From Marinifilaceae bacterium (lineage in GTDB: Bacteria; Bacteroidota; Bacteroidia; Bacteroidales; Marinifilaceae), in contig JAOARN010000044.1 in NCBI GenBank assembly GCA_025210485.1, positions 1 to 64,000 of the forward strand: 64,000 nt of DNA, given 5' to 3'. This document shows, piece by piece, positions 1 to 64,000 of the stretch. The stretch's first letter is position 1. The number at the start of each line of letters is the position of its first letter. The notes under the pieces were generated by a model that saw nothing but the letters and a program-made list of their open reading frames with translations, was not told where the DNA came from and did not search any database. The translations under genes and the position numbers were made by a program.

Positions 1-532
1 CCCTTACAAATGCTTATAGAGATATATTTCCAATTTTGATAATTCACTAACTCCAAATAATTGGCATTCGAATTTTATTATACAAACTTGGCATTGAAAC
101 ATCTAATAATAATGCTCTGTATTACTGGGATGGCTGACGCTCTGGAAACCATTATTGCTTTCACCGTTTAGGGTTGGTCGGCTAAAATGCCTTATTTTAC
201 AGTATTTTTGAGCTTTACATATTTAACATTATTGATTATATACTTTACATAAGGAATCTCAAAATCCTCTTACAAATGCTTATAGAATTATATTTCCAAT
301 TTTGATAATTCATTAACTCTAATAATTGGCAATCAAATTTTATAATTCAAACTTGGCATTGGAACATCTAATGATAATACTCTGTATTGCTAGGGTGGCT
401 GATAGTCTGTACACAAGAATTGCTTTCACCGTTTAGGGTTGATCGGCTAAAACGCCTTATTTTACAGTGTTTTTGAGCTTTACATATTTAACATTCCTGA
501 TTATAGGATTTATCTAGGGAATATTAAAATAA
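1..532. repeat. Two tandem copies of a 266-bp non-coding repeat
   Basis: Copy 1 covers about 1-268 and probably begins before the window; copy 2 covers about 269-532. The register is set by a shared block at 3 and 269. The best conserved part is about 165-235 and 431-501, including the shared string CACCGTTTAGGGTTG, with only a few substitutions. No open frame spans either copy on either strand. I do not recognise the element. It could be a structured RNA, a mobile-element relic or a local duplication. Confidence 0.8.
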
Positions 533-552
533 CATCAGTATTAAAGCTTTTA

Positions 553-595
553 ATAAAAAAAGCACCTAAGTTATAATTAAAAACCCAGGTGCTTT
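553..595 (-). terminator. Intrinsic terminator of the GT90 gene
   Basis: The arms AAAGCACCT (559-567) and AGGTGCTTT (587-595) pair. Read on the minus strand the hairpin is followed by a run of T. It starts about 10 bases past the stop of the glycosyltransferase gene. Confidence 0.8.
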
Positions 596-604
596 GTATC
601 ATAA

Positions 605-1618
605 TTAATGGTCTAAAACCATTTTTAATTGATCCGATATTTTATCAATTTGTCCTGTCATATAGAAGAATTTTTCTAAGACTAATAAAGAGATCAGATC
701 TTCTCGTTCTTTATTTCTAAACTGAGCGACATACTCATGAGCATTTTTTATAATCTCATTTGCTTTATCAGTATTCTCAATATAGTAATTCAATCTTTCC
801 TCTAGATCAGTGTATTCTTCATTTATAGCTAGATAATGATAATCTGGAATCAAAGTATCTTCCATAAACCATGTTTCAAATTTAGGTTTTGGCATAACAG
901 GAAGTGAATTCGAAGACATAACCCATTTAAGATTACTTGCTACATCTGTACCCTCCAAACTCATTATAAACTTGTATTTTAAATGATCGGAGATAGTTAT
1001 TCTATCTGCATTCCATTCTGGATTTTTCCCGTTATAATAATTTACTTTTCCGATATCACACATAGGATGATCTTTGTACATTTCCATGAATTTCGTCCTA
1101 TGTGGCTGATGTGGATGTACTTTACCTCTACCTATTAATATGTTTTCCTTTTCTTCAAATTTGTATGGATCATTATTTATATAAGTAAAATGGCGTATTT
1201 TATCCCATTTAAGCACAACAGAATTCACATTATCTTCCGAAATTGGTCTACTCTTAACTAAACCTGGAATTTCAGGAGTGTGAACAACATCTCCATACAA
1301 GAATAATCCTTTTAAATTTTGATCAAAATACCTAGAATACTCATATAAGTCCATATAATAAACTTTATGTTTTTTCGGCATTTTCATATCAGCTAAACGA
1401 GTGTATTGACTTGTGTCAATTGATTCTCTAGAGTCTAATTTGTTATAATAATTAACTCTGTATCGAATATAGTCCAAATCAAATTTATCAAGACTCATTA
1501 ACTTTCTACCTCTACTCTTCTGACAAAAAATAGAAGGCCAAAGCTGCATTAAATAATTACGAGAATAATAAAGGGCTTTATTATTCTTGTGTTTCCAGGA
1601 CATTCTCTTTAAATTCAT
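605..1618 (-). CDS. Glycosyltransferase family 90 (LpsA/CAP10-like)
   Basis: A 337-residue protein recognised as a family 90 glycosyltransferase (the LpsA/CAP10 type). The clearest part is residues 215-260, where FIMSLEGTDVASNLKWVMSS precedes a PKPKFETWFME block; this is the conserved nucleotide-sugar region of the family. Upstream blocks around residues 110-180 (KSRPI, then RGKVHPHQPHR) also fit. Family members transfer a sugar, often xylose or glucose, onto lipopolysaccharide or surface glycans, so a cytoplasmic role in surface polysaccharide synthesis is the best guess. There is no signal peptide or membrane segment. It stands alone, with its own terminator downstream and 353 bases to the next gene, rather than in a polysaccharide cluster. 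The sugar and acceptor cannot be read from the sequence. A second Met at residue 6 is an alternative start. Confidence 0.82.
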   Translation of the reverse strand: MNLKRMSWKHKNNKALYYSRNYLMQLWPSIFCQKSRGRKLMSLDKFDLDYIRYRVNYYNKLDSRESIDTSQYTRLADMKMPKKHKVYYMDLYEYSRYFDQNLKGLFLYGDVVHTPEIPGLVKSRPISEDNVNSVVLKWDKIRHFTYINNDPYKFEEKENILIGRGKVHPHQPHRTKFMEMYKDHPMCDIGKVNYYNGKNPEWNADRITISDHLKYKFIMSLEGTDVASNLKWVMSSNSLPVMPKPKFETWFMEDTLIPDYHYLAINEEYTDLEERLNYYIENTDKANEIIKNAHEYVAQFRNKEREDLISLLVLEKFFYMTGQIDKISDQLKMVLDH

Positions 1619-1971
1619 TTCTAATGTATTTGTATGGTGAAGATATTATGTTTTAAAAAAATCTCAATTTAGTATTTATATGTATACATAATTGTGATGT
1701 GGCAATATATTAACTTCATAGAAACTTTAATATTTACACATCTATTCTTTAAAGCTTCTTGAATAATTAATAATTATCAAAGATGCATAAAATAATTTAA
1801 ATATCAAGAACATACAATCTGGCTAACAAAATCTATAATTACTAAACCTTAATATTCAAAAACATACAACAACAAACTACTTTGTTTCACTAATATAAAC
1901 ATCCTTAAAATAAAAAAAATCACTACAATGACTAATCAACAAATATATAGGGATAGTGGAAACTTATACAG
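1619..1971. other. Intergenic gap, nothing recognised
   Basis: An AT-rich stretch of 353 bases between two minus-strand genes. It must contain the promoter of the GT90 gene, but I see no clear TAnnTTTG element on the minus strand and no convincing hairpin or ORF. Confidence 0.6.
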
Positions 1972-4368
1972 CTAATACAAGCTTGGATATTTCAAAGGAT
2001 TAGACTCATGCATAATTTCATATATACCCTCAAATACATTTTCCGCATTGGGGTTTGAAAAATAATCTCCATCAGTACCATAAGCAGGACGATGGTTTTT
2101 TGCTGTAATCGTGACTGGTTTTGAATCTAAAAACTGATAAGCGTCTTGTTCCTCCAAAACTTTTTGCATCATAAATGAAGTTGCTCCACCTGGCACATCC
2201 TCATCAAAGAAGACAACTCTGCTCGTCTTTTTTATTGACTCTAATATGACATTTTCAACATCAAAAGGGATTAGAGTTTGAACATCAATCAGCTCGACAT
2301 CAATATCAAATTCTTTTAGTTGTTTTACTGCCTGCTCAGCAATCCTAACACATGATCCATAAGTAACTAAACTGATATCCTTGCCCTCTCTAACAATTTC
2401 AGGAATTCCCAAAGGAGTAGTAAACTCAGCATAATTTGAAATTTCTTCCTCCTTTAGTCTGTATGCGTTTAAAGGCTCAATTACAATAGCTGGTTCATCA
2501 GACTGTAATAATAAATTATAAAAACCCGCTGCTTTTGTCATATTTCGAGGAGTACATACGCGAATACCCTTCACTGAATTCAATATAGTTCCCATCGGCG
2601 AACCTGAATGCCATATACCTTCAAGTCTATGTCCTCTAGTTCTTATTATAAGAGGAGCCTTTTGTCTTCCCCTCGTTCTATACTCTAAACAAGCTAGGTC
2701 ATCTGATAGAGTTTGGAGAGCATACATTATATAATCTAAATATTGGATTTCAGCAATTGGGCGTATCCCTCTAAGAGCCAAGCCAATTCCTTGACCTATA
2801 ATTGTTGCCTCTCTTATGCCTGTATCTGAAATCCGATTCTCACCATATTTTTTTTGTAGACCTTCAAAACTTTGATTAACTCCTCCTATAAAACCAGTAT
2901 CTTCCCCAAAGCTAACTAGATTGGGATACTTGGCAAATAATGCATCAAAGTTATCTCTCAATATTTCTCTTCCATTAACTAACTTTGGTTTTTGATTATA
3001 GATTGCATCCTTAATAGGAATAGAGAAAATATTTGATTTCGATTCACTGTACAGATGACTATTATAGGCTTTTGAATTCTCTGTTTCAGAATCATATAAC
3101 CATCGAGTCAAAGATGATTTTAGTTTTTTAGTTTTAGAACAAGTTTTACATATTTCTCTAAGAATTTTTTTAACAGAGCTATGTAAATCTTTAAAATCAG
3201 GAAATACCAGCAATTCCAATTCACTTACAATTTCATCTATCTTACTTTGTTTGTTACACTTACAAGAATTACTCCGAATAATAGAAATCAGATTCTTTTT
3301 AGCCTCTTTTCTGGGACTTGTAAAATATTTCCATGCAATATTTCTAGCTTCTTTTACTTTTAGTTCAGAATCACTTTGTATTTGTTCCAGTTCATCAATG
3401 TTTGCAATATCATTTTCCAAAATCCATTCCTTCATTTTTAAAATTGGATCATTTGATTTCTCCCACTCTAGTTGTTCCTTAGTTTTATATCTCTCGTGAG
3501 ACCCAGAGGTAGAATGACCTATAATTTGGACCATTTCTTCAATATGCGCTACAACTGGAATATGCTTTGTTCTGCAGATATCCAGCTCTTTTTCAAACAT
3601 TTTACACAAATTTTCATAATCCCATGCTTTTGCTTTAACTATGCGAACTCCATTTTTTGTTTCTGTAGGCTCATAACCACTTAAAAGCTCCGAAATACTT
3701 TCCTTTGTTGTCTGATATTTTTTTGGAACCGATATGCCCCATCCATCATCCCAAACACAAGTTAGCATGGGTACTTGCAATACTCCAGCAGCATTTATTG
3801 TTTCCCAAAAATGACCCTCCGAAGTACTAGCATCCCCTATAGTACCTATAGCTACCTCATCCCCATTTTTCGAGAATTTATATAGATAGTTTAAATCTGT
3901 ATTATTTCTATATATTTTTGAGGCATAAGCCAACCCAAGTAATCTAGGCATTTGTCCTGCAGTAGGCGATATATCAGCAGAAGAGTTAAAACGAGATGTT
4001 AAATTATAATAATTCCCATCATCATCAAGTATATGACTTCCAAAATGATTATTCATTAATCTCCCACCACTCACGGTGTTTATTTTTTGATTCGTATCGC
4101 CATATAGTTGGGAAAAGAATTCGATTGGATTCAATAAACCCAAGGCCAACATTAATGTCTGATCTCTATAGTATCCAGACCGCCAATCACCTTTCTTTAT
4201 ATATTTAGCTAGAGCGATTTGTGCAATTTCTTTTCCATCACCAAAAATACCAAATTTAGCTTTTCCCGATAGAACCTCTTTTCTTCCAATAATACTAAGA
4301 TTCCTACTAATCCATGCTAATCTATAATCGTTTAATATTTCTTTTTTATCTAATTTCATCGTATTCAA
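1972..4368 (-). CDS. 2-oxoacid dehydrogenase E1, fused alpha and beta subunits
   Basis: A 798-residue thiamine-diphosphate enzyme with both E1 subunits in one chain. The alpha part is about residues 1-340, with the cofactor motif beginning GDASTSEG at 178. The beta part is about residues 460-798, with FGEDTG and a YLDYIMYALQTLSDD block. The hinge between them (about 350-450) is lysine-rich and carries several cysteines; it is not like either subunit. The nearest functional class is the branched-chain (2-oxoisovalerate) or pyruvate dehydrogenase E1, which decarboxylates a 2-oxoacid and loads the acyl group on lipoyl-E2. Such fusions are common in Bacteroidota. No E2 or E3 gene lies nearby; the Lpd-like protein at 15254 lacks the redox cysteines needed for an E3. 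The substrate cannot be decided from sequence alone. A second Met at residue 4 is also a possible start. Confidence 0.88.
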   Translation of the reverse strand: MNTMKLDKKEILNDYRLAWISRNLSIIGRKEVLSGKAKFGIFGDGKEIAQIALAKYIKKGDWRSGYYRDQTLMLALGLLNPIEFFSQLYGDTNQKINTVSGGRLMNNHFGSHILDDDGNYYNLTSRFNSSADISPTAGQMPRLLGLAYASKIYRNNTDLNYLYKFSKNGDEVAIGTIGDASTSEGHFWETINAAGVLQVPMLTCVWDDGWGISVPKKYQTTKESISELLSGYEPTETKNGVRIVKAKAWDYENLCKMFEKELDICRTKHIPVVAHIEEMVQIIGHSTSGSHERYKTKEQLEWEKSNDPILKMKEWILENDIANIDELEQIQSDSELKVKEARNIAWKYFTSPRKEAKKNLISIIRSNSCKCNKQSKIDEIVSELELLVFPDFKDLHSSVKKILREICKTCSKTKKLKSSLTRWLYDSETENSKAYNSHLYSESKSNIFSIPIKDAIYNQKPKLVNGREILRDNFDALFAKYPNLVSFGEDTGFIGGVNQSFEGLQKKYGENRISDTGIREATIIGQGIGLALRGIRPIAEIQYLDYIMYALQTLSDDLACLEYRTRGRQKAPLIIRTRGHRLEGIWHSGSPMGTILNSVKGIRVCTPRNMTKAAGFYNLLLQSDEPAIVIEPLNAYRLKEEEISNYAEFTTPLGIPEIVREGKDISLVTYGSCVRIAEQAVKQLKEFDIDVELIDVQTLIPFDVENVILESIKKTSRVVFFDEDVPGGATSFMMQKVLEEQDAYQFLDSKPVTITAKNHRPAYGTDGDYFSNPNAENVFEGIYEIMHESNPLKYPSLY

Positions 4369-4766
4369 ATTTTAATAATTTGATAAATTCTTCATAAAAT
4401 TTATCAAAACAGTTAGCGATAAAAACTCATTTCGAAGATGAATTTTTCAATGCTTAATTTAATAATTTATTTTGAATCTAAATAAATTAGAAATGTGATT
4501 TTTGCATATTATTTTTATTCATTCTAAATATTATCATTTTTATAATTCTGTACGAAAAAAACAATATTTTAAAATATAGATAAGGCTAATAAAATAGGCA
4601 GGTACAAGCTTATAATTAACAAAGTATACTTTTGTTAATGATATTATAGAATAGTATTAAATTTACTTATTCTAATCAGTTGATTTTCAATTTTGCAATA
4701 ATCGATTATCATAAAATAAATCTATTTATAATTAATCACCATTAAAGTGCTTATCATTGTCAAAAA
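4369..4766. other. Divergent intergenic region, no gene seen
   Basis: An AT-rich region between the divergently transcribed E1 gene and the small gene at 4801. It should carry promoters for both. Only the plus-strand element at 4771 is recognisable. Confidence 0.55.
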
Positions 4767-4770
4767 ATCT

Positions 4771-4778
4771 TATATTTG
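4771..4778 (+). promoter_or_regulatory. Bacteroidota -7 promoter element
   Basis: TATATTTG matches the TAnnTTTG -7 consensus exactly and lies 23 bases before the ATG at 4801. A well-spaced -33 TTTG is not evident, so the assignment rests on the -7 element alone. It argues against an in-frame start at 4747, which would lie upstream of the transcript start. Confidence 0.55.
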
Positions 4779-4800
4779 CTCAAAATTAAATTTCACAATT

Positions 4801-5058
4801 ATGTTACCAAGATTCTTATTAGCAGATAATTCGCAAGAATTACCAGAAACAGTATTTGTTGTTCATACGGACAGCCCAAAGTTTATTGTTGAATGCGATA
4901 TTGATGATTTTAACTCAAGTCAAACGATTCATTGGATTGATTCGAAACCTGAGGAGCAAAAAATTATTGATAACCTTATTGAGGAAGCTGAAGATTTCTA
5001 TAATGACGAATTAGCTAATCAAGAAGAATTGTACGATCAAGAATTTGATGAAGAATAA
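4801..5058 (+). CDS. Small acidic conserved hypothetical protein
   Basis: An 85-residue protein starting MLPRFLLADNSQ; an in-frame start at 4747 is less likely because the promoter element at 4771 lies after it. The first half could be a small beta-rich fold (PETVFVVHTDSPKF, then FNSSQTIHWID). The C-terminal third is strongly acidic with many Glu and Asp. There is no membrane segment or signal peptide. I do not recognise a named family, though the protein resembles short cytosolic proteins seen in Bacteroidales genomes. It is followed after 13 bases, or with a slight overlap depending on the start chosen, by the PspC gene, so the two are probably co-transcribed. Confidence 0.7.
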   Translation: MLPRFLLADNSQELPETVFVVHTDSPKFIVECDIDDFNSSQTIHWIDSKPEEQKIIDNLIEEAEDFYNDELANQEELYDQEFDEE

Positions 5059-5071
5059 TAATCTACAAACT

Positions 5072-5272
5072 ATGTCACGAAAATTAAGAAGATCAAGTAA
5101 TAAAATGATAGCTGGTGTTTGCTCAGGAATTGCCGAATTTCTAGGATGGGAAACTTCAACATTAAGAATAATTGTTGTTTTGCTAGCTATATTTACTGCT
5201 GCTTTGCCATGTATACTGGCATATATAATTCTTTGGTTTGTTATGCCTGATTATTATGATATAATTAAATAA
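5072..5272 (+). CDS. PspC domain membrane protein
   Basis: A 66-residue protein made of one PspC domain. The diagnostic block RRSSNKMIAGVCSGIAEFLG is at residues 5-24, followed by a hydrophobic segment (about 31-60) that ends in LWFVMPD. PspC proteins are inner-membrane proteins; in Proteobacteria they take part in the phage-shock membrane-stress response, but stand-alone copies in Bacteroidota have no settled role. In-frame starts at 5045 (TTG) and 5048 (ATG) would overlap the previous gene. I prefer the ATG at 5072 because family members begin a few residues before the RRS motif. Likely in an operon with the acidic protein upstream, and ended by the hairpin at 5285. Confidence 0.88.
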   Translation: MSRKLRRSSNKMIAGVCSGIAEFLGWETSTLRIIVVLLAIFTAALPCILAYIILWFVMPDYYDIIK

Positions 5273-5284
5273 GGGAACAAAAAA

Positions 5285-5320
5285 AGGCTGAAATAAATTA
5301 TTATTTCTGCCTTTTTTTTG
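5285..5320. terminator. Bidirectional intrinsic terminator
   Basis: AGGCTGAAATAA and TTATTTCTGCCT pair with one mismatch and are followed by eight T on the plus strand. An A run precedes the hairpin, so it can also serve the convergent gene at 5340. Confidence 0.85.
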
Positions 5321-5339
5321 CATTTTTATGTATATAAAA

Positions 5340-5615
5340 TTATGAAGCTTCAGATACAGTATTCATAAGATCAACTGTTAATTTAACATGTCCTCCTGGT
5401 CTACTTCCTGAAAACTCTGGATTATAACCAGCCTCTTCAAATTTATTTTTTACCATTTTCATTAAATCAGGACTTGAACTCTCAAAATGATGTGTTACTA
5501 CAGTTTTACCTTTGCCAAATTTCTTCTCGAATTTTGCAATTACCTTTTCTATTTCTTTTTTATTTTTTTCTTGCTCTTTTGAAACTAGATGATTAAACTC
5601 AGTAAAATTTTTCAT
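5340..5615 (-). CDS. Small conserved hypothetical protein
   Basis: A 91-residue protein from the ATG at 5615 (MKNFTEF). The N-terminal half is charged and helical (residues 8-35, rich in Lys and Glu). The second half has HHFESSSPDLMKMVKNKFEE, then GSRPGGHVKLTVDL, which looks like a small alpha/beta fold. No signal peptide or membrane segment. An upstream ATG at 5648 is in frame, but an imperfect -7 element (TAATATTG on the minus strand, near 5650-5657) would put the transcript start close to or after it, so I chose 5615. Function unknown. It is a single gene sharing the terminator at 5285. Confidence 0.65.
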   Translation of the reverse strand: MKNFTEFNHLVSKEQEKNKKEIEKVIAKFEKKFGKGKTVVTHHFESSSPDLMKMVKNKFEEAGYNPEFSGSRPGGHVKLTVDLMNTVSEAS

Positions 5616-5775
5616 AATAGTAGTGTAAGTTTTATTATTATTGCACATGCAATATTAATAAATAAAACGATTCCTACAAGGATTAAATTATGTTTTTATT
5701 ACATGAATATCTTATTTTTATTGACTAAAAACACAAGTTTACCATAACAGCCTCAATCGCACACTTATAACATAA

Positions 5776-6678
5776 TTATATTTTCTTACGATTTATATAA
5801 TCTATTATTTCATCCTTTTGCTTTGGCTCAAACCACTGTATTTCATTATCTCGTTTAAACCATGAAATTTGTTTCTTAGCATATCTTCGAGTATCTCTTT
5901 TTATTAAATCCACCGCAATTTCTAAAGTTATCTCTCCATCTAAATATTGAAACAGCTCTTTATATCCTACTGTATTTAGTGAATTTAAATGTTTGTATTG
6001 ATACAGCTTCTTCACTTCAGCCAAAAGCTCTTCGTCCATCATTTGATCAACACGAGTATTTATTCTGTTATAAAGTATTTCTCTCTCAATATTAAGACCG
6101 ACTTTTATAATATTAAAATCTCTCAGCTTCTTTGAATTTGTTCTCAGTTCTGAATATGGCTTCCCAGACATAATACATATTTCAACAGCATGAATAACGC
6201 GTTTGGTATTCTTTAGGTCAACTTGATCATAAAATACGGGATCGAGCTTTTTAAGCATCATACGCATATGTTCAGCCCCCTTTTCTTCATATTGCCGTAC
6301 AATATCTGCACGCAATTGAGCATCAATTGTTGGAATTTCATCAATTCCCTCGCAGACTGCTTGAATATACATCATACTTCCTCCAACCAAGAGAGCAAAA
6401 TCAGATTCCTTATGTAAATTATCAATTATGGAAATGGCAGATTTTTCGCATTCCCAAGCACTATAGTAGTCATGAATTGAATGAGTATGAATTAGATGAT
6501 GTTCTACTTTTTCCAAAATATCTTTTGGTGGAACAGCTGTACCAATACGCATTTCTTTATAAACCTGTCTACTGTCTGATGATACGATTTTTGCATTATA
6601 ATAATTTGCCAAATCGACGCTCAAATCTGTTTTTCCAACACCTGTTGGACCCAATAATACTATCAGATTTTTCTGCAT
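5776..6678 (-). CDS. miaA: tRNA dimethylallyltransferase
   Basis: A 300-residue protein matching MiaA over its full length. It has the P-loop GPTGVGKT at residues 10-17, the substrate block SSDSRQVYKEMRIGTA (33-48) and LVGGSMMYIQAV (about 95-106). C-terminal sequence includes the RDTRRYAKKQISWFKRD block typical of the family. MiaA transfers dimethylallyl from DMAPP to the N6 amine of adenosine 37 in tRNAs that read U-starting codons, which stabilises codon pairing. It is the third gene of a probable minus-strand operon: acyl-CoA reductase, pRiA4b ORF-3-like protein, miaA, with gaps of 2 and 27 bases. The partner genes do not have an obvious link to tRNA modification. Confidence 0.96.
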   Translation of the reverse strand: MQKNLIVLLGPTGVGKTDLSVDLANYYNAKIVSSDSRQVYKEMRIGTAVPPKDILEKVEHHLIHTHSIHDYYSAWECEKSAISIIDNLHKESDFALLVGGSMMYIQAVCEGIDEIPTIDAQLRADIVRQYEEKGAEHMRMMLKKLDPVFYDQVDLKNTKRVIHAVEICIMSGKPYSELRTNSKKLRDFNIIKVGLNIEREILYNRINTRVDQMMDEELLAEVKKLYQYKHLNSLNTVGYKELFQYLDGEITLEIAVDLIKRDTRRYAKKQISWFKRDNEIQWFEPKQKDEIIDYINRKKI

Positions 6679-6705
6679 AAATATAGATTTTAAAGAGGCA
6701 ATAAA

Positions 6706-7296
6706 TTACATTAAATCCTGATAATCGTCTAAGTTTTCGAAACCTGAGTCAAACATATCGTCATCACCAAGATGGTATGGATCATCTATATCTTCATTTG
6801 ATAAATTGGCTCTAGATTTAAGTTCATCCATATTTAATTCAGGCATTTCAATATCTCCCAAACCCATGTTATCTATATCTATTTGCTGGGGTACTTCACC
6901 CTGTATATTATCTAATATTGCAGTAAATTTATTTGATTTATCTTCTGTTATCTTTTCAAGATGAAGATTCATAAATCTATCCGAAAATACATCAAACACA
7001 AAAATCAAATCGGGAGATTTAGTACTCGCAAATTCTTTTATTTGGCATACATCCATAGATATAACCTGCATTGCATTCTCATCATCATCCTCTCCTTCCA
7101 ATTCAAACAATGCAATTTCTAATGCTCTATTTCCATATTCGTCTAATTTATAAAATGATGACATTTGAGTAGCATCATATTTTAACTCTTCAAGAATTAG
7201 GTCGTTTAATTGCTGAAAACTTTGATTTTCACGAATTTTTATTTCACATGAAAACTCCTGTTCTTCTCCATAGGATAATTTAAAATGATAAATCAT
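6706..7296 (-). CDS. pRiA4b ORF-3/IS1096 TnpR-like domain protein
   Basis: A 196-residue acidic protein. The N-terminal 110 residues (YHFKLSYGEEQEFSCEIKI, QSFQQLNDLILEEL, SSFYKLD) look like the plasmid pRiA4b ORF-3 domain, also called IS1096 TnpR-like, which is widespread in Bacteroidota chromosomes and has no proven function despite its transposon name. The C-terminal 60 residues are very rich in Asp and Glu and are probably disordered. There is no membrane segment. It lies 2 bases after the acyl-CoA reductase gene and 27 before miaA, so it is almost certainly translated from the same message. The family assignment is from pattern memory and is moderately sure; there is no sign of a mobile element around it. 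Confidence 0.6.
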   Translation of the reverse strand: MIYHFKLSYGEEQEFSCEIKIRENQSFQQLNDLILEELKYDATQMSSFYKLDEYGNRALEIALFELEGEDDDENAMQVISMDVCQIKEFASTKSPDLIFVFDVFSDRFMNLHLEKITEDKSNKFTAILDNIQGEVPQQIDIDNMGLGDIEMPELNMDELKSRANLSNEDIDDPYHLGDDDMFDSGFENLDDYQDLM

Positions 7297-7298
7297 AA

Positions 7299-8354
7299 TT
7301 ATAATTTTTCTAAGAATTTCAAGCTATTAATATTATCTGCATAATCATCTAGTTTAGGATTTTGACTTTCTCCAAAGCCTATAAAATCATTAGAGACCAC
7401 GCACTGAATCATATCCGAAGCTGAATTAATAAATTTATAAAGCTCACAAATATCGTTATAGTACTCATAATTAACAACCGAGACAGAAGAATTTAATTCT
7501 TCAGACTCGACAAAGAGCGCAAAACCATTATCATAATAATCTTTACTGAAAAGTTTATTCTTTGATTTTTGATAGATATAATTATCCCTATAGTATTTAT
7601 TATCAAGCAACTTATATTCATCTTTTAATTGTAATGCTATATTTTCAATCTTGATACTTGAATGGATATATAATTTAGAAATACTTCTACAACCCAGACC
7701 ATAATACATAAAGATATCCTTATATAAATTCTGTAAATTATCATTTGAGATATCTTTTTCAATAATAGATATAGAATTTCTATTTTGTCTAATTATTTTT
7801 GGCTTTTCCGCAAACATTTGCATGAAGTACCTTGAAGAATTGTTACTACCCGTTGCTATTACTGCATCAATATCGCATTTTAATGAATCTATATTTTCAA
7901 TAATTATAAACTTAGATTCGAAGTTTGAGTCTATATCTATTAAAATATTTCTTATCAGCTTTATTAATATTTTATCTTTAGATGAAAGCTTTAAAATTAA
8001 GTTATTTCCAGAAATAAGAACAGAAAGCACATCATGAAATACCACCATTGGAATATTTCCTGCTGCAATTACCAATATATTTTTAGGGTCAGAAATACAG
8101 GAAAAGTCATAACCTTTAATCCAATTTGATAATTTATCTGCCTCTAATAATTTAGAGTTTGCCTTAAAAGAATTAGTTACTGAATTCTTATCAAACCATT
8201 TATTTTCCTCGTATATATTATTAATAAAAGTCTGAGTTGAAATAGAACCAAATACTGATTTTGGCTCATTATTACTACTCTCTAGAAGCTCAAGTATTGC
8301 TATAAATTCGGCTCCTAATTTTACAAAAGCTTCTATTCTTTGCTCTAATTTCAT
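7299..8354 (-). CDS. LuxC-family acyl-CoA reductase
   Basis: A 351-residue protein like the shorter Bacteroidota members of the acyl-CoA reductase (LuxC) family, which belongs to the aldehyde dehydrogenase fold. Visible landmarks are the block ILVIAAGNIPMVVFHDVLSV (about residues 92-111), IATGSNNSSRYF near 165-176, and FMYYGLGCRSISKLY (about 213-227) with the presumed catalytic Cys. The enzyme reduces an activated fatty acid to the aldehyde using NAD(P)H. No lux partners are present. In this phylum the gene is commonly a single housekeeping-like gene; its substrate is unknown. It is first in the probable operon with the pRiA4b-like gene and miaA, and 87 bases separate it from the tonB-type gene upstream. 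Confidence 0.82.
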   Translation of the reverse strand: MKLEQRIEAFVKLGAEFIAILELLESSNNEPKSVFGSISTQTFINNIYEENKWFDKNSVTNSFKANSKLLEADKLSNWIKGYDFSCISDPKNILVIAAGNIPMVVFHDVLSVLISGNNLILKLSSKDKILIKLIRNILIDIDSNFESKFIIIENIDSLKCDIDAVIATGSNNSSRYFMQMFAEKPKIIRQNRNSISIIEKDISNDNLQNLYKDIFMYYGLGCRSISKLYIHSSIKIENIALQLKDEYKLLDNKYYRDNYIYQKSKNKLFSKDYYDNGFALFVESEELNSSVSVVNYEYYNDICELYKFINSASDMIQCVVSNDFIGFGESQNPKLDDYADNINSLKFLEKL

Positions 8355-8441
8355 AAATGAAATATTTCTAATAAAAAATGACTAACAATACAAACATTAT
8401 ATAATTATCATTTTAATTATTCCAAATTTGGTAATAATAAA

Positions 8442-9299
8442 TTAATTTAATTCAAAAATATATGTAATAGTTCCTTGTTGGTAGGAAGCAGCATTTTCGT
8501 CTTTATTAAACTTTGCTTTTAAAGCAGCTTTTTTAGCAGCTTGTAACAGGTATGAATTATTGGTAGTTGAACCAACCACTCCTGGTCTTGCTTTCACCAC
8601 ATTACCTTCTTTGTCTACTGTTATCTCCACAATAACCTTCCCAGTTTCCTGTAAGTTTACCTTAGGTTTTGGAAGGCTAAGAGAATTTCTTCCAGACAAT
8701 GAATACCCTACTCCTTTATCAGATAATCCATTACCTCCACTACCATGCACATTAGAATCTGGACTTCCTTGCATTGCGCCTTGTTGGTCTTCCGAATTTC
8801 CTTTAGAATTAGAATCTGAATTGGAATTAGAGAAAGCATTTTTTGTTCTATTTTTTATTTGCTCAATTTTCTTCTTTCTTTCCTTTTCTTTTCTTATTCT
8901 TTCGGCTTCAATTTTGGCTTTATGTTCTTCTTGAATTCTACGTTCTTCTTCTTGCTTTAGTCTTCTCTCTCTATCAAGTCTATCCTTTCTTTCCTTATCT
9001 TCTTGTTCTGCAGATTTTATGCTTGGAGCATCCTCTGTGTCTTGTGTCAATATTTTCTCCTCCGCCTTGACTGGCTTTTCTTTTGGTTGAGATCTTTCCA
9101 CTTTTGTTTTTGGTGGAATATAAGCTGATGCACTTCCTCTACCAAATTTTGAATTACCAAAATTAAGCATAATTCCTTCTTCTTCAGGTAAAGGAAGTTC
9201 CGTTTTAAAACCAAAAGCGAATAAGATAAGTATTAAAATAACATGAAAGATCAAACTCCCCAAAATTCCATAAGTTTTATATTTTCTCTTATCTTTCAT
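8442..9299 (-). CDS. TonB-family energy transducer
   Basis: A 285-residue periplasm-spanning protein. One membrane helix lies at about residues 12-29. Next is a Pro/Lys-rich stretch, then a long charged coiled coil (about 95-155, repeated Arg/Lys/Glu). A low-complexity Ser/Asn/Gly linker follows, and the last 75 residues are a TonB C-terminal domain (GKVIVEITVDKEGNVV, ending in ITYIFELN). TonB passes the proton-motive force from ExbB-ExbD to outer-membrane receptors. The gene is the third of the exbB-exbD-tonB operon (gaps 39 and 62 bases), so its partners are given. The architecture with a TolA-like coiled coil makes a TolA-like role the main alternative. Confidence 0.9.
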   Translation of the reverse strand: MKDKRKYKTYGILGSLIFHVILILILFAFGFKTELPLPEEEGIMLNFGNSKFGRGSASAYIPPKTKVERSQPKEKPVKAEEKILTQDTEDAPSIKSAEQEDKERKDRLDRERRLKQEEERRIQEEHKAKIEAERIRKEKERKKKIEQIKNRTKNAFSNSNSDSNSKGNSEDQQGAMQGSPDSNVHGSGGNGLSDKGVGYSLSGRNSLSLPKPKVNLQETGKVIVEITVDKEGNVVKARPGVVGSTTNNSYLLQAAKKAALKAKFNKDENAASYQQGTITYIFELN

Positions 9300-9361
9300 T
9301 TATATTATGTTTGAATTTATAATAGGAATGACATACAATCTTCAAATTTGAATTTTATAGT

Positions 9362-9754
9362 TTACTTTCCTCGTGTAGCAAGAATTAATTTGAATTTATT
9401 CTTTTTTGCTATATTCATAACCTTAACTACTTGCTTCATAGGTACCGATTGATCCACATGCAAAGAGATACAAGGCTCTTCTTCATTTGCAAGTTTCTGT
9501 CTTAATTTTGATTCAAGCAAATTAAAAGGAACTGGCACTTTTTCAATATAGAAATTATAATCTTTATCTATAGAAACTGTCGTAATTGGTCTAGCTGCTG
9601 TTTGATTTTTACTTTTAGGTAATAATAATTTCAGTGCATTTGGACTTATAAGTGTTGATGTTACCATAAAGAAAATTAGTAACAAAAACACAATATCTGT
9701 CATGGAAGACATGCTAAAACTGGCATTTACCTTATTTCTACTCTTTAGTCCCAT
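9362..9754 (-). CDS. exbD: ExbD/TolR-family biopolymer transporter
   Basis: A 130-residue inner-membrane protein with one N-terminal helix. The sequence SSMTDIVFLLLIFFMVTSTL (residues 16-35) contains the conserved proton-carrying Asp at 20. The rest is a periplasmic alpha/beta domain (VSIDKDYNFYIE, then ISLHVDQSVPMKQVVKVMNIA) typical of ExbD/TolR. It forms the proton channel with ExbB, whose gene is 39 bases upstream, and works with the TonB-type protein 62 bases downstream. Length is normal for the family. Confidence 0.93.
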   Translation of the reverse strand: MGLKSRNKVNASFSMSSMTDIVFLLLIFFMVTSTLISPNALKLLLPKSKNQTAARPITTVSIDKDYNFYIEKVPVPFNLLESKLRQKLANEEEPCISLHVDQSVPMKQVVKVMNIAKKNKFKLILATRGK

Positions 9755-9793
9755 AAAAGTTTATGTTTTTAAAATGTTTAAATGAATAAGAAA

Positions 9794-10504
9794 TTATCGA
9801 GCAGGCTCGTTCAATAAATCCATAAACTCAATAGTTGTAGCTTCCATATTGAAAACACATTTTTCCACTTTTGCCACTAATATATTATATGCAAAATAGG
9901 CAATAATACCAACAATAAGACCAGCAACAGTGGTTACCATAGCAGTATAGATACCGTTTGATAATAGAGAAATTTCAATATTATTTCCAGCATTAGCCAT
10001 ATCATAAAAAGCTTGAATCATCCCCATTACAGTACCTAAAAACCCTATCATAGGGGCAGCACCCGAAACCGTTGCTAAAGTAGGTAGATTCTTTTCTAGT
10101 TTTGAAACTTCTAAATTCCCGATATTCTGAATTGCTTCGTTTACATCACCCAGAGGACGACCAATTCTTGTAATACCCGTTTTTATCATTCTTGAAACAG
10201 GTGTATTTGTAGTTTCACACAATTCTATAGCTGAACTAATTTGTCTATTCTGGATATAATCCTTTATTCTATCCATAAAATTAGTATCCTCAATGCTAGC
10301 TTGTCTAATTGCATAGAATCTTTCAAAAAAGATATAAATTGCAATTACTGACAACAAAAATATTGGAATCATTATCCAACCTCCTTTAAAAGCTAAATCA
10401 ATATAATTTAGGCTCATTTCTTTTGCTTGATCGGCAGCTGGATTCGACAAGGTATCAACTTCAATATCAGTTTGTATAAAGGCTAAAATATTATTTAACA
10501 GCAT
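9794..10504 (-). CDS. exbB: ExbB/TolQ/MotA-family proton channel
   Basis: A 236-residue inner-membrane protein and the first gene of the exbB-exbD-tonB operon. The first membrane helix is at about residues 38-60 (WIMIPIFLLSVIAIYIFFERFY). The two family-defining helices are at about 140-170 (PTLATVSGAAPMIGFLGTVM) and 185-215 (GIYTAMVTTVAGLIVGIIAY). The gene starts with an ATG at 10504; the first 25 residues are polar, without a clear signal peptide. A second set of these genes is present at 59430, so the cell has at least two Exb-type motors. Confidence 0.93.
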   Translation of the reverse strand: MLLNNILAFIQTDIEVDTLSNPAADQAKEMSLNYIDLAFKGGWIMIPIFLLSVIAIYIFFERFYAIRQASIEDTNFMDRIKDYIQNRQISSAIELCETTNTPVSRMIKTGITRIGRPLGDVNEAIQNIGNLEVSKLEKNLPTLATVSGAAPMIGFLGTVMGMIQAFYDMANAGNNIEISLLSNGIYTAMVTTVAGLIVGIIAYFAYNILVAKVEKCVFNMEATTIEFMDLLNEPAR

Positions 10505-10855
10505 AGTTTTTATTATTTATTTCGAATTTTTGATGGTAAATATACTCTTTTAAGTGATATTTTACATTAATCAAATTTTAAAAAAGCTAAAATTAAGATA
10601 TAATAACAGCTCTAACTATAATTTTCATAAAAATATTGCTTGATAAAGCTATAAAACAATCATATTATAGATAAGCTCCATTTCTATTATTATGATTACA
10701 AGACCTAAAAACATAAATAACATATATTTATCTTAGAACAGAGAATATCTAATATGACTTTTGTTTAATATTTTTTATTATCTATTTTTAGGCAATATTT
10801 TTTCAAATAAACTGACAAACTACTACTAATACAAAATAATTAACATAACACACTC
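10505..10855. other. Divergent promoter region, no gene seen
   Basis: A gap of 351 AT-rich bases between exbB (minus) and the first YD-repeat lipoprotein gene (plus). Around 10755-10796 a TTTTG and a TATTTTTA lie roughly the distance apart expected of a Bacteroidota promoter for the plus gene. No ORF or strong hairpin. Confidence 0.5.
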
Positions 10856-12181
10856 ATGAAAAAAACTAACTACTCAATTAATTATTTATTGATAATATGT
10901 TTTGCTTCCATTTTTTTTACAAATTGTTCGAAAAATGAAGATAATAAGGCTGAAACTCCTACTGAACAGAAGGACACCAACGCCGACCAACCAATAAAAC
11001 AAGACCCTACGGTTCCTTCAAATGAAACAATAAAAATTGATGATGAATCATCATTCAATGTTCAAAATTTCATAAAAAGTTTCAACCAAATTCTTAATCT
11101 TAAATGGAAATTTAAATACAGTTATAAACATGAAATAATCAATTCAAAACTTGCTTATAGCTATAGAAAAAATAATCTTCACGGAGATTTCGAATTACAG
11201 GATACAAAGTATATTCACAATTATGATCCTAATGGTGTAATAATTTCATCGATTCGATTTGACATTAATAATTCCATTGTGGACGCTGATGCCGATAGAA
11301 GCTTCACATATAAGTATGATAAAAATGGATATATCACTAAATTCTGTAAACGTTCTGGAAATTTTGAGCCAGATAATTTTATTGTAATTAGCTATGATTC
11401 AAAAATGCGTATCATAGAACAAAAAATTTATCAAGGAAACAACGAAGATAATCTTCTTGAATCATATGAATTCACCTATTTCGATGACAGCAATTATGAT
11501 CCAAATGACTACAATTCGACTCCTCGGTTAAAAGGAATATCAACTTTTTACAATGACAACAAAAAATCTGGCGAGTATACTTACGATTATGATAACAACA
11601 TGAATCTACTTAAGCTAAATGAATTGGCTGAAAATGGAGAAATCTACAAATCAAGAATTTATGAATATGATAATAAAAATCGACTAATAAAGGAATCTCA
11701 ATCAAACAGAGATAATTTTGTTAGTTTTGAATATTCGAATGATTACATAAGTGTAAATGAGTTTCAATCAGAAAATATAATATTTGCTTCAAATAAGTAC
11801 GACAAAAATAATACTCTTGTCGAAAAAGTAGCATTTGAATACAATGGTGATGATGAATTAACGCACTATATAAGAGTGGAGATAACACCAGTATATAATT
11901 GTCATAACGACCAATACCCTTCAAAATCAACTTATATGATTGGAGCTATTGAAGATAACAAGATACAGGCTTATGCTACTACTAATAAATCCAAATCCGA
12001 TAAAAACAATGTTGTAATTGAATTTTTTGACAACAAGGATAAATTATTGCTTTACAAAACAATAAATTATGACAATGCTATAATAAGAAGAACATTCCAT
12101 ACTCCTGATGGTAAAGAAATAGGTTCTGATTATAATATGGAAGAATGTATTGAAGCGTTGGATTATGCTCATCGCTTATAA
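10856..12181 (+). CDS. YD-repeat-like lipoprotein, paralog 1
   Basis: A 441-residue predicted lipoprotein with a signal peptide and lipobox ending FFTNC (Cys at about 24). The body contains repeated units of the form YDxNGxI or YDNKNRLIKE, joined by short beta strands (FTYKYDKNGYITK, YTYDYDNNMNLLK). This resembles the YD/RHS repeat fold, a string of beta hairpins, but without the RHS core or toxin domain. The last 80 residues are different from the two following paralogs. It sits first of three tandem paralogs (10856, 12391, 13794) and has its own terminator, so each is a separate transcript. A surface or outer-membrane location is likely. Function unknown; adhesion or carbohydrate contact is only a guess. 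Confidence 0.75.
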   Translation: MKKTNYSINYLLIICFASIFFTNCSKNEDNKAETPTEQKDTNADQPIKQDPTVPSNETIKIDDESSFNVQNFIKSFNQILNLKWKFKYSYKHEIINSKLAYSYRKNNLHGDFELQDTKYIHNYDPNGVIISSIRFDINNSIVDADADRSFTYKYDKNGYITKFCKRSGNFEPDNFIVISYDSKMRIIEQKIYQGNNEDNLLESYEFTYFDDSNYDPNDYNSTPRLKGISTFYNDNKKSGEYTYDYDNNMNLLKLNELAENGEIYKSRIYEYDNKNRLIKESQSNRDNFVSFEYSNDYISVNEFQSENIIFASNKYDKNNTLVEKVAFEYNGDDELTHYIRVEITPVYNCHNDQYPSKSTYMIGAIEDNKIQAYATTNKSKSDKNNVVIEFFDNKDKLLLYKTINYDNAIIRRTFHTPDGKEIGSDYNMEECIEALDYAHRL

Positions 12182-12201
12182 ACTTAAATAATTCATAAAG
12201 A

Positions 12202-12240
12202 AAATAGCTTAATAATCCATATCTATTAAGCTATTTTTTT
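12202..12240 (+). terminator. Intrinsic terminator after YD lipoprotein 1
   Basis: Perfect 13-bp arms AAATAGCTTAATA (12202-12214) and TATTAAGCTATTT (12224-12236) are followed by a T run. Confidence 0.92.
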
Positions 12241-12348
12241 GCATATCAGATAATAGCTGACTATAATTTATTTCAACATTATACCTGACATAAAAAGAGA
12301 TATGTTTAATAACACATAGTATTCTTTAATTATACCTTATCTATTATC

Positions 12349-12356
12349 TAGTTTTG
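12349..12356 (+). promoter_or_regulatory. -7 promoter element of YD lipoprotein 2
   Basis: TAGTTTTG matches TAnnTTTG exactly, 35 bases before the ATG at 12391 and past the preceding terminator. The -33 box is weak (TTTAA near 12325). Confidence 0.6.
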
Positions 12357-12390
12357 CCGCGCAATTAAATAAAAACCAAATCAAAACAAC

Positions 12391-13608
12391 ATGAAAAAAT
12401 TTTATTTACACCTATTATGTTCTTTATTCGTATCTACCTTATGCCTAACTAGCTGCAGTGATGACGACGATGAAACGGTTATAAAACAAGAAAATGTAAA
12501 AATAGAAATCGATGAAAACTCTTCATATATCGAAAGTGTTTTTACTGAAAATTTAGAACAAATATGCCGTACTCAAGATGGATATATGCACAATTATCAG
12601 CTTAAAAATTACAAAGAAGGTAATAGAATAAAGTACAGTATACTTGAATCAACTGTTCATGGTAAATTCAAAATGCCTATTATTAAATTTATTCATCACT
12701 ATAATGATAAAAATATTATCACATCTTCTTCGATATATGAATTAGATTATGGAGTGTCTGAAGAAGAATCAACTACCGAGTTAAAATATGAATACAACAA
12801 AGATGGATATATTATAAAATACACAGGCATAGTAGACGGAAAAGATTCTTTCTTTAATTCAATAAGTTATAACGAACATAATCTAATATCAGAATTTAAG
12901 ATGACTGAGATTACAAATGAAGAAAAGAATGAAGGTTTAGCTATAAACTTATCTTACGAAAAAATCGGAGACACATATCATGTTACTAAACTCGAATCAA
13001 AAAATAATGGCGAGGGCAGTAAAACATACACTTTTTCTTTTAACGACAAGCAACAAGTTTCAGAAGAAAATGAAATAGAACTGTCTGAATCAGGAAACAA
13101 ATATGAATACAATACAAAATTCACTTATGATGAAAATGGTAGACTTATCGAAGAAGTAGAAACACATAAAAATAACGAAGATAAAGAAACCTATAGTTAT
13201 TCAGACGAAAAGCTAGACTGGATTGATTATTATAAGAATCAAGTTTCACGAATTAAATCATTTGATAAGGATGGCTTTTTGATAAAAAGAATTGAATGTG
13301 ATTTTGACTACGATACTGACAAAATAGATTATATAAGAGTTAGCGAATATACAAAAAGCATTAAAACCAAGGTATTGTTCTGTACTGGTACTATTGAGGA
13401 TTATAAAACAGATATATATTATACATATAAAAAAGATAACAACATCGTCACAAAAGTATATTTTGATAATAATAATCAGAAATTATTAACTGTTGTTTAC
13501 GATGAATCATCATACACTACTAAATATAGCCTAGAAGATGGAACAGAAATTGATAGAGCTACTGTAATAAAAGATTTTCCGATATTGGCTACTTACGATC
13601 ATATATAA
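12391..13608 (+). CDS. YD-repeat-like surface lipoprotein, paralog 2
   Basis: A 405-residue predicted lipoprotein. The lipobox is LTSC at residues 20-23, followed directly by SDDDDE. An acidic run right after the lipidated Cys is the lipoprotein export signal described in Bacteroidota, so surface exposure is predicted. The body has repeated YEYNKDGYI, TYDENGRLIEE and similar hairpin units, as in its neighbours. The last 80 residues, from EYTKSIK onward, are nearly identical to those of paralog 3, while the middles have diverged. It has its own promoter element at 12349 and terminator at 13628. Function unknown. Confidence 0.78.
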   Translation: MKKFYLHLLCSLFVSTLCLTSCSDDDDETVIKQENVKIEIDENSSYIESVFTENLEQICRTQDGYMHNYQLKNYKEGNRIKYSILESTVHGKFKMPIIKFIHHYNDKNIITSSSIYELDYGVSEEESTTELKYEYNKDGYIIKYTGIVDGKDSFFNSISYNEHNLISEFKMTEITNEEKNEGLAINLSYEKIGDTYHVTKLESKNNGEGSKTYTFSFNDKQQVSEENEIELSESGNKYEYNTKFTYDENGRLIEEVETHKNNEDKETYSYSDEKLDWIDYYKNQVSRIKSFDKDGFLIKRIECDFDYDTDKIDYIRVSEYTKSIKTKVLFCTGTIEDYKTDIYYTYKKDNNIVTKVYFDNNNQKLLTVVYDESSYTTKYSLEDGTEIDRATVIKDFPILATYDHI

Positions 13609-13627
13609 GATTAAATTATTTACTTTT

Positions 13628-13667
13628 AAAAAAGGCTTGAATTATAAATATAATTCAAGCCTTTTTT
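13628..13667 (+). terminator. Intrinsic terminator after YD lipoprotein 2
   Basis: GGCTTGAATTATA and TATAATTCAAGCC pair perfectly around a two-base loop, flanked by A and T runs. Confidence 0.93.
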
Positions 13668-13793
13668 ACATATAAAATATTAACCAAACACTCAAGTGTT
13701 TTTATAGTGTTATTAGACATTTTTATTTTATTGTTTAGTTACTATGGTTTTAGTTTATTTGTACCTACTTTACTTAATAAAAAATTTATAAAC

Positions 13794-15032
13794 ATGAAAA
13801 ATTATTACTTAAATTTATTTTGCGCATTATTTATTGCATTATTTTGCTTTAGCGGCTGTAGTGATGACGATGATGACGAAGCAATAAAAAAAGACACAAC
13901 TGAACAAAATCAAGAAGAAGGCGTAACAATCAAAATTAATGAGAACTCATCTTTTAATGAAAAGATATTTCTAAAATGTGCAGAAATATTATTCCTTTCA
14001 AGAGAAGGATTTGATCACAACTATCAATTAAAAAATCACAGAGAAAATAATAGATTAAAGTACAGTCTTGTAACAACAAAAGCACATGGAGACTTCTCTA
14101 TGCCATATGAAAAAATTATTTACACTTATGATGATAATAATGTAATAATATCTTCAACATCAGAAGATATGGAAGATGGTCTTAAATACGACGAATCTGA
14201 TGATAGTTTTAAAGTGGTATTTGAATACGATAAGGAAGGATATATAATAAAAACAGAAAAAATTTATAATGAAAAGCCTGTTGGAGAAGTAACAATTAGC
14301 TATAATGAGAATAAACTGCTAGTTAAAATGGAAGGAACTTATAATTACGGTGGATCCGATAAAGGGAAATTCTCAGAGGAATACTCTTACACAGAAGTAG
14401 CAGGTTCATATTTAGTAAGCAAATTGGTATATAATGAAACTGATTCAGATGGCAATGAGGATAATTCCGAATATATATATGAGTTTAATTCTAAAGGATT
14501 GGTCATAAATTGTAATAGTGTATGGGGTAAGGAAAACTCTAGTTACACTTATAAATACGATAGTCAAAATAGATTAATTGAAGACACTTTTTCTAGCGGA
14601 ATTAGCGAATCCAAAAACACTTATAATTACACAGAAAATGAATTACAGATTAGAGAACTTTCTAAAACAGGAGAGATAGAAAGCATAAATTCATTCGACA
14701 AAGATGGTTTTAAAATCAAAAATGTAGGATGGGCTTCTAATAGTGCTTCACAAAAGTATATTTTAGTTACCGAATATACTAAAAGCATTAAAAACAAGGT
14801 GTTGTTCTGTACTGGAACCATTGAGAGCTATAACACAGACATATACTACACATACAAAAAAGATAATGACATAGTTACAAAAGTATATTTTGATAATAAT
14901 GATCAGAAATTATTAACTATTGTTGAGGATGAATCATCAGATACTACTTATAGCTTGCCTGATGGTACAAAAATTGATAAAGATACTGCCAAAGGAGATT
15001 TTCCTAAATTGGTTACTTACGATCAAATATAA
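13794..15032 (+). CDS. YD-repeat-like surface lipoprotein, paralog 3
   Basis: A 412-residue predicted lipoprotein. An in-frame ATG at 13707 would add 29 residues before the signal peptide, so I start at 13794 (MKNYYLN), which gives a normal lipoprotein signal ending FSGC, then SDDDDDE. That acidic stretch again fits the surface export signal. YD-like units include FEYDKEGYIIK, YSYTEVAG and YKYDSQNRLIED. The C-terminal 80 residues closely match paralog 2 (VLFCTGTIE, YYTYKKDN, VTKVYFDNN). Own terminator at 15051. The tight spacing and near-identical ends suggest recent duplication or gene conversion. Function unknown. Confidence 0.78.
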   Translation: MKNYYLNLFCALFIALFCFSGCSDDDDDEAIKKDTTEQNQEEGVTIKINENSSFNEKIFLKCAEILFLSREGFDHNYQLKNHRENNRLKYSLVTTKAHGDFSMPYEKIIYTYDDNNVIISSTSEDMEDGLKYDESDDSFKVVFEYDKEGYIIKTEKIYNEKPVGEVTISYNENKLLVKMEGTYNYGGSDKGKFSEEYSYTEVAGSYLVSKLVYNETDSDGNEDNSEYIYEFNSKGLVINCNSVWGKENSSYTYKYDSQNRLIEDTFSSGISESKNTYNYTENELQIRELSKTGEIESINSFDKDGFKIKNVGWASNSASQKYILVTEYTKSIKNKVLFCTGTIESYNTDIYYTYKKDNDIVTKVYFDNNDQKLLTIVEDESSDTTYSLPDGTKIDKDTAKGDFPKLVTYDQI

Positions 15033-15050
15033 GATTAGATAAGAAATAAA

Positions 15051-15096
15051 AAAAATCCTAAAATACAACATAATGATATTTTAGGATTTTTTTGCA
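15051..15096 (+). terminator. Intrinsic terminator after YD lipoprotein 3
   Basis: The arms AAAAATCCTAAAATA and TATTTTAGGATTTTT surround an 11-base loop and are followed by more T. Confidence 0.92.
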
Positions 15097-15253
15097 TAAT
15101 ACATTCATTCCAAAGTCAAGATATACAAAACAACCACCACCCCACTTATAAAACATAACAATAAGCTATTAGATTTTTACGATAATCAATTAAGTTAAGT
15201 AATATAAAATTTTTGTAACTTCAAGCTTGCGATAATTACAAAAATAAGATGAA

Positions 15254-16735
15254 ATGATATACGATATAGCAATTATAGGTAGTGGACCAGCTGGATTTTC
15301 TGCTGCAATGCGAGCAATTGATTATGGAAAAAAAGTCTGTCTTATAGAAGCATCACATATAGGCGGAGCTGGTATAATGCATGGAGCCTTAAGTTCCAAA
15401 GCAATGTGGCAGCTATCACGAGATTATGCTACAGCTGCCTCAATCGACAGAGGGTATAGAACTTCTGGTTTAAATGTTGATTTCAAGCTAGTCAAAAAGA
15501 CGATAATTCAGGCAGCAAAACAAAAACAATTACAAATACTCTCCCAAATTGAAACCTTTTCGAAAGAAAAAAATTCAAATTCATATATTGATCTAAAACG
15601 TGCATACGGAACCATAATAGATAGAAATACTATAAAACTAGACTACAAGGAAAAAGAAAGCGAATATATCAAAACTGAAAATATTATTATAGCTACTGGA
15701 TCCAAACCAAGAAAAATAGATGGAATTGAGGTTGACCAAGAAAGAATTATAGACTCCGAAGGAATATTAAAACTCAAAGAATTTCCTCAAAGAATGATAA
15801 TTATAGGTTCGGGTATAATTGGATGCGAATTTGCGACTATTTTTTCTAATTATTCACAAACAGAGGTTCACTTATTGGATAGACAACATAAAGTAATTCC
15901 CTTTGAAGATGATGATTTAATAAGTTGCGTTTCAACCAATTTAGAAAATAACGGTGTCAATATACACCACGAAGCAAGCCTGAGATCTATACGAAAAATG
16001 GACGATCACCTGGAGGTGGTTTTAGATTATCAAGATGGCCATTCAAGCTTATTAGAAGTGGATGTAGCTTTAGTATCAGCAGGAAGAGTGCCCAATACAG
16101 ATAATATTGGTCTTGAAAATATCGGTTTAGAAACAGACGAAAGAGGTTTTCTTAATATAAATGAAATATGTGCATTTAGTGATTTCAAATCATGCAATAT
16201 TTTTGCAGCTGGTGATATCAGTGGTCAAGCTCAATTATATTCTGTTGCAGAGCTTCAAGGAAGGTATATTATCGAAAGTCTTTACGATAATCTTGAATAT
16301 CCTATTGACTATTCAAATATGTCAACCATTATGTTTTTCAAACCAGAAGTTGCAGCTGTCGGTTTGAATGAGAAACAATGCCGAGAAAAGAAGATTCCTT
16401 ACAAGGTAGCCAGCTATTCTAATTCGCTTATAAACAGAACCATTTCAATGGGTGCCACAAATGGTTTTATAAAAATAATAGTAAAGGATGATGAATCGAA
16501 TCAAATACTAGGAATGCGTGCTGCTGGACCACAGGCATCCACACTGATAACATCTATAGCTCAGCAAATTAGACAAAAGGGAAATTTAAATGAGATTCGA
16601 CATAATGTTCAACCTCATCCAAGTATAAGTGAAGGTATACAGGAATGCTTAAGGGTTTTGGACGGAAGATCTATTTTTAAGCCTAGTGCATTTCCTCAAC
16701 TCATTAAGCTCAAGACTTGGAGACCAGATTATTAA
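15254..16735 (+). CDS. SthA/dihydrolipoamide-dehydrogenase-like flavoprotein without redox cysteines
   Basis: A 493-residue FAD/NAD(P) oxidoreductase that matches the transhydrogenase SthA and Lpd over its whole length. The FAD motif GSGPAG is at residues 9-14, the second Rossmann motif IIGSGIIGCEFA near 180, and the FAD-binding FAAGD block near 320. In Lpd this segment reads GGTCLNVGCIPSK and in SthA one cysteine remains. Here residues 37-49 read GGAGIMHGALSSK: both redox cysteines and the Pro are gone. The C-terminal catalytic His-Glu pair seems kept (HPSISE). The protein therefore cannot run the usual disulphide chemistry; it may move electrons between nucleotides or quinones, or be regulatory. 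It is a single gene with a hairpin at 16741 downstream. Confidence 0.8.
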   Translation: MIYDIAIIGSGPAGFSAAMRAIDYGKKVCLIEASHIGGAGIMHGALSSKAMWQLSRDYATAASIDRGYRTSGLNVDFKLVKKTIIQAAKQKQLQILSQIETFSKEKNSNSYIDLKRAYGTIIDRNTIKLDYKEKESEYIKTENIIIATGSKPRKIDGIEVDQERIIDSEGILKLKEFPQRMIIIGSGIIGCEFATIFSNYSQTEVHLLDRQHKVIPFEDDDLISCVSTNLENNGVNIHHEASLRSIRKMDDHLEVVLDYQDGHSSLLEVDVALVSAGRVPNTDNIGLENIGLETDERGFLNINEICAFSDFKSCNIFAAGDISGQAQLYSVAELQGRYIIESLYDNLEYPIDYSNMSTIMFFKPEVAAVGLNEKQCREKKIPYKVASYSNSLINRTISMGATNGFIKIIVKDDESNQILGMRAAGPQASTLITSIAQQIRQKGNLNEIRHNVQPHPSISEGIQECLRVLDGRSIFKPSAFPQLIKLKTWRPDY

Positions 16736-16740
16736 AATGC

Positions 16741-16785
16741 AAAATCAATAATATTTTTATATTAAATTTTAAAATATTATTGATT
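16741..16785. terminator. Hairpin between convergent genes
   Basis: Perfect 16-bp arms AAATCAATAATATTTT and AAAATATTATTGATTT. It lies between the stops of the flavoprotein (plus) and the TRIC channel gene (minus). There is no long T run, so terminator function is likely but not certain. Confidence 0.7.
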
Positions 16786-16812
16786 TCATAATAATTATAA
16801 TCACGATTAATT

Positions 16813-17430
16813 CTATTCTGGAGCAGACCTATCAATACGAGGTAATGATAATTTATAACGAATTGCCAATGTTCGTATTATGATAATTAACAATGTTGTT
16901 AAAACCAAATTATACTCATCACTAAGCTCTAATTTATTTAAAAGAATATATGTAGCAGCTCCAATAATACAAGCTGTAGCATATATTTCTTTTCTAAAGA
17001 TAAGTGGTATATCATTCACAAAAGTATCACGCAAAACCCCTCCCATTACTGCCGTTACAACTCCCATCACCATACTAACAATCGGATTAAAACCGAGGCT
17101 CAAACTCTTCTCTAATCCTATAATTGTAAAAACTCCGATACCAATAGTGTCAAAGATAAATAAGGTTTTTTTCCATTGCATAATATGACGTTTAAAGAAA
17201 TAAGTAAGAACAATAGCTATGCCTATAACAATAAAATAATCCATATTGGTTGCCCAGATAACAGGGGTACTACCCAGTACAAGGTCGCGTATGGTACCTC
17301 CTCCCAAAGCAGTAATAAATGCAGCGAAAAAAGCTCCAAACAAATCTAAGTTTTTATCTGAAGCTGATAATGCCCCTGAAATTGCAAAAACTAAGACTCC
17401 AGACATATCAAGAAAGTAGATTATATCCAT
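16813..17430 (-). CDS. TRIC-family (UPF0126/YadS) cation channel protein
   Basis: A 205-residue membrane protein from the ATG at 17430 (MDIIYFLDMSG). It has the duplicated UPF0126 fold with about seven helices. The first repeat carries FVFAISGALSA-like sequence (VLVFAISGALSA) and GGGTIRDLVLG; the second carries VMGGVLRDTFVND. Prokaryotic TRIC proteins form trimeric monovalent-cation channels. An in-frame ATG at 17484 would add 18 polar residues before the first helix and is less likely. The gene lies 111 bases after pdxJ. No link to pdxJ is known. Confidence 0.9.
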   Translation of the reverse strand: MDIIYFLDMSGVLVFAISGALSASDKNLDLFGAFFAAFITALGGGTIRDLVLGSTPVIWATNMDYFIVIGIAIVLTYFFKRHIMQWKKTLFIFDTIGIGVFTIIGLEKSLSLGFNPIVSMVMGVVTAVMGGVLRDTFVNDIPLIFRKEIYATACIIGAATYILLNKLELSDEYNLVLTTLLIIIIRTLAIRYKLSLPRIDRSAPE

Positions 17431-17541
17431 AATAATTGGTATAAAAAATTGAGTTGTGTAAGGAGATATCCCTGAACAACTCAATTATATTATGTAATAT
17501 TATATCTTAAGGAGATATTAAAATAAATACTTATTGTAAAC

Positions 17542-18258
17542 TTATTTTACTAAAAGTCTTTTATACATTTGAACCGTATTCTCCAAACCGTAGTATAAAG
17601 CATCAGAGATAAGAGCATGACCTATTGAAACTTCATCTAAATTTGGAATACTTTTGCTAAAGAATTCCAAATTTTCAAGACTTAAATCATGACCTGCATT
17701 GATTCCAAGCTTAAGTTCATATGCACGCTTAGCCGCAATAACAAACTCGGCTATAGCAGCATCTCTATCTTTGGAATAATTAGCAGCATATGGCTCTGTA
17801 TATAATTCTATTCTATCGGTTCCAGTAGCAACAGCACCTTCAATATTAGCAAGATTAGTGTCAACAAAAATAGATGTTCTAATATTATGAGATTTAAATT
17901 CAGCAATTACCTCCGAAAGAAATTCCTCGTGTTTAACCGTATCCCAACCTGCATTTGAGGTCAATGCCTCTGGTGGATCAGGAACAAGTGTTACTTGATG
18001 CGGTTTTACATCTGTCACCAATTTAATAAAATCCTTTGAAGGATAACCTTCAATATTAAACTCAGTTTTAACTAAATCCTTTAATTCATATACATCTGCA
18101 TATCTGATATGTCTTTCATCAGGACGAGGATGCACAGTAATACCTTCAGCACCAAATTTCTCGCAATTAACTGCTGCCAATGCCACATTAGGCTCACTAC
18201 CACCTCTAGCATTACGTATAGTGGCTATTTTGTTTATGTTAACACTTAACTTTGTCAT
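17542..18258 (-). CDS. pdxJ: Pyridoxine 5'-phosphate synthase
   Basis: A 238-residue TIM-barrel enzyme. It begins [20 protein letters not shown], which is the family's N-terminus, so I start at 18258 rather than at the in-frame ATG at 18288. Characteristic blocks are [14 protein letters not shown] (about residues 44-57), [28 protein letters not shown] and [13 protein letters not shown]. PdxJ condenses 1-deoxyxylulose 5-phosphate with 3-amino-2-oxopropyl phosphate to form pyridoxine 5'-phosphate in the DXP-dependent vitamin B6 pathway. All residues expected for the phosphate and substrate pockets appear to be present. No other pdx genes are nearby. Confidence 0.96.
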
Positions 18259-18348
18259 TTTTGTTGTGTTTTTATTATGATTACACAATAATAATCTATT
18301 TTATTCTAGGGTAAATTTAACCCAATAATTAAGTTTTGTCAAAAAAAA

Positions 18349-20001
18349 TTAAAAATCTGTTCGTAATTTACCATTACATACAAGTCCATCTAAACCTAAG
18401 TTACCAGCAGAATTTATTGCATCATCTATGGTATGAACTATTGGCTCCCCTTTGGTATTGAAGGAGGTATTTATAAGTGCTTTTATATTACAATTTTCAT
18501 CTAAATATGTTAACAAATCAAATATAAAAGGATTATCATCTCTTGAATCTACAGTTTGAATTCTGGCACTACCGTTTATATGTACTACCCCTTCAATCTC
18601 TTCCTGTTTTTCGGCTAATACAAAATAATCTCTCAGCATAAACTTAGACAACATAGAACTATCGCTACTTCCTGTGAAATACTCTAAATTTGATTTTAAC
18701 ATAATTGGAGCTATCGGTCTATACCATTCTCTTTGTTTCATGTCACAACTTAGTTTTCGGCTAAGTTCTTTTGAATTTGCTAAAGCCAGAAGACTTCTGT
18801 TACCCAAAGCTCTTGGTCCAATTTCACCATAAGAATTGCATACCCCAATAATATTGTCATTTAAAAGAAATTCTGCAATTTCCTTTATATCTTTATCATC
18901 ATAATCTAATTCATAATTTGAAATAGACCAATTATTCAAATAAGGCGAATGGACTTCAATACCATCATGTTTACATAATTCCATAAAAGCAGCAGCTCCT
19001 ATAGCAAGTCCAGAATCTTCAGAACAAGGAGGAATAAACACATCCTTAAAAATATTTGATTCAATAATTTTGTTATTGGCAACAATATTCAAAGCCGAGC
19101 CACCTGAGTAATATAAATACTCAGTATTGGTACTTTTTTGTAGATGTTTGAGTTTTAATAAAAGTTCTCTTGTAAATATTTCCTGAAAACAAGCTGCTAT
19201 ATCTTGAATAAACTTATCCTTTTGATCAATATATCGTTTTTTATATCCAAAATCAGCAGCAGCATTATCGTAAAATTTCTTTTTTGATTTCCATATATCA
19301 GAAAAATAATCATTTTCTTTCAGCCAATTCTCGATTTCGGGCTTATATTCTCCAAAACTTGCAAAACCCATAAACTTTCCAGGTACTGCATTTTGATCAA
19401 ATATCTTAGATTCGACAATTGCAAAATTCAAAGCATTGGCATTAAAGAAGGAAGAAATATATTTAAAATCCCAAGTAAACTCAAGATTCTGTATTTCTCC
19501 TTTATTATAAGTCCATACAGAAAAATTACTCAAACTTGCTCCTCCATCATAATGAACTAGAAGACTATTATCCTTGAACTTCCCATAAAATGGCAAACAA
19601 CTAGCTATATGAGCCAATTCATGATTCAGAATATAAGCATCACAATTTTCATTTAAAAAACTAGCCCTCCCTTTTTCCAAGCCATTATTTAAACTTGTAT
19701 TGATATTAGCCTCAAACCTTATATTACCTTCCTCCGAAATAAAAGAACGACCAAGTATATTGTCTACAAAAACTAAATCATATTCCTCCCCAAGCATTTT
19801 TTCTTCTTTCAATATTCTATATAAATGCTTATCAAGTTTATTATCACGTTTTTGCCTAGTAAGTCTTTCTAGTTGGGCAAATCTCACTAGCTTTTTTTCT
19901 TTGAATATCGCAATTGAATGATCATGCGATATAATGGGATAGGGAGAATTATTATTGTCCCTAATTCCATATATTGCTAATGTAGCTTTTGATTTTTTCA
20001 T
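18349..20001 (-). CDS. NodU/CmcH-family carbamoyltransferase
   Basis: A 550-residue protein of the carbamoyltransferase (NodU/CmcH/TobZ) type. The N-terminal Kae1-like domain has ISHDHSIAIF near residues 24-33, NHELAHIAS with the metal-binding His pair at about 127-135, and LLVHYDGGASLSNF. A GGSALN block lies near 300. The C-terminal domain (about 375-550) starts NSYGEIGPRALGNRSLLA and ends with LINTSFNTKGEPIVHT; that is the YrdC-like carbamoyl-adenylate part. Such enzymes carbamoylate a hydroxyl on a secondary metabolite, Nod factor, antibiotic or glycan. The acceptor here is unknown. It lies 40 bases after an AAA+ ATPase gene and 90 before pdxJ. No biosynthetic cluster surrounds it. Confidence 0.9.
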   Translation of the reverse strand: MKKSKATLAIYGIRDNNNSPYPIISHDHSIAIFKEKKLVRFAQLERLTRQKRDNKLDKHLYRILKEEKMLGEEYDLVFVDNILGRSFISEEGNIRFEANINTSLNNGLEKGRASFLNENCDAYILNHELAHIASCLPFYGKFKDNSLLVHYDGGASLSNFSVWTYNKGEIQNLEFTWDFKYISSFFNANALNFAIVESKIFDQNAVPGKFMGFASFGEYKPEIENWLKENDYFSDIWKSKKKFYDNAAADFGYKKRYIDQKDKFIQDIAACFQEIFTRELLLKLKHLQKSTNTEYLYYSGGSALNIVANNKIIESNIFKDVFIPPCSEDSGLAIGAAAFMELCKHDGIEVHSPYLNNWSISNYELDYDDKDIKEIAEFLLNDNIIGVCNSYGEIGPRALGNRSLLALANSKELSRKLSCDMKQREWYRPIAPIMLKSNLEYFTGSSDSSMLSKFMLRDYFVLAEKQEEIEGVVHINGSARIQTVDSRDDNPFIFDLLTYLDENCNIKALINTSFNTKGEPIVHTIDDAINSAGNLGLDGLVCNGKLRTDF

Positions 20002-20041
20002 AATAATAGAAAGATACAGTTTTAAAAAACTTTTTTTAAAC

Positions 20042-20752
20042 TTAATTATTTTCTTCTTTACTTAGCTCTGATTCAATTACATTTTGCTTAACCTGCTTGA
20101 TTGCACTGTTTTTAGCCTCTGAAAATGAAAGTCCATATGATCGATTAATAGAGGTGTATTGAGTAGGAAATTTACTCAATATAGAATCATACAAATCATC
20201 TAAAAGATCCTTTGTTGGAAGGTCAAATTCTAGTCTTGTTTCAAATCTACGAACTAAAGCTTTGTCAATTAAGTTAATCTGATTAGTTGCGGCAATAAGC
20301 AAACATTTTTGAGGAAGTGCATCAATTAACTGAATAATACTATTTACCACCCTCTTCATCTCACTATTATCGGTATCGTCATAATCACGCTCTTTTCCCA
20401 AGGAATCGAACTCATCTAAAAATAAAATTGCTTCCTGATTTTCAACAATTTTAAAAGCTGCTGCAATATTTCTAGACGTCTCTCCAAGTTTAGAAGAAAC
20501 GATATTCGATAAAGATATAACCTTCATCTTTTTGTTCAACTCAGTGGATAAAGCACGAGCCAACATGGTTTTTCCACAACCAGATTGACCATAAAATAAA
20601 ATCTTATTAGTAACTGGTAATTTATATTTTAACAGAGTATCTATATATCTATACTCTTGCAACAATGAATTTATAGGTTGCTGTATTCTTTCGGGTAAAA
20701 TCATATCCGAAAGTCTAACTTTTTCGGGATTAATAGTAAATATGTGGTTCAT
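20042..20752 (-). CDS. Small AAA+ ATPase paired with the carbamoyltransferase
   Basis: A 236-residue protein that is essentially one AAA+ module. Walker A is GQSGCGKT at about residues 54-61, Walker B is AILFLDEFDSL near 93-103, sensor 1 is CLLIAATNQ near 134-142 and an arginine-finger region follows (ALVRRFETRLEF). The order fits the classic FtsH/katanin-like AAA clade. There is no protease, membrane or nuclease domain. It is 40 bases upstream of the carbamoyltransferase gene on the same strand and most likely in one operon. AAA ATPases of this size act as remodellers of a partner protein; whether that is the carbamoyltransferase is inference. Confidence 0.85.
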   Translation of the reverse strand: MNHIFTINPEKVRLSDMILPERIQQPINSLLQEYRYIDTLLKYKLPVTNKILFYGQSGCGKTMLARALSTELNKKMKVISLSNIVSSKLGETSRNIAAAFKIVENQEAILFLDEFDSLGKERDYDDTDNSEMKRVVNSIIQLIDALPQKCLLIAATNQINLIDKALVRRFETRLEFDLPTKDLLDDLYDSILSKFPTQYTSINRSYGLSFSEAKNSAIKQVKQNVIESELSKEENN

Positions 20753-20970
20753 TATTCTATCTTTTTTATTCTAACTACACACAATTTTAAATTTGCTGCA
20801 AATTTGTATAATTATATCGTAGTTTTCACACTTTCTTGAAACTTTTATTCTGTTTAGGAACAGAAATCGAAATAAATGGAATATTTATATAGACGTATTT
20901 TTTAAAAGTTTTGATAATGAAACTTCCACAACAATATTTTGATTTTTTTGCCAATTTATAAAAATTTGAT

Positions 20971-21002
20971 TTTGCAAAATCTAAAAAAAAGATATATGTT
21001 TG
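20971..21002 (+). promoter_or_regulatory. Promoter of the methionine operon
   Basis: TTTG at 20971-20974 and TATGTTTG at 20995-21002 are separated by 20 bases, which fits the Bacteroidota -33/-7 consensus (TTTG and TAnnTTTG). The transcript should begin near 21009, about 30 bases before the SAM-I riboswitch. Confidence 0.75.
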
Positions 21003-21037
21003 TTGTCGAATAAGTAATACTTCACATAAGAGTTTTA

Positions 21038-21152
21038 CTTTGATTTATACAGAAGAAGTGAGAGAACAGGCTCTGTGACCTTCTGACAACCCCAGTCTTA
21101 TACTGAAAGGTGTCAAATCCTGACCAAAACAATTGGTGAATATAAATTAAAG
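21038..21152 (+). ncRNA. SAM-I riboswitch aptamer
   Basis: All four helices of the SAM-I fold can be drawn. P1 pairs CTTTGATTTATA (21038-21049) with TATAAATTAAAG (21141-21152). P2 contains AGAA with TTCT and ACAG with CTGT. P3 pairs CAGT with ACTG next to CAACC and GGTG, followed by the conserved CAAATCC. P4 pairs ACCAA with TTGGT. High SAM would stabilise the aptamer and switch off the methionine genes that start at 21665. The expression platform probably lies between 21156 and 21353. Confidence 0.9.
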
Positions 21153-21155
21153 ATT

Positions 21156-21272
21156 ATGAAAAAAACTATTAATACATCAATCAGTTCTTATAGTAATTTG
21201 ATTATTTCAAATAAATCAAACCAATCTTTTTTAAAAATTATGCCTGATTGCTTTATCATGCATATGATTTAA
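21156..21272 (+). CDS. Putative 38-residue leader peptide ending in Met codons
   Basis: An ATG four bases after the riboswitch P1 opens a 38-codon frame. Its last eleven residues include three Met and one Cys (IMPDCFIMHMI), and its TAA stop overlaps the 5' arm of the hairpin at 21272. This is the arrangement of a transcription-attenuation leader: ribosomes slowed at Met codons would cover the hairpin. The ORF is short, and low complexity before the Met codons makes chance possible. No Shine-Dalgarno is expected in this phylum, so translation cannot be judged from the sequence. Confidence 0.5.
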   Translation: MKKTINTSISSYSNLIISNKSNQSFLKIMPDCFIMHMI

Positions 21273-21353
21273 CGCATCCTGTCTATAATTCCTAATCTTA
21301 GACGCTGGTGCGTATAAAACAACTCCGACCATTAGGCCTCTGTCCTTTTTTTT
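21272..21353 (+). promoter_or_regulatory. Leader hairpin and T tract (possible attenuator)
   Basis: ACGCATC (21272-21278) pairs with GGTGCGT (21307-21313), and GTCTA (21281-21285) with TAGAC (21299-21303), giving a 12-bp hairpin with one internal loop. A run of eight T lies at 21346-21353. The sequence just before the T run forms only weak hairpins, so a standard terminator is not proven; a long-range alternative fold may be involved. Confidence 0.5.
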
Positions 21354-21664
21354 CGTTTTATTATTGCCAAATCAATAGTATTTTAAGAGTAAAAACTCAC
21401 AACTATTACTAATAGTTATATGTGTCTTATAGTATGCAATATACCGCAGATTCACATTAGCTAATTTAGCATATTTAAAATCATTAAAAACGACTCTTTA
21501 TATTATAAAAACAAGTGATAAGATTCCTGTTTTTATATGTTAATAGAATATTTTTTATTTCACATAATACTCTCCATAAATATCTTTATTATGCTAACTA
21601 CAATTAGCTGTTAAAATTGAAGATAATTTATGGACTGGACTTATACACCCTAAATTAAAACACG
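21354..21664 (+). other. Long 5' leader before metY, no gene seen
   Basis: About 310 AT-rich bases between the possible attenuator and the metY start. No ORF, no second aptamer and no strong hairpin recognised. Confidence 0.5.
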
Positions 21665-23020
21665 ATGACAAACTCCCTAAACTACGAAAGTCTTCAAGTA
21701 CATGCTGGTTTTGAGCAAGATGAAACAAATTCATGCACAACTGCCATACACCAAAGCTCAGCTTACACATTTAAATCATCGAAACATGCAGTTGACCTAT
21801 TTGAATTAAATGAATTTGGAAACATATACACTCGAATAGGAAATCCAACCAATGAAGTATTTGAAAAGAGAATTGCAGCTTTGGAAGGAGGTAGTGGCGC
21901 ACTAGCTTGCTCCTCTGGACAATCAGCTCAATTCCTTGCTCTTACAAACATCTTAAGATCAGGTGAAAATTTTATTTGCGCAGATCAAATATATGGAGGA
22001 AGCTTTAATCAGTTTAAAATTCAATTTCAAAGACTTGGAATTGAATGTCGATTTTTTGACACAAACAATACTAATGATGCAATTTCAAAAATAGATAAAA
22101 ACACCAAAGCAATATTTGTAGAGACTTTACCTAATCCTAAAATATCGGTTCCTGATTTTGAGAGATATGTTGAATTAGCCAAAAGCTTTGATCTACCTTT
22201 AATCGTAGACAATACATTTGGTGCGGCAGGTTATGTATTTAAACCTATAGAACATGGAGCAAACATAATAGTACACAGCACAACAAAATGGATTTGTGGA
22301 CACGGAACTACGATGGGCGGAGTAATAATTGATGCTGGAAACTACAACTGGGGCAATGGGAAATACCCTCAATTTACACAGGCATCCGAAGCTTATCACG
22401 GTTTCAAATTCTGGGAAAAATTCGGATATGACAGTCCTTATGGTAATATTGCATTTATCATAAGAGCAAGAGTTGAAGGAATGCGTGATTATGGATGTTG
22501 CCAAAGCCCTTTTAATTCATTTCTACTTCTTCAGGGGCTTGAAACTCTATCTCTTCGACTTGATAGACAAATCAGCAATACTCAAAATCTGGCAGAATGG
22601 CTTATAAAACAAGAATGGGTAGAAAATGTAAATTACCCTGGTCTAAAAACTGACAAATATTACAACTTAGCTAAAAAGTATTTTAAAAAAGGAGCTGGTT
22701 CTGTTCTTACATTCAAACTAAAAGCAGGAAGAGATACGGCAGATATTTTCATTGAGAAATTAAATTTAATAAAACACATAACGAACTTAGGTGATGTAAA
22801 AACTTTAATAGTTCATCCCGCATCAACAACCCACCAACAATTGAGTAAAGAAGAACAAATAAAATGTGGAGTAGAGGAAGGATTATTAAGACTTTCAGTT
22901 GGGATTGAACATATTGATGATTTAAAACAAGATATACAAAATGCGATTAACGAAACATTGCCTCATGAAATATCTAAACCAAACAACTATCAACACAAAC
23001 AACAAACACTAATCTCTTAA
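21665..23020 (+). CDS. metY: O-acetylhomoserine aminocarboxypropyltransferase (sulfhydrylase)
   Basis: A 451-residue PLP enzyme of the Cys/Met metabolism family. It begins [15 protein letters not shown], has [21 protein letters not shown] near residues 57-77, [13 protein letters not shown] near 83-95, and the lysine that binds PLP in [11 protein letters not shown] near 206-216. Length is that of the long MetY subgroup (about 430-450), longer than MetB or MetC (about 390). It makes homocysteine from O-acetylhomoserine and sulfide. It is the first gene after the SAM-I riboswitch and is 11 bases from metX, whose product is its substrate supplier. Confidence 0.95.
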
Positions 23021-23031
23021 TTATCTAAACA

Positions 23032-24057
23032 ATGCAAGATAAAACCTACATACACAAAGGTATTTTTGAATTGGAAAACAAGGAAGAACTTATAGACATT
23101 AGAATAAAATATTCATATGCTGGTAAAATTAATTCAAATCATAATAATATAATCTGGGTATGTCATGCATTAACTGGAAATACAAATGTTTTTGAATGGT
23201 GGTCTGAACTTTTCGGTCATGGTAAAATTTTTTGTCCTAGTAAATATTTTATAATATGTGTTAACAGCCTAGGTTCCTGCTATGGTACAACAGGTCCAAA
23301 TTCGCTTAATCCAAAAACAAAAGAGAAATACTACAATAGCTTTCCCTTTTTCACAATTAGAGATATGGTAGGAGTTAATGAGAAATTACGTATACATCTT
23401 GGTATCAATAATATAAATATACTTATTGGAGCATCACTAGGAGGAATGTTGGCTCTGGAATGGTCATACAAGCTAAAAGAAAGACTCAATAAACTTATTG
23501 CAATTGCAACAAATGCTGTTCAATCTGCTTGGGCTATAGCATTTAATGAATCCCAACGTCTCGTAATTGAAAACAGTTCTGATTGGAATGAGGCTACAGA
23601 CAAAGCAGGGATTGCAGGTTTAAAAATTGCTAGATCAATTGCTATGCTAAGTTACAGATCATATAATGGCTATAATTTAAAACAAAAAGAAAATGACAAC
23701 TCAAAGATTAATAATTTCAAGGCAAGCAGCTACCAAATCTATCAAGGTGAGAAATTGAGCAGAAGGTTTAGCCCTCACTCCTACTATTACCTAAGCAAAG
23801 CAATGGATAGTCATAATATGGGAAGAGGGCGAGACAATATAGAAAAAGCTTTGTCACAAATCAAGGCGAGAAGCTTATGTATAGGAATAGATTCGGATTT
23901 GATATTTCCAAATTCCGAACAAAAACAGCTTAGTAAACATATTAAAAATGCAAAATATAAAGAAATAAAGTCCATGTACGGGCATGATGCATTTTTAATT
24001 GAACACGAGCAACTAAATGTAATAATGCAAGATTTTATAAATAACAACTATGAATAA
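23032..24057 (+). CDS. metX: Homoserine O-acetyltransferase
   Basis: A 341-residue alpha/beta hydrolase. The oxyanion and early blocks are HALTGNTN (about residues 44-51) and the N-x-x-GSCYGTTGP stretch near 80-92. The nucleophile motif is GASLGGM near 136-142. The catalytic Asp is in GIDSDLIFP near 283-291 and the His in GHDAFLIE near 318-325. This is the MetX pattern; the enzyme acetylates the hydroxyl of homoserine with acetyl-CoA. It is somewhat shorter than typical MetX (about 370) but has no gap at catalytic sites. Its stop overlaps the hom start by eight bases, so translation is coupled. Confidence 0.94.
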   Translation: MQDKTYIHKGIFELENKEELIDIRIKYSYAGKINSNHNNIIWVCHALTGNTNVFEWWSELFGHGKIFCPSKYFIICVNSLGSCYGTTGPNSLNPKTKEKYYNSFPFFTIRDMVGVNEKLRIHLGINNINILIGASLGGMLALEWSYKLKERLNKLIAIATNAVQSAWAIAFNESQRLVIENSSDWNEATDKAGIAGLKIARSIAMLSYRSYNGYNLKQKENDNSKINNFKASSYQIYQGEKLSRRFSPHSYYYLSKAMDSHNMGRGRDNIEKALSQIKARSLCIGIDSDLIFPNSEQKQLSKHIKNAKYKEIKSMYGHDAFLIEHEQLNVIMQDFINNNYE

Positions 24058-25234
24058 TATTTTAAATATAGGAATTTTTGGATACGGAACAGTAGGCGAA
24101 GGACTTGCCCATGTTCTTAAAAACAGTGAAGGTATTAAATCTCAAATTAAAAAAGTATGTGTTAGAACTAAGAATAAAGAACGGAACGGTATTCCACAAA
24201 GTATAATAACATATAATGCTGATGATATTTTAAAAAACAAAGACATTGATCTCGTTGCAGAATTAATAGACGACGACAATGAAGCTTATCGTATCGTTAA
24301 ACAAGCATTAATCAATAAAAAAAATGTAGTTTCTGCTAATAAAAAAATGTTAGCTCAGCATCTTCAAGAATTAATTAAACTACAGAAAAAACATGAAGTA
24401 TCTTTGATTTACGAAGCTTCGAGTTGTGGCAGTATTCCGATAATTCGAAATTTGGAAGAATATTATGACAATGACTTAATACAGTCATTATCAGGAATTA
24501 TGAATGGATCATCAAATTATATATTAAGTAAGATATTCAATGAAAACACAGAATATTCAAAAGCATTAAAAGATGCGCAAAAACTAGGCTTTGCTGAAAC
24601 TGACCCTAGTTCTGATGTAGAAGGATATGATACATTGTACAAATTAATCATTCTAACAGTACACGCCTTTGGCGTATTCATTAAATCAGATGAAGTATTT
24701 AATACCGGTATCTCGAATTTAAAAGCTTATGATATCAAAATTGCCAAACAAAAAGGATTTAAAATTAGACTCATTGGACAATCTACAAAACTTGATGACT
24801 CAAAAATAAATCTTCATGTATGTCCAAAATTTGTAGATTCAAAAGATCAATCATATAATGTGGAGGACCACTACAATGGTATTTCAATAAATGGTAAATT
24901 CTATGATAATCAATTTATGTATGGAAAAGGAGCTGGAGCTCATCCTACAGGTTCTGCAGTGCTAAGCGACATAAGTGCTTTAGAATATAATTATAAGTAT
25001 GAATACAAGAAACTTAACTTAAACTCAAATTTAGAACACTCAAATAATTTAAGACTACATATATATATAAGTTTTACAAACTTTGATCAAATTAAAAATT
25101 TTAATTTCATCGAAATTAATGAACAATTCAAATCATCTGAACATAACTATATTATCGGAAAAATAAATTTAACTGAATTGATAAAACATAAGCATATTAT
25201 AGAAAAAGAAAAACTATTCATAGCTACAATTTAG
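24050..25234 (+). CDS. hom: Homoserine dehydrogenase
   Basis: A 394-residue enzyme. The NAD(P) motif GYGTVGEG is near residues 11-18, the catalytic region has SANKKML near 95-101 with the Lys, and GFAETDPSSDVEGYDTLYKL near 183-202 carries the substrate-binding Asp and the second Lys. The C-terminal 80 residues are where other Hom proteins have an ACT domain; here the region (residues about 315-394) is short and poorly conserved. This suggests altered or absent amino-acid feedback. It reduces aspartate semialdehyde to homoserine. It overlaps metX by eight bases and precedes an aspartate kinase by 56. Confidence 0.92.
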   Translation: MNNILNIGIFGYGTVGEGLAHVLKNSEGIKSQIKKVCVRTKNKERNGIPQSIITYNADDILKNKDIDLVAELIDDDNEAYRIVKQALINKKNVVSANKKMLAQHLQELIKLQKKHEVSLIYEASSCGSIPIIRNLEEYYDNDLIQSLSGIMNGSSNYILSKIFNENTEYSKALKDAQKLGFAETDPSSDVEGYDTLYKLIILTVHAFGVFIKSDEVFNTGISNLKAYDIKIAKQKGFKIRLIGQSTKLDDSKINLHVCPKFVDSKDQSYNVEDHYNGISINGKFYDNQFMYGKGAGAHPTGSAVLSDISALEYNYKYEYKKLNLNSNLEHSNNLRLHIYISFTNFDQIKNFNFIEINEQFKSSEHNYIIGKINLTELIKHKHIIEKEKLFIATI

Positions 25235-25290
25235 GATTAAAAATAAGCATTAAGCAAAACAATAATTTAGAATCTAACTATTAACCAAAA

Positions 25291-26547
25291 ATGATTATAT
25301 ACAAATTTGGAGGATCATCTATAAAAGATGCAAACTCAATAAGAAATACCTGTGAGATAATTCGGCATTCCACCAATAATTTAACAATTGTTGTATCGGC
25401 TATGGGAAATAGTACTGACTTGCTAGAAGAAATAATAAACTTACATTTTGACAATCAGATAATTGACCATAAAATAAAAGAACTTTATTCAAAGCATAAA
25501 ATTATAATTGATGAACTTTTTGAAGAAAGTCCTGTTAAATTATTAGAACAAATACAGTTCCTTTTTATCGAACTAGAAACCAAAATTAAAACCAAATCAT
25601 CTGAATCGTATAGTTACATATACGATCAGGTGATTGCCTATGGCGAATTATTATCTTCATTAATTATTTCATTTTTTTTAAATAGTATCAATCTTAAGAA
25701 TAAATACCTAGATATTAGAAATATTATACGAACGGATTCCAATTATATGAATGCGAATATAGATTGGGAAGAGTCACAAAATCAATACAAAAAACATATA
25801 AAAAGCTTCGAGAACAATCTAATATTAACTCAAGGTTTTATAGCATCTGAAAAAAATGGGAACACCACAAGCCTTGGTCGTGAGGGTTCTGATTTTACAG
25901 CCTCTATACTTGCTTATTTAATGGATGCAGAAAAAATAATTATTTGGAAAGATGTACTTGGGATATTAAATGCTGATCCAGATTATTTCGACGAAACTAT
26001 CATACTTAAAAGTTTATCTTACGATGAAGCTATTGAACTAGCACACTTTGGAGCTAGAGTTATACATCCGAAGACAATAAAACCAATTCAATACAAACAA
26101 ATTGAACTTCAAGTTAGATCTTTTTTTCATCCTAGTCTTAAAGGAACCTCGATTAACAAACAAAACATAACAAATCCTTTAGTTCCAAATTATATTGTCA
26201 AGAAAAATCAAATCTATATTGAACTTAAACCTAGAAGATTATCCTATATCGATGAACATAAATTAATAAAAATTTACTCGCTTATTTCTAAGTTTAATAT
26301 TAAAGTCAATTTTTCGCAAAATACGGCAACTAGTTTCGCTTTTTGTTTTTCGGATAAAACCCGCAACACAAGTGAATTCATCGAAAAACTAAAATCAGAA
26401 TACAATATACATAGCATGAAAAATTTAGAAATAGTCACAATAAGACACTATAATTCAAATGATAATTATATACTTGCAAATAAGAAAATAATAACAGAAC
26501 AAAGGAATAGAGAAACAGCTATTTACCTTGTAGAAGAAATATCTTAA
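25291..26547 (+). CDS. lysC: Aspartate kinase
   Basis: A 418-residue kinase of the amino-acid kinase fold. It begins IIYKFGGSSIKD, with VVSAMGNSTDLLEE near residues 33-46, TTSLGREGSDFTAS near 192-205 and IIWKDVLGILNADPDYF near 214-230. The regulatory region (about 300-418) is short for two full ACT domains, so feedback control may differ from the usual enzymes. It phosphorylates aspartate at the head of the Asp-family pathway. Sitting between hom and the metH-like gene in a SAM-controlled operon, it is probably a methionine-dedicated isozyme. The aspartate semialdehyde dehydrogenase that links it to Hom is not in this window. Confidence 0.93.
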   Translation: MIIYKFGGSSIKDANSIRNTCEIIRHSTNNLTIVVSAMGNSTDLLEEIINLHFDNQIIDHKIKELYSKHKIIIDELFEESPVKLLEQIQFLFIELETKIKTKSSESYSYIYDQVIAYGELLSSLIISFFLNSINLKNKYLDIRNIIRTDSNYMNANIDWEESQNQYKKHIKSFENNLILTQGFIASEKNGNTTSLGREGSDFTASILAYLMDAEKIIIWKDVLGILNADPDYFDETIILKSLSYDEAIELAHFGARVIHPKTIKPIQYKQIELQVRSFFHPSLKGTSINKQNITNPLVPNYIVKKNQIYIELKPRRLSYIDEHKLIKIYSLISKFNIKVNFSQNTATSFAFCFSDKTRNTSEFIEKLKSEYNIHSMKNLEIVTIRHYNSNDNYILANKKIITEQRNRETAIYLVEEIS

Positions 26548-26551
26548 CAAA

Positions 26552-28255
26552 ATGGATAAATTTACTAGATTAAAAGAAATTTTAAGTGAAAAAATACTTA
26601 TTCTTGATGGAGGAATGGGAACTATGATTAAATCTAAAAAACTAAATGAAAATGATTTTAAACATGAACTTTTTCCAAAGAATACAAAAAAATTGAAAGC
26701 TAATTATGATCTACTTAATCTCAGTAAACCTGATGTAATTGAGAATATTCATCTAGAATTTTTAAAATCAGGCTCGAATATCATAGCAACTAATAGTTTT
26801 AATTCCAACGCTATTTCTCAATCCAATTACAAAACAGAACATTTAGTAGAAAAACTAAATATAAGCTCAGTTGAAATAGCAAAAAAATCTATTGAAAGAC
26901 ATCACAAAGAAAATCCCGAATCAATTGTATTTATTGCTGGATCGGTAGGACCAACAAATAAATCTGTTTCAATGTCTCCCGATATAAAGGATCCATCTAG
27001 GCGCGATATCGACTTTGACAGCTTACACGAGGCATATAAAATACAGATATCGGCTCTGTTAAAATCAGGCATTGATCTTTTGCTTATCGAAACCGTATAC
27101 GATAGTCTAAATGGAAAGGCAGCAATCTACACAGCAAACCAACTGATGAAAGAACTGAATATCAGAGTTCCTATTGTGGTATCAGCTACCATTACAGAAG
27201 AGACAGGTAAATTAATTTCTGGTCAAAGTCTTGAAGCTTTTGTAAACAGTCTTAACAATCCAAATATTATTGCTTTTGGTCTAAACTGTTCTTTTGGAGC
27301 TGATAAAATGATTAGCCATATACAAAAGCTAGGAGAATTATCAGATAAATTTATTTGTGCTTATCCAAATGCTGGACTTCCGAACAAAGATGGTAGCTAT
27401 AACGAAAGCCCTGAAAGCCTATTTGAAAAGTTAAAAATATGTTTCGAAAAACAAGAAATAAATATAATTGGCGGTTGCTGTGGAACTAGACCTGAGCACA
27501 TTAGAAAATTAGCAGAGGAAACAAAAGTCTATAAGCCAAGACTATTATCAAAAAAGGAAAACAGACTAAAACTATCAGGTCTAGAAATGGTAATACATTC
27601 TGAAAAGGCTTTATTTGCAAGCAATATAAAAGTAGACAAAAAATACGCACCAGATAAAACCAAAATAATCGATCAAATAAAATTTGAGCTTAAAAAAGAA
27701 CACCAAATTATTAAACTTAATCTTGATGAATTAGGACTCGAATCAAATAACAAGATAAAATCTTTTTTTAATCTTTTTTCATCAAATCGCGAAGTAAACA
27801 AAAGTCCTTTAATATTAGAATCTAAAAAATGGGAAAATATAATTTATGCAGCTAAACATATTCAAGGAAAACCTATATTACGATGTTTCCCTCCAACAAC
27901 AGAGGATGAAGATTTTATAAACAAAGTCTTAGAATTAAAATACCTAAATCTTGCCATCGCAATAAAAGCTGTTCAGGATACAATAAACAATGACAGTTTG
28001 AATAAAAAAATTGACAGATTTGAAGGTATTTTCAATTTATTATCAGAAATAGAATTCGAACCAAATAATATCATATTTGATTTATCTGACAAAAAATTAA
28101 AAATCAATGAAATACTTAAAATCAATAAGATTATCAAAAACAAATTCAATAATTGCTTTTGTCTACTAGATATAAATGAAATCCAGAGTGAAAATATTCA
28201 AATGAAAACTTTAGAAACGGAAATTGATATAATCATAAGAAAACATATTAATTAG
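26552..28255 (+). CDS. Shortened MetH: homocysteine methyltransferase domain plus degenerate folate domain
   Basis: A 567-residue protein. Residues 1-330 are a homocysteine S-methyltransferase domain: ILDGGMGTM at 17-25, the first zinc Cys in GLNCSFG (245) and the Cys pair in GGCCGTRP (309-310). Residues 342-512 align with the pterin-binding domain of MetH by scattered blocks: SGLE, LNLDE, SKKW, IQGKPI and FEPNNIIFD. The folate-binding residues of that domain are not seen (the usual GERTN block is missing). The cobalamin-binding and SAM-activation domains are absent; full MetH has about 1,200 residues. It may take methyl from another donor or work with a separate B12 protein. It is last in the methionine operon, four bases after lysC. 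Confidence 0.85.
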   Translation: MDKFTRLKEILSEKILILDGGMGTMIKSKKLNENDFKHELFPKNTKKLKANYDLLNLSKPDVIENIHLEFLKSGSNIIATNSFNSNAISQSNYKTEHLVEKLNISSVEIAKKSIERHHKENPESIVFIAGSVGPTNKSVSMSPDIKDPSRRDIDFDSLHEAYKIQISALLKSGIDLLLIETVYDSLNGKAAIYTANQLMKELNIRVPIVVSATITEETGKLISGQSLEAFVNSLNNPNIIAFGLNCSFGADKMISHIQKLGELSDKFICAYPNAGLPNKDGSYNESPESLFEKLKICFEKQEINIIGGCCGTRPEHIRKLAEETKVYKPRLLSKKENRLKLSGLEMVIHSEKALFASNIKVDKKYAPDKTKIIDQIKFELKKEHQIIKLNLDELGLESNNKIKSFFNLFSSNREVNKSPLILESKKWENIIYAAKHIQGKPILRCFPPTTEDEDFINKVLELKYLNLAIAIKAVQDTINNDSLNKKIDRFEGIFNLLSEIEFEPNNIIFDLSDKKLKINEILKINKIIKNKFNNCFCLLDINEIQSENIQMKTLETEIDIIIRKHIN

Positions 28256-28319
28256 ATTAAATTGTAGATACAAAATTAAAAAAATAAGACAATGTATTTA
28301 TTAAATCTAAAATCTATAA

Positions 28320-28327
28320 TATATTTG
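28320..28327 (+). promoter_or_regulatory. -7 element of a possible metG promoter
   Basis: TATATTTG matches TAnnTTTG exactly. No clear -33 TTTG. If used, the metG leader would be about 230 bases and include the hairpin at 28379. Confidence 0.5.
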
Positions 28328-28378
28328 CAAACTAATTGAGACATAAGCACAAATTAAATGATCTCTATTAGTATTTGA

Positions 28379-28420
28379 AATAAAACACAGTCAATTTCTA
28401 ATCGAAATAGTGTTTTATAT
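28379..28420 (+). terminator. Hairpin after the methionine operon
   Basis: ATAAAACAC (28380-28388) pairs with GTGTTTTAT (28410-28418), with an inner ATTTC/GAAAT pair. A short T-rich tail follows. It could end the methionine operon, or act in the metG leader because it lies downstream of the -7 element at 28320. Confidence 0.6.
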
Positions 28421-28560
28421 TTAAAACCAAAACAAGATAATTTATTGTTTTTAATACTTGATTTATAGGTATGCTAATTTCATTTTTAAAAAATTACACT
28501 TACCCCATCTTGAAAACAATAATAATTTAAATGATATAAGAAACATAGATCTTTTTTACA

Positions 28561-30591
28561 ATGAAGAATTTTAAAAGAACCACAATTACCACTGCTTTGC
28601 CATATGCTAATGGACCTGTTCATATTGGTCACTTAGCAGGAGTTTATGTTCCAGCCGATATTTATGCTAGATACATGCGTATGAAAGGGCAAGAGGTTAT
28701 GCTTATCGGAGGTTCAGACGAACATGGTGTACCTATCACTATAAAGGCTCAAAAAGAATCTGTAACACCACAAGATATTGTAGACAAGTATCATAATATT
28801 ATAAAAAAATCATTCGAAGAATTTGGAATTTCTTTCGACGTATATTCTAGAACAAGTTCTGAAACACATCATAAAACAGCATCTGAATTTTTCAAAACAC
28901 TTCACGAAAAAGGTGAATTTATCGAAAAATCAAGCGAACAATATTACGATCCTATTGCAAAACAATTCCTTGCTGATAGATATATCACAGGTACCTGCCC
29001 TCACTGTAAATCAGAAGGAGCTTATGGTGACCAATGTGAGAGCTGTGGAACCTCACTAAACGCGACAGACCTAATCAATCCTAAATCTGCGATTACAGGT
29101 AATGTTCCAGAATTAAAAGAAACGAAACACTGGTTTTTACCTTTAGATAAATACGAAGGTTCACTTAAACAATGGATTTTAGAAGAACACAAAGAATGGA
29201 AACCAAATGTATATGGTCAATGTAAGTCATGGATTGACAACGGACTAATGCCTAGAGCCGTAACTCGTGATTTAAATTGGGGAGTACCTGTTCCTGTTGA
29301 AGGAGCTGACGGAAAAGTTCTTTATGTTTGGTTTGATGCACCAATTGGTTATATTTCTGCAACAAAAGAACACACTGAAGATTGGGAAAAATATTGGAAA
29401 TCAGAAGACACTAGATTACTTCATTTTATTGGTAAAGATAATATTGTATTTCACTGTATTATTTTCCCTGCCATGTTAAAGGCAGAGGGATCATATATAC
29501 TTCCTGATAATGTTCCTGCAAATGAATTTTTAAATCTTGAAGGAGATAAAATTTCAACTAGTAGAAACTGGGCTGTATGGTTACATGAATATCTTGAAGA
29601 GTTCCCTGGAAAACAAGATGTTTTGAGATACGTTCTGACTGCCAATGCTCCTGAAACAAAAGATAATGATTTCACTTGGAAAGATTTTCAAGCTAGAAAT
29701 AATAATGAATTGGTTGCAATTTTAGGAAATTTCGTAAATAGAGCTTTAGTACTAACTCACAAATATTTTGACGGAAAAGTTCCAGCTCAAAATGAACTTA
29801 ATGAATTTGACAAAGAGACTTTGGCTAGTATCAAGGAAATAGTTGCAGAAGTAGAAAAAGCTCTTGAAAACTTCCATTTCAGAGAGGCTTTAAAACAAGC
29901 AATGAACCTTGCAAGATTAGGAAACAAATATTTGGCTGACACTGAACCTTGGAAATTAATCAAAACTGACGAGGATAGAGTTAAAACTATTTTAAATATC
30001 TGTCTCCAAATTACAGCTAATCTATCTACATTAATTGCTCCATTTCTACCATTTACAGCTGAAAACTTACGTGAATTCCTTAACATTAAGGAAATCAACT
30101 GGGAAGATATGGGTGAAAATGTTCTAGAAAATGAACATAGCGTGAATAAACCAAAACTATTATTCGAAAAGATTGAAGATAGTACTATTCAGCAACAAGT
30201 AGATAAACTTCTTGCAACTAAAGAGTTAAACGAAGCTAATAATGCAACTATAGAACCAGCTAAAGACAATTGCAGTTTTGAAGACTTCTCAAAAAATGAT
30301 ATCAGAGTAGGAACAATTGTTGAAGCAGAAAAGCTAGCTAAAACTAAAAAACTTTTAAAATTAAAAGTTGATACTGGTCTAGATACTAGAACTATCATAT
30401 CAGGAATAGCAGAATTTTTCAAACCTGAAGATATCATAGGTAAACAAGTTTGCGTACTTGTTAACCTTGCTCCTAAAAAACTAAAAGGAGTCGAATCCCA
30501 AGGTATGATTTTAATGGCTGAAACTCCAACTGGCGAATTATGTTTTATATCTCCAGAAACAATGATTACTAATGGTTCTACTATAAGCTAA
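28561..30591 (+). CDS. metG: Methionyl-tRNA synthetase
   Basis: A 676-residue class I synthetase. It begins with [17 protein letters not shown] (HIGH motif near residues 21-24), has a zinc knuckle [18 protein letters not shown] near 146-163, and the KMSKS equivalent is KISTS near 332-336. The last 110 residues (about 565-676) are a tRNA-binding OB domain ([13 protein letters not shown], ending [16 protein letters not shown]). It charges tRNA-Met with methionine. It is adjacent to, but separately transcribed from, the methionine biosynthesis operon. Confidence 0.97.
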
Positions 30592-30609
30592 TTATTGTAT
30601 AAAATATAT

Positions 30610-30655
30610 CAAAAGTCCAATATTCTATTTTTATAGATATTGGACTTTTTTTTAT
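30610..30655 (+). terminator. Intrinsic terminator of metG
   Basis: AAAGTCCAATAT and ATATTGGACTTT pair, followed by a T run. Confidence 0.92.
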
Positions 30656-30736
30656 TTCTTAACTTTGAACAGGATTTTTTGTGAATTTTTTAAAACTATT
30701 GCATTCTCTAGTTACTCCAAAATAACAGAATTGAAT

Positions 30737-30766
30737 ATTGGTTTCTATTTTAAAATAGAAACCAAT
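30737..30766. repeat. Perfect 30-bp palindrome upstream of apbE
   Basis: ATTGGTTTCTATTTT (30737-30751) is followed directly by its reverse complement. The centre lies about 97 bases before the apbE start. It has no T tract, and metG already has a terminator, so an operator or a DNA cruciform is possible. Confidence 0.7.
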
Positions 30767-30848
30767 GATACCAAGCTTACATTTTCATAAATAATATATA
30801 CGAAGAATTAACAGTTTAAATTATAGATACAAATAAAAACCAAAAAAA

Positions 30849-31853
30849 ATGAATAATAGAATAAAAATATTATGCTTATTCTTTTCTTTTATATTTTTCT
30901 TTTCATGCAAAAGTAAAAATGAAAAATACTACAAGCATAGAGGTCAAGTTTTCGGAACTTTTTATTCAATAATATACGAAAGTAACAATAAGGATTTGTT
31001 CGATGAAATTCAGGAGAAATTTAAAGAATATGACTATTCACTTTCTAACTATAATAAGGAGTCAGTAGTTTCGAAAATAAATACAAATGAAAGTAATCAC
31101 ACCGATAAATATCTGAGATATATGCTAAAATTATCAAAGGAAATTTCGAAAAATACCGACGGTGCATTTGACATAACAGTAGCTCCCTTGGTAAATGCAT
31201 GGGGATTTGGCTTTAAAACTTCTGAGTTTCCAGATAGTACCGCAATTGACAGCATGAAAACATTTGTTGGTTTTGAAAAAATACAGCTAATTGACTCAAT
31301 AGTAAAAAAAGATGATTCGAGAGTAATAATTGACTTAAGTGCTATCGCAAAAGGCTATGCTTGTGATGTAATTGCTGATTTATTGGAAGATCATAAAATT
31401 GATAATTACATGATAGAAATTGGGGGTGAAATTCGCTGTAAGGGGAAAAGCAGTAAAAATAAAAACTGGAGAATAGGTATAGATAAACCTTTCGACGATA
31501 AAACAGGACTAAATCATGGCATCGAGGCTATTGTCAAAATGAATTCAGGGGCTATGGCTACATCAGGAAACTATCGCCAATTCTACTACAAAGATGGGAA
31601 AAAATATTCCCACACTATAGACCCTGTAAGTGGTTACCCTGTTTCTCACAATTTGCTTTCGACAACAGTTGTAGCAAATAATTGCGCCACTGCTGACGCA
31701 TATGCTACAGCATTCATGGTAATGGGAAAAGACAAGGTGATTAATTTCCTTAAATCTAACAAAGAGATTAATGCACTACTCATTTATGAAAACAATGAGG
31801 GGAAATTAAGCACCTATATTTCTGAAGGAATGAAAAATATGATTCAAAAATAA
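30849..31853 (+). CDS. apbE: FAD:protein FMN transferase (lipoprotein)
   Basis: A 334-residue predicted lipoprotein: hydrophobic signal at about residues 5-20, lipobox ending FFSC, then KSK. The mature part is ApbE-like: TFYSIIY near the start, the block VAPLVNAWGFG near 113-123, IDLSAIAKGYACDVI near 161-175, IEIGGEIRCKGKS, and GAMATSGNYRQFYYKDG with SHTIDPVSGYP near 235-270. ApbE attaches FMN to Ser/Thr of target proteins such as Nqr/Rnf subunits, using FAD and Mg. No Rnf or Nqr genes are in this window. A conspicuous palindrome is upstream at 30737. It converges with the response regulator gene with a gap of eight bases. Confidence 0.94.
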   Translation: MNNRIKILCLFFSFIFFFSCKSKNEKYYKHRGQVFGTFYSIIYESNNKDLFDEIQEKFKEYDYSLSNYNKESVVSKINTNESNHTDKYLRYMLKLSKEISKNTDGAFDITVAPLVNAWGFGFKTSEFPDSTAIDSMKTFVGFEKIQLIDSIVKKDDSRVIIDLSAIAKGYACDVIADLLEDHKIDNYMIEIGGEIRCKGKSSKNKNWRIGIDKPFDDKTGLNHGIEAIVKMNSGAMATSGNYRQFYYKDGKKYSHTIDPVSGYPVSHNLLSTTVVANNCATADAYATAFMVMGKDKVINFLKSNKEINALLIYENNEGKLSTYISEGMKNMIQK

Positions 31854-31861
31854 TATTTATT

Positions 31862-32344
31862 TTAAATCTCAAAATTAAGAGAGGAAGTTGAAGAAGTGAA
31901 AGGAATCGACTTCCCTCTTTCTAAATTCAAGTTAACTTCATCAGAATTACCATCTCCAAAGAAATTCTCGATTGTATCTAGTAATTCTTCAAATCTAATC
32001 GGTTTAGCAAGATATGCATCACAACCTGAACTTAATATTTTTTCTTTATCTCCTTCAAGTGCATAAGCAGTTTGAGCAACAATAATAATATCCTTTCTAA
32101 TGTTTTTTATTTTCTCAGTTGCTTCACAACCATCCATTATTGGTAAACGAATATCCATTAAAATTATGTCAATATCTTGATCTGTAGAAATAATATCTAC
32201 AGCTTCTTTTCCATTTTTTGCCCACTGAAGTACCGCGCCTGTTCTATTTAAAGCCGCCTCAAAAAACATGTTATTAATCTCCTCGTCTTCAACGATTAAA
32301 ATCTTTTTGTCACTCCAATTATACTTTCGACCTATTGAACTCAT
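31862..32344 (-). CDS. Stand-alone response regulator receiver protein
   Basis: A 160-residue protein consisting of a receiver domain (about residues 13-130) plus a short tail. The acidic pair is in VEDEE near 18-22, the phosphorylated Asp is in LMDIRLPIMDG near 60-70, the Thr switch is in AQTAYA and the conserved Lys is in LAKPIRFEEL. There is no DNA-binding or enzyme output domain, so it resembles CheY-like or phosphorelay intermediates fed by hybrid kinases. No kinase gene is near. The 30-residue C-terminal tail is Ser/Thr-rich and probably disordered. The gap to nth upstream is 234 bases. Confidence 0.93.
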   Translation of the reverse strand: MSSIGRKYNWSDKKILIVEDEEINNMFFEAALNRTGAVLQWAKNGKEAVDIISTDQDIDIILMDIRLPIMDGCEATEKIKNIRKDIIIVAQTAYALEGDKEKILSSGCDAYLAKPIRFEELLDTIENFFGDGNSDEVNLNLERGKSIPFTSSTSSLNFEI

Positions 32345-32578
32345 AAAATCAAATTTTGGGGTTTGAATGCTCTAAAGATACAAATTTTGAATAAAGGAAA
32401 GAATATTAACAGTATTTTAAATATAAATATGTTAATCAATTTCATTATCAACAACTAAACTTAATAAGATTAATCCATACAAACAGGTCTTTCACAACAA
32501 CTTTATTAAGTTTAATGTAATTAATTCTATATATGATAAATTACTTTTACTTTACTACAGATATTAGTCTTTTGATTA

Positions 32579-33214
32579 TTACAACTTAGAAAAAAACTTA
32601 CAATACTCTGTAATTCCACATTTCTCACATTTGGGTTTACGTGCCATACATATATATCTTCCATGCAAAATAAGCCAATGATGTGCCCTAGGTAACAATT
32701 CGGCCTTTATATTTTTAACTAGCTGTTTTTCTGTTTCAAGAACTGAACAATCTTTTTTTGTTAATCCAATTCGTTGAGCCACTCTATACACATGCGTATC
32801 CACTGCCATCGCAGGCTTATCAAAAATCACTGAAACTATCACATTAGCAGTTTTTCTACCTACTCCAGGTAATTTTTGTAAATCCGAAATATTATCAGGA
32901 ACAATCGAATCAAACTCTTCAACTAAAATTTTTGACATTCCTGCCAAATGTTTAGCCTTATTGTTTGGGTAAGAACATGACCTAATATAGAACAAAATCT
33001 CATCCACACTTGCCAAGGATAATGCAAATGGGTCAGGATATTTTCTAAACAAATCAGGAGTAATTTGATTCACTCTTTTATCTGTGCATTGAGCTGAGAG
33101 AATTACTGCAACTAGCAATTCGTATGGATTAGAATAGTTCAATTCGGTTTTAGGTTCAGGCATATTCTCCAAAAACCAATTAACTATATTATTATATCTG
33201 TCCTTCAACAACAT
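32579..33214 (-). CDS. nth: Endonuclease III
   Basis: A 211-residue DNA glycosylase/AP lyase from the ATG at 33214 (MLLKDRYNN). An in-frame ATG at 33253 would add 13 residues before the family's normal start. The helix-hairpin-helix is LPGVGRKTANVI near 112-123, the catalytic Lys lies in the LSAQCTDKRVN block near 42-52, and the catalytic Asp is in VDTHVYRVAQRIGL near 137-150. The iron-sulfur ligands are C-x6-C-x2-C-x5-C at the end (CMARKPKCEKCGITEYC). It removes oxidised pyrimidines in base excision repair. Confidence 0.96.
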   Translation of the reverse strand: MLLKDRYNNIVNWFLENMPEPKTELNYSNPYELLVAVILSAQCTDKRVNQITPDLFRKYPDPFALSLASVDEILFYIRSCSYPNNKAKHLAGMSKILVEEFDSIVPDNISDLQKLPGVGRKTANVIVSVIFDKPAMAVDTHVYRVAQRIGLTKKDCSVLETEKQLVKNIKAELLPRAHHWLILHGRYICMARKPKCEKCGITEYCKFFSKL

Positions 33215-34175
33215 GTTTTTTAAATTTAATATATAAAAGTAACAAGAATACAAAACTTTACTGAATTAACATTCAATTATCGACTATAATATAAGCCTGC
33301 TATCTAAATCTCAAAAACGAACTTAGTAAATCGTATAAACTAAACAACTGAAATTGTTCATCTTAATTATTAATAACAAAAATAAACACATTATAAAATC
33401 ATACATAATCAGAATTGATATATAATAATAATGGTCATTCTCAAGTCACACTGTATATCAGTTCAATATATTCAGAGATTAATCAAAACAAAACTAGTAT
33501 TAAAAAAAAACTAGTAGTCCATTTTAAGAAATAGCTTAAATATTAAGATTAAAACTTTAGCTTTATTTCAATAATAAGAGAAAAGAGCCAGAGTATTTAA
33601 TAAATGGTAGGGTTAGAATTATACTTCCTACAAAAATCATTTTTTTTGAAGAGATAGCATGTTTCACAACATATCGAACTGATTCATGCTGTTTAGGATT
33701 GCTTTTTTTTTGACAATAGGAATATTTTCTCAGCAAAATAGGCTATAAGTCCAATATAATAAGGGAAACACTATAGTTTTATCTAATTGATTATCTGTTG
33801 GCTTGTTTAATTCATTACAGGAAATAATCTGAATGACAATTAAAAAAAAGTAAACAAATTAAAGCTTGTATTTTTATTTACTATTGCTTTATTATGTATA
33901 TTATTTTAAGCATAAAAACTCAGCTATCGTATTGATTTTTTTGTTATTAAAACAGATATTTTATTTACATAATAGATATTCTAAAAAAGTTATATTGTTG
34001 ATTTTGTGTTACTTAAGTATTCTATTTTTGTTAATACTTATATATCACCTAAATAGCTAGTTTTATTATTTTTTTTGAAAGTATATTTTGAAATAGTTTT
34101 TTTTTTCCAAATTATTTACAATCTTGCGGAGAGAAAAATGGGCATATATGATTTTTATAAAACACTGAATAAGAG
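33215..34175. other. Long gap upstream of dnaA, no clear origin
   Basis: A gap of 961 very AT-rich bases between nth (minus) and dnaA (plus). It has poly-T and poly-A runs but no cluster of TTATCCACA-type DnaA boxes that I can see; a 64-codon frame at 33866 is Leu/Ile/Tyr-rich and probably random. The origin may or may not be here. Confidence 0.5.
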
Positions 34176-35606
34176 ATGGATAGCAACCACATTCATATTT
34201 GGCATAATTGCTTGGCTGTAATAAAAGACAATGTTCCACCGGTTAGTTTCAAAACCTGGTTCGAGCCCATTGTACCCATTAATCTGGAAGGCAACGTCTT
34301 AACATTACAAGTACCAAGTCATTTCTTTTATGAGTATCTTGAAGAACAATATATAGATATATTAAGAAAAACATTAAAACGAGAAATTGGACCAAAAGCC
34401 AAGCTCGAATATAGTGTTTTAATTGACAATACCTCAGCTGCAAAACAAATGAAGCCTGCAACTGTTGTTATGCCAGCTAATGTAAATAATAATACATCTA
34501 ATAAATACAATTCAAATACAAAAAAAGAATCAGAAGGAATAGCCAATCCTTTCGTTATACCAGGAATTCAAAAGATTCAAATTGACTCACAATTGAATCC
34601 TGAGTATACATTAGATAATTTTGTAGAGGGGGACTGCAACAGACTTGCTAGATCAGCAGGTGCTGCGGTAGCAGAAAATCCAGGGGGGACAGCTTTCAAT
34701 CCATTAGTTTTATACGGTGATTCTGGATTGGGAAAAACACATTTAGCTCAGGCAATTGGTTTGGATGCAAAACAAAAGAATAAAGAGAAATCTATTCTTT
34801 ATGTTAGTGCAAATAAATTCCAAACACAATTTACTGAAGCTATTCGTAATAATAATAAAAATGATTTCCTTCATTTCTATCAAATGATAGATGTGTTGAT
34901 TATTGATGATATTCAAGAATTAGCAGGTAAGGAAAAAACACAAAATACATTTTTCCATATTTTCAACCATTTACATCAAACAGGTAAACAGTTGATTATC
35001 ACTTCTGATAAACCGCCTGTTGAGTTAAAAGGTATGGAAAATCGTTTACTTTCTAGATTTAAATGGGGACTTTCGGCTGATTTACAAAATCCTGATTACG
35101 ACACTCGTATTCATATTTTGAAACAAAAAGCTTATAAGGACGGTATTTCTATCACGGATGAAGTTGTTGAATTCTTGGCAACACATATAGTAAACAATGT
35201 AAGAGAATTAGAAGGGGCATTAATCTCACTATTAGCTCAATCAACTCTCAACAAGAGAGAAATTAACATTGAGCTTGCAGCTGAAATCATTAATAAACTT
35301 GTTAAGCCTGTTAGTAGAGAAATTTCTGTTAGTTATATTCAGAAAGTTGTTTGCGAACACTTCAATCTACCTGTTGAAGTTCTTCAACAAAAATCTCGTA
35401 AGAGAGAGATTGTTCAGGCAAGACAAATTGCAATGTACTTTTCTAAAAATCTAACTAAAGCATCACTTTCTTCTATCGGGTCACAGATTGGTAAAAAAGA
35501 TCATGCTACTGTTTTACATGCATGCAAAACAGTAAAAAATCTTAAAGAGACTAATAATGATTTTAGAGCTCAATTGAATGAAATTGATAAAAAATTAAAA
35601 GTATAA
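34176..35606 (+). CDS. dnaA: Chromosomal replication initiator protein DnaA
   Basis: A 476-residue initiator with the normal four domains. Domain I (about 1-80) starts with HIWHNCLAVIKDNVPPVSFKTWFEP; a Ser/Asn/Lys-rich linker follows (about 85-130). The AAA+ domain has Walker A GDSGLGKTHLAQ near 182-193 and Walker B VLIIDDIQELAG near 240-251. Domain IV at the C-terminus has the box-binding signature KKDHATVLHACKTV near 443-456. DnaA binds DnaA boxes and opens the origin. The DNA upstream is AT-rich but shows no obvious box cluster. It is followed after 3 bases by yigZ. Confidence 0.97.
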   Translation: MDSNHIHIWHNCLAVIKDNVPPVSFKTWFEPIVPINLEGNVLTLQVPSHFFYEYLEEQYIDILRKTLKREIGPKAKLEYSVLIDNTSAAKQMKPATVVMPANVNNNTSNKYNSNTKKESEGIANPFVIPGIQKIQIDSQLNPEYTLDNFVEGDCNRLARSAGAAVAENPGGTAFNPLVLYGDSGLGKTHLAQAIGLDAKQKNKEKSILYVSANKFQTQFTEAIRNNNKNDFLHFYQMIDVLIIDDIQELAGKEKTQNTFFHIFNHLHQTGKQLIITSDKPPVELKGMENRLLSRFKWGLSADLQNPDYDTRIHILKQKAYKDGISITDEVVEFLATHIVNNVRELEGALISLLAQSTLNKREINIELAAEIINKLVKPVSREISVSYIQKVVCEHFNLPVEVLQQKSRKREIVQARQIAMYFSKNLTKASLSSIGSQIGKKDHATVLHACKTVKNLKETNNDFRAQLNEIDKKLKV

Positions 35607-35609
35607 AAA

Positions 35610-36209
35610 TTGGCTGAAGCTGATAAATACAATACAATTGAATCTACTTCTGAAGGTCTATATAAAGAAAAAGGAAGTAAATTCATTTCTTACATTTATA
35701 GTATTTCTTCTTTAGATCAAGTTAAAACAATAGTAACTGATTTAAAGAAGGAATATTATGATGCTAGGCATCATTGTTATGCATATAGTTTAGGTGTTGA
35801 AAAGCCAGAAACTAGAGCTGTTGATGATGGTGAACCTTCCTCTACCGCTGGTAAGCCTATATTGGGTCAAATCAAATCAAACAATCTATCAGATGTTCTT
35901 ATTGTTGTTGTTAGATATTTTGGTGGAACTAAACTTGGTGCTAGTGGTTTAATACGAGCATACAAAGCTGCTGCTGCCGATGCAATTGAAAATTCAAATA
36001 TCATAGAGAAAAAACTGCAAGAAAAAATCGAGATTCAATTCCCTTACAAGCAGATGAATAGAATTATGAAAATTATTAAGGATTTTGATCTTGAAATAAT
36101 CAGCACTGATTTTCAAATAATATGTAATGCGACTGTAAGTGTTGATAAAAGTGATGCTCCCAAATTTATAGATATTTTCAACAAACTTGATTCGGTTAGC
36201 GCTAAATAA
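35610..36209 (+). CDS. yigZ: YigZ/IMPACT-family protein
   Basis: A 199-residue protein. It begins at a TTG codon three bases after the dnaA stop; no upstream or nearby in-frame ATG covers the conserved start, so TTG is the most plausible initiation codon. The UPF0029/IMPACT domain is at residues 10-115: KGSKFISYIY, DARHHCYAYSLG, DDGEPSSTAGKPIL, VVVRYFGGTKLGASGLIRAY. A C-terminal DUF1949-like ferredoxin fold follows. Bacterial YigZ is thought to bind nucleic acids or proteins; the role is not settled. Likely in one transcript with dnaA. Confidence 0.92.
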   Translation: MAEADKYNTIESTSEGLYKEKGSKFISYIYSISSLDQVKTIVTDLKKEYYDARHHCYAYSLGVEKPETRAVDDGEPSSTAGKPILGQIKSNNLSDVLIVVVRYFGGTKLGASGLIRAYKAAAADAIENSNIIEKKLQEKIEIQFPYKQMNRIMKIIKDFDLEIISTDFQIICNATVSVDKSDAPKFIDIFNKLDSVSAK

Positions 36210-36719
36210 AAGATTATATAGTTTCCTATTTATCAGAAAAATTTAAATCTCTTATTTTCAAAAACTAAGAATATATACCAATACCATTCATTAACAAAAC
36301 CTCTCTATTTTAGGATTTCCACATCTTTATTTCTTTTATTTTCAGACGGTTAGATTAAGTATGTTTAACAGTTAATTAAATGGTTCTTTCTTGAAATTAG
36401 AAAATATTATAATACTTTTGCTACTCATGTTATCCGACTGAATATTTCAGAAGATAATATGGATTTAGTTGTAAGTATTTAGGGGAATGTTAATCATTCC
36501 CCTCCCTTACACTTTTCTCTTCCTTTAATAAGTTCTAAAACGACTCAAAAAAATTAAATTAAATTTCCTGTATTTTATATCTTAAATAAATAGAGTAAAT
36601 CATTAAATTCTAAATAAGCAAAATTATCGGTTGGCATTATTAATAACATAGTTTGAATAGAAAATTTCTCTTTCAGCCTATATATTCGAATCAGTATAAC
36701 TAAACGATAGATTAAAATA
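36210..36719. other. Spacer after yigZ, one hairpin
   Basis: Non-coding AT-rich DNA. The only clear structure is the hairpin GGGGAATG (36482-36489) with CATTCCCC (36495-36502) around a five-base loop. No gene seen. Confidence 0.6.
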
Positions 36720-36922
36720 AAAAATTATTTATTAATGCTTATTTCAGGCTTACAGCTAGCCTATGCAAAACTTATAAAGAAATTACCCTGTACTTTTGAA
36801 TACTCCTCTTTCCTTATATAATTGATTTTAGATGTGTTATTGTCTTTTCAAGTGATTAAATTTGCATGAAAAATATTTTTCATGCTTTTTCTTGAAGTTG
36901 ACATCAAATTTTTGAGCACTCC

Positions 36923-37018
36923 AATAATATAGAAGAAGCAATTACCAAAGAAAAACAATTAAAAGGATTAAAAATAGAAAAGAAAGAAGCTTTGATAAAT
37001 TCTATGAATCCTAACTGA
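36923..37018 (+). pseudogene. Relic of a GIY-YIG nuclease gene (C-terminal end)
   Basis: The frame starting at 36923 reads EEAITKEKQLKGLKIEKKEA and then LINSMNP and Asn, with a stop (TGA at 37016) where the family has Trp in NPEWxDLY. This is the conserved C-terminus of small GIY-YIG nucleases common in Bacteroidota. The rest of the gene is missing. The following bases (about 37050-37130) resemble the usual downstream tail of such genes. So this is a degraded copy, not a working gene. Confidence 0.75.
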
Positions 37019-37265
37019 AATTTATATAGACTTAATTATTTGTAATGTATAAGATCTTTCGCTCGTGCCTCGCTTCAAGATGACGGATAGTAGGAAGAGG
37101 GAACGTCTTGTTGAGCTTGCGAAACATCTACTATAATTCAATGAGTAGTGCTTTAGAAATTATGAGATTCTTCATACTCGTATATTTTCCAAATATAGAA
37201 ATGATTTAAAAGAAAAAACAAGCTATCTTTTGCATAGGCTAGCTTACAGCCTTTTATTTTTTGCA

Positions 37266-37300
37266 TAACAAAGCCCAATGCGATACATTGGGCTTTGTTA
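37266..37300. repeat. Perfect 15-bp inverted repeat, REP-like
   Basis: TAACAAAGCCCAATG, a five-base loop, then its exact reverse complement. The core AAGCCCAATG and CATTGGGCTT recurs in the palindrome at 61972, with different but still paired outer bases. Confidence 0.85.
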
Positions 37301-37513
37301 TATATGCCTTTCAGGAAATATTTTATATTTATAATATTGGAATTTCCTAAGAATAATATATTTACCCATTTTTACTTTGCTCATAAATATTCCTTTCGTC
37401 ATATGACTTACATCTTTTCTTATACAGTTTATATGCTATAAACATAATTTTATTTAGTCCACATATTATTTGAAACTGCCCCTTATATCACCTATTGGTT
37501 TATAATTCAGAGC

Positions 37514-37547
37514 AAAAAAAAGCCACTCACGAATGAGCGGCTTTTAA
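37514..37547 (-). terminator. Intrinsic terminator of nifJ
   Basis: AAAAGCC and GGCTTTT (with CTC/GAG inside) form a hairpin; minus-strand sequence ends in T. It begins about 20 bases past the nifJ stop. Confidence 0.85.
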
Positions 37548-37566
37548 AACGAAATATAATTAAAAT

Positions 37567-40500
37567 TTATTCTTCAGAATAATCTAAAGCAGCTTGACGT
37601 TTATATGATTTATATCTCCATTTTGCATTATCCTCAGCAGCAGCAAATAATTCTTTTGCTTCTTCAGGGAATGCTTTTTCTAATGAAGTATAACGTACCT
37701 CTCCACGCAAGAAATCTTGGAAATTCTCCCATTTTGGTTCTTTCGAATCAAGTGTAAATGGATTTTTACCTTCCTCTTCTAACATTGGATTGTAGCGATA
37801 CATCTGCCAATATCCAGACTCAACAGCTTTTTTCTCTTCTGCTTGAGATTTACCCATTGATGATTTCAATCCGTGAGAAATACATGGTGAGTATGCGATA
37901 ATTAAAGAAGGACCAGGGTATGCTTCAGCCTCTTTCAATGCTTTGAAATATTGAGCCTGATTTGCACCCATTGCAACCTGAGCAACGTATACATAACCAT
38001 AAGACATAGCCATCATACCTAAATCTTTTTTACGGATTTTTTTACCAGAAGCAGCAAATTTAGCTACAGCACCTACAGGAGTAGATTTTGAAGCCTGACC
38101 TCCAGTATTAGAATATATCTCAGTATCCATAACAAGAAGATTTACATCCTCACCTGATGCTAAAACATGATCAACACCACCATAACCGATGTCGTAAGCC
38201 CATCCGTCACCACCGAAAATCCATACAGATTTTTTGATTAGATATTGCTTAAGATCTTTGATTTGCTTAGCTACTTCATGATTTTCGTTCTCAATAGCAG
38301 CTAATACTTTTTCTGTTGCAGCTTCCGAAGCCTCGGCATTATTTTTACCTTCAAGCCATTCTTCAAATGCAGCTTTTGTTTCAGCATTTACAGCATCAAT
38401 ATTCTCAGACATAAGAATTTCGATACGATCGCGCATTTTCTTAACAGCTTCTGCCATACCGTAACCATACTCAGCATTATCTTCAAATAATGAATTAGCC
38501 CAAGCTGGACCTTTACCCGATTCATTATTTTTGCAATAAGGAGTAGATGGAGCTGAACCTCCGTAAATTGAAGAACATCCTGTTGCATTTGCAACCATCA
38601 TTCTTTCTCCAAATAATTGAGTGATAAGTTTGATATATGGTGTTTCTCCACATCCTGCACAAGCTCCTGAGAATTCGAATAATGGTTGTGCGAATTGTGA
38701 ATTCTTAACATTATTTTTTGGAAGTAAGTTTTTATATCCTACTTTTTCATCCATATAATGCCATCTTTCTTTTTCAGCAGTCTGAGTTTCAAGATGCTCC
38801 ATTACTAATGCTTTAGCCTTAGGCGCAGGACAAATATCAGCACAGTTTCCACAGCCAGTACAATCCTCTGGAGCAACCTGCATTCTGAAATGCAGACCAG
38901 ATAATTCTTTTCCTTTTGCTGGAATTGTTTTTGTTCCCTCTGGTGCATTAGCTAATTCTTGGTCATCTAAAACAAATGGACGAATTGCAGCATGAGGACA
39001 AACATAAGCACATTGATTACATTGGATACATGTTTCTTCATTCCATTCAGGAACACTAACTGCGATACCACGTTTCTCGAATTTAGTAGTTCCAGCTGGG
39101 AATGTTCCATCCTCGCGACCTTGGAATACAGAAATAGGTAAATCATCACCTTTTTGAGCATTCATTGGGTCGCATACTTTTGCAACAAAATCTGGTCTAT
39201 TTTCAACTTGTGCTGCTGCCTCAACTTCAAGGTCTTTCCATTCAGGTGAAACTTCAACTTTAACAACATTATTACCACCTGCATCTACAGCTGCATAATT
39301 CATGTTTACAACTTTCTCTCCTTTTCTACCGTATGATTTTACGATAGCTTTCTTCATTTCTTCTACAGCTTTTTCGTAAGGAATTACTTCTGTAATTTTG
39401 AAGAATGCAGATTGCATTATAGTATTTGTTCTAGTTCCTAAACCAAGTTCTTCACCTAATTTTGTACCATTGATGATGTAGAAATTGATTTCATTTTCAG
39501 CCAAATACTTTTTCATTGAATTTGGAAGTTGTTTCTTAGTTTCCTCAGCATCGTAAATAGAGTTCAACAAGAAAGAACCACCTTTTTTCAAACCTTTCAA
39601 TACATCATAAAGATATATATAAGCAGGAACGTGACATGCTACAAAGTCAGGAGTTGTTACAAGATATGTAGAGCGAATCGGATCATCACCAAAGCGTAAG
39701 TGAGAAGCGGTAAAGCCACCTGATTTTTTTGAATCATATGCAAAATATGCTTGACAATATTTATCAGTTGTTCCACCAATAATTTTGATTGAGTTTTTGT
39801 TTGCACCAACAGTACCGTCTGATCCTAAACCATAAAATTTAGCTTCGTAAAGTTTCTCCGAGTTAACTTTTATCTCTTGTTCCAAAGGTAGAGATTTGAA
39901 TGTAACATCATCAATAATACCTAAAGTAAACTGATTTTTTACTTCATTTTGTGCTAAATTTCTGTAAACAGCAATTATTTGAGATGGTGTAACATCTTTA
40001 GATCCTAGTCCATAACGACCACCAACAATCATAGGTGCATTTTCATTACCATAGAATACATCTCTTACATCAAGATACATTGGGTCGCCGTTTGCTCCTG
40101 GCTCTTTGGTACGGTCAAGCACACATATTCTCTTAACTGTTTTTGGAACAACGCTTAGGAAATGTTTTGCAGAAAAAGGTCGATACAGGTGAACTCCAAC
40201 CATACCTACTTTTTCTCCGTTTTTCATTTTATAATCAATAACCTCTTTTATTGTTTCGGTTACTGAACCCATTGCTATAATGATATTTTCAGCATCTTCA
40301 GCTCCATAATATACGAATGGTTTGTACTCACGACCAGTGATTTTATTAATTTCATTCATATATCCTTCTACAATTTCAGGAACTTTATCGTAGAATGGAT
40401 TTGCAGCCTCGCGAGCTTGAAAATAAACATCAGGGTTTTGAGCTGTACCACGAGTTACCGGATTTTCAGGATTTAAAGCTCTGTTACGGAACTCTTGAAG

Positions 40501-41103
40501 AGCTTCATGATCAACAAGACCTTTAACATCTTCCATATCTAATGCTTCTATCTTCTGTATTTCGTGTGAAGTACGGAATCCATCAAAGAAATTAACAAAA
40601 GGAACTCTTGACTTGATTGATGCAAGATGCGATACAGCTGAAAGATCCATTGTTTCTTGAACCGATCCAGAAGCCAACATTGCAAAACCAGTCATACGCG
40701 TAGAATAAACGTCTGAATGATCTCCAAATATAGAAAGAGCTTGAGCTGCTAAAGCACGAGCACTAACGTGAAACACGCATGGCAATAATTCGCCAGCAAT
40801 TTTGTACATATTAGGAATCATTAATAATAATCCCTGAGATGCAGTGTAAGTTGTAGTTAACGCACCAGCTTGAAGCGAACCATGAACAGCACCTGCCGCT
40901 CCAGCTTCCGACTGCATTTCGACAAGACGTACAGTTTCTCCGAAGATATTTTTACGTCCGTTTGCCGCCCATTCATCCACATTTTCAGCCATTGGCGACG
41001 ATGGGGTGATTGGGTAAATACATGATACCTCACTAAACATGTATGCTACATGAGCGGCAGCTGCATTACCATCACAGGTAATAAATTTCTTTTCTTTTGC
41101 CAT
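37567..41103 (-). CDS. nifJ: Pyruvate:ferredoxin (flavodoxin) oxidoreductase
   Basis: A 1178-residue single-chain PFOR, of usual length for the homodimeric type. It begins FITCDGNAAAAHVAYMFSEV with the pyruvate-binding YPITPSSPMAE near residues 35-45. The two-cluster ferredoxin domain has CIQCNQCAYVCPHAAIRP near 688-705 and CTGCGNCADICPAP near 750-763. The TPP domain at the C-terminus has SGACAGCGETPYIKL and the GDGWAYDIGYGG motif, plus TEIYSNTGGQ. It oxidises pyruvate to acetyl-CoA and CO2 and reduces ferredoxin, a hallmark of anaerobic metabolism. It is a single gene with its own terminator. Confidence 0.97.
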   Translation of the reverse strand: MAKEKKFITCDGNAAAAHVAYMFSEVSCIYPITPSSPMAENVDEWAANGRKNIFGETVRLVEMQSEAGAAGAVHGSLQAGALTTTYTASQGLLLMIPNMYKIAGELLPCVFHVSARALAAQALSIFGDHSDVYSTRMTGFAMLASGSVQETMDLSAVSHLASIKSRVPFVNFFDGFRTSHEIQKIEALDMEDVKGLVDHEALQEFRNRALNPENPVTRGTAQNPDVYFQAREAANPFYDKVPEIVEGYMNEINKITGREYKPFVYYGAEDAENIIIAMGSVTETIKEVIDYKMKNGEKVGMVGVHLYRPFSAKHFLSVVPKTVKRICVLDRTKEPGANGDPMYLDVRDVFYGNENAPMIVGGRYGLGSKDVTPSQIIAVYRNLAQNEVKNQFTLGIIDDVTFKSLPLEQEIKVNSEKLYEAKFYGLGSDGTVGANKNSIKIIGGTTDKYCQAYFAYDSKKSGGFTASHLRFGDDPIRSTYLVTTPDFVACHVPAYIYLYDVLKGLKKGGSFLLNSIYDAEETKKQLPNSMKKYLAENEINFYIINGTKLGEELGLGTRTNTIMQSAFFKITEVIPYEKAVEEMKKAIVKSYGRKGEKVVNMNYAAVDAGGNNVVKVEVSPEWKDLEVEAAAQVENRPDFVAKVCDPMNAQKGDDLPISVFQGREDGTFPAGTTKFEKRGIAVSVPEWNEETCIQCNQCAYVCPHAAIRPFVLDDQELANAPEGTKTIPAKGKELSGLHFRMQVAPEDCTGCGNCADICPAPKAKALVMEHLETQTAEKERWHYMDEKVGYKNLLPKNNVKNSQFAQPLFEFSGACAGCGETPYIKLITQLFGERMMVANATGCSSIYGGSAPSTPYCKNNESGKGPAWANSLFEDNAEYGYGMAEAVKKMRDRIEILMSENIDAVNAETKAAFEEWLEGKNNAEASEAATEKVLAAIENENHEVAKQIKDLKQYLIKKSVWIFGGDGWAYDIGYGGVDHVLASGEDVNLLVMDTEIYSNTGGQASKSTPVGAVAKFAASGKKIRKKDLGMMAMSYGYVYVAQVAMGANQAQYFKALKEAEAYPGPSLIIAYSPCISHGLKSSMGKSQAEEKKAVESGYWQMYRYNPMLEEEGKNPFTLDSKEPKWENFQDFLRGEVRYTSLEKAFPEEAKELFAAAEDNAKWRYKSYKRQAALDYSEE

Positions 41104-41229
41104 TTTTACTCCTCTAATTTATTAAATTATAAACGCTTAATATCCTCCTAAAAATATTAAGCTATAAATTTGTGTTTGCCTTAAAGCAGTGAATTTTAGT
41201 ACAGTAATTCATTACTTTTTGGCATTCTC

Positions 41230-42414
41230 CTAATACATAAATCCAAATAGCCAAAGGGGAATTTGATTTCCTTTTCCTTTTTCTATCATATCGGAAGCAA
41301 TGAATTGATTATTTGATTTTCTAAAATCGTCATCGATTTCTTGTTCCGATATTTTAAATATATACTCCTTGTCTACAGTAAATTCACCATTCTGAGCGTC
41401 TGTAACTATTCTTCCTCCATGAATTTGATTGTAAAAAAACGTTTCACATAAATGCTGTTTATTTACATTATCGGGCGAAATAGCATATAGTAAGTTTGTA
41501 TTATTTAAATAAAGTTTACTTGGCTTCTTGCTGCTGTCTTTTTCCTCATTCCTGCTAGCAAGTAAATGAATTAATCTAGCATTTTGTAAATATCTAAGAT
41601 AATTCATTATGGTAGCACGGGAGGTTTCAACCGAATTTGCTAATTTGCTTACATTTGGCTGAAGAGGAGCATTCGAAGCTATTAAGTATAATAATCTCTT
41701 TAACTTAGGAAGATATTTTAACTCTATTTGATTTAAATAGGTGATATCAAACTCAAGCATAAGATTTATAATCTTTAGTATCGTATCATTATATGTTTTA
41801 TTCTCAAGATAGGAAGGATAATATCCATATTGCAAGTAATCTTGAAAATAAGCTAATGGTCTAATTTTATCTAATATATCATCAACAATTTGTTCATGAT
41901 TTTGCATAATTTCACTTAAACTATAAGCTCGAAATTTATTTTGGGTTTGTTGGTTTATAAATTCTCGAAATGACAAACCATTTAAATAATATACTTTTAC
42001 CAAATCAGCAAGCTCAGCATTGCCTTTAATTCTAAGTATAGATGATGCCGTAAATATGATTTGTAAATCTTCATATTTCTCATAGCAGGTTTTTAGGTCA
42101 ATATCCCAATCAGGATATTTATGAATTTGATCAAGAAGAAGAACCTTCCCTCCTTTTTTATAAAATTCATCAACAAAAGACACTAATCCCCTCTCAGTAA
42201 AGAATAGATTATTTAGATTAATAAACAAACATGTTTTATCATCGTGATGTTTCTCTCTTATATAATCAAGCAAGAAGGTTGTTTTACCCACCCCTCTTGA
42301 TCCCTTAATGGCAATCAGACGATGATTCCAATCAATAATATCGATCAGTTCTCTCCGTATTGTACCCTTGTTGGTATTAAGTAAGCTTATATGTGTTTTA
42401 TATAAATTATGCAT
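41230..42414 (-). CDS. AAA_14/DUF4143-type ATPase with Walker B Gln
   Basis: A 394-residue P-loop protein of the AAA_14 plus DUF4143 type. Walker A is GSRGVGKT at residues 38-45. Walker B reads VLLLDQIHKYPDW (about 91-103), where the family has DE: the catalytic Glu is replaced by Gln (CAA codon), a change that usually blocks ATP hydrolysis. A helix-turn-helix-like stretch lies near residues 255-290 (SVETSRATIMNYLRYLQNARLIH) and a C-terminal nuclease-like part follows, ending at about 394. The family is abundant in Bacteroidota and its function is largely unknown. It is a single gene 126 bases upstream of nifJ, same strand. ATP binding without turnover is my inference. Confidence 0.85.
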   Translation of the reverse strand: MHNLYKTHISLLNTNKGTIRRELIDIIDWNHRLIAIKGSRGVGKTTFLLDYIREKHHDDKTCLFINLNNLFFTERGLVSFVDEFYKKGGKVLLLDQIHKYPDWDIDLKTCYEKYEDLQIIFTASSILRIKGNAELADLVKVYYLNGLSFREFINQQTQNKFRAYSLSEIMQNHEQIVDDILDKIRPLAYFQDYLQYGYYPSYLENKTYNDTILKIINLMLEFDITYLNQIELKYLPKLKRLLYLIASNAPLQPNVSKLANSVETSRATIMNYLRYLQNARLIHLLASRNEEKDSSKKPSKLYLNNTNLLYAISPDNVNKQHLCETFFYNQIHGGRIVTDAQNGEFTVDKEYIFKISEQEIDDDFRKSNNQFIASDMIEKGKGNQIPLWLFGFMY

Positions 42415-43019
42415 TGGATTTTAAAAGTTATAGAACAAATGTATACAATAAAACTAAATTTTGCTATCTCTAGATTACAAAATTTATTGTTTTTTGCTAT
42501 TTATACTTGATTAAAATAAAAAATCACATTCAGCTTAGTTAAAATATCTTGAAAAACCACCCTTCTTACATGTCTAATAATCAGTTGTTTTTCATTTAAA
42601 AAAAGAATAGCGGTAGATTTTAAAGACATATTATAAAATGATATATATTTAGATTATAGATTTATAAATAAACTTAGCATACAGACTTAAAATCTGACCA
42701 TATTGAAACATATGATTCCAGGTTATACTTGATTCTACATTCTAAATTTGTATAATTTTAAAAAACGAAAAAAACTTCAATGCATATACAAATTGAATTA
42801 CAAGGCTTTTGAATCACAAGAATATGATTACTTAAAAATTAATTTACAGATTATAGTGAATTTTAACCATTTAAGATTAATTTTGTGGGCTTAATTTTTA
42901 CAATAAGCGTTTTTGTTTGAATAAGGCTTGTTTAATATGCCTTCACAGAAAAAGATTTAAGCTTTCAAAAGCTTGGTGAATTTTTATTTTGAATTAAAGA
43001 ATAATAAATATAATAAGAA
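42415..43019. other. Divergent spacer upstream of ychF
   Basis: A gap of 605 AT-rich bases. It includes a TAATTTTG -7 element at 42878-42885, which may serve ychF at a distance of about 135 bases. No ORF or riboswitch recognised. Confidence 0.5.
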
Positions 43020-44120
43020 ATGGCTTTACAGTGCGGAATTGTTGGTTTACCAAATGTTGGGAAATCTACCTTATTTAATTGTCTTTCAAATGCAAAGGCT
43101 CAATCTGCGAACTTCCCTTTTTGTACAATAGAACCTAATGTAGGTGTAATAACTGTTCCAGACGAGAGATTGATTCAGTTGTCTGATCTTGTTAATCCAG
43201 AGAGAGTTCAACCTGCTACAGTTGAAATAGTTGATATCGCTGGTCTTGTAAAAGGAGCCAGTAAAGGTGAAGGACTAGGAAATAAATTCTTATCAAATAT
43301 TAGAGAAACTGATGCTATTATTCACGTATTAAGATGCTTTGAGGACGATAATATCACCCACGTAGATGGTAATGTTGATCCTATTAGAGACAAGGAAACT
43401 ATTGATACTGAATTACAACTTAAAGATTTAGAAACAGTAGAATCTAGACTTCAAAAAACAGAAAAAATGGCCAAAGCAGGTAATAATCCTGAAGCTAAGA
43501 AGTTGGTTGTAATTCTAAACAAATACAGAGAGGCATTAGAAAAAGGAGAATCTGCTAGAACTGTTGAGCTAACAGAATCAGAAGAAGAATTAAGTAAAGA
43601 CTTATTCCTATTAACAAACAAACCAATTCTATATGTTTGTAATGTTGATGAAGCTTCAGTTAAAGATGGCAACAAACATGTGGATGCAGTAAGAGAAGCT
43701 GTTGCTAAAGAAAATGCAGAATTATTAATTATTGGAGCTGCTATAGAAGCTGATATTTCAGAATTGGAAACATACGAAGAAAAGCAAATGTTCTTGGATG
43801 ATTTAGGTCTTACAGAGCCTGGTGTAAGCAAATTGATTAAAAAAGCTTATGCTCTATTGGATCTAGAAACATATTTCACTGCTGGCGTTAAAGAAGTAAG
43901 AGCCTGGACATATCCAAAAGGATCGAAAGCTCCACAAGCAGCAGGTGTTATCCACTCTGACTTTGAAAAAGGGTTTATCCGAGCAGAGGTTATTAAATTT
44001 ACTGATTACGTTTCATTAAAATCAGAACAAGCTTGTAAAGAAGCTGGTAAGATGAACGTTGAAGGTAAAGAATATGTAGTTCAAGATGGTGACATTATGC
44101 ACTTTAGATTTAATGTGTAA
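43020..44120 (+). CDS. ychF: Ribosome-associated ATPase YchF
   Basis: A 366-residue OBG-family ATPase. G1 is GLPNVGKST at residues 8-16, G3 is DIAGLVKGAS near 72-81, and the TGS domain occupies the C-terminus (about 280-366), with PQAAGVIHSDFEKGFIRAEV. YchF hydrolyses ATP rather than GTP, binds ribosomes and affects the oxidative-stress response. Length and all blocks are normal. A long leader precedes it. Confidence 0.97.
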   Translation: MALQCGIVGLPNVGKSTLFNCLSNAKAQSANFPFCTIEPNVGVITVPDERLIQLSDLVNPERVQPATVEIVDIAGLVKGASKGEGLGNKFLSNIRETDAIIHVLRCFEDDNITHVDGNVDPIRDKETIDTELQLKDLETVESRLQKTEKMAKAGNNPEAKKLVVILNKYREALEKGESARTVELTESEEELSKDLFLLTNKPILYVCNVDEASVKDGNKHVDAVREAVAKENAELLIIGAAIEADISELETYEEKQMFLDDLGLTEPGVSKLIKKAYALLDLETYFTAGVKEVRAWTYPKGSKAPQAAGVIHSDFEKGFIRAEVIKFTDYVSLKSEQACKEAGKMNVEGKEYVVQDGDIMHFRFNV

Positions 44121-44142
44121 TGTAATATAAACACAAAATAAA

Positions 44143-44171
44143 GCAGTCTGATTATCTAGCAATCAGACTGC
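44143..44171. terminator. Hairpin after ychF
   Basis: Perfect 11-bp arms GCAGTCTGATT and AATCAGACTGC lie between the stops of ychF (plus) and the lipoprotein at 44268 (minus). No T run follows, so it may be a weak or bidirectional terminator. Confidence 0.6.
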
Positions 44172-44267
44172 CAATTCAACCTCTAACTAATATTTAAATA
44201 ATACTCAATCAAAACTGAGTTTTATTTTAATACAGAATATATCCGACAACTACCTTTTTAGCCATTA

Positions 44268-45722
44268 TTATTTTTCTAATACACTCAAATTAGGAACACC
44301 AACTGCACCTGTATTAAAATTGACAGATATAATGTTATCTTTTAAATCCCAGATATCTTGTTTACCTGACATAAGACCATTTAGTTTACAATTCTGAAAC
44401 ATTCCTTGCATAGTATTAACATCTAAAACATCCCATCCTGATATATTAAGCCCTAAACCTGAATGCTCCGTAATATCAATTCCCTCAAACAGATATGACA
44501 TATCTGTAATTCCTGTTGTAACATATTTAGATAAATCATCACCAGGAAGTTTACCTTCTCCCCATTTTTTAACAATTTTTCGTAATGATTCTTCATTCAC
44601 ATATTCGTATTTAACATTCCCATCATCAGTTTCTAACAAATATTCTTTTCCTATTACTGCATAAGGGGTTGCAATAATCGCGCCTTCTTCTTCTATAAAA
44701 TATACTTTTTGAAAAACAGCAGTATAAATATTATCTTTACTAGCTTCTATCTCTAATGGATTACTGTCTATAGTTTGACCCGAATTGGTTGTCCAATGTG
44801 AAAACTTATTGTAATCATCAGGAAATGCTGTCAATTTTACTTTGTCATTTTCTTTAATTATTCCTTCCATTCCTTTTACGACTCCGTTTCCTATAACATC
44901 AATATTAAGCTTTATTGCTTCATTATGAAATCCATTATCATCAACCTTGAATTTCAATATATATTCTAGTTTTTCATCAATTTCATCAAATTTAAGGCTA
45001 ATTTTGGAAGAATCTTTGGCTGTATTAACTTTTGGTTCAATTAAAACATTCAATTTAAGCAATTCACCACTACCTATTGTACACTTAACATCCTTATCGA
45101 AACTTCCAGCTTTAACCTCATTCTCATTGTACAAACTAAGTTCTACTTTATCTCCTTCAAATTCCACAGAACTTTTTTCCAAGTTTAGTGGGAATTTAAA
45201 GTTATTTCTAAAATTAAAAGTCTTCTTTATTTTTGCACCCTTTGCATAATGATAAATCTTAACTTTTTCACGGTCAAGATTCATCTTGTTATCTTTAGAA
45301 TCAAATGTAGTTGTAGCTTTTGCAAAAACATTGACATCAATACCAAAACTATTTGTAAGTTGAAATTTAAAAGTCTTTACTTTATCTATCTTTTCTTCCG
45401 TTTGAAACTCAAGCTTTAACTTATACTTATTCAAAGGACTAATCTTTATTTTAGACAGATTAGATACAGGATAAAAACTCGATTCTCCTCCTTGTTTTTT
45501 AAAATCAGTCACTGGGAAATCAGTAGCATTATATATCTGAGCTATATTGTTTACTTTTACTCCTATTGGTACATATCCAAAATCGACAGTATCAATACAG
45601 TATAATCTATTTTCAATATTTATAGGTTGATTTGTTTCAAAATCTGTATCTTCCGTACATGAGCACACAAAACATGTTATAAATATCAGTAATGCTATTA
45701 ATGGGTTTATATTCTTTTTCAT
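44268..45722 (-). CDS. BspA-type (DUF285) surface lipoprotein, module copy 2
   Basis: A 484-residue predicted lipoprotein starting at the ATG 45722 (MKKNINPL); an in-frame ATG at 45767 lies inside the upstream gene. The lipobox is CVCSC and the mature protein starts CTEDTDFE, an acidic start that fits the surface export signal. Residues about 30-300 form beta-sandwich repeats (FGYVPIGVKVNN is reminiscent of DUF1573/ASH domains). An InlB B-repeat-like unit is near 300-350 (FSHWTTNSGQT, YTAVF). The last 100 residues contain a DUF285/BspA unit (YVTTGITDMSYLF and SGWDVLDVNTMQGMF). Its gene starts 10 bases after the beta-barrel gene at 45733. Surface binding is likely; the ligand is unknown. Confidence 0.75.
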   Translation of the reverse strand: MKKNINPLIALLIFITCFVCSCTEDTDFETNQPINIENRLYCIDTVDFGYVPIGVKVNNIAQIYNATDFPVTDFKKQGGESSFYPVSNLSKIKISPLNKYKLKLEFQTEEKIDKVKTFKFQLTNSFGIDVNVFAKATTTFDSKDNKMNLDREKVKIYHYAKGAKIKKTFNFRNNFKFPLNLEKSSVEFEGDKVELSLYNENEVKAGSFDKDVKCTIGSGELLKLNVLIEPKVNTAKDSSKISLKFDEIDEKLEYILKFKVDDNGFHNEAIKLNIDVIGNGVVKGMEGIIKENDKVKLTAFPDDYNKFSHWTTNSGQTIDSNPLEIEASKDNIYTAVFQKVYFIEEEGAIIATPYAVIGKEYLLETDDGNVKYEYVNEESLRKIVKKWGEGKLPGDDLSKYVTTGITDMSYLFEGIDITEHSGLGLNISGWDVLDVNTMQGMFQNCKLNGLMSGKQDIWDLKDNIISVNFNTGAVGVPNLSVLEK

Positions 45723-45732
45723 AAGTTTAAAT

Positions 45733-46299
45733 TTAAAATAAGTAAGCAATAGAAAATTGTAAGTCATATCTGTCTAATTTGATATTAGACACTCCTGTTG
45801 ATAAGAGAATATTTTTACATTGTAGTAATAATCCAAATTCGGAAGATAAACCAGAGCAACTATCCTTATCTTTACACCAAAGTGTTTCTAAATATTGATT
45901 ATTCATCTTGTAATAATCCACTTTAACTGTTTTTAAATATTTTCCATATCCAACACCTGCATAAAATCCAAAATTATTGGTAATCTTGTAGGTGGCACCA
46001 ATATTCATCATATAGGATTCAATTTTATCCTTACCTGTTTGTTCGAAGTATTTGTCTAATCCCAATGCAAAATCTCTATTATCTGATCTAATAGTATAAT
46101 CTAAATCAAAATCAGTAGATCCTGCTTGAAGGTTTATATACAGCCCTCCATTTTTAAATAATTCTGAAACTCCAAATTTCAAACCTATTGGATTGTGAAG
46201 TCCAGAACTTAAGCCTAGATAAATCTGTTTGCTAGTTTCCTGTGTACTTGCTGTTAAAGAATATAACAGAATACAAGTAATAATAAAGAATTTTCTCAT
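45733..46299 (-). CDS. Small outer-membrane beta-barrel protein, module copy 2
   Basis: A 188-residue protein with a signal peptide (about residues 1-19, SLTAS then TQ) and alternating hydrophobic strands that end IAYLF, the terminal Phe expected for BAM-inserted barrels. Size suggests eight strands. Landmarks: SSGLHNPIGLKFGVSE, FYAGVGYGKYLK, LDRYDLQFSIAYLF. It is a paralog of the gene at 47945 and forms a two-gene unit with the lipoprotein gene 10 bases downstream. Function unknown. Confidence 0.72.
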   Translation of the reverse strand: MRKFFIITCILLYSLTASTQETSKQIYLGLSSGLHNPIGLKFGVSELFKNGGLYINLQAGSTDFDLDYTIRSDNRDFALGLDKYFEQTGKDKIESYMMNIGATYKITNNFGFYAGVGYGKYLKTVKVDYYKMNNQYLETLWCKDKDSCSGLSSEFGLLLQCKNILLSTGVSNIKLDRYDLQFSIAYLF

Positions 46300-46545
46300 A
46301 AGTAATAATTTTTAAATTTTTAACACATATTTTATATTTTGTTAATTTACACTTAAAACCAATCTCATTAATTAAATTAAAAATCAAATCAATTATCTAT
46401 ATCAGAATTAAATTATTTTATGTTAATACAATATCTAAATCAAAGTCAGCTCAATAGTAAACGCGATACATATCATGTGTAACATCGATCATAAGTTCTA
46501 ACTATTATTTTGGTATAGAATGGATTTTTTTACAATTTTATATTA

Positions 46546-47934
46546 CTAATTCACACTTGATGCACCTTCAGTAAAACCTTCATCGTATTCCACACTACTT
46601 TTATCCCAATTACTAGTACCTGTTATAGTCGCTTCACAATCTTTAAACATAAAACTCATATCGGAAACACTAGAAGTATCCCAAGTAGACAAATCTATTT
46701 CACCAAGTCCTTTATAATTCATAAACAAACCTGACATATTTTGAATACCAGTAGTTACGTATTTACTTAAGTCAGTTTTAACACCTTCTAACTTTGTTTT
46801 TTCAATTGCTTCCTTCAATCTATCTAGATCAACAAATGTATACTTCTCCCCGTTTAATTCATATTCTACCCCAACCATGGCATGTTTAGTCGCTATTATA
46901 TGCCCTCGGGGATCCTGTTTTAAATATATTTCTTCAAAGACTGCTGTGCAGGTTCCTGATTTATCCAAAGTCAAAGTAATTTCTTTATCTGTTTTTTCTC
47001 CATTTGGTGTAATCCAATGCTTAAATTTACTATCTCTATGAGCTACAGCTATTACTGTAAATGGTTTTCCTTTCAAAAATGGCTCATTCGGTTTTATAAT
47101 ATGCCCATCACCAATCTCTTTTATTTTCACATCTATTGATTTAGGATTATATCCATCATTATCAACCTTAAAATCTAAAGGAACAATAATTTCTTGTTCA
47201 AATTCTGCAAATTTAAACTTTGCATTTACCTTATGCTCTCCTTCTTTAAGTGTTTTCACTTTTACTTTTATACATAAATCCTTATTGACTCCTATGATTA
47301 TTTTTTCTGAAGCAAGAGGCGTGTTTTTTTTCTCCACATCTTTCATCTCTAATTCAACCCCAATATTTGATTCAAACCCTATATCTTCTTTTTTTAGAAT
47401 TACAGGGAAGCAGTTAAAATTGATGAATTTTAAATCCAAGTCTACCTCCACATCTTTTTGATAATGTCCTACATTAACTCCTGATTTTTGCAATACAAAC
47501 TTAACTTTTTTAGGATCATACTGGGTCGTAGCCTTGGCTACAATATTAACAGGTATTCCAAAACTATTTTCTAAACTTAAGTGCAAATACTCATCTTTAC
47601 TTATTTCACTATCTGGTATTAAACTTACATCTAATTTCAAAATATTTATTGGATTTATCTTTAGACCGTATAATTCTTCATCTACTTTTAGATTCTTATA
47701 ATCTGAACTTTGAACAAATTCCTTAACTGTAAAATTAGTATTATTATAAATCTTAGCTGATAAAGTTCCTTTTACTCCAAAAGGCAAATAACCAAAATCA
47801 AGAGTGTCATTACAGAATAATCTTTTTTCAAGATGTTTCGGTGTATTTGTTTTAAAATCTGTATCATCCGTGCATCCTACAATTCCCACTAATAATAATA
47901 CTGCTATTGTTATATAATTGAATATCTTTTTCAT
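46546..47934 (-). CDS. BspA-type (DUF285) surface lipoprotein, module copy 1
   Basis: A 462-residue paralog of the lipoprotein at 44268. It starts at the ATG 47934 (MKKIFNYI); the in-frame ATG at 48027 lies inside the previous gene. Lipobox IVGC, then TDDTDF, again acidic. The mature part has the same beta domains (LDFGYLPFGVKG), an InlB-like unit (FKHWITPNGEKT, CTAVFEE) and a DUF285 unit near the end (DLSTWDTSSVSDMSFMF). The gene lies 10 bases after the barrel gene at 47945. Sequence has diverged strongly from the other copy, so the duplication is old or under diversifying selection. Confidence 0.75.
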   Translation of the reverse strand: MKKIFNYITIAVLLLVGIVGCTDDTDFKTNTPKHLEKRLFCNDTLDFGYLPFGVKGTLSAKIYNNTNFTVKEFVQSSDYKNLKVDEELYGLKINPINILKLDVSLIPDSEISKDEYLHLSLENSFGIPVNIVAKATTQYDPKKVKFVLQKSGVNVGHYQKDVEVDLDLKFINFNCFPVILKKEDIGFESNIGVELEMKDVEKKNTPLASEKIIIGVNKDLCIKVKVKTLKEGEHKVNAKFKFAEFEQEIIVPLDFKVDNDGYNPKSIDVKIKEIGDGHIIKPNEPFLKGKPFTVIAVAHRDSKFKHWITPNGEKTDKEITLTLDKSGTCTAVFEEIYLKQDPRGHIIATKHAMVGVEYELNGEKYTFVDLDRLKEAIEKTKLEGVKTDLSKYVTTGIQNMSGLFMNYKGLGEIDLSTWDTSSVSDMSFMFKDCEATITGTSNWDKSSVEYDEGFTEGASSVN

Positions 47935-47944
47935 AATCTTAAAT

Positions 47945-48529
47945 TTAAAATAAGTAAGCAATAGAAAACTGTAAATCATACCTGTCAAATTCAATACTTG
48001 ACATCCCGACTGAAAATAACATATCATTGAACTGATAATTTGCTCCTAATTCAAAAGAAATCCCCGAACAACTATCATCGTCTTTTGCCCAATAAGTAGC
48101 ATCTTTAGTATTATTCAATTTCAAATAATCAACTTCCAAAGTCTTTAGATACTTTCCATAGCCCAAACCTCCATACAATCCAAAGTTATCTGCTAGCTTA
48201 TGGGTTAAACCAAGATTAATCATATGCGACTCTATTTTTGATTCACCAGTTTGAACATAACATCGGTCATTTCCTAAAAAAGTTTCTACATTTTGGATAT
48301 TAAACGAATAATCCAAATCAAACCTCATTGATCGCGCTTGAAAATTTAAATACAAACCTGTTTTATCAAAAAAATTTAAAACTCCAATTTTAAATCCAAT
48401 GGGATTATACAAACTGCCGCTATAACCAGCGTATACTTCTTTCCTCTCCTGTTTATCTTCTTCCGCTTTTTGTGCACTCACCATTATGGAACACAAGAGA
48501 ATACTTGTTATTAAAATAAAATTTTTCAT
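47945..48529 (-). CDS. Small outer-membrane beta-barrel protein, module copy 1
   Basis: A 194-residue paralog of the barrel at 45733, with a signal peptide (about 1-19) and terminal strand DRYDLQFSIAYLF, identical in its last 12 residues to the other copy. Landmarks include LYNPIGFKIGVLNF and LYGGLGYGKYLKTL. First gene of the duplicated two-gene module. About 900 bases of non-coding DNA lie upstream, so it probably has its own promoter. Function unknown. Confidence 0.72.
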   Translation of the reverse strand: MKNFILITSILLCSIMVSAQKAEEDKQERKEVYAGYSGSLYNPIGFKIGVLNFFDKTGLYLNFQARSMRFDLDYSFNIQNVETFLGNDRCYVQTGESKIESHMINLGLTHKLADNFGLYGGLGYGKYLKTLEVDYLKLNNTKDATYWAKDDDSCSGISFELGANYQFNDMLFSVGMSSIEFDRYDLQFSIAYLF

Positions 48530-49432
48530 AAGTAATAGTTATAATTATTATCGAATCAAACACATCCTTGCCAAAACTAGACAAGCTTTCTCACACAATA
48601 TGTCGACAAATGGCGCTATTTAATAAGATTCACTTCTGCCATATACATCAACATTAAACGATATTTATAAATAGTAGCTTAATTCTATTTAATACATCTC
48701 TACTCCAGAACTCAAAAAAAACTACTTGATATAAGCTTTTTGTACTACTATATTAGAGAAATACTGTTAAACAAAACAAATAAGTTTTCACTTTAACAAA
48801 ACAAAAACACAAACATAATAAACAGATTTAATGTAAGTTACATACATCAACCCCTAATTAAAGTTCCGAAAACTACTGCTTTTATAACATTTTTATACAT
48901 ATTTTAACTACTTGTATTTTAACAATAAGACAACATAATATTAAATATATAATTAACATTTTAGGTTTTTCAGATAAAAGGAGGAAATTCCTATGTAAAT
49001 AGCTATACTTATAACATACAAACATATAGTCAGATATATTATACTTCCTAAAACAAAGTTTGAATTATTCAACTTGTAAGATTTTAGATATAGGCAATTG
49101 TTTTTTATTTGCAGATCAAAATAATTCTAAAAATCAGAATCGACTATATAAATCAAAATAATCCACAGAACAATTAGTAGTAAATATTTTTTAATAGATC
49201 ACAAGTCGATATTGGCATAATAAAATATTTGTTTGTAATTTTGATTTAAACTCAAACATAAATTCTTCAATTCATTTTCTATTTTACTTTTATTTATTAT
49301 CATATTAATTGAAGAAACAAATATTAATTACAGCAGGCATCTTATTTTCAACTAGTTGAATTTTCTCGATTATGGTATACTCTTCGTGTATTTCAGTTTG
49401 AGAGTGCCAAGGCTAAAAACTCAACCATCAAA
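48530..49432. other. Long divergent spacer, nothing recognised
   Basis: A gap of 903 very AT-rich bases between divergently transcribed genes. No ORF, repeat or clear promoter element recognised. Confidence 0.5.
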
Positions 49433-51067
49433 ATGCATTTATTAAAATTTAAATTATCACTTATCATCTTAATCTGCTGCTTTAATATAAGTGGCTCATT
49501 TGCTCAAATCAGGAAAATTCCATCTGAAAAACCAAAATTAATCGTTGCTATAGTGGTAGATCATCTTAGATCTGATTATTACAATCGATACCAACACCTA
49601 TTAACAGATGGTGGGTTCCGAAGAATTATTAAAGATGGAAGCAATTGTCGAAACACAAAATATTCATATATCTACTCACAAACGGGAACCGACCATGCAA
49701 GTATATTCACTGGTTGCGATCCCGCTATACACGGTATTGTATCCAAAGGATGGTACAATCGACTTAATGACAAATATGTATCGTCAACAGAGGATAGGGA
49801 TGCTCAAATTTTTGGGGTCGACAGAATTAATAATAAAGGCTGCTCTCCAAAAAAACTTTTGGCTCCCACCATTGGTGACCAAATGAAATTATACAACAAT
49901 ACTTCAAAAGTAATTGGAGTAGGACTTAATTCAGAATCAGCAATGTTCTCGGCTGGACATTCGGCTAATGGTGTATATTGGTTAGATAGATTTAGCGGAA
50001 GATTTACAAGTTCAAAATTCTACCTTGATTCTATCCCAGAATGGGTTAATAAATTTAATTCAAAAAAATTGTATGACTTCTATCTTAAGCAAACATGGAT
50101 GCCTATAAACACAATGAGAAAAAAGAACATAGGCTATAATCTGAAAGTAAAACTAGGCTTAAACAAGGAGTTTTCCTACGAACTATCAAAAATGAAAGAT
50201 AGAATAGGATACAATACTCTAAAAACAACTCCTTTTGGAAATATGTATGTTCGTGACTTTGCACAAAAAGCAATTATCCACGAAAATCTTGGCAAGGATG
50301 ATGATACAGATTTAATCACTATAAATTTCACAAGTCTAACAGGGGCATATCCAAAGCTTTCACCCTTTGATCCTGAAATTTTAGATAATTACCTTAGACT
50401 TGATATAGAAATAGAAAATTTCCTGAATTTCCTAGACAAACAAGTTGGTATTGAAAATACACTAATAATTCTAAGTTCCGATCAGATAGCAAACTACACC
50501 AACAAAACCCTCGAAAAGAACAATGTTCCTACAGGAGTTTTCAGCATGTACAACTCTGTAGCCCTTTTAAAATCATATCTAAACATAAGTTATGGTAGTG
50601 GCAAATGGATTCTCGGATACGATTCACAGCAAATATATCTAAACAGAAAACTAATAGAAGATTCAAAGAAATCATTAAAGGAATTCCAAGAGAAAACTTC
50701 TGAGTTTTTTGTACAATTTTCAGGGGTAGCAAAAACTATTAGTTCTAGCAGTCTACAAAACGTAAACTTTACACATGGTGTAGCAAGCAAAATACAAAAA
50801 TCATATAACCAAAAAAGATCGGGAGATATATTCTACACCCTAGAACCAGGCTGGAGACATGAATACAAAAATCATGGTGAAAATCTTTCGGTATACAGCT
50901 ACACAACTCAAGTGCCATTATACTGGTATGGGTGGAAAGTAAAAAGAATGGAAATAAATAGATCGGTGGGTATTGAAGATATTGTGCCTACCCTCTCAAA
51001 TATACTTGACCTGACAATTTCATCAAACTGCAATGGAAAGATTATTCCTGAAATAATCGAATACTAA
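49433..51067 (+). CDS. Alkaline-phosphatase-superfamily protein with missing metal ligands
   Basis: A 544-residue secreted protein: signal peptide at about residues 1-25 (SFAQ/I). The fold is that of PafA-like phosphatases (IVAIVVDHLRSDYYNRY near 37-53, with the first metal Asp 43). The nucleophile Thr is kept in SQTGTDHAS (about 82-90). The segment that normally reads SSxDYVGH is SLTGAYP here (about 301-307), so a metal Asp and His are lost. The TADH block is SSDQ (348-351), so another His is lost. A late His in FTHGVAS is present. Function may be substrate binding only, or a different chemistry. It is a single gene followed by a strong hairpin. Confidence 0.8.
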   Translation: MHLLKFKLSLIILICCFNISGSFAQIRKIPSEKPKLIVAIVVDHLRSDYYNRYQHLLTDGGFRRIIKDGSNCRNTKYSYIYSQTGTDHASIFTGCDPAIHGIVSKGWYNRLNDKYVSSTEDRDAQIFGVDRINNKGCSPKKLLAPTIGDQMKLYNNTSKVIGVGLNSESAMFSAGHSANGVYWLDRFSGRFTSSKFYLDSIPEWVNKFNSKKLYDFYLKQTWMPINTMRKKNIGYNLKVKLGLNKEFSYELSKMKDRIGYNTLKTTPFGNMYVRDFAQKAIIHENLGKDDDTDLITINFTSLTGAYPKLSPFDPEILDNYLRLDIEIENFLNFLDKQVGIENTLIILSSDQIANYTNKTLEKNNVPTGVFSMYNSVALLKSYLNISYGSGKWILGYDSQQIYLNRKLIEDSKKSLKEFQEKTSEFFVQFSGVAKTISSSSLQNVNFTHGVASKIQKSYNQKRSGDIFYTLEPGWRHEYKNHGENLSVYSYTTQVPLYWYGWKVKRMEINRSVGIEDIVPTLSNILDLTISSNCNGKIIPEIIEY

Positions 51068-51107
51068 ATTATACCTAACACAGTTTGTAAAAGCACATAA
51101 ATCAATT

Positions 51108-51156
51108 TATGCTATAAGAAGTAAATACTACAAAAGTATTCACTTCTTATAGCATA
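51108..51156. terminator. Long hairpin between convergent genes
   Basis: Two 21-base arms (TATGCTATAAGAAGTAAATAC and its complement with one mismatch) around a seven-base loop. It lies between the stops at 51067 and 51168. No T run follows, so it may work in both directions or protect RNA ends. Confidence 0.7.
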
Positions 51157-51167
51157 CTTGTAAACTG

Positions 51168-52259
51168 CTAAATGTTTTTAGTAATTCTTCCAACCAATCG
51201 AGAATCATTAAAAAACTCTTTAGCCACAACTCTTAATATAGTATACATTGGAATTGCTGCCATCATTCCAATAATTCCCATCATGCTTCCAGCAATAACA
51301 ATAACCAAAAATATTTCCAAAGGATGGGCATTAACGCTATTTGAATATATCAACGGCTGAAAGAATACATTGTCTATGATTTGAACTGAACCAAAAACAA
51401 TAGCCATATAACCCATTAAAGGTAAAATATCAGAATAGAAATCGGTATGAATATTGGTTATAATACCTATTATCATTCCTAAAGTTGCACCAATAAGAGG
51501 ACCTATATATGGAATTATATTCATAAGACCTCCTAATAAACCTATTACCATAGCAGTACTAAACTTAATCCCAACTAACCAAAGCCCCATAGTAATAAGA
51601 AATCCGACTAAACTCATTTCAATAACCAGTCCGATAAAATATCTGGTAAGAAGCCCTTTTATTGATTTAAATATATGTCTCAATTTATGATCATATTTTT
51701 CAGGAAAAACAACTATGATCAACTCTGAGAACATGCTGTTATCTTTCAGAAGGAAGAAGGTTATAAACGAAATAGAGAACAGCGCCATAAATACATTTCC
51801 CAGAGTTCCAGCTATTCCTTTAAATATATTGGAAATATCAGACACTTTTATAAAACTTGTAATATTTTCAGTAATAGTTGTCTTTATATCGAAATCAGAA
51901 TCTTTTAAATATTTATTAGCTAAATTATTAATTTTATCTATCGGTTGTTCTAGACTTTCAACAACTGTATTAATCTCTATTGTCGATAATTCCTCAGCTT
52001 GTGCTGCCAACAGAGGTATGAAAATCCTGAAAAACATAACCATTACAAACCACAAAACCAACAAACTAGATACAGCAGATAAAGAAATTGGAATTTGTTT
52101 ATTTCGAATTTTAAATTTAGAAATAAATTCGACTATTGGTCTACCAATTAGTGAAAGAATTAATGATATTATTATATATGCAAGAATATTACTAAAATAC
52201 CAACAAACAAAACCCAACAAAACCACTAAGAATGCGATAAAAAAATATTTAGCTCTCAT
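51168..52259 (-). CDS. AI-2E family transporter
   Basis: A 363-residue inner-membrane protein of the AI-2E/PerM family (formerly UPF0118). About eight helices are visible: two at the start (FFIAFLVVLLGFVCWYFSNIL, AYIIISLILSL), then a soluble part (about 100-160), then the C-terminal cluster with LLGGLMNIIPYIGPLIGATLG near 235-255 and QPLIYSNSVNAHPLEIFLVIV near 295-315, both family signatures. Family members export small molecules such as autoinducer-2 or act as Na/H antiporters; the substrate here is unknown. Confidence 0.92.
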   Translation of the reverse strand: MRAKYFFIAFLVVLLGFVCWYFSNILAYIIISLILSLIGRPIVEFISKFKIRNKQIPISLSAVSSLLVLWFVMVMFFRIFIPLLAAQAEELSTIEINTVVESLEQPIDKINNLANKYLKDSDFDIKTTITENITSFIKVSDISNIFKGIAGTLGNVFMALFSISFITFFLLKDNSMFSELIIVVFPEKYDHKLRHIFKSIKGLLTRYFIGLVIEMSLVGFLITMGLWLVGIKFSTAMVIGLLGGLMNIIPYIGPLIGATLGMIIGIITNIHTDFYSDILPLMGYMAIVFGSVQIIDNVFFQPLIYSNSVNAHPLEIFLVIVIAGSMMGIIGMMAAIPMYTILRVVAKEFFNDSRLVGRITKNI

Positions 52260-52360
52260 ACGAATACAATAAAACGGTTTTTATTAACAAAATAAACCTA
52301 TTAAATAAATATAAATTTATTGCAAGGTAAATAATTATATTAATAATTCAGAATTAAAAC

Positions 52361-52391
52361 AAAAAGAGGTATGCTAATTAAAGCATACCTC
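52361..52391 (-). terminator. Intrinsic terminator after the gene at 52454
   Basis: GAGGTATGCT (52366-52375) and AGCATACCTC (52382-52391) pair, and the minus strand continues with TTTTT. It is about 60 bases beyond the stop at 52454. Confidence 0.8.
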
Positions 52392-52453
52392 ACCAAGATA
52401 ATCATACAACAAAATTTAGATGCAAGTATTTAGTTGTGTCTCTTATATTTTTG

Positions 52454-53179
52454 TTAAATAGAAGTTTCCTTTGGCTCACAAATATTTAAAAAATATTCAC
52501 TTTTATAATTTAAGACTTTGTCTTCACTATTTTTAAAAGCAATATTTCCAGCTTCTCTAATATTATTAACGGCATCTTTTAAGTACCAAAATGCTCTATC
52601 TCGTATATCTGATTCAGAATTAACAAACTTAGTCTCTGTACATTTTCGTGATAAAACATTTAATGAATTTGAATAATCCTTAGATTTACTAATCAAAGAT
52701 GAATCAATATCAATATTCTTATTATCTTCAGAAAATTCAATACCCAACTGATACAAACTTAATATATCATTCGCAAGATTACCAATATTTTCCTTAAATC
52801 GAAATTTTTCTAATTTATTTATATAATCAGTATTGCCTAAAAACAAATCTTGATAATATTCAATCAATTGGGCTCTATAAATATAGGTTGTTTCAGCCAG
52901 ACTTTGCCATTTTTCAGTAAGCTCATCAATATTTCGAAATTTATATTCACACTTGCTACTTGCAATTTCTAGAGCATTGATTCTATTTGGCAGTTCATTT
53001 ACTATATTTATATTTAAACCAGCTTTTTGAAGTTCAATAATATCTTTTTTTGCATCAAAATGCAAATCCTCTGCCTCTTGAATTATTAAATCGAGAGGTG
53101 TATCGGGAAGTGTAACCTCCTCGTCTGGAATTTGAAGGAGTTCTTCTAAAATTTGTTGATAATAGTTTATATTTACCAT
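52454..53179 (-). CDS. Helical hypothetical protein
   Basis: A 241-residue protein without a signal peptide or membrane segment. It is mostly alpha-helical and acidic with many Asn/Leu/Ile, including a probable coiled coil near 60-120. I do not recognise a family. Landmarks: a Pro-rich acidic motif PDEEVTLPDTPLDLI near 18-32, and DIRDRAFWYLKDAVNNIREAG near 192-212. It is a lone gene with a clear terminator downstream and a long spacer upstream. Confidence 0.6.
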   Translation of the reverse strand: MVNINYYQQILEELLQIPDEEVTLPDTPLDLIIQEAEDLHFDAKKDIIELQKAGLNINIVNELPNRINALEIASSKCEYKFRNIDELTEKWQSLAETTYIYRAQLIEYYQDLFLGNTDYINKLEKFRFKENIGNLANDILSLYQLGIEFSEDNKNIDIDSSLISKSKDYSNSLNVLSRKCTETKFVNSESDIRDRAFWYLKDAVNNIREAGNIAFKNSEDKVLNYKSEYFLNICEPKETSI

Positions 53180-53781
53180 TTTGACTTTTGTTTAGAATAG
53201 AATTATGTTCTATTTTTTTATATATAATAATAGTGTAAGTTTTCAGTTTAATTACGGTGTATTATTTAAGTTAATCAACTTATTATCGCAAAGTATCTAG
53301 ATGTTAAATTTGAATAAAAATCTTAATATCTCTGTTTAATACATTAACCAATAAGCATATGTAATTTATGCTTTTTTTTTATTTCTCACAAAAATAATAC
53401 ATATAGGAAATAGTCTTAATCACATAATAATATGTAAATCCAACGGTGCAAATATAACAGATTAAAGAGTTTTACAACAAAAAAAAATACATTATGTTTG
53501 ATTAAAAAGCCTTTTATTTATTCCAATACAAAATAGTCTGCCTTTAATATGATACTAAAACAAGATGTTTATTTAAGTATACTTAATCAATAAAAATATA
53601 AACTAATATCATAGTTGAATAAATCGAATATTGGAATAACATTAATAAAGTTGTTTTACAATTGCAATGGTTGCGCAAAGTAATTATCAACAACTAATAT
53701 TTTTAATAGTACCTGAAATAAAACAAGATTTAATCACACAACAAAAGCATAGATAACCACGAGGACACAAACATTTTAAAA
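53180..53781. other. Spacer between the gene at 52454 and rlmH
   Basis: A gap of 602 AT-rich bases. The only notable string is ATTATCAACAACTAA at 53683-53697, which also occurs at 32444-32458. No ORF or hairpin recognised. Confidence 0.5.
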
Positions 53782-54255
53782 TTAAATGTGATGATATGGT
53801 TCGTTATTTATTATAGTGTATGCACGATATAACTGTTCAACAAAGATCATACGTACCATCTGGTGTGAAAAGGTCATTTTTGAAAGCGATATTTTTCTAT
53901 CTGCTCTTTCATACACATCTTTAGAAAATCCATAAGGCCCACCTATTACAAAAACAAGCTCTTTGTAACTAGCAAGATTCATTTTTTCAATTTGCTTTGA
54001 AAACTCTACAGAACTGAACTGCTTACCATTTTCATCTAAAAGAATTAAAATAGAAGATTTTGACAACTTCGAAAGAATCAATTCCCCTTCTTTCGACTTC
54101 TGCTCCTGAGAAGACATATTTTTACTGTTTTTAATGTCGGGAATAATATTTAAATTAAAATTAACATAATGCTTTAATCTTTTTTGATATTCTTCGATTC
54201 CCTCTGCAATGTATTTCTTATCGGTTTTCCCGATTACCAGTAATTGAATCTTCAT
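53782..54255 (-). CDS. rlmH: 23S rRNA pseudouridine-1915 N3-methyltransferase
   Basis: A 157-residue SPOUT methyltransferase. It has MKIQLLVIGKT at the start, LLDENGKQFSSVEFS near 73-87, the SAM-binding knot VFVIGGPYGFSKDVYERAD near 101-119 and the C-terminal FSHQMVRMIFVEQLYRAYTI near 129-148 followed by a short HH tail. RlmH methylates pseudouridine 1915 in helix 69 of 23S rRNA on the assembled ribosome. All family blocks are intact. Confidence 0.97.
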   Translation of the reverse strand: MKIQLLVIGKTDKKYIAEGIEEYQKRLKHYVNFNLNIIPDIKNSKNMSSQEQKSKEGELILSKLSKSSILILLDENGKQFSSVEFSKQIEKMNLASYKELVFVIGGPYGFSKDVYERADRKISLSKMTFSHQMVRMIFVEQLYRAYTIINNEPYHHI

Positions 54256-54956
54256 TTTATATTATTTAGTGATGTGTGTGATAAAAATCAATTATAAAGA
54301 CCGCTTTACAACAAACAATCCTTAATCCATAGATATTTGACCTACTGACATAAACAAACTACAATCGGAAACATAAAAAATGCTTCTTTTATGAATAAAT
54401 CATAATTTATATATGAAGAAAAATCAAATATTCCTATTTCAAATTTAACTTATACAAATCTAACATAGTAAATCAAATAGATTTCGAATTGTATTGTTAA
54501 ATATATTTAAAATAAAAAAGTTTCCAACAGAACCTAATAAAGCATATTAAGCTATTAACAAGCCTTCGTATTTTAATAAAATTAAAACTCATGATTGACA
54601 AAACTATTTTATAATTAAGTTTCCAGTTTTCGCTAATATGGATATCTTGATGGATAATATAAATACTTCAATCTTATATTACATAATGAATTTCACATAA
54701 AAAACTAAAAATCTCATATTAAATTTCACTAAGCTTTGATTGTTTTTATAAGAACGAAACAAACACTAATTTAGTATTAAAACCTATTGATATTGTACCC
54801 TTACAGAAGATACCAAGCAATATCAGAAGAGTTTTACTAGCATACAAAAAACTAATTTTATTAAAACAAAATACAATCTAATTTTTCATAAAAATTTCAT
54901 GTTAATCAATTTTTTGTATATTCGTAGCCTAATTAGGAATATTTAAAAAAATTTCA
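54256..54956. other. Divergent spacer upstream of the PpiD-like gene
   Basis: A gap of 701 AT-rich bases. A near-consensus -7 element TATATTCG lies close to 54917. No ORF or repeat recognised. Confidence 0.5.
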
Positions 54957-57080
54957 ATGGCAACATTACAGAAAATACGTAACAGAGGAATGTTAATAGG
55001 TATCATTATTGGTGGTGCCCTATTCGCTTTTATCGCAGGCGACTTTATAAAATCTAGTACATCATTTTTAAGAGGTTCTAGAAATGAATTGGCAGAAATA
55101 GCTGGTGAAAGCATTAGTATTACAGATTTTCAACTTGAATTGCAAAAGCAAATTGAAGTTACAAGAAGAATGACCCAACAATCTCCAACAAGTGAGCAAG
55201 AAAAAAGACAAAGAGAGCAACTATGGAATACTAAAGTTGACGAAATTGTTATGGGTAATGAATATGCAGAGCTAGGAATTAATGTAAGTTCAGACGAATT
55301 ATCAAATATGGTATATGGCGACGACATGAATCCTGTTATACGCCAATTATTCAGAAATGAAGCAGGTATAGTTGATAAAGATTTTGTTAAGAAAACTTTA
55401 AAACAACTTATGGAATCACCTGATGGAACTCCACAAAAAGAATACTGGTTAACCATTGAAAAATCACTTACTTCACAACGCAAACTCGAGAAGTATAATA
55501 CTTTATTGAATAAAGGTTTATCAATGCCTCTTGCCATGGCTGAAAAAATAGCTGAAATAGGTTCTAAAAAAATCGACTTTAACTACATTCAACTTAAATA
55601 TAGCAATATTGCTGATTCTACCGTAAATGTATCACAAGCTGACATCAAAAAATATTATGATGCTCACAAAGACTTATTTAAACAAGATGAGTCAAGAAGA
55701 ATTGAATACATCGAATTTGATGTTATTCCTTCGGTTGATGACTACAAAGCAACTAAAGAATACACAACTAGCTTGATTGAAGATTTCAAAAAAGAAACTA
55801 AAATCAAACAATTTGTTGATTTAAACTCAGACAAAAAGTTCGACCCATACTACTACGCTAAAGACGAAAACACAAACAAAGAATTAGACCAATTTGCATT
55901 TACTGCAAAAGTAGGTGATGTTTTTGGTCCTTATGAAAAAGGAGATTCTTATTTTATTGCAAAACTAAATGATGTTAAATATATGGCTGACTCAGTAAAA
56001 GTTAGACATATACTTGTAAGACCAGTGAATGGTGATAAAAAAGCAACAGAAAATAGAGCCGACAGTCTTTTAAATATAATCAAAAAAGGTTCTGATTTTG
56101 CTAAAGTAGCTAGAACTAATTCTGCCGATCAACAATCTGCTGTAAATGGCGGTGACTTAGGATGGTTACAACAAAGAAGCCCAATGGTTCCTGAGTTTAT
56201 TGCAGCTGTTTTTGATATGAGTAACAAAGAAGTTAGAAAAGTTGAATCGCCATACGGTATTCACTTAATTCAGGTTGTTAAGCAAAGTAAAAACATCAAA
56301 AAAGCTCAATTAGCAATTATTGAAAAAGAAGTTATTGCGAGTCAAAAAACCGTTCAAGAACAATATGCTAAAGCTAGAAAATTTGCTGGCGAGAATTTAG
56401 ATCAAAATAAATTTCAAGAATCAGCTTCAAAACAGAAACTTCAAAGAAGAATTGCCGAACTAAAAAGAGATTCAAAATTAGTTAACAATATCGAAAACTC
56501 ACGTTCTATTATCAGAATGGCTTTCAAGGCTGAGGAAATTGGTAAATTATTATTTGATGGAAACCAATCAGCTGTATTTGATTTAGGAAACAAATTTATT
56601 GTAGCTGTTTTATCTGAGATCAACGAAGAAGGTTACTCTCCAGTTAATAAAGTTGCTTCTAGAATCAAAGCTGAGGTAATTAAAGACAAAAAAGGAGAAC
56701 AACTTGCTGCAAAATTAAATTCAGATATCAAAGGTTCTGAAAGTTTAACTTCTGTATCTCAAAAAGCTAAAGCTGAAGTAAAATCAGCATCTGATATAAG
56801 CTTCGCAAGTTTCCATATCCCAGGAATAGGTATTGAGCCAAATCTAATTGGAGCAATCGCAGTTGGAGAAAAAGCTAAGATTTCTAAACCTATAGTAGGA
56901 AATCAAGGAGTATATGTATTCAATATTACAAATGAGAAAAAAGATAATCTTACTAAAGAAAATATTGAAAATATCAAAAACAGAATTGAAAGCAATTACA
57001 TGAGAAGTGTAATGTTTAGCGCTGTTAATGCCTTGAAAGAAAACGCTAATATTGTAGACAATAGATATAAATTCTTTTAA
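54957..57080 (+). CDS. PpiD-like periplasmic foldase (SurA_N and PPIC domains)
   Basis: A 707-residue membrane-anchored foldase. One N-terminal helix (residues 10-30, RGMLIGIIIGGALFAFIAGDF) is followed by a SurA_N-type chaperone region. A parvulin (PPIC) domain lies at about 345-440: VKVRHILVRP, ADSLLNIIKKGSDFAKVA, GGDLGWLQQRSP and PYGIHLIQVV. A second, weaker parvulin-like part (about 590-700) follows. In E. coli PpiD acts next to the Sec translocon and helps fold exported proteins. The size and layout fit the long Bacteroidota version. A terminator lies downstream. Confidence 0.93.
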   Translation: MATLQKIRNRGMLIGIIIGGALFAFIAGDFIKSSTSFLRGSRNELAEIAGESISITDFQLELQKQIEVTRRMTQQSPTSEQEKRQREQLWNTKVDEIVMGNEYAELGINVSSDELSNMVYGDDMNPVIRQLFRNEAGIVDKDFVKKTLKQLMESPDGTPQKEYWLTIEKSLTSQRKLEKYNTLLNKGLSMPLAMAEKIAEIGSKKIDFNYIQLKYSNIADSTVNVSQADIKKYYDAHKDLFKQDESRRIEYIEFDVIPSVDDYKATKEYTTSLIEDFKKETKIKQFVDLNSDKKFDPYYYAKDENTNKELDQFAFTAKVGDVFGPYEKGDSYFIAKLNDVKYMADSVKVRHILVRPVNGDKKATENRADSLLNIIKKGSDFAKVARTNSADQQSAVNGGDLGWLQQRSPMVPEFIAAVFDMSNKEVRKVESPYGIHLIQVVKQSKNIKKAQLAIIEKEVIASQKTVQEQYAKARKFAGENLDQNKFQESASKQKLQRRIAELKRDSKLVNNIENSRSIIRMAFKAEEIGKLLFDGNQSAVFDLGNKFIVAVLSEINEEGYSPVNKVASRIKAEVIKDKKGEQLAAKLNSDIKGSESLTSVSQKAKAEVKSASDISFASFHIPGIGIEPNLIGAIAVGEKAKISKPIVGNQGVYVFNITNEKKDNLTKENIENIKNRIESNYMRSVMFSAVNALKENANIVDNRYKFF

Positions 57081-57103
57081 TCTATATCTGGAAAAAATAT
57101 TCT

Positions 57104-57136
57104 TAAAGAGCGGAATTTTTATTCCGCTCTTTTCTT
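57104..57136 (+). terminator. Intrinsic terminator after the foldase gene
   Basis: AAAGAGCGGAA and TTCCGCTCTTT pair with a short loop and are followed by T. It ends about 15 bases before the tatD start. Confidence 0.9.
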
Positions 57137-57149
57137 ATATAATAGACTT

Positions 57150-57929
57150 ATGTACTTAATAGATTCACACTCCCACATCTACTTAGATGAGTTTAAAGAC
57201 AATATTGCGGAAGTAATAGATAGAGCAAAAGCAAACGATATCAAGAAGATTTTACTCCCTAATATTGATAGCAATTCGATAAAACAAATCGACAAACTAG
57301 TATCTCTATATCCTGATATCTGTCTCCCAATGATGGGGATTCATCCCTGTTACATTGAAAGCAACTATAAAAATGAATTGGAGCATGCCGAAAATTGGTT
57401 AAGCCAAAATAAGGCTATTGCAATTGGAGAAATAGGAATAGACCTATATTGGGAAAAGAAATATATAAAAGAACAAAAAGAAGCCTTCGATTACCAAATA
57501 GAACTGGCAAAAAAACACAATATACCAGTAGTAGTTCACTGCAGAGATGCATTTAATGAGATATTCGATGTACTGCAAACACATAAGCAGAATCTACCTA
57601 CAGGAGTACTACATAGTTTTACTGGAGAATACCAAGATGCCAAAAAACTACTAGACATGGGATTCAATATAGGTGTAAACGGCATTGTTAGTTTTAAAAA
57701 ATCACATCTACCTGAAGTTTTAAAAAAAATTCCTTATAGAGAAATATTAATTGAAACAGATTCACCATACCTAGCCCCTGTACCAAAGCGAGGAAAAAGA
57801 AATGAAAGTTCGTATTTAATTTACACTTTTAAATTTTTAGCTGAATTGTACAAAATTGATGAAGACAAACTAAAAAAAATCATTTTTAATACGACAAATA
57901 GGTTATTTAAATTAAATATAAGTGAATAA
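57150..57929 (+). CDS. tatD: TatD-family metal-dependent hydrolase
   Basis: A 259-residue TIM-barrel hydrolase. Metal ligands are visible: HSH near residues 7-9 (IDSHSHIY), Glu in IGEIGIDLYW near 92-101, His in VVHCRDAF near 128-135, His in LHSFTGEYQ near 154-162 and Asp in IETDSPYLAP near 204-213. TatD proteins are DNases or deacylases with roles in DNA repair and quality control. Length is normal. It starts right after the terminator of the foldase gene, so it must have its own promoter within it or be read through. Confidence 0.94.
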   Translation: MYLIDSHSHIYLDEFKDNIAEVIDRAKANDIKKILLPNIDSNSIKQIDKLVSLYPDICLPMMGIHPCYIESNYKNELEHAENWLSQNKAIAIGEIGIDLYWEKKYIKEQKEAFDYQIELAKKHNIPVVVHCRDAFNEIFDVLQTHKQNLPTGVLHSFTGEYQDAKKLLDMGFNIGVNGIVSFKKSHLPEVLKKIPYREILIETDSPYLAPVPKRGKRNESSYLIYTFKFLAELYKIDEDKLKKIIFNTTNRLFKLNISE

Positions 57930-58007
57930 TTAAAATATTATCACTATAATTGAGGAAAATTTAGTGAGTATATTTTTATTCTAATTTAAACATCGAGTGA
58001 TGTGTGA

Positions 58008-58057
58008 ATAATAGAAGAAAATATGCTAAATATTGTCTTCTATCATTCTTTTTTTAA
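58008..58057 (+). terminator. Probable terminator after tatD
   Basis: ATAGAAGA (58011-58018) and TCTTCTAT (58036-58043) pair, with a T-rich run just after. Confidence 0.65.
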
Positions 58058-58140
58058 TATTTAGTAAACCAAAGTAGTTTATAATAATGGTAAAAAAGAT
58101 TCTTTAGAAGATTTTACTTGTTTTATAAACTATATTTTTA

Positions 58141-58167
58141 GTTGATTTTAAGCCAATTAAAATCAAC
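58141..58167. promoter_or_regulatory. Perfect 11-bp inverted repeat upstream of ansA
   Basis: GTTGATTTTAA (58141-58151), five bases, then TTAAAATCAAC (58157-58167), ending 17 bases before the ansA ATG. It could be an operator or a 5' UTR hairpin. Confidence 0.6.
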
Positions 58168-58184
58168 CTTATTTTGAATACAGT

Positions 58185-59219
58185 ATGTGCGAAAAAAAAT
58201 CAATATTACTTATCTACACTGGAGGAACTATAGGTATGGTTGTTGACAACCTAACTGGTTCGCTAGTCCCTTTTGATTTTGATCAAATAGTAAAACAAGT
58301 ACCAGAGTTAAATATGTTTGACTATGTGATTGATTCTGTGACATTCGATCCCTTGATTGATTCTTCAAACGTAGAACCTAAACTATGGAAAGAGCTCGCT
58401 GGAATAATAAGCAAAAACTATAATGATTATTGTGGCTTTGTAATCTTACATGGAACAGATACCATGTCATACACGGCATCAGCACTTAGTTTTATGCTTC
58501 AAAACCTTGACAAACCAGTTGTTTTAACAGGGTCACAACTACCTATAGGAAAAATCCGAACAGATGGTAAAGAAAACCTAATCACAGCAGTTGAAATTGC
58601 AGCAGCATATGATGAAAACAACAATGCCTTAGTACCTGAGGTAAGTATAATTTTTCAAGATTCGCTTTATCGAGGAAACAGAACAACAAAAAGCGATTCA
58701 GAAAATTTTGATGCATTCCACTCTTACAACTATCCGAGTTTAGCAAAAGTAGGAATCAATATAAATTATAATAGAAAAAACATATCGTACCCTAGTGAAA
58801 AGCAAGATTTTTTTATAGAAGACAAGCTTGACAACAATATTGCTATACTAAAAATGTTTCCAGGTATCAGCAAAAACACAATAGAGGCTGTATTAAATAT
58901 TCCAGACCTAAAAGGAGTAATAATTGAGACCTACGGTGCAGGAAATGCACCAACCCACAAATGGCTATTGGAATTAATCTCAAAAGCTATAGAGAGAGGA
59001 ATACTAGTAATGAATGTAACACAATGTGCAGCTGGAAAGGTAGAGATGGGTTTATACGAAACTAGTAGGGAATTGCTTGAGATGGGAGTTGTATGTGGAA
59101 AAGATATAACAACAGAAGCGGCAGTTGCAAAAATGATGTATGTATTAGGCAAGGAAATGGATTATGAACAAAGTGTATTCACATTAAATAAACCATTAAA
59201 AGGCGAAATAAGCGCTTAA
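58185..59219 (+). CDS. ansA: Type I L-asparaginase
   Basis: A 344-residue cytoplasmic asparaginase. The first catalytic Thr is in YTGGTIGMV near residues 11-19; the second is in HGTDTMSYTASALSFML near 91-107, followed by VLTGSQLP near 115-122. No signal peptide, which fits type I. It hydrolyses asparagine to aspartate and ammonia. The product could feed the Asp-family pathway, but nothing links it directly to the methionine operon. A perfect inverted repeat lies just upstream. Confidence 0.94.
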   Translation: MCEKKSILLIYTGGTIGMVVDNLTGSLVPFDFDQIVKQVPELNMFDYVIDSVTFDPLIDSSNVEPKLWKELAGIISKNYNDYCGFVILHGTDTMSYTASALSFMLQNLDKPVVLTGSQLPIGKIRTDGKENLITAVEIAAAYDENNNALVPEVSIIFQDSLYRGNRTTKSDSENFDAFHSYNYPSLAKVGININYNRKNISYPSEKQDFFIEDKLDNNIAILKMFPGISKNTIEAVLNIPDLKGVIIETYGAGNAPTHKWLLELISKAIERGILVMNVTQCAAGKVEMGLYETSRELLEMGVVCGKDITTEAAVAKMMYVLGKEMDYEQSVFTLNKPLKGEISA

Positions 59220-59429
59220 GTTGCTTTTTTTTTATCATTTTTTTTGTAATTTGGTGCACTGTTTAAAATACTGATGATACTAATATTTATTTATTTGAAT
59301 AGATTCATCAAATTTGACATATTAATATTTTATTGATAAATAAAAAATATTAATTTTAGGACAAACATTAAGAAAAATCGTTTTAATTGTAAAAAATAAA
59401 ATTCGTTAATTAAAATTTGAAAACAGACT

Positions 59430-60248
59430 ATGAAAAAGTTATTTGCATTTATAGCAGTTATTGGGATGCTGAATTTTGGTGCATCTTTGAATCTTATGGC
59501 ACAAGACGAAACTGCTGATCAAGCAGCTGAAACTACACAAGTTGAAGAGACTACTGCAGAAGAGAATGTAGCTTCAGAAGAAGCAGCTCCAGCAGAGCAA
59601 GAAGTAATCAAAAGTACTTCATTCCATAAAGTTGTTAAGAAACAATTTATTCAAGGTGGTGCAATGTTTATGAGTTTCGTATTATTAGCACTTATCTTAG
59701 GTTTAGCACTTTCAATTGAAAGAATTATTTACTTAAACTTATCTGCTACTAACACTAAAAAATTAATTGCTGAATTAGAAGAAGCATTAAACAATGGTGG
59801 TGTTGAAGCAGCTAAAGAATTATGTCGTAACAAAAGAGGACCTGTTGCTAGTATTTTCTATCAAGGTTTAGATCGTGTTGACGAAGGTATCGAAGTGGTT
59901 GAAAAATCAGTTGTATCTTACGGTTCAGTACAAATGGGTCTATTAGAAAAAGGATTATCTTGGATTGGTTTGATGATTGGTTTGGCTCCTATGTTAGGTT
60001 TCATGGGTACAGTAATCGGTATGATTTCTGCGTTCGACTCAATTCAGTCTATGGGTACTATCTCTCCTGCTGCTGTAGCTGGTGGTATTAAAATTGCACT
60101 TATTACAACAGTATCTGGTCTTATCGTTGCGATGATTCTACAGGTATTCTATAACTATTGTACTGCTAAGGTTGATAGCATCGTTAACAAAATGGAAGAT
60201 GCTTCTATCTCATTATTAGATATCCTTGTAAAATACAATAATAAATAA
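59430..60248 (+). CDS. ExbB/TolQ-family proton channel with N-terminal extension
   Basis: A 272-residue protein. An N-terminal signal-like segment (about 1-24, LMAQ) is followed by an acidic, Ala/Glu/Thr-rich linker (25-62) and then the channel domain. The first helix is at about 76-100 (MFMSFVLLALILGLALSIERI); the paired channel helices are at 170-200 (GLSWIGLMIGLAPMLGFMGT) and 215-245. The extended N-terminus is common in Bacteroidota members. It is the first gene of a four-gene operon with a small membrane protein and two ExbD proteins, probably a second energising motor beside the one at 8442-10504. Confidence 0.92.
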   Translation: MKKLFAFIAVIGMLNFGASLNLMAQDETADQAAETTQVEETTAEENVASEEAAPAEQEVIKSTSFHKVVKKQFIQGGAMFMSFVLLALILGLALSIERIIYLNLSATNTKKLIAELEEALNNGGVEAAKELCRNKRGPVASIFYQGLDRVDEGIEVVEKSVVSYGSVQMGLLEKGLSWIGLMIGLAPMLGFMGTVIGMISAFDSIQSMGTISPAAVAGGIKIALITTVSGLIVAMILQVFYNYCTAKVDSIVNKMEDASISLLDILVKYNNK

Positions 60249-60261
60249 TTAGAATAAGATT

Positions 60262-60708
60262 ATGACAAATTTAAGTAAATTATTAGATATACTCACATTT
60301 GTATTAATTGGACTATCAGTAATATTTATGGGGATATTCTATTTCGGAGGAGAGATTCCTGATCAAGCTCACGAAACCCCAGTATACACTGACTTAGTAT
60401 TACATTGGACAAAAGCATTATTCTTTGTTGCTGTAGGTCTTTCTGTAATTTTCCCAATTGTACAATTGGTGATGAATCCAAAAGGAGCAATTAAAAGCCT
60501 TCTTGGTGTGTTTGGTTTAGCTGTTATCATTGGTATTTCATATGCAATTTCTGATGGTACTCTTTTAAATCTTCCTGGTTATACCGGTACTGATAATGTT
60601 TATGGCACATTAAAATTTGCTGATACAGTATTATATACTATGTATATCTTAGGTTTCGGTGCTATTTTATCAATAGCTGTTACTGAAGCTATCCGTGCAT
60701 TCAGATAG
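60262..60708 (+). CDS. Four-helix membrane protein of the Exb operon
   Basis: A 148-residue protein with about four hydrophobic segments (residues 8-30, 48-70, 75-97 and 120-142). No named family recognised. It lies 13 bases after the ExbB gene and 46 before the first ExbD gene. Such a small membrane protein between exbB and exbD is a feature I associate with Bacteroidota operons of this type; its role is unknown. Confidence 0.72.
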   Translation: MTNLSKLLDILTFVLIGLSVIFMGIFYFGGEIPDQAHETPVYTDLVLHWTKALFFVAVGLSVIFPIVQLVMNPKGAIKSLLGVFGLAVIIGISYAISDGTLLNLPGYTGTDNVYGTLKFADTVLYTMYILGFGAILSIAVTEAIRAFR

Positions 60709-60754
60709 TAGAGGAATTTGAAAAAAATCAAACAACAATTAAGAAAAAAATATT

Positions 60755-61333
60755 ATGGCGAAAAAGAAATTACCAGAAATTAATTCTAGTTCGATGGCCG
60801 ATATTGCTTTCTTGTTGCTTATTTTCTTCCTTGTATCAACTACTATGGATGTAGATACAGGTATCTATAAAAAGCTACCTCCGATGCCGGAAGAAGAAAA
60901 TACAACTGAACCAAAAGTGAAAAAACGTAATGTTCTTGCAATTTTGGTTAACCGTAACAATGAGCTATTGGTTAATGGTGAGCTTCTTGATATTTCTCAA
61001 TTAAGAGAGAAGACTAAAGAGTTCATCTTGAACCCTAACGACGATAAAGATTTGCCTGAAAAAGTAATTAAGGAAGTTCCATTCTTTGGTAGAGTGAGAG
61101 TTTCTAAAGGACTTGTTTCATTGCAAAACGACCGTGGTACTAGCTATGAAACCTATATTAAGGTGCAAGATGAGCTTGCAATAGCTGGGCGTGAACTTAA
61201 AGATCTAAAAGCTATGGCTCAATTCGGTAAGAAATATGAAGATCTTAACGATGAACAGCAAGAGGCAGTTAGAAAATATGTTCCAATGCAAATTTCAGAA
61301 GCTGAACCAAAAAATGTAGGAGGGCGTAAATAA
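60755..61333 (+). CDS. ExbD/TolR-family protein (first)
   Basis: A 192-residue ExbD. Its one helix is SSMADIAFLLLIFFLVSTTM near residues 11-30 with the proton-carrying Asp at 15. The periplasmic part is longer than usual (about 150 residues), with VLAILVNRNNELLVNGELLD near 55-75 and a central charged loop. The stop codon overlaps the next ExbD start (TAATG). It works with the ExbB at 59430. Confidence 0.9.
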   Translation: MAKKKLPEINSSSMADIAFLLLIFFLVSTTMDVDTGIYKKLPPMPEEENTTEPKVKKRNVLAILVNRNNELLVNGELLDISQLREKTKEFILNPNDDKDLPEKVIKEVPFFGRVRVSKGLVSLQNDRGTSYETYIKVQDELAIAGRELKDLKAMAQFGKKYEDLNDEQQEAVRKYVPMQISEAEPKNVGGRK

Positions 61334-61806
61334 TGGGAAAATTTAAAAAAGACGGTGGTAAGGAATTACCTGAGATTTCAACCGCATCACTTCCAGATAT
61401 CGTATTTATGCTTCTTTTCTTCTTTATGGTTAGTACAACTCTTAGAGATGTTGAAATGAATGTTGAAATTGCTGTTCCTGGAGCAAATGAAATTGTTAAA
61501 CTTGAAAAGAAAGACTTAGTAAGTAATATTTTTGTTGGGGTTCCTATGCAGAAATTCCGCAAAACTTTCGGTACTGAGCCTAGAATTCAGTTAAATGACA
61601 AGTTTGCTACAGTAGATGACATACAAGCATTTATTGCTGCTGAACGTGAGTCACGTAAAGAGGAAGTTCGTAATAAGCTTATTACATCGCTTAAAGTTGA
61701 TAAAAAGACCAAAATGGGTATTATTATCGATATTAAGCAAGAGTTAAGAAAAGCAAGTGCACTTAAATTAAATTACTCTGCAGGGGCTGCTGCTCCAAGT
61801 AATTAA
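61333..61806 (+). CDS. ExbD/TolR-family protein (second)
   Basis: A 157-residue ExbD paralog with helix ASLPDIVFMLLFFFMVSTTL near residues 17-36 and Asp at 21. The periplasmic part includes NIFVGVPM, then LKVDKKTKMGIIIDIKQELRKASAL near the end. It overlaps the first ExbD gene by one base. Two ExbD proteins in one operon suggest a hetero-oligomeric motor. A strong terminator ends the operon. Confidence 0.9.
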   Translation: MGKFKKDGGKELPEISTASLPDIVFMLLFFFMVSTTLRDVEMNVEIAVPGANEIVKLEKKDLVSNIFVGVPMQKFRKTFGTEPRIQLNDKFATVDDIQAFIAAERESRKEEVRNKLITSLKVDKKTKMGIIIDIKQELRKASALKLNYSAGAAAPSN

Positions 61807-61827
61807 TCGTGCTCTCGATATACGATA

Positions 61828-61864
61828 CAAAAAAGAGGAACCTTTAAAGGTTCCTCTTTTTTTG
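61828..61864 (+). terminator. Intrinsic terminator of the second Exb operon
   Basis: A 30-bp perfect palindrome (AAAAGAGGAACCTTT followed by its reverse complement, 61831-61860), with T run after it. Confidence 0.95.
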
Positions 61865-61924
61865 TTTAATAAAGTATTGGATAGATATAAAATGAATCAG
61901 TATTACTACAGGGTGCTTTTAATT

Positions 61925-62465
61925 TAAAAAATATTTATTAATGTTTATTTCAGGCTTACAGCCTTTTTTTTCTATAGCAAAGCCCAATGCGGCGCATTGG
62001 GCTTTGCTATAGATACCTTTCAGGCAAGATAAATTAATTTCTAATAAAGCATAGATTGAGACTGGCTTATATATATCTTACAGACAAGGTATATGAATTA
62101 TTATTTTCAGATTGAAAACTATATTCACAAAAAACAATTCATTGGGCTTTGTGGCATATACCTTTTTAGGCAAAAAAAATCAATTTCCGATAAAACATTG
62201 TATCCGACTGTGTTTTTAGGCAAGATATAGATTGTTATTATTTCTTTTTATTACAGCTTTTACTGAAAAGCTCTTGCTATATACATATCAGTCAATATTT
62301 TAAACTTATAATATTATAGTTTCGAAATTCCCTAACAATAATATCTTTACCCTTTTTTACTTCTACCAGAAATATTTCGTTCGTAATATGACTTACATCT
62401 TTTATTGTAGATATTAATTATAATATATGCATAATTTTATGTACACCTATTATTTAAACTGATCA
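61925..62465. repeat. Second island of dispersed repeats
   Basis: It has the TTATTTCAGGCTTACAGC block at about 61945, a 19-bp palindrome at 61972-62012, a half copy of the palindrome (ATTGGGCTTTG at about 62141) and a tail (about 62296-62462) that matches 37320-37475. Non-coding. See the first island at 36722. Confidence 0.75.
61972..62012. repeat. Perfect 19-bp inverted repeat, REP-like
   Basis: CTATAGCAAAGCCCAATGC, three bases, then its exact reverse complement. It shares AAGCCCAATG with the palindrome at 37266, but the outer arms differ by paired changes. Confidence 0.9.
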
Positions 62466-62512
62466 TAAAACTGTATGCGCAATTTGAGTGTCTTTTAAAA
62501 TACTATTCAAAT

Positions 62513-62812
62513 TTATCGCTGAAATTTCACTTGTATACTGAAGAATTTAACTACAAATAAACATGCTGCAATTATATCTATTGGGGTCCATGAAGATTTA
62601 TCAGATAGATATACTGGCATAATTGGATTAAATATAATCCCCACCAATGCAAAAGCAAATATCCAAAAATTAATACCCTTTCTAAATTCTGTAAAAACAA
62701 GAACTATAGCTCCAATACTAACAATTATTCTCATTATAGAATAATATGCTATTGGTAAATTAAAAATTGCAATTATAAGCATTGCAGCACAAACAAGTAG
62801 GAGTATTCTCAT
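62513..62812 (-). CDS. Small membrane protein, about four helices
   Basis: A 99-residue protein with about four hydrophobic segments (residues 2-22, 26-44, 48-70 and 77-95). I do not firmly recognise the family; it looks like the small DUF-type membrane proteins of Bacteroidota (possibly DUF6804). It follows the DUF6122-like gene by 54 bases on the same strand. Function unknown. Confidence 0.62.
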   Translation of the reverse strand: MRILLLVCAAMLIIAIFNLPIAYYSIMRIIVSIGAIVLVFTEFRKGINFWIFAFALVGIIFNPIMPVYLSDKSSWTPIDIIAACLFVVKFFSIQVKFQR

Positions 62813-62866
62813 TATTTTATATTTTTGGTACTAGCCAATATAGATGCAGTTTCTTTTGATCATATA

Positions 62867-63196
62867 CTAAAGACCTCTTAAATGCAGGAACCAATCAAAA
62901 GAATCAGTAAACATATGAAATAAAAGTGCAATAGCCACAATTCTATATGGCTTTGGTAGAAATAACATTAAAACGTAAATAATAATAGCATATATAGAAT
63001 GTAAAGGATGAAAACCAATACTACATCTATTGGGATCAAAAACAGGATTAGCAAATAAGTGATCTAAATCGACTAACATACTAGCCAAAAAGATTAAATA
63101 AACTTTTATGTATTCCTTTCTAAAAAAACACAGAGCTATAAAAAATGGAAAAACTAAATGTAAGAAATAATGTATACAAAAGCTTATACTTATCAT
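62867..63196 (-). CDS. DUF6122-like small membrane protein
   Basis: A 109-residue membrane protein from the ATG at 63196 (MISISFCIHYFLHL). An in-frame start at 63238 would overlap rnhA by about 38 bases, so the later ATG, four bases after the rnhA stop, is preferred. It has about four hydrophobic segments and His/Asp motifs: DLDHLFANPVFDPNRCSIGF with HPLH (about 45-68), and FHMFTDSFDWFLH at the end. This pattern fits the DUF6122 family and resembles membrane-bound metal hydrolases such as YdjM. Probably in one operon with rnhA. Confidence 0.7.
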   Translation of the reverse strand: MISISFCIHYFLHLVFPFFIALCFFRKEYIKVYLIFLASMLVDLDHLFANPVFDPNRCSIGFHPLHSIYAIIIYVLMLFLPKPYRIVAIALLFHMFTDSFDWFLHLRGL

Positions 63197-63200
63197 ACAA

Positions 63201-63677
63201 CTAAAACAATGAATTTTCACCTGAATTGACTTTTTCATAAGCTTTATCTATCAATAGATTATTCTTATTTGAAGCCTCAACAGCTAGTCTGTCAGCTAAT
63301 TCATTACCAGGAATATCAGCATGACCTTTAACCCAAACAAATTTAACATTATGCTTCTCCGATATCTTCTTGTATCTAAGCCAAAGATCTTTGTTTTTTT
63401 TACCTTTAAATTTTTTATTTATCCATGATCCTAACCAATCTTTTTGAATAGTATCAACTACATACTTTGAATCAGAATAAATAGTAACATTACAATTAGG
63501 TTTCTTAAGAGCTTCAAGAGCAACAATAACAGCCAGTAACTCCATTCTATTATTGGTTGTTAGTTGATAACCTTGAGATAATTCTTTCTTATGTTTTCCA
63601 TAAATCAAAACTACCCCATAACCTCCTCTGCCAGGGTTTCCGCTGCATGCACCATCAGTATATACCGTAATATCCAT
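63201..63677 (-). CDS. rnhA: Ribonuclease HI
   Basis: A 158-residue RNase HI. The catalytic acidic residues are visible: Asp in VYTDGACSGNPG near residues 5-16, Glu in NNRMELLAVIVAL near 42-54, Asp in YSDSKYVVDTI near 67-77 and the final Asp in GNELADRLAVEA near 124-135. It removes the RNA strand of RNA-DNA hybrids. The gene lies three bases after the stop of the cyclo-ligase gene and four before the DUF6122-like gene, so a shared transcript is likely. Confidence 0.96.
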   Translation of the reverse strand: MDITVYTDGACSGNPGRGGYGVVLIYGKHKKELSQGYQLTTNNRMELLAVIVALEALKKPNCNVTIYSDSKYVVDTIQKDWLGSWINKKFKGKKNKDLWLRYKKISEKHNVKFVWVKGHADIPGNELADRLAVEASNKNNLLIDKAYEKVNSGENSLF

Positions 63678-63680
63678 TTT

Positions 63681-64000
63681 CTAATATAATATTTGATTCA
63701 TTTTTACATCGTGTTCCTCTGTTGGGATATAATCTAAGATTTGATAAGAAAAAGCTATGCCTATTTTATAAGAATTTGTTTGCTTGAGTAATTTATCATA
63801 AAAACCTTTTCCTCTTCCCATTCTATTCAGGTTTTTATCAAAAGCCACTCCAGGTGTAATAATTAAATCTAATAATTCTAAATTTTTAAATTCTTCTGTA
63901 TTAGGTTCAGGTATACCATACTTCTCTCCTTCTATTAAAGAATCCTCCCCATTATATTGTTTTAGAATTAAATCATCGCCTACAATGCATGGTAACAATA
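63681..64000 (-). CDS. 5-formyltetrahydrofolate cyclo-ligase, C-terminal part
   Basis: The C-terminal 105 or so residues of 5-formyl-THF cyclo-ligase; the N-terminus lies beyond the right edge. Visible are LPCIVGDDLILKQY, YGIPEPNTEEF, LLDLIITPGVAFDKNLNRMG and GRGKGFYDKLL, the last being the ATP-binding loop of the family. The codon at 63996-63998 is TTG (Leu), an internal residue rather than a start. The enzyme converts 5-formyl-THF to 5,10-methenyl-THF with ATP. It begins the operon with rnhA. Confidence 0.93.
   Translation of the reverse strand, partial: LLPCIVGDDLILKQYNGEDSLIEGEKYGIPEPNTEEFKNLELLDLIITPGVAFDKNLNRMGRGKGFYDKLLKQTNSYKIGIAFSYQILDYIPTEEHDVKMNQILY

Follow-up and report, generated by a model that had tools for sequence, protein, structure and literature searches.

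A MetH-derived protein with a preserved homocysteine barrel and an eroded folate barrel, encoded last in a SAM-riboswitch methionine operon of a Marinifilaceae bacterium

The last gene of a methionine operon in a Marinifilaceae bacterium encodes a MetH homologue that has been reduced to a homocysteine domain and an eroded folate domain, as a preliminary description of the sequence had claimed and as profile matches, alignment and structure models have borne out. MetH is a textbook modular enzyme. Here the B12 and activation domains, the capacity to bind folate and the adjacent metF have all been lost and the homocysteine part has been well preserved; the earlier statement that no methyl donor is evident from the protein is supported. 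The protein descends from MetH but should not be called methionine synthase MetH, because three defining features of that enzyme were looked for and found to be absent, and the most fitting description is a homocysteine methyltransferase of MetH origin, putatively independent of folate and cobalamin, an independence suggested by genome content. Losing the modules that supply the methyl group together with the methyl-folate enzyme, while keeping the regulated operon and the homocysteine site, leaves a real gap in methionine biosynthesis, and the reduced MetH, seen in a single genome, would be a direct test case for the dismantling and re-use of a multidomain B12 enzyme. Genome annotation that relied solely on the N-terminal MetH domain would be mistaken in predicting that methionine is made with B12.

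Gene, operon and locus

The open reading frame begins with ATG and runs for 567 open codons within the 64,000-nucleotide stretch of DNA analysed here (the window; Table 1). In profile searches it matched NF007024 over residues 3-510 (484 bits) and TIGR02082 (453 bits), both matches extending through residue 510, with scores far below the cut-offs because only the first two of the four MetH domains are present. The match to the MetH model ends at model position 526, and the B12 and activation domains, whose absence had been noted from the sequence, are indeed both missing from the 567-residue protein. A tblastn search with the MetH and MetF of relatives against the window and against positions 28060-28620 detected no remnant of a B12 domain, an activation domain or MetF 3' of the stop codon, which rules out a frameshift or an assembly break of a full MetH. 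An AlphaFold2 model built with 46 MetH relatives in the alignment (pLDDT 85.6, pTM 0.88) gave two barrels that superpose on human methionine synthase (9ssp), in its N-terminal half, with a Z score of 49.8 and 2.2 A over 547 residues, and the fold of both domains is thus predicted with confidence.

Table 1 Features of the methionine operon and of its last gene in the window
Feature	Position	Strand	Evidence and remarks
SAM-I (S-box) riboswitch	21042..21148	+	Rfam RF00162, 77 bits against a gathering score of 44.4
O-acetylhomoserine sulfhydrylase (homocysteine synthase, OAHS)	21665..23020	+	TIGR01326, 583 bits against a cut-off of 495
MetX, homoserine O-acetyltransferase	23032..24057	+	TIGR01392, E 3e-101, below cut-off (339 against 500 bits)
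Homoserine dehydrogenase (Hom)	24050..25234	+	NF004976, 333 bits against a cut-off of 205
Aspartate kinase (AspK)	25291..26547	+	TIGR00657, 243 bits against a cut-off of 209; equal slot in relatives
Reduced MetH	26552..28255	+	homocysteine/Zn barrel, residues ~10-325, and degenerate, incomplete folate barrel, residues ~340-550
Homocysteine S-methyltransferase domain	26597..27520	+	PF02574, residues 16-323, E 4e-80; Zn ligands C246, C309, C310
Eroded folate (pterin) barrel	27575..28252	+	hydrophobic core retained, folate loops and last strand gone, low-confidence tail
Possible hairpin after the operon, candidate transcription end	28382..28418	+	MFE -8.1 kcal/mol, z -2.6

The reduced MetH is the last gene of the operon OAHS-MetX-Hom-AspK-MetH, whose SAM riboswitch is the sole RF00162 match in the genome assembly, and a SAM riboswitch also lies upstream of the operon in all four Marinifilaceae relatives tested. 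The syntenic MetX orthologues are ~52% identical to MetX of the window. At 10 of 10 Marinifilaceae loci, which include those four and come from Marinifilum, Labilibaculum, Ancylomarina and other members of the family, the equivalent slot holds OAHS-MetX-Hom-AspK-MetH, with a MetH of 1224-1238 residues, followed by MetF. The window locus has lost both metF and the 3' part of metH, and metG begins 305 bp on with no remnant between; the stem of the candidate hairpin in this interval is A+T-rich and was not called by a terminator scan. Horizontal import of the operon was also considered and is not supported, given the gene order of the family and trees that place Hom (0.998) and the homocysteine domain (0.964) with Marinifilaceae. 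At two of the ten loci (L079 and L093), AspK was seen only as a C-terminal open frame of 115 and 156 codons, respectively, between Hom and MetH, and L079 keeps a second AspK upstream of OAHS.

The homocysteine and folate barrels

The zinc cysteines C246, C309 and C310, described earlier as intact, lie in columns that are invariant across the alignment of relatives. Among positions that are invariant in 17 full-length MetH of relatives, the homocysteine barrel keeps 62 of 73 (85%), the three cysteines included, and some of the 11 altered positions may matter for function. The PF02574 barrel and Zn ligands of stand-alone methyltransferases are present; scores against PRK09485 (118 bits, cut-off 215) and PRK07534 (110 bits, cut-off 338) stay far below the level of an MmuM or BHMT match, and by sequence the domain is of MetH type, not of MmuM or BHMT type. 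PRK08645, a bifunctional homocysteine S-methyltransferase/MTHFR, matches residues 6-338 only, and its C-terminal MTHFR domain is lacking.

In the second barrel, the Pfam search gave no match of the reduced MetH to PF00809 (Pterin_bind), a model to which the equivalent stretch of a relative's MetH scores 1.7e-61. The C-terminal 230 residues alone nevertheless match MetH model positions 395-526 (E 9.6e-18) and, among PDB entries, the pterin domain of MetH from Bacteroides (3k13, E 5e-12). Because a MetH alignment could impose the fold, this part was also modelled from its single sequence; the resulting model was weak (pLDDT 54.8), and its best structural matches were MetH folate domains (3k13, 9ssp and 4ccz). 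A foreign or unrelated C-terminal domain is ruled out by these sequence matches and the single-sequence model. The proposed relation of residues 342-512 to the MetH pterin domain has thus withstood comparison by sequence and by structure, and its landmarks are present at residues 342-345 (SGLE), 424-427 (SKKW), 437-442 (IQGKPI) and 502-510 (FEPNNIIFD).

The folate-binding block, said in the preliminary description to be gone, is lost in the alignment to relatives, where ligand-loop motifs are replaced or deleted. Only 18 of the 64 folate-barrel positions invariant in the 17 relatives are kept; the other 46, seven of them deleted, fall in the ligand loops, with loss of GERTNVAGS, replacement of the D of DVNMD by K, changes of DSSKW to ESKKW, NSISLKEGE to RCFPPTTED and MAFDEKGQAD to KAVQDTINND, and absence of the whole SGGISNLSFSFRGNN segment. 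The residues retained are mostly those of core and strands, plus FD at 509-510, so that the fold is present though the conserved folate-binding positions are not. In the related enzyme MtgA, contacts to the pterin ring come from Ser32, Asp75, Asp102, Asn129 and Asp194, and Asn227 is catalytic; according to that study, enzymes of this kind have in common the residues that bind pterin and those used in catalysis (PMC7154762). Judged by position, the equivalents in MetH are apparently D388, D423, N444, D510 and the Asn of SGGISN, of which D510 alone is retained. This pattern of a kept fold and lost ligand loops agrees with the earlier suggestion that the eroded domain may now be structural, although the scaffold role itself is something that we infer.

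Divergence along the operon follows the same division. Mean identities of this genome to Marinifilaceae, with the relatives' own mean in brackets, are 65% for OAHS (91%), 52% for MetX (81%), 61% for Hom (89%), 52% for AspK (76%), 47% for the homocysteine barrel (83%) and 26% for the folate barrel (89%). When ordinary MetH proteins are compared in pairs, the folate barrel almost always shows the higher identity of the two halves (homocysteine/folate values of 55/71 and 82/96% are examples), whereas the reduced MetH is 38-49% identical to relatives in the homocysteine barrel and 25-31% in the folate barrel. The terminal branch of this genome measures 0.51 for Hom, 1.05 for the homocysteine domain and 2.49 for the pterin domain. 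It follows from the identity and branch figures that the homocysteine barrel has undergone no more than a mild relaxation of constraint, and that constraint has collapsed in the folate barrel; the homocysteine-making genes evolve normally, with a mildly accelerated homocysteine barrel and a folate barrel nearly free of constraint. This rate pattern argues against a plain pseudogene, although it is no proof of enzymatic activity.

Methionine-pathway partners and the search for further examples

The genome assembly comprises 4.52 Mb in 156 contigs and is 94.16% complete, the missing ~6% being the main caveat on absences. Among the separate B12-binding, MetE and MetF genes whose search the preliminary description had suggested, B12-binding ones were found but are of mutase and aminomutase type, and MetE and MetF were not found. 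In this 94.16%-complete assembly there was no match to MetF/MTHFR (PF02219), which was found in 24 of 30 relatives searched, and no MetE-type PF01717 domain above the cut-off (best E 0.036). The reduced MetH stands alone there, with neither a second PF02574 protein or homocysteine methyltransferase nor any other piece of MetH, the search with the MetH model returning one match. A pterin-binding search of the genome gave one protein, a 286-residue frame of dihydropteroate synthase size.

Two proteins matched the B12-binding model PF02310 above the cut-off. One is a mutase-like frame of 724 residues on contig C41, which adjoins a frame of 626 residues, the two being read as methylmalonyl-CoA mutase from their size and pairing; the other, of 264 residues, carries an OAM_dimer domain (aminomutase subunit). 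Both belong to other enzymes and were rejected as corrinoid partners. Neither the MetH model nor PF02310 revealed a MetH- or MtaC-type corrinoid protein in the 94.16%-complete assembly; the MetH model detects MtaC-type proteins in several relatives with E near 1e-30, so one here would have been seen, and the earlier idea of pairing with a separate corrinoid protein finds no support. Within the assembly, a B12-binding domain of MetH is thus lacking both in cis and in trans, as are the activation domain and the MetF that would supply 5-methyl-THF. An OAM_dimer and B12-binding protein of lysine/ornithine aminomutase type lies beside a CoA-transferase-like gene in this genome (L061, G000:C110), a pair that suggests amino-acid fermentation by the organism. 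In another genus of the family (L082, G001:C19:1-16000) AspK-OAHS-MetX-Hom is kept, and the assembly of that genome gave no match to the MetH model and no MetF; in a further Marinifilaceae genus (G012) neither MetH nor MetF was found.

Searches with the C-terminal part through 393 genomes of the order and 395 of the phylum revealed no orthologue with the same truncation, and the reduced MetH protein itself retrieved no second example among the genome contigs searched. A frame of 580 residues in one genome (G058) was discarded as an orthologue, being a pterin-plus-B12 polypeptide that lacks the homocysteine domain. Split MetH, with open frames near 900 residues, is common in the phylum; at two loci outside the order (L057 and L059) a homocysteine protein of 341 residues is accompanied by a pterin domain on a separate adjacent frame. 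The literature searched held no paper on a MetH of this architecture, which is not proof of absence, and no MetH-derived folate-independent synthase with a folate barrel eroded in place.

Proposed mode of action and rival explanations

We favour, with a confidence just short of an even balance, the reading that MetH has in this lineage been reduced to a homocysteine methyltransferase that needs neither folate nor B12, uses another donor, of S-methyl or betaine type, and retains the dead barrel as a scaffold. More tentatively still, the protein may be classed as a MetH-lineage folate- and cobalamin-independent methionine synthase, with the dead folate barrel as its structural partner. It derives from the full-length MetH of the family, the gene having stayed last in the SAM-riboswitch methionine operon while the DNA for the B12 and activation domains and for the terminal part of the folate barrel was lost, as was the adjacent metF; a single deletion of ~3 kb could account for the loss of the 3' part of metH together with metF. 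With no methyl-folate and no folate site, the protein most likely acts alone, as a zinc-dependent homocysteine S-methyltransferase. Homocysteine from OAHS would bind the Zn(Cys)3 site, and a small-molecule donor (S-methylmethionine, DMSP, betaine or similar) would methylate it directly to methionine, by analogy with MmuM, BHMT or Phaeobacter Bmt; the dead folate barrel may be packed against the homocysteine barrel as a partner in folding and stability. This explanation is supported by the uneven conservation of the two barrels, the intact homocysteine-making genes upstream under one SAM riboswitch, the absence of partner proteins from the assembly, the full MetH and MetF at all ten family loci, the confidently predicted fold and the precedent of Bmt, and counting against it are the 11 changed invariant positions, the faster homocysteine barrel, the lack of an MmuM/BHMT-level match, its occurrence in one genome and the ~6% unassembled.

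MmuM takes its methyl group from S-methylmethionine, and both MmuM and BHMT accept a small donor directly. Like the reduced MetH, these stand-alone PF02574 enzymes and Phaeobacter Bmt have one Zn(Cys)3 homocysteine barrel and no corrinoid part, and the proposed mode of action would be shared with them; unlike them, the reduced MetH has a clearly MetH-type sequence and an extra degenerate barrel, and its donor is only proposed. With full-length MetH, as in Marinifilum, Labilibaculum and Ancylomarina, it has in common the lineage, the operon position, the homocysteine/Zn barrel and the two-barrel N-terminal module, but not the B12 and activation domains, the folate ligand loops, the last strand or a metF in the assembly. 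Phaeobacter Bmt, a close functional precedent, belongs to PF02574 and was originally known as the homocysteine component of a split MetH (PMC5764234); with DMSP or betaine as donor, the purified protein forms methionine in vitro and requires neither THF nor cobalamin (PMC12366255). In split MetH, in three parts in Phaeobacter (PMC5764234) and in two elsewhere in the phylum, the homocysteine part is on its own polypeptide, as here, but in our case pterin and B12 partners were not found in the assembly and the folate barrel is eroded in place, not split off. The core methionine synthases MesA-MesD are folate-independent and derive from the catalytic domain of MetE (PMC7857596); they share the functional idea of a methionine synthase freed from methyl-folate, but are of MetE type (PF01717), a domain that the reduced MetH lacks, and the latter, as a PF02574 protein, would be their MetH-type counterpart. 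The N-terminal barrel of MetE, in which the original binding sites are obliterated and the fold is kept (PMC539065), resembles the eroded folate barrel as a second barrel with lost sites; it differs in having arisen by duplication of the homocysteine barrel and in still contributing to folate binding.

The main rival reading, which seems unlikely, is that the gene is simply decaying in a lineage dependent on external methionine, the folate barrel having already drifted and the homocysteine barrel disappearing or kept for minor salvage. The 94.16%-complete assembly does lack a complete methionine synthase, divergence of the homocysteine domain is raised relative to the other operon genes (identity to outgroups of 43%, against 54% for relatives), and the two other genera (G001 and G012) show no MetH or MetF. 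Yet 567 codons stay open despite far divergence from every relative, by which the event is probably old, 85% of the invariant homocysteine-barrel positions are kept, and an auxotroph would have no use for OAHS, MetX, Hom and the riboswitch, all of which are intact at ordinary rates. Those same genes bear on a route that we consider improbable, in which OAHS joins O-acetylhomoserine and methanethiol to give methionine, the MetH remnant serving only to salvage homocysteine with S-methylmethionine or S-adenosylmethionine as donor: methanethiol is a substrate of some OAH sulfhydrylases, and OAHS, MetX and Hom are kept both here and in G001, but OAHS is 65% identical to that of relatives with full MetH and MetF.

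Partners acting in trans, a separate pterin-B12-activation protein and metF in the style of split MetH, might lie in the unassembled part of the genome, as its 156 contigs and 94.16% completeness and the commonness of split MetH in the phylum (~900-residue frames; the 341-residue homocysteine protein of L057 and L059) would permit. We rate this as slightly more doubtful, since the homocysteine part of a split system should not be carrying an eroded second folate barrel, and metF and the other half must both have been missed although the relatives' copies sit at this locus. Least probable of all is a methyl group donated by free methylcobalamin or by a separate corrinoid protein. Methylcobalamin is a natural reaction partner of the MetH homocysteine barrel, and the genome appears to use B12, in the mutase and aminomutase; however, the MetH model, sensitive to MtaC-type proteins in relatives at E near 1e-30, finds none here, and the PF02310 matches above the cut-off are the mutase-like frame of 724 residues and the OAM_dimer protein of 264 residues.

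Elsewhere in the window, three consecutive lipoprotein-like paralogues (45% and 27% identity) with no Pfam match occupy positions 10856-15032, and the last ~70 residues of the second and third are far more alike than the rest, a pattern that suggests recent duplication or gene conversion. On the minus strand at 46546-48529, an outer-membrane beta-barrel frame and a DUF285 frame overlap by ~80 bases and are possibly one frameshifted gene or a coupled pair.
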